This document shows, piece after piece, positions 1-6,880 of a stretch of 6,880 bases of DNA (the stretch's first letter is position 1; each line of letters starts with the position of its first letter). A program made the position numbers and the translations under genes. Origin of the DNA: Candidatus Peregrinibacteria bacterium (GTDB lineage: Bacteria > Patescibacteria > Gracilibacteria > UM-FILTER-43-11); NCBI GenBank assembly GCA_030620215.1, contig JAUXFE010000035.1:1-6880 (forward strand), written 5' to 3'. The notes beneath the pieces are model-generated. The model was not told where the DNA came from. It did not search any database and was given only the letters and a program-made list of their open reading frames with translations.

Positions 1-305
1 ACGTTTTCTATATATTTATCCACATCTAATTTTCTTGATTGAATGACTATCTGTACAGGGAAATCGATTGAATTCAGAAAGCTTTGAAATGAATAAATCG
101 TAGCATTTTGCTCGTCTTCGGATTTAAGGTTGAAATTAATGCTATTTGTTTGCAGAACAGCACGTATTCCACCGTTTTTAAGCACAATAACACCGTCTTT
201 GATCTCAGCAATGTTGAGATATATCTGTGTGCTGACAGATGGACTGCCTTTTTTCTGCTTAACGGTTTTATCCGTTACTTGTTCTTTTGTTTTTGTATCA
301 GCCAT
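1..305 (-). CDS. TraC-like protein of a CPR PrgI/VirB4 locus, N-terminal part (truncated by window edge)
   Basis: An open frame starts at ATG 305-303 and runs without a stop for 101 codons to the window edge, so only the N-terminus is seen. After a Lys/Thr-rich start (residues 1-20) comes a conserved-looking block: SPSVSTQIYLNIAEI (21-35), a VIVLKNGGIRAVL strand pair (39-51), SINFNLKSEDEQ (55-66), FLNSIDFPVQIVIQSRKLDV (77-96). I recognise this from the TraC-like proteins encoded between PrgI and a VirB4-type ATPase in Patescibacteria; the family resembles the N-terminal part of VirB4/TraC ATPases. No Walker motif lies in the visible part. The prgI stop (309-307) is one base from this ATG (TAA-C-ATG), with no Shine-Dalgarno motif, so translation is probably coupled. 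The role, a component of a type IV secretion-like machine at the inner membrane, is inferred from family and context. Confidence 0.82.
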   Translation of the reverse strand, partial: MADTKTKEQVTDKTVKQKKGSPSVSTQIYLNIAEIKDGVIVLKNGGIRAVLQTNSINFNLKSEDEQNATIYSFQSFLNSIDFPVQIVIQSRKLDVDKYIEN

Positions 306-306
306 G

Positions 307-1656
307 TTAATCGAGGTTAAGTTCTATTTCTCCCTTTTGTAATTCTTCGAGATGAATTTCACCGCCTTTGTCTTCCTGTTTTTTTTCAGGCTTGGCTTCT
401 TTGACACTTTCGGGAGACTTAGTGTCTGTGGCAGGCTTAGTGTCTTTGACTTGTTCTCTTTGGGCCTGAGCCACACTTGGTTGTGAGCTCGTGTCCGAAC
501 GGTCAGAAACTATGATATTGCCTGTGATAGGTTTTTCATCTTTTGGGATAGGTTTTTGTTGTTCTTTTTGTATTAGGTTAACCGGTTTCTTTTTTTGAGT
601 AGAGTCGATTTGAGTTTCTGGGCGTACCGGTTGAGCGAATTTAGGTTTCTTTTTTCTGCGCCTTCTTTTTCTTGTGTCTTTTTCTGCTTCGCGTGGAGTC
701 GGTTGCTTATCCAATGGCTTATCCAATGGCTTATCCGGTTGCTTATTCAATGGCTTATCCGGCTGCTTATCCGATGGCTTATCCAATTGCTTATCCAATG
801 GCTTATTCGGTTGCTTATCCGTTTGCTTATCCAATGGCTTATTCGGTTGCTTATCCGTTTGCTTATCCGGTTGCTTATACAGTGGCTTTTCTGGTTTTGG
901 TGTGACAGGCTGTTTTGGAGGTGTGATCTCTGTTTTAACAGCTGATTCTTTTGGTTTTGTTTCTGTTATTGTCGGAACAGGCGGTACTGCTTTTGATTCC
1001 TCCTTTTTTATTAATTCGATTTGCTCTTTTACTTCTTTCAATGCTTTTACCTCAGTCATAGGAAGTTCAGAAAGTAGTTTTAATTTTCTATTATAAGCTG
1101 ATTTGTCTTTTGTTGTTCGTGCCCATATATTTGCGCCTGTGCCTTCTTTATGGCCGAAAAACGCTTCAATCATTAAATTATCATCTTCTGCCTGATCAAT
1201 GCCCTCATGTTTAATTTCTTCAACATGTTCAAATCCACCCGAATCAAGTACCCGGCTTAAATCTTCTAAATTAACATCGTTTCTTCCTTTTTCTTCTATT
1301 ACAGCTTTTTCTGTTGCAGATTTTTTTTCACTTAAATCCGGTGCCACAATAGCTGAAATACCACGATGATCCCACATACGTTTTTTTGGTTTTATCGCAA
1401 ATTCCAATGCGAGAAGTACGAATTTAGGAAGCGGAATATTATTTATTTTGATCATCGCTGCGGCAATTGCGATCAATGCCGGTAATGCGATTATTATATA
1501 TTCTAATATGTTTAATTCGTATAATTTCGATGTTATCGCAAAAAGCACATAACTTATTCCCACGCCGATTGCGACTATGATCAGTTGCCGGAGACTGAAT
1601 GGTCCGACTATTTTGTCTGCGATGCCTACTTCTTGTGGGATTTTGTATTGTAACAT
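307..1656 (-). CDS. PrgI family membrane protein with long Lys/Pro/Gln repeat tail
   Basis: This encodes 449 aa from ATG 1656. A TTG 51 nt upstream is in frame, but it lies in an inverted-repeat element and would add 17 residues before the usual PrgI opening MLQYKIPQEVG. Residues 1-110 form the PrgI domain: a short cytoplasmic start, helix 1 (about 24-42), helix 2 (about 50-69), then a basic segment ending KPKKRMWDHRG. PrgI proteins are small membrane partners of VirB4-type ATPases in Gram-positive and CPR type IV secretion-like loci; this one is several times the usual length of little over 100 aa. The rest looks disordered: an acidic stretch (about 120-180), a Pro/Lys linker, 16 tetrapeptides of type [DN]K[QP]x (256-319), a basic cluster RKRRRRKKKPK (329-339) and an acidic end. 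Signal-less topology suggests an inner-membrane anchor with a long tail; the tail's function is unknown. Confidence 0.85.
   Translation of the reverse strand: MLQYKIPQEVGIADKIVGPFSLRQLIIVAIGVGISYVLFAITSKLYELNILEYIIIALPALIAIAAAMIKINNIPLPKFVLLALEFAIKPKKRMWDHRGISAIVAPDLSEKKSATEKAVIEEKGRNDVNLEDLSRVLDSGGFEHVEEIKHEGIDQAEDDNLMIEAFFGHKEGTGANIWARTTKDKSAYNRKLKLLSELPMTEVKALKEVKEQIELIKKEESKAVPPVPTITETKPKESAVKTEITPPKQPVTPKPEKPLYKQPDKQTDKQPNKPLDKQTDKQPNKPLDKQLDKPSDKQPDKPLNKQPDKPLDKPLDKQPTPREAEKDTRKRRRRKKKPKFAQPVRPETQIDSTQKKKPVNLIQKEQQKPIPKDEKPITGNIIVSDRSDTSSQPSVAQAQREQVKDTKPATDTKSPESVKEAKPEKKQEDKGGEIHLEELQKGEIELNLD
700..891 (-). repeat. 12-bp minisatellite inside prgI (16 tetrapeptide units)
   Basis: Sixteen consecutive 12-bp units, read on the minus strand as GATAAGCCATTG or GATAAGCAACCG variants, encode EKPL, YKQP, then mostly DKQP, DKPL, NKPL and DKQT. 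The array keeps frame throughout. Within it a 36-bp block is perfectly duplicated in tandem (795-830 and 831-866), giving DKQTDKQPNKPL twice (residues 264-287). Perfect identity in that block suggests recent expansion by slippage or unequal exchange. Confidence 0.95.
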
Positions 1657-1677
1657 ATTTCTAACTTCGTTGTGGGG

Positions 1678-1826
1678 CTGCTTACGCGTGGGCCTGTTTG
1701 AGTACAAACGTGGGCCTGCTTTGCGTGGGTCTGCTACGCGTGGTTTTTATTATTTACCACGGCGGAGCCAGGTTTACGCGAGTAATCTCGCAGGTCCACG
1801 GCGGTAGCCAGGTCTACGCGTAGCAG
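1678..1826. repeat. 149-bp inverted-repeat element in the prgI leader
   Basis: The ends are near-perfect inverted repeats: CTGCTTACGCGTGGGCCTG (1678-1696) and CAGGTCTACGCGTAGCAG (1809-1826), matching after one 1-base gap and two C/T changes. Inside, the core CAGGYYYACG occurs three times on the minus strand, the third with one mismatch (1696-1687, 1718-1709, 1733-1724), and three times on the plus strand (1769-1778, 1791-1800, 1809-1818). A 24/25-bp direct repeat sits at 1757-1780 and 1796-1820. Local hairpins are possible at 1696-1709, 1739-1761, 1778-1791 and at the palindrome CTACGCGTAG (1814-1823); 1731-1740 also pairs perfectly with 1817-1826. It encodes nothing and has no clear target-site duplication. 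It could be a MITE-like palindromic element or a structured mRNA leader. Confidence 0.8.
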
Positions 1827-1838
1827 TTATATCTATAT

Positions 1839-1867
1839 ATTATACCAAAAAAACGCTTGAAATACAA
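1839..1867 (-). promoter_or_regulatory. Promoter of prgI with extended -10
   Basis: On the minus strand TTGTAT (1867-1862), a 17-nt spacer and TATAAT (1844-1839) form a sigma-70-type promoter, with TGG just before the -10 box giving an extended -10 (TGGTATAAT). The -35 matches the consensus only at TTG. It lies just after the SLH gene stop (1893), with no clear terminator between. Transcription from here would carry a leader of about 175 nt containing the 1678-1826 element before the prgI ATG. Confidence 0.7.
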
Positions 1868-1892
1868 GGGTTTTGGGCTATTTTAAGCAAAT

Positions 1893-3911
1893 TTAGTTAT
1901 TTTGCAGTTCTTCGTCTAATTCTATGGTCTTAACAGCCAGTTTTGCCATTTCTGCTCTTGTCATGTTTGACGCTGGGTCAAATGCATAATCTGCAATAGT
2001 TCCGCTGGAAAGCCGTCTTCCATCGGTTAAGCCGTTTTCTATGGCAAAGTGTACGGATTGGTAATACCACTGCGATGTATCCACATCTCTAAATGAATCT
2101 GTTCGTTCGCCGACATCTTCTAAATCAAATTCAAAAGCAGTCATTAGAATTTTAATAGCTTCGACCTTTATTATTGGCTGGTCCGGCTTGAATGTCCCAT
2201 CGGGATAACCGTGGACCAGGCCTATTTCTTTTGCTCGTTTTATATATGGCACGTACCATGCGTAAAGGGGTACATCGTTAAAAGGAGCTTTTTCCACTTC
2301 TTTATAAAGGTCTATTTCTTCACCAATAGATTTTAGTGCGATTTTTATGAATTCGGCTCTGGTTAAGATATCATCAGGGGCAAAAATACCCAGATCACGC
2401 CCTTTAACTATATCCATACGATATAACATTTCGATATAGCTGTGAGCCCAATGACCGACAGTATCCGTAAAAACGATTCTATTAAAGTTTTTTCCCTCCT
2501 GAGCTATAAAAAATGCATTGGTTTTGTCAGCAATTATAGTTACCATCCTATCGGTATCGTTTATGGTTATCATATCGGTATCATAAACTGTATATTGCTC
2601 TGTTTCAGGTGCAAAAGTGAATATCGTAACCGGTTCGCCTATATTAAAATTATCTGAAAAGGGAATTGAAATTTTATAAGGCGGATCAAAGAAAAGTTCA
2701 TCTTCGCCATAGGGCTTAAATTCGAATATAGATTTGAATGTGTAACCAAAGTGAATAGGATAATTTTTCATATAAAGACTGCTTGGTGGCTTTATATAGC
2801 CAGAAAAATCACTACCGTCTTTTTTCGTTATCTTAGTATTACGTTCAAATTCTATAATCGTACCGCGTTCCAGATCTTTAAATATAATAGGACGGGGGAT
2901 CAGACCATTGTGTTCTGGTGTTATATATAACGCAGGTTTTGTACTGATTATCATTGGCGTATCTGAGCCGAAAAGAGGTGCTGTGGCGGCGTTTGCTTTG
3001 TAATCGTCAATTTCCCCCATATGTATGACGCATACATTATTTTTTAGATCATTACCGTATACACATTCCTCGATTCTGCATTCAGGGTAAGGGGTTACGC
3101 TTTTGGCATTTAACCGTTCTCCACATGAGAATTCATAAATTTCGGTTACTACATCAGTTCTATTTCCTTCCCCATCTATTCCTAAGTATTTAAGTACAGT
3201 ATTATCTTTTATTGAAATTGACGTTTTGTACTTTGCGCTGTCAGTTGATGGGTATAACCCATCTAACGTGTAGTAAATAATCGCGCTTTTATCGATATAA
3301 TCTTCGCCTATGATCGAACTATCGATGTAGGCTGAAAAAGTTACAGATTGGGCTACATGATGCTCTCCGCCTTCGGGTTTCATCTTTATATAAGGAGGTG
3401 TATGATCGATAAATTCTCCGGTATAAAAACTTCTTACAAAAAGTTCCGGCATTTTATTGCCTGGTATGTCTTTAACATTTGTTATAATTATAGAATGCCT
3501 TAATTCACCAAATAGATCCTCGTTTGAATCTATGGTCAGATTCGTACCGCCTGAATCCAGTGTTAAATCGGTATCCAGTTCATAAATAGATTGTTTTAGT
3601 TTTACTGTATTATTATTGATTGTTGCCGGATCTACCGGTTCTGAAAATGTAACTGTAAACTTAGTAGTAGTTGTGGGTATATCGGTTGCGTCTTGTGCAA
3701 TTGATACCGATGATATTTCGGGCGGATCCATGTCTTCCAAAATACAATAACTGCTACAGCCGTCTCTGTTTATAAAATTCCCGTCATCGCATTCTTCCCC
3801 CATATCTTCATTCTGAACACCGTCTCCGCAATAGTTATCCGCGAAACTTGTCATTGGCAATAGAAAGAAAATAATTAGTAAAGCCGTTGATTTTATTAAT
3901 TTTTTGATCAT
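1893..3911 (-). CDS. Secreted surface protein: Cys-rich repeat, Ig-like and chitobiase-like domains, three C-terminal SLH domains
   Basis: This is a 672-aa mosaic. Residues 1-24 are a Sec signal peptide (Lys-rich start, hydrophobic LLIIFFLLP, probable cleavage after TSFA). Residues 28-56 are a Myxococcus-type Cys-rich repeat (CGDG, CDDGN, DGCSSYC). Residues 63-165 look like an SbsA-type Ig-like domain (PPEISSVS, FTVTFSEPVD). Residues 171-261 resemble a chitobiase C-terminal-type beta domain (YYTLDGLYPS, LKYLGIDGEGN). A four-Cys segment follows (263, 278, 283, 294), then an all-beta region (about 340-470) whose end (YKISIPF, FFIA) recalls ZU5/UPA-like modules. SLH domains lie at 480-530, 543-596 and 606-665; the TRAE motif is present in the first (517-520) and third (651-654), but the second has IKVE. 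SLH triplets normally bind cell-wall polymers, so this is probably a surface or S-layer-associated protein. The exposed part may bind ligands or cells; no catalytic motif was seen. Confidence 0.88.
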   Translation of the reverse strand: MIKKLIKSTALLIIFFLLPMTSFADNYCGDGVQNEDMGEECDDGNFINRDGCSSYCILEDMDPPEISSVSIAQDATDIPTTTTKFTVTFSEPVDPATINNNTVKLKQSIYELDTDLTLDSGGTNLTIDSNEDLFGELRHSIIITNVKDIPGNKMPELFVRSFYTGEFIDHTPPYIKMKPEGGEHHVAQSVTFSAYIDSSIIGEDYIDKSAIIYYTLDGLYPSTDSAKYKTSISIKDNTVLKYLGIDGEGNRTDVVTEIYEFSCGERLNAKSVTPYPECRIEECVYGNDLKNNVCVIHMGEIDDYKANAATAPLFGSDTPMIISTKPALYITPEHNGLIPRPIIFKDLERGTIIEFERNTKITKKDGSDFSGYIKPPSSLYMKNYPIHFGYTFKSIFEFKPYGEDELFFDPPYKISIPFSDNFNIGEPVTIFTFAPETEQYTVYDTDMITINDTDRMVTIIADKTNAFFIAQEGKNFNRIVFTDTVGHWAHSYIEMLYRMDIVKGRDLGIFAPDDILTRAEFIKIALKSIGEEIDLYKEVEKAPFNDVPLYAWYVPYIKRAKEIGLVHGYPDGTFKPDQPIIKVEAIKILMTAFEFDLEDVGERTDSFRDVDTSQWYYQSVHFAIENGLTDGRRLSSGTIADYAFDPASNMTRAEMAKLAVKTIELDEELQNN

Positions 3912-3921
3912 TTAGATTGTA
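3912..3921 (-). promoter_or_regulatory. Possible -10 box very close to the SLH gene start
   Basis: TACAAT (3921-3916, minus strand) ends 4 nt before the ATG at 3911 and matches the -10 consensus at five of six positions. If used, transcription would start at or next to the ATG and give a leaderless mRNA. No -35 is convincing, no Shine-Dalgarno is present, and the surrounding sequence is so AT-rich that this may be chance. Confidence 0.2.
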
Positions 3922-3922
3922 A

Positions 3923-4164
3923 TTTGTAATTAGTAATTTGTAATTCTGGCAGTTATAAGTTTTAAGCCATGAGTTATAAGTAAACCTAAAATACTTATAA
4001 ATTAAATTAATTTTTTAATTATATTTAGATTATTAGTTTATAGCTTTAAGCTACGCATTTAATTATAAAAGTAAATTTAATTTCGTTTTTAATAATTATT
4101 GTTTAACTCAGAACTTAAAACCAAATACCAATTGCCTAGAAAATTACAAATTACTAATTACAAA
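3923..4164. repeat. Long imperfect inverted repeat filling the efp/SLH-gene spacer
   Basis: The outer 23 bp are perfectly inverted: 3923-3945 (TTTGTAATTAGTAATTTGTA plus ATT) is the reverse complement of 4142-4164. With small gaps the match continues inward to about 3985 on the left and 4101 on the right (shared GGCA, GTTTTAAG, TGAGTT, TAAAC), giving arms of about 63 bp around a 115-bp AT-rich centre. The element almost fills the spacer: its ends are 11 bp from the SLH-gene ATG and 2 bp from the efp stop codon. The tips contain the direct repeat AATTACAAATTA. No ORF of note is inside. It could be a MITE-like element or a cruciform-forming spacer. Confidence 0.8.
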
Positions 4165-4166
4165 AA

Positions 4167-4730
4167 TCATTCATTCGCTCGGCTGTCATAATCTCCTGTA
4201 TCTGTATTAATCACAACTTTGTCACCCTCTTTTACAAATAATGGAACAATAATCACTGCGCCTGTTTCTACCGTTGCCTGTTTACTTCCTCCTGATGCTG
4301 TATCACCCTTAACACCCGGTGTTGTTTCGGTTATTTCAAGAGTAACTTTTATTGGTGCCTGAACTCCAATTGGTTCGCTTTCGTAAAAAGTAACATGAAC
4401 TTCTTCATCATCTTTCAGAAATTTCAATGCATCAGATATATCATCAACCTGAAGTGTAAATTGTTCAAATGTTTCATTATCCATGAAATGCGCTTCCTGC
4501 CCATCTTTATACAAATATTGACACTTTTTTCTTTCGATTTCCGCGAACTCAAAAGATTCACCGGCTAAAAAAGTTTTATCAAGTGTGTTCCCGGTCTTTA
4601 AGTTTTTTAACTTTGTACGCATAACAGGCTTTCCTGCATCTTTACGCATGAATTGGTTTTTTGTAACAAGGAAAGGATCTCCGTTTACTTTTACAATTGC
4701 ACCTGTTTTTATATCTGTTAGGTTGGACAT
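4167..4730 (-). CDS. efp: Translation elongation factor P
   Basis: At 187 aa it matches E. coli EF-P (188 aa) in length and has all three domains: an N-terminal KOW-like barrel (about 1-63; LTDIKTGAIVKVNGDPFLV, RTKLKNLKTGNTLDKTF), an OB domain II (about 65-125; FMDNETFEQ) and C-terminal OB domain III (about 130-187; GDTASGGSKQATVETG, VPLFVKEGDKVVINTDTGDY). EF-P binds between the ribosomal P and E sites and relieves stalling at polyproline. The domain I tip loop reads RKDAGKPVMRTK; a gapless alignment to E. coli KPGKGQAFARVK puts Ala32 where the modified Lys34 would be, with Lys34 of this protein two places later. The ATG lies 26 nt after an extended -10, and no Shine-Dalgarno is visible. TGA is the stop and gives a normal C-terminus. 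Confidence 0.97.
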   Translation of the reverse strand: MSNLTDIKTGAIVKVNGDPFLVTKNQFMRKDAGKPVMRTKLKNLKTGNTLDKTFLAGESFEFAEIERKKCQYLYKDGQEAHFMDNETFEQFTLQVDDISDALKFLKDDEEVHVTFYESEPIGVQAPIKVTLEITETTPGVKGDTASGGSKQATVETGAVIIVPLFVKEGDKVVINTDTGDYDSRANE

Positions 4731-4756
4731 TGTTTGTGTTTAATTATGTCGGGGGA

Positions 4757-4762
4757 ATTATA
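4757..4762 (-). promoter_or_regulatory. Extended -10 promoter of efp
   Basis: The minus strand has TATAAT (4762-4757), a perfect -10, preceded by TGA to make the extended form TGATATAAT. A -35 is weak (CTTAAA at 4784-4779, 16-nt spacer). The expected start near 4750 gives a leader of about 20 nt ending in AAACACAAACA before the ATG, with no Shine-Dalgarno. Confidence 0.7.
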
Positions 4763-4780
4763 TCATATCTTGATAAGCTT

Positions 4781-4859
4781 TAAGGATTAAGGAGTAAGGA
4801 TTAAGTAGTCTTAGGCTTAGGACTCAGCTTATTCCTTAAGACTTAGGACTTAAGACTCA
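4781..4859. repeat. Short interspersed direct repeats between the phosphatase gene and efp
   Basis: TAAGGATTAAG occurs at 4781-4791 and 4795-4805 (14-bp period). CTTAGGACT occurs at 4816-4824 and 4842-4850, and GACTCAG also occurs twice. The low-complexity block carries the phosphatase stop codon (4852-4850) and runs into its last codons (Ser-Glu-Ser), so the gene's extreme 3' end lies in the repeat. Confidence 0.7.
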
Positions 4860-5632
4860 GAAATGATTTTAAGTATTTCTTCATGTATTCCACTACCATT
4901 ACTCAGTAAAATATTCTTATCTCCCGGTTTCCACTCCTCTCCGGCAAAATTTGTAATACGTCCGCCGGCTTCTTTAATCAAAAGCACGCCTGAGACCAAA
5001 TCCCAGATCGGCAGACCGTCCAGCAAATAGGCTTCACATAGCCCTTCTGCCACTAGTCCCATTTCGGCTCCGGCGGATTTTAATCTATCCGCGCCGTAAG
5101 CAGCCAATTTAAGTTTAACTGCATATTTTTCAGCGTTTTTAATTAATTCTTCTTTGGCCTTATGACAGTAAAGAACTGATGATTTTAAAAGTTCATCGGT
5201 GTCCGATACATGAATCTGTTTCTCATTTACAAACGCTCCTCCATCCTTTGTCGCGGAGTACATTTTATCAATAGAAGGTACATAAATCACTGATACGACA
5301 GGTTTATTATCCTGCATTAAACAGATAGTTGTAGCGTAAAAGGGGACTTGAATGGTGTAATTCCTTGTTCCGTCCAATGGGTCGATTACCCAAACTAATT
5401 CCTGATCTGGATTTTCAGACGTACCCTCTTCGCCGATTATTCCGTGATCTGGATATTTTTCTTTAATTGCTTCCACATACATCCGTTCTACTTCTTTATC
5501 CAGTTCTGTAACTACGTCATGAGTACCTTTATTGCTGATTTGGGATTCATCTAATTTACCAAAATTATCCAAAAGGATTTTACTGCCCTTTTTGGCTAAA
5601 GATTGAGCAAATTGTAGGTATTCGTCGAGCAT
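4850..5632 (-). CDS. Inositol monophosphatase family phosphatase
   Basis: From ATG 5632 the protein is 260 aa, typical of the family. An in-frame TTG at 5677 would add 15 residues, but it lies upstream of the predicted -10, so the ATG is preferred. The Mg-dependent phosphatase motifs are all present: GEEG (67-70; metal-binding Glu68), WVIDPLDGTRNY (81-92; metal ligands Asp84 and Asp87, with Gly88-Thr89 holding phosphate) and LPIWDLVSGVLLIKEAGG (207-224; Asp211). The family removes phosphate from inositol phosphates, sugar or histidinol phosphates, or 3'-phosphoadenosine nucleotides; the motifs alone do not fix the substrate. SuhB-type members can also act in rRNA transcription, but nothing here shows that. 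It is soluble, with no signal peptide. It has its own promoter, and efp follows 119 bp downstream with another. Confidence 0.93.
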   Translation of the reverse strand: MLDEYLQFAQSLAKKGSKILLDNFGKLDESQISNKGTHDVVTELDKEVERMYVEAIKEKYPDHGIIGEEGTSENPDQELVWVIDPLDGTRNYTIQVPFYATTICLMQDNKPVVSVIYVPSIDKMYSATKDGGAFVNEKQIHVSDTDELLKSSVLYCHKAKEELIKNAEKYAVKLKLAAYGADRLKSAGAEMGLVAEGLCEAYLLDGLPIWDLVSGVLLIKEAGGRITNFAGEEWKPGDKNILLSNGSGIHEEILKIISES

Positions 5633-5656
5633 GTTGTTTGTTTTTAAGTCTATATG

Positions 5657-5684
5657 AGTATAACAAAAAAGATTCAAATGTCAT
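5657..5684 (-). promoter_or_regulatory. Promoter of the IMPase-family gene
   Basis: On the minus strand ATGACA (5684-5679, five of six consensus bases), a 16-nt spacer and TATACT (5662-5657) with TGT before it form an extended -10 promoter. The -10 ends 24 nt before the ATG at 5632. The predicted short leader ends AAAACAAACAAC and has no Shine-Dalgarno. Confidence 0.7.
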
Positions 5685-5694
5685 TATTTCAAAC

Positions 5695-5723
5695 TTGAAA
5701 ACATCTCCCAACTCGTATATCTT
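5695..5723 (+). promoter_or_regulatory. Possible tRNA promoter
   Basis: TTGAAA (5695-5700), a 17-nt spacer and TATCTT (5718-5723) lie upstream of the tRNA and would give a precursor with a 5' leader of about 27 nt. The -10 is weak (four of six). It is divergent from the phosphatase promoter immediately to the left. Confidence 0.35.
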
Positions 5724-5756
5724 TATTACGATCTTTTCTTATATCTTTAAAAACAT

Positions 5757-5832
5757 GGGCCTGTAGCTCAGTGGTTAGAGCAGTCGGCTCATAACCGATT
5801 GGTCGTAAGTTCGATTCTTACCAGGCCCACCA
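5757..5832 (+). tRNA. tRNA with anticodon CAU, probably tRNA-Ile2 (lysidine-modified)
   Basis: A full cloverleaf is present: acceptor GGGCCTG (5757-5763) pairs with CAGGCCC (5822-5828); D arm GCTC/GAGC (5766-5781); anticodon stem GTCGG/CCGAT (5783-5799) around loop CTCATAA with anticodon CAT (5790-5792); variable loop TGGTC; T arm GTAAG-TTCGATT-CTTAC (5805-5821); discriminator A5829; encoded CCA (5830-5832). A paired G1-C72 and no GGG/CCC anticodon-stem run argue against initiator tRNA. C4-G69 and C5-G68, used by TilS in E. coli tRNA-Ile2, plus the AGTGGTTAGAGC D arm and TTGGTCG segment, resemble E. coli ileX more than elongator tRNA-Met. So it probably reads AUA after lysidine modification; elongator Met is the alternative. 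Confidence 0.96.
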
Positions 5833-5879
5833 TTAATCGATTGGTCGTCCCGCCAAGGCGGGACCAGGCCCACCATTAA
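5793..5879 (+). repeat. Partial tandem duplication of the tRNA 3' half with the T arm replaced by a palindrome
   Basis: Unit 1 (5793-5836) is the tRNA from the anticodon loop to past CCA; unit 2 (5835-5879) repeats its flanks. CGATTGGTCGT is identical at 5796-5806 and 5838-5848, and CCAGGCCCACCATTAA is identical at 5821-5836 and 5864-5879. Between them unit 1 has the T arm (14 nt), while unit 2 has CCCGCCAAGGCGGGA (15 nt). The second copy keeps the acceptor strand and CCA but no D arm or anticodon, so it cannot be a tRNA by itself. Its end supplies the stop codon of the peptidase gene (TTA at 5876-5878 on the plus strand). Confidence 0.9.
5847..5864. terminator. GC-rich hairpin between convergent tRNA and peptidase gene, possible bidirectional terminator
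   Basis: GTCCCGCC (5847-5854) and GGCGGGAC (5857-5864) form a perfect 8-bp palindrome around AA in an AT-rich region, placed between two genes that converge on it. It has no T-tract on either side, so it is not a canonical intrinsic terminator. It may instead stabilise RNA 3' ends or be a mobile palindromic repeat. Confidence 0.35.
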
Positions 5880-6781
5880 ACCGGTTTCGTTATTTTAGTT
5901 ACCGGCTGTACTTTGCGTCTTTCCTTTTTAGACATTTTTGCTAATTCCTCACCTGGCACATATTTTAATATTATGTTACTTTCACTGAATTTTTGTTTTA
6001 ATGCCCAATACCCCATTGTTTTTGCTTCATATTTGCTTTTGTTTTTCCAACCCAAAAAAATAACACTGTGATTACCATGATCGTCTGCTTTGTTTTTGTT
6101 ATTTACGAATATATGGTCTCCGGGTTCGAGTTTGTCTAATACATTATCTGGTGCACAATTTTTTCCACAGTTTTTCTCTTTTCCATATGTTTTTACTGTA
6201 TTAAAAATAGCCGGGCCTCTTGTAAAACCTGCAAGTTTATAAACTTTAGCTACAAAATCCCAGCAATTTTTTCTTACCAACCCTCTTTTTTCTGTGAGAT
6301 GTGCTACTTTTACAATCTTTTCGGCTTTACTAAGCGATTTGTCTTTTCTGATTTTTTCGAAATCAGAAGGTATTTCTATCGCTTCTTCCTCCTCTCTTTT
6401 TATTCTCTCATCAAGATCGGTTACTTTTTTTCTTTCAACTTCTTCTTTTAATTCCTCTTTTGTTTTTTTTGGTTTTTCAATTTCTTCTTTTAGCTCGGCT
6501 CTTGTTTTTTTGCTCTTTGGTTTTTTGGGCATTTTATCTTTTATGTCCAATGCTGTCGCCAAAGCAAAGGCACCAACACATGCTCCAAATACGCCCTGTT
6601 TTAACTTTGCATTTTCTCCTTTCGTGAAAAAGTCTCCAATCCATTTAAACATTTTTTTAAAGCCTTCAGTAGTTCTTTGCATAGTCAATTCAAGCCCTTT
6701 TAGAGCTTTTTTTGTCCCCACTTCAGGTGTAACTTGTGTTAATTGTGATGTAACCTCTGGTTTTCTGTAGAATTGGTTCAT
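5876..6781 (-). CDS. Membrane-anchored NlpC/P60-like cysteine peptidase or amidase
   Basis: From ATG 6781 the protein is 301 aa. A GTG at 6814 is in frame but lies inside the predicted extended -10, so it is rejected. Residues 1-60 have no clear domain; 61-80 (GVFGACVGAFALATALDI) is a single hydrophobic segment, probably a membrane anchor. Residues 81-137 are highly charged, with a doubled motif KKTRAELKEEIEK / KKTKEELKEEVER, likely a helical stalk. Residues 165-275 resemble the NlpC/P60 fold: NCWDFVAKVYKLAG with candidate nucleophile Cys173, LEPGDHIFV (218-226), and HGNHSVIFLGW with candidate catalytic His238. Cys205 and Cys209 (CGKNC) are extra. Such enzymes cut peptidoglycan peptides or act as amidases. 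A Lys/Arg-rich tail ends the protein. The family call rests on motif order; the third catalytic residue was not identified, and a CHAP-type enzyme is the alternative. Confidence 0.68.
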   Translation of the reverse strand: MNQFYRKPEVTSQLTQVTPEVGTKKALKGLELTMQRTTEGFKKMFKWIGDFFTKGENAKLKQGVFGACVGAFALATALDIKDKMPKKPKSKKTRAELKEEIEKPKKTKEELKEEVERKKVTDLDERIKREEEEAIEIPSDFEKIRKDKSLSKAEKIVKVAHLTEKRGLVRKNCWDFVAKVYKLAGFTRGPAIFNTVKTYGKEKNCGKNCAPDNVLDKLEPGDHIFVNNKNKADDHGNHSVIFLGWKNKSKYEAKTMGYWALKQKFSESNIILKYVPGEELAKMSKKERRKVQPVTKITKPV

Positions 6782-6804
6782 AAAAAATTCAATATTATCT
6801 ATAT

Positions 6805-6833
6805 ATTTTAGCACAAATTGTGGGTTTTATCAA
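6805..6833 (-). promoter_or_regulatory. Promoter of the peptidase gene
   Basis: On the minus strand TTGATA (6833-6828, five of six), a 17-nt spacer and TAAAAT (6810-6805, five of six) with TGC just before the -10 make the best promoter in the window. The -10 ends 23 nt before the ATG at 6781. This fixes the start: the alternative GTG (6814-6812) overlaps the extended -10 and would not be in the mRNA. Confidence 0.78.
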
Positions 6834-6839
6834 TTGAAT

Positions 6840-6880
6840 GCTAAAATATTTCTGATTTCGGAATTCAGATTTCTGATTCT
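6840..6880. repeat. AT-rich imperfect repeat at the right edge
   Basis: TTTCTGATT appears twice (6849-6857 and 6870-6878) around GGAATTCAG, and TCTGATTTCGGAATTCAGA is partly palindromic. It resembles in style the other low-complexity intergenic blocks of this window, but it is cut by the window edge and no gene is seen in it. Confidence 0.5.

Follow-up and report, generated by a model that had tools for sequence, protein, structure and literature searches.

The window, by which we mean the whole 6,880-nt stretch of DNA analysed, carries on its minus strand genes for a PrgI-like protein, an S-layer-homology protein, elongation factor P and an inositol-monophosphatase-family protein, as judged from a Pfam scan of six window proteins, among whose matches there was no integrase. 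The phosphatase is 71% identical to a Peregrinibacteria homologue (P0010; L001), with nine matches closer, and its relatives thus fit the Patescibacteria origin assumed in the initial annotation. On the plus strand lies an intact tRNA-Met(CAT) gene with an encoded CCA (5757-5832; Rfam RF00005, 76 bits), the only tRNA called in the window by ARAGORN and Rfam, and beyond it a convergent ORF (5876-6814) that has no Pfam match. No terminator-like site, defined as a GC hairpin with an immediate T run, is present within 5600-6000. Elsewhere in the window, the PrgI-like gene contains tandem 12-nt repeats (699-890, minus strand) encoding a stretch rich in Lys-Pro-Leu/Gln-Pro-Asp, and the interval between the PrgI-like and S-layer genes (1676-1826) is densely filled with short direct and inverted GC words (TACGCGTGG, GGGCCTGC and similar).

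Directly behind the tRNA, on the same strand, positions 5838-5879 are a partial, degenerate copy of its 3' half, in which the T arm alone has been exchanged for a GTCCCGCCAAGGCGGGAC hairpin. After a TTAAT spacer (5833-5837) that separates it from the CCA, the copy opens with CGATTGGTCG (5838-5847), representing the 3' side of the anticodon stem and the variable region and identical to 5796-5805 (10/10), and its right part (5865-5875) is an exact copy of the last 11 nt of the tRNA, that is, the acceptor 3' strand, the discriminator base and CCA. The TTAA that follows (5876-5879) is also found after the intact tRNA, and overlaps the stop codon of the convergent ORF (5876-5878). Between the two parts, the GC hairpin GTCCCGCC-AA-GGCGGGAC (5847-5864), whose core recurs in L085, L116, L203 and other loci, occupies the place of the T arm, which in the intact tRNA reads GTAAG-TTCGATT-CTTAC (5805-5821); the lost segment is gtaagttcgattcttac, tRNA positions 49-65. 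The duplicated segment runs from the 3' side of the anticodon stem through 4 nt beyond the CCA: ACCAGGCCCACCATTAA at 5820-5836 is repeated at 5863-5879 (17/17 identical, repeat family D17), and CAGGCCCACCATTAA at 5865-5879 equals 5822-5836. The replacing hairpin has 8 bp, and since its outermost G-C is the outer pair of the T arm itself, the exchange spans the arm from stem base to stem base. Allowing up to 3 mismatches, we found a single occurrence of the palindrome in the window, where 0.01 would be expected. These repeats bear out the initial annotation in its central claim, a duplicated tRNA 3' half with a GC palindrome exactly where the T arm should be, and the unit length of 44-45 nt given there differs trivially from the 42-43 nt that we measured between the two units. 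Lacking the 5' half and the T loop, the copy cannot form a complete cloverleaf, and it is probably a fragment with no function of its own.

Of 116 relatives searched at the DNA level, using the tRNA together with its copy as the query, 110 gave a match, and two of them (G011 and G013) gave one spanning both tRNA-Met and copy; a third long match, in G044, was a tRNA-Arg with two units. Among the 34 loci from relatives that we compared, L085 and L086 have a like unit behind the same tRNA-Met, with different spacers and an identical or similar hairpin. The G013 hairpin is TCCCGCTTAGCGGGA, and the acceptor stem of its tRNA, GGGCCAG/CTGGCCC, is matched by a copy bearing CTGGCCC where that of the window bears CAGGCCC; the acceptor strand copied at L085 contains a single mismatch. 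The tRNA and its copy are divergent from the phosphatase gene in the window (4850-5832), whereas in G011 (L117) they lie directly upstream of it and co-directional with it. In G006 (L087) the phosphatase, the tRNA and the convergent ORF are arranged as in the window, with a plain tRNA end and the unit absent, and in G010 (L091) the tRNA stands ahead of the phosphatase, also without a unit. Because loci with and without it coexist, the unit represents a gain or a loss at an otherwise conserved place. G013 has, in addition, a unit behind a second 3' half of tRNA-Met (L204, G013:C11); ARAGORN calls no tRNA there, and the parent may itself be broken or interrupted.

The search of related Patescibacteria proposed in the initial annotation thus recovered like units at the same tRNA-Met, and it did so at other tRNAs as well, each unit resembling its own neighbour: two at Arg (L115), one at another Met (L116), three in tandem at both Gly (L197) and Asp (L200), and further units at Pro, Thr and Ile (L199, L201, L203). 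The more distant genome G328 has exact acceptor copies at Val and Gly, while two Ala copies and one Thr copy match less well, and a few partial copies elsewhere show no obvious hairpin (e.g. L089, L092). Patterns combining palindrome and CCA match in 34 of the 116 relatives and in 32 of 379 genomes of the phylum, tallies that should not be read as counts of the phenomenon, since many matches are something other than tRNA copies and the loci were inspected in part.

The unit in the window belongs to a class. We collected 228 tRNA genes from the window and from Patescibacteria loci, partly chosen for holding palindromes, and searched for any GC hairpin with a stem of at least 6 that has sequence of its own parent tRNA on both sides. 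This gave 52 hairpins, distributed over 38 parents and 16 tRNA types, six of them being further tandem units of an array already represented; with permuted parents, leaving out pairs of identical tRNA name and anticodon, the same search gave 1, 3, 4, 3 and 2. Allowing 2 nt at both ends, and with arm limits that are approximate for tRNAs without CCA, 39 of the 52 replace one arm: the T arm in 22 cases, the anticodon arm in 12 and the D arm in five. The T-arm swap had been recognised in the initial annotation, and the other two kinds had escaped it. Most of the arm segments that were lost measure 15 or 17 nt, corresponding to the arm minus or plus its outer pair. The remaining 13 hairpins comprise eight near-clean insertions, with 0-2 nt lost, and five others. 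The families involved are the TCCCGC..GCGGGA, TCCGCC..GGCGGA and TCCCGA..TCGGGA types and CCTGCCTGCCGGCAGGCAGG, the last of which was inserted in 8/8 cases. Seven of eight CCTGCC-type cases insert without loss or duplication of the target and one loses 2 nt, in which they differ from the arm-replacing types.

Less biased counts come from G016 (39 ARAGORN calls; 41 Rfam matches) and G046 (46 and 46), in which nearly all tRNAs are covered, and where 10/39 and 11/46 tRNAs, respectively, have a swapped copy. No swapped copy was found among 37 tRNAs of two palindrome-poor relatives (G049 and G004) or among 70 of three non-Patescibacteria, these control genomes being represented by 30 loci per search (the best-scoring tRNA places). 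The control flanks contain about four times fewer hairpins (0.43-0.45 per kb against 1.6-1.9), so that the comparison of genomes cannot by itself separate fewer hairpins from fewer swaps, a distinction that the permuted-parent control does make. A third control set (13 tRNAs, loci L002-L080) gave three hits at two tRNAs, all in L043, which is probably the G046 genome itself. Exact 3' copies downstream of the tRNA were still present in the controls, at 1/37 in G049 and G004 and 2/57 in the non-Patescibacteria, against 12/38 in G016 and 6/46 in G046. At L084, L106, L125 and L143, behind different tRNAs, another module directly follows the CCA, a long hairpin with arms bounded by CCCC/GGGG, and in several loci this is followed by a CCAGAAAATAC-like word.

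The geometry of the copies was analysed by comparing each of the 228 tRNAs with its own 500-nt flanks, with called tRNAs masked. Same-strand copies of the tRNA were found downstream of 31 and upstream of 19, compared to 0 and 2 on the opposite strand; in terms of hits, 39 and 21 were seen where 2.6 and 4.4 were expected for random partners. Downstream copies mostly contain the 3' part of the tRNA and upstream copies mostly the 5' part, the pattern that a duplication would leave if one of its breakpoints fell inside the gene. An exact copy of the last 11 nt occurs downstream of 27/186 tRNAs, upstream of one, and on the opposite strand of one and one (permuted tails: mean 3.7, largest 7), although these counts may include real tRNA ends, because neighbouring tRNAs were unmasked, and the loci were partly chosen for palindromes. 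The spacer between tRNA and copy is 5 nt in the window and ranges from 0 to about 200 nt elsewhere. The copies of two tRNA-Lys genes without CCA (L168, L169) also lack CCA, and certain copies have leader or trailer sequence in common with their parents (L107, L152, L237, L302; L167, L222), two features that favour copying at the DNA level. The homology ends at or near the CCA in 31/39 pairs (at most 9 of the next 16 bases equal in an ungapped comparison, with 3 rows partly masked), and six of the other eight are inner units of tandem arrays. Since plain tandem duplication does not predict an end near the CCA, breakpoints near tRNA ends, a faster decay of the flanks or conversion would be needed in addition.

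The palindromes themselves are found in other places too. The pattern CCCGC-N2-6-GCGGG has 39 occurrences in G016 and its reversed counterpart 3, and 17 of the 39 lie within tRNA copies or a tRNA arm, although in some cases a single array is probably represented at two contig ends. One palindrome is situated just past the 3' end of 16S rRNA (L262, 744-757), another inside a match to 6S RNA (L272, 702-715; 50.9 bits, cut-off 46.4), and the other 20 include terminator-like ones. In tRNA-Ser genes the variable arm is formed by the palindrome (L203, L215). The tRNA-Ser and 6S RNA sites indicate that some of the palindromes occupy positions that require a hairpin but leave its sequence free; the palindrome also fills tolerant arms of apparently working RNAs. 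The view of the initial annotation that the palindrome belongs to a repeat carrying tRNA ends holds, in that it is one of a set of repeats associated with tRNA genes; the random scatter that was considered there as a counter-indication does not describe G016, whereas G011, with 8 occurrences against 11 for the reversed control pattern, shows no excess at all, which means that the excess is not general. A viral link was also considered and rejected: of 90 viral stretches with palindrome and ACCA, one had a tRNA within 500 nt, and its acceptor was mismatched.

On balance, we consider it probable, by a modest measure, that the units arose when DNA was duplicated locally, one breakpoint falling inside the tRNA gene, and dispersed GC palindromes replaced hairpins of the dispensable copy one for one. 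This retains the suggestion of a tandem duplication followed by acquisition of a palindrome made in the initial annotation, in the form of a partial tandem duplication with the GC palindrome at the T-arm place. A breakpoint inside the gene would leave an intact, promoter-linked tRNA and a dispensable fragment, and the partial copies would be tolerated because the intact gene survives. While the DNA is single-stranded, as on the lagging strand during replication, hairpins could form from tRNA arms and from dispersed palindromes alike, and one could then be substituted for another by template switching or by processing at the hairpin bases; of these, we prefer template switching between hairpin bases, a mechanism that is unproven. 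The precision of the swaps suggests a process acting on folded hairpins, for which no exchange enzyme or intermediate was seen in the genomes analysed. One could speculate further that in some Patescibacteria a DNA process guided by structure acts repeatedly, recognising hairpins in their folded state and swapping them whole at their base, and that duplicated tRNA segments record it in their arms, as working RNAs do in their tolerant arms, a broader proposal to which we give somewhat less than even credence.

An unlikely, though not negligible, alternative is that the GC palindromes are transposable themselves, by REP/RAYT-like or other single-strand transposition, and inserted into non-essential fragments that were already duplicated. 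Their dispersal in G016 and the insertion of the CCTGCCTGCCGGCAGGCAGG family with loss of 0-2 nt would fit such a scenario, as would the matches to a Y1 (TnpA_REP) transposase in 6 of the 11 genomes searched, including G046, G013 and G011. However, the same search gave no Y1 match in G016, G023 and G044, all of which carry units, and this counts against mobilisation by a RAYT; moreover, the TCC..GGA families replace whole arms, in 39 of the other 44 hairpins. TGA occurs in frame 7 and 5 times, respectively, in two of the Y1 matches (G108:C13:29120-29491 and G049:C3:83483-83827), as if it encoded an amino acid in these genomes.

The units could also be functional RNA, a reading that we regard as rather improbable, in which the acceptor strand of the copy competes for the 5' strand of the tRNA and thereby creates an alternative precursor that tunes processing, or acts as a decoy. 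The copied acceptor strand does follow its parent, as seen in G013 and in the window, and the predicted folding energies of the window are nearly equal for the alternative pairing (-51.9 kcal/mol) and the tRNA's own pairing (-50.4 kcal/mol), the former being slightly better here and in several other loci. Across loci, however, the fold preference ranges from +5.5 to -7.4 kcal/mol, and in L085, L174 and two L200 comparisons it favours the tRNA's own pairing, by 1.8 to 5.5 kcal/mol. The acceptor mismatch in L085, the absence of the unit from the syntenic G006 locus, and the anticodon- and D-arm-swapped and 5' copies, which fit no single design, likewise argue against a function. The initial annotation proposed that the second acceptor strand can pair with the tRNA 5' end as well as the first; the resulting tRNA-like fold is thus energetically possible, while as a function it is unsupported, and given its inconsistency between loci we did not retain it as a regulatory alternative.

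The partial copies are reminiscent of those left by integrative elements (PMC9897764; PMC3119063), which in archaea and bacteria leave one complete and one partial tRNA gene (attR) (PMC9897764), and the unit could be the scar of such an element, attached at the tRNA 3' end and later deleted to its borders. The published intervals span kilobases, about 9-23 kb in PMC9897764 and 5-52 kb in the examples of PMC3119063, in contrast to 0 to about 200 nt here, with nothing element-like between tRNA and copy in the loci inspected. Copies occur on both sides of the gene, including 5' copies upstream, and a foreign hairpin stands exactly at the place of an arm. The abortive integration considered in the initial annotation is disfavoured by these short spacers and leaves the hairpin unexplained, and we judge it very improbable. 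Slimmer still is the case for reverse-transcribed copies of mature or precursor tRNA, made by a polymerase jumping between hairpins: this would account for copies that often end at CCA and for arms exchanged as structural units, but the copies adjoin their parent in the same orientation, some share its flanks, and those of the CCA-less tRNA-Lys genes disfavour a retrocopy of mature tRNA. Some arrays lie at contig ends (G016 C17, C31, C57), yet an assembly artefact is hardly conceivable when several genomes, assembled independently of one another, have like units at many tRNAs, each resembling its own parent.

Among known systems, the E. coli tyrT repeats (rtT RNA, RF00391) follow a tRNA gene as units that each carry the tRNA-Tyr 3' end with CCA, sometimes in tandem. 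The Patescibacteria units seem to resemble them in this respect (one in the window; two at L115; three at L197 and L200), but differ in being about 40-50 nt long, in occurring at many tRNAs and in having swapped arms; the window has no Rfam match to the rtT family. Short dispersed palindromes of bacteria include REP elements with RAYT transposases, Rickettsia palindromic elements and other MITEs. The hairpins described here are similarly short and dispersed, but, at 14-22 nt, they replace whole tRNA arms, and some of their carriers have no Y1 transposase match. In organelles, proliferating GC palindromes are represented by the PstI palindromes of Neurospora, the GC clusters of yeast and double-hairpin elements. 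These, too, are spreading GC hairpins, some around RNA genes, whereas here we are dealing with bacterial genomes and with arm-for-arm substitution inside duplicated tRNA segments. Short dispersed palindromes of bacterial genomes (PMC10969869) and the proliferating small inverted repeats of placozoan mitochondria (PMC7813641) have been described, and we found no description of arm-for-arm exchange in tandem tRNA copies in the literature searched, which consisted mostly of papers outside subscription. Partial tRNA copies and proliferating palindromes are both known, and it is their structural register that is the surprising part.

Arm swaps with near base precision suggest an action on the folded shape of DNA or RNA, and the tRNA neighbourhoods of these bacteria may thus be a natural record of hairpin-directed rearrangement. 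If this is true, genomes could change by trading secondary-structure elements as units instead of sequences, and the arm-swapped copies would allow the spread of short palindromes to be studied event by event. They would also explain odd tRNA-like fragments in annotations, and they are a warning for tRNA predictors: a T-arm-swapped tRNA-Thr copy in G016 (C33:29818-29891) scores 43.7 bits in Rfam, above the cut-off of 29 bits. Two further sequences came to our attention, a nearly full-length tRNA-Asp-like sequence with its T arm replaced by TCCCGCCAAGGCGGGA (L339, G363:C14), and a 139-nt tRNA match (38.2 bits) at G049:C8:46982-47120, which is probably a tRNA with an intron or insertion.
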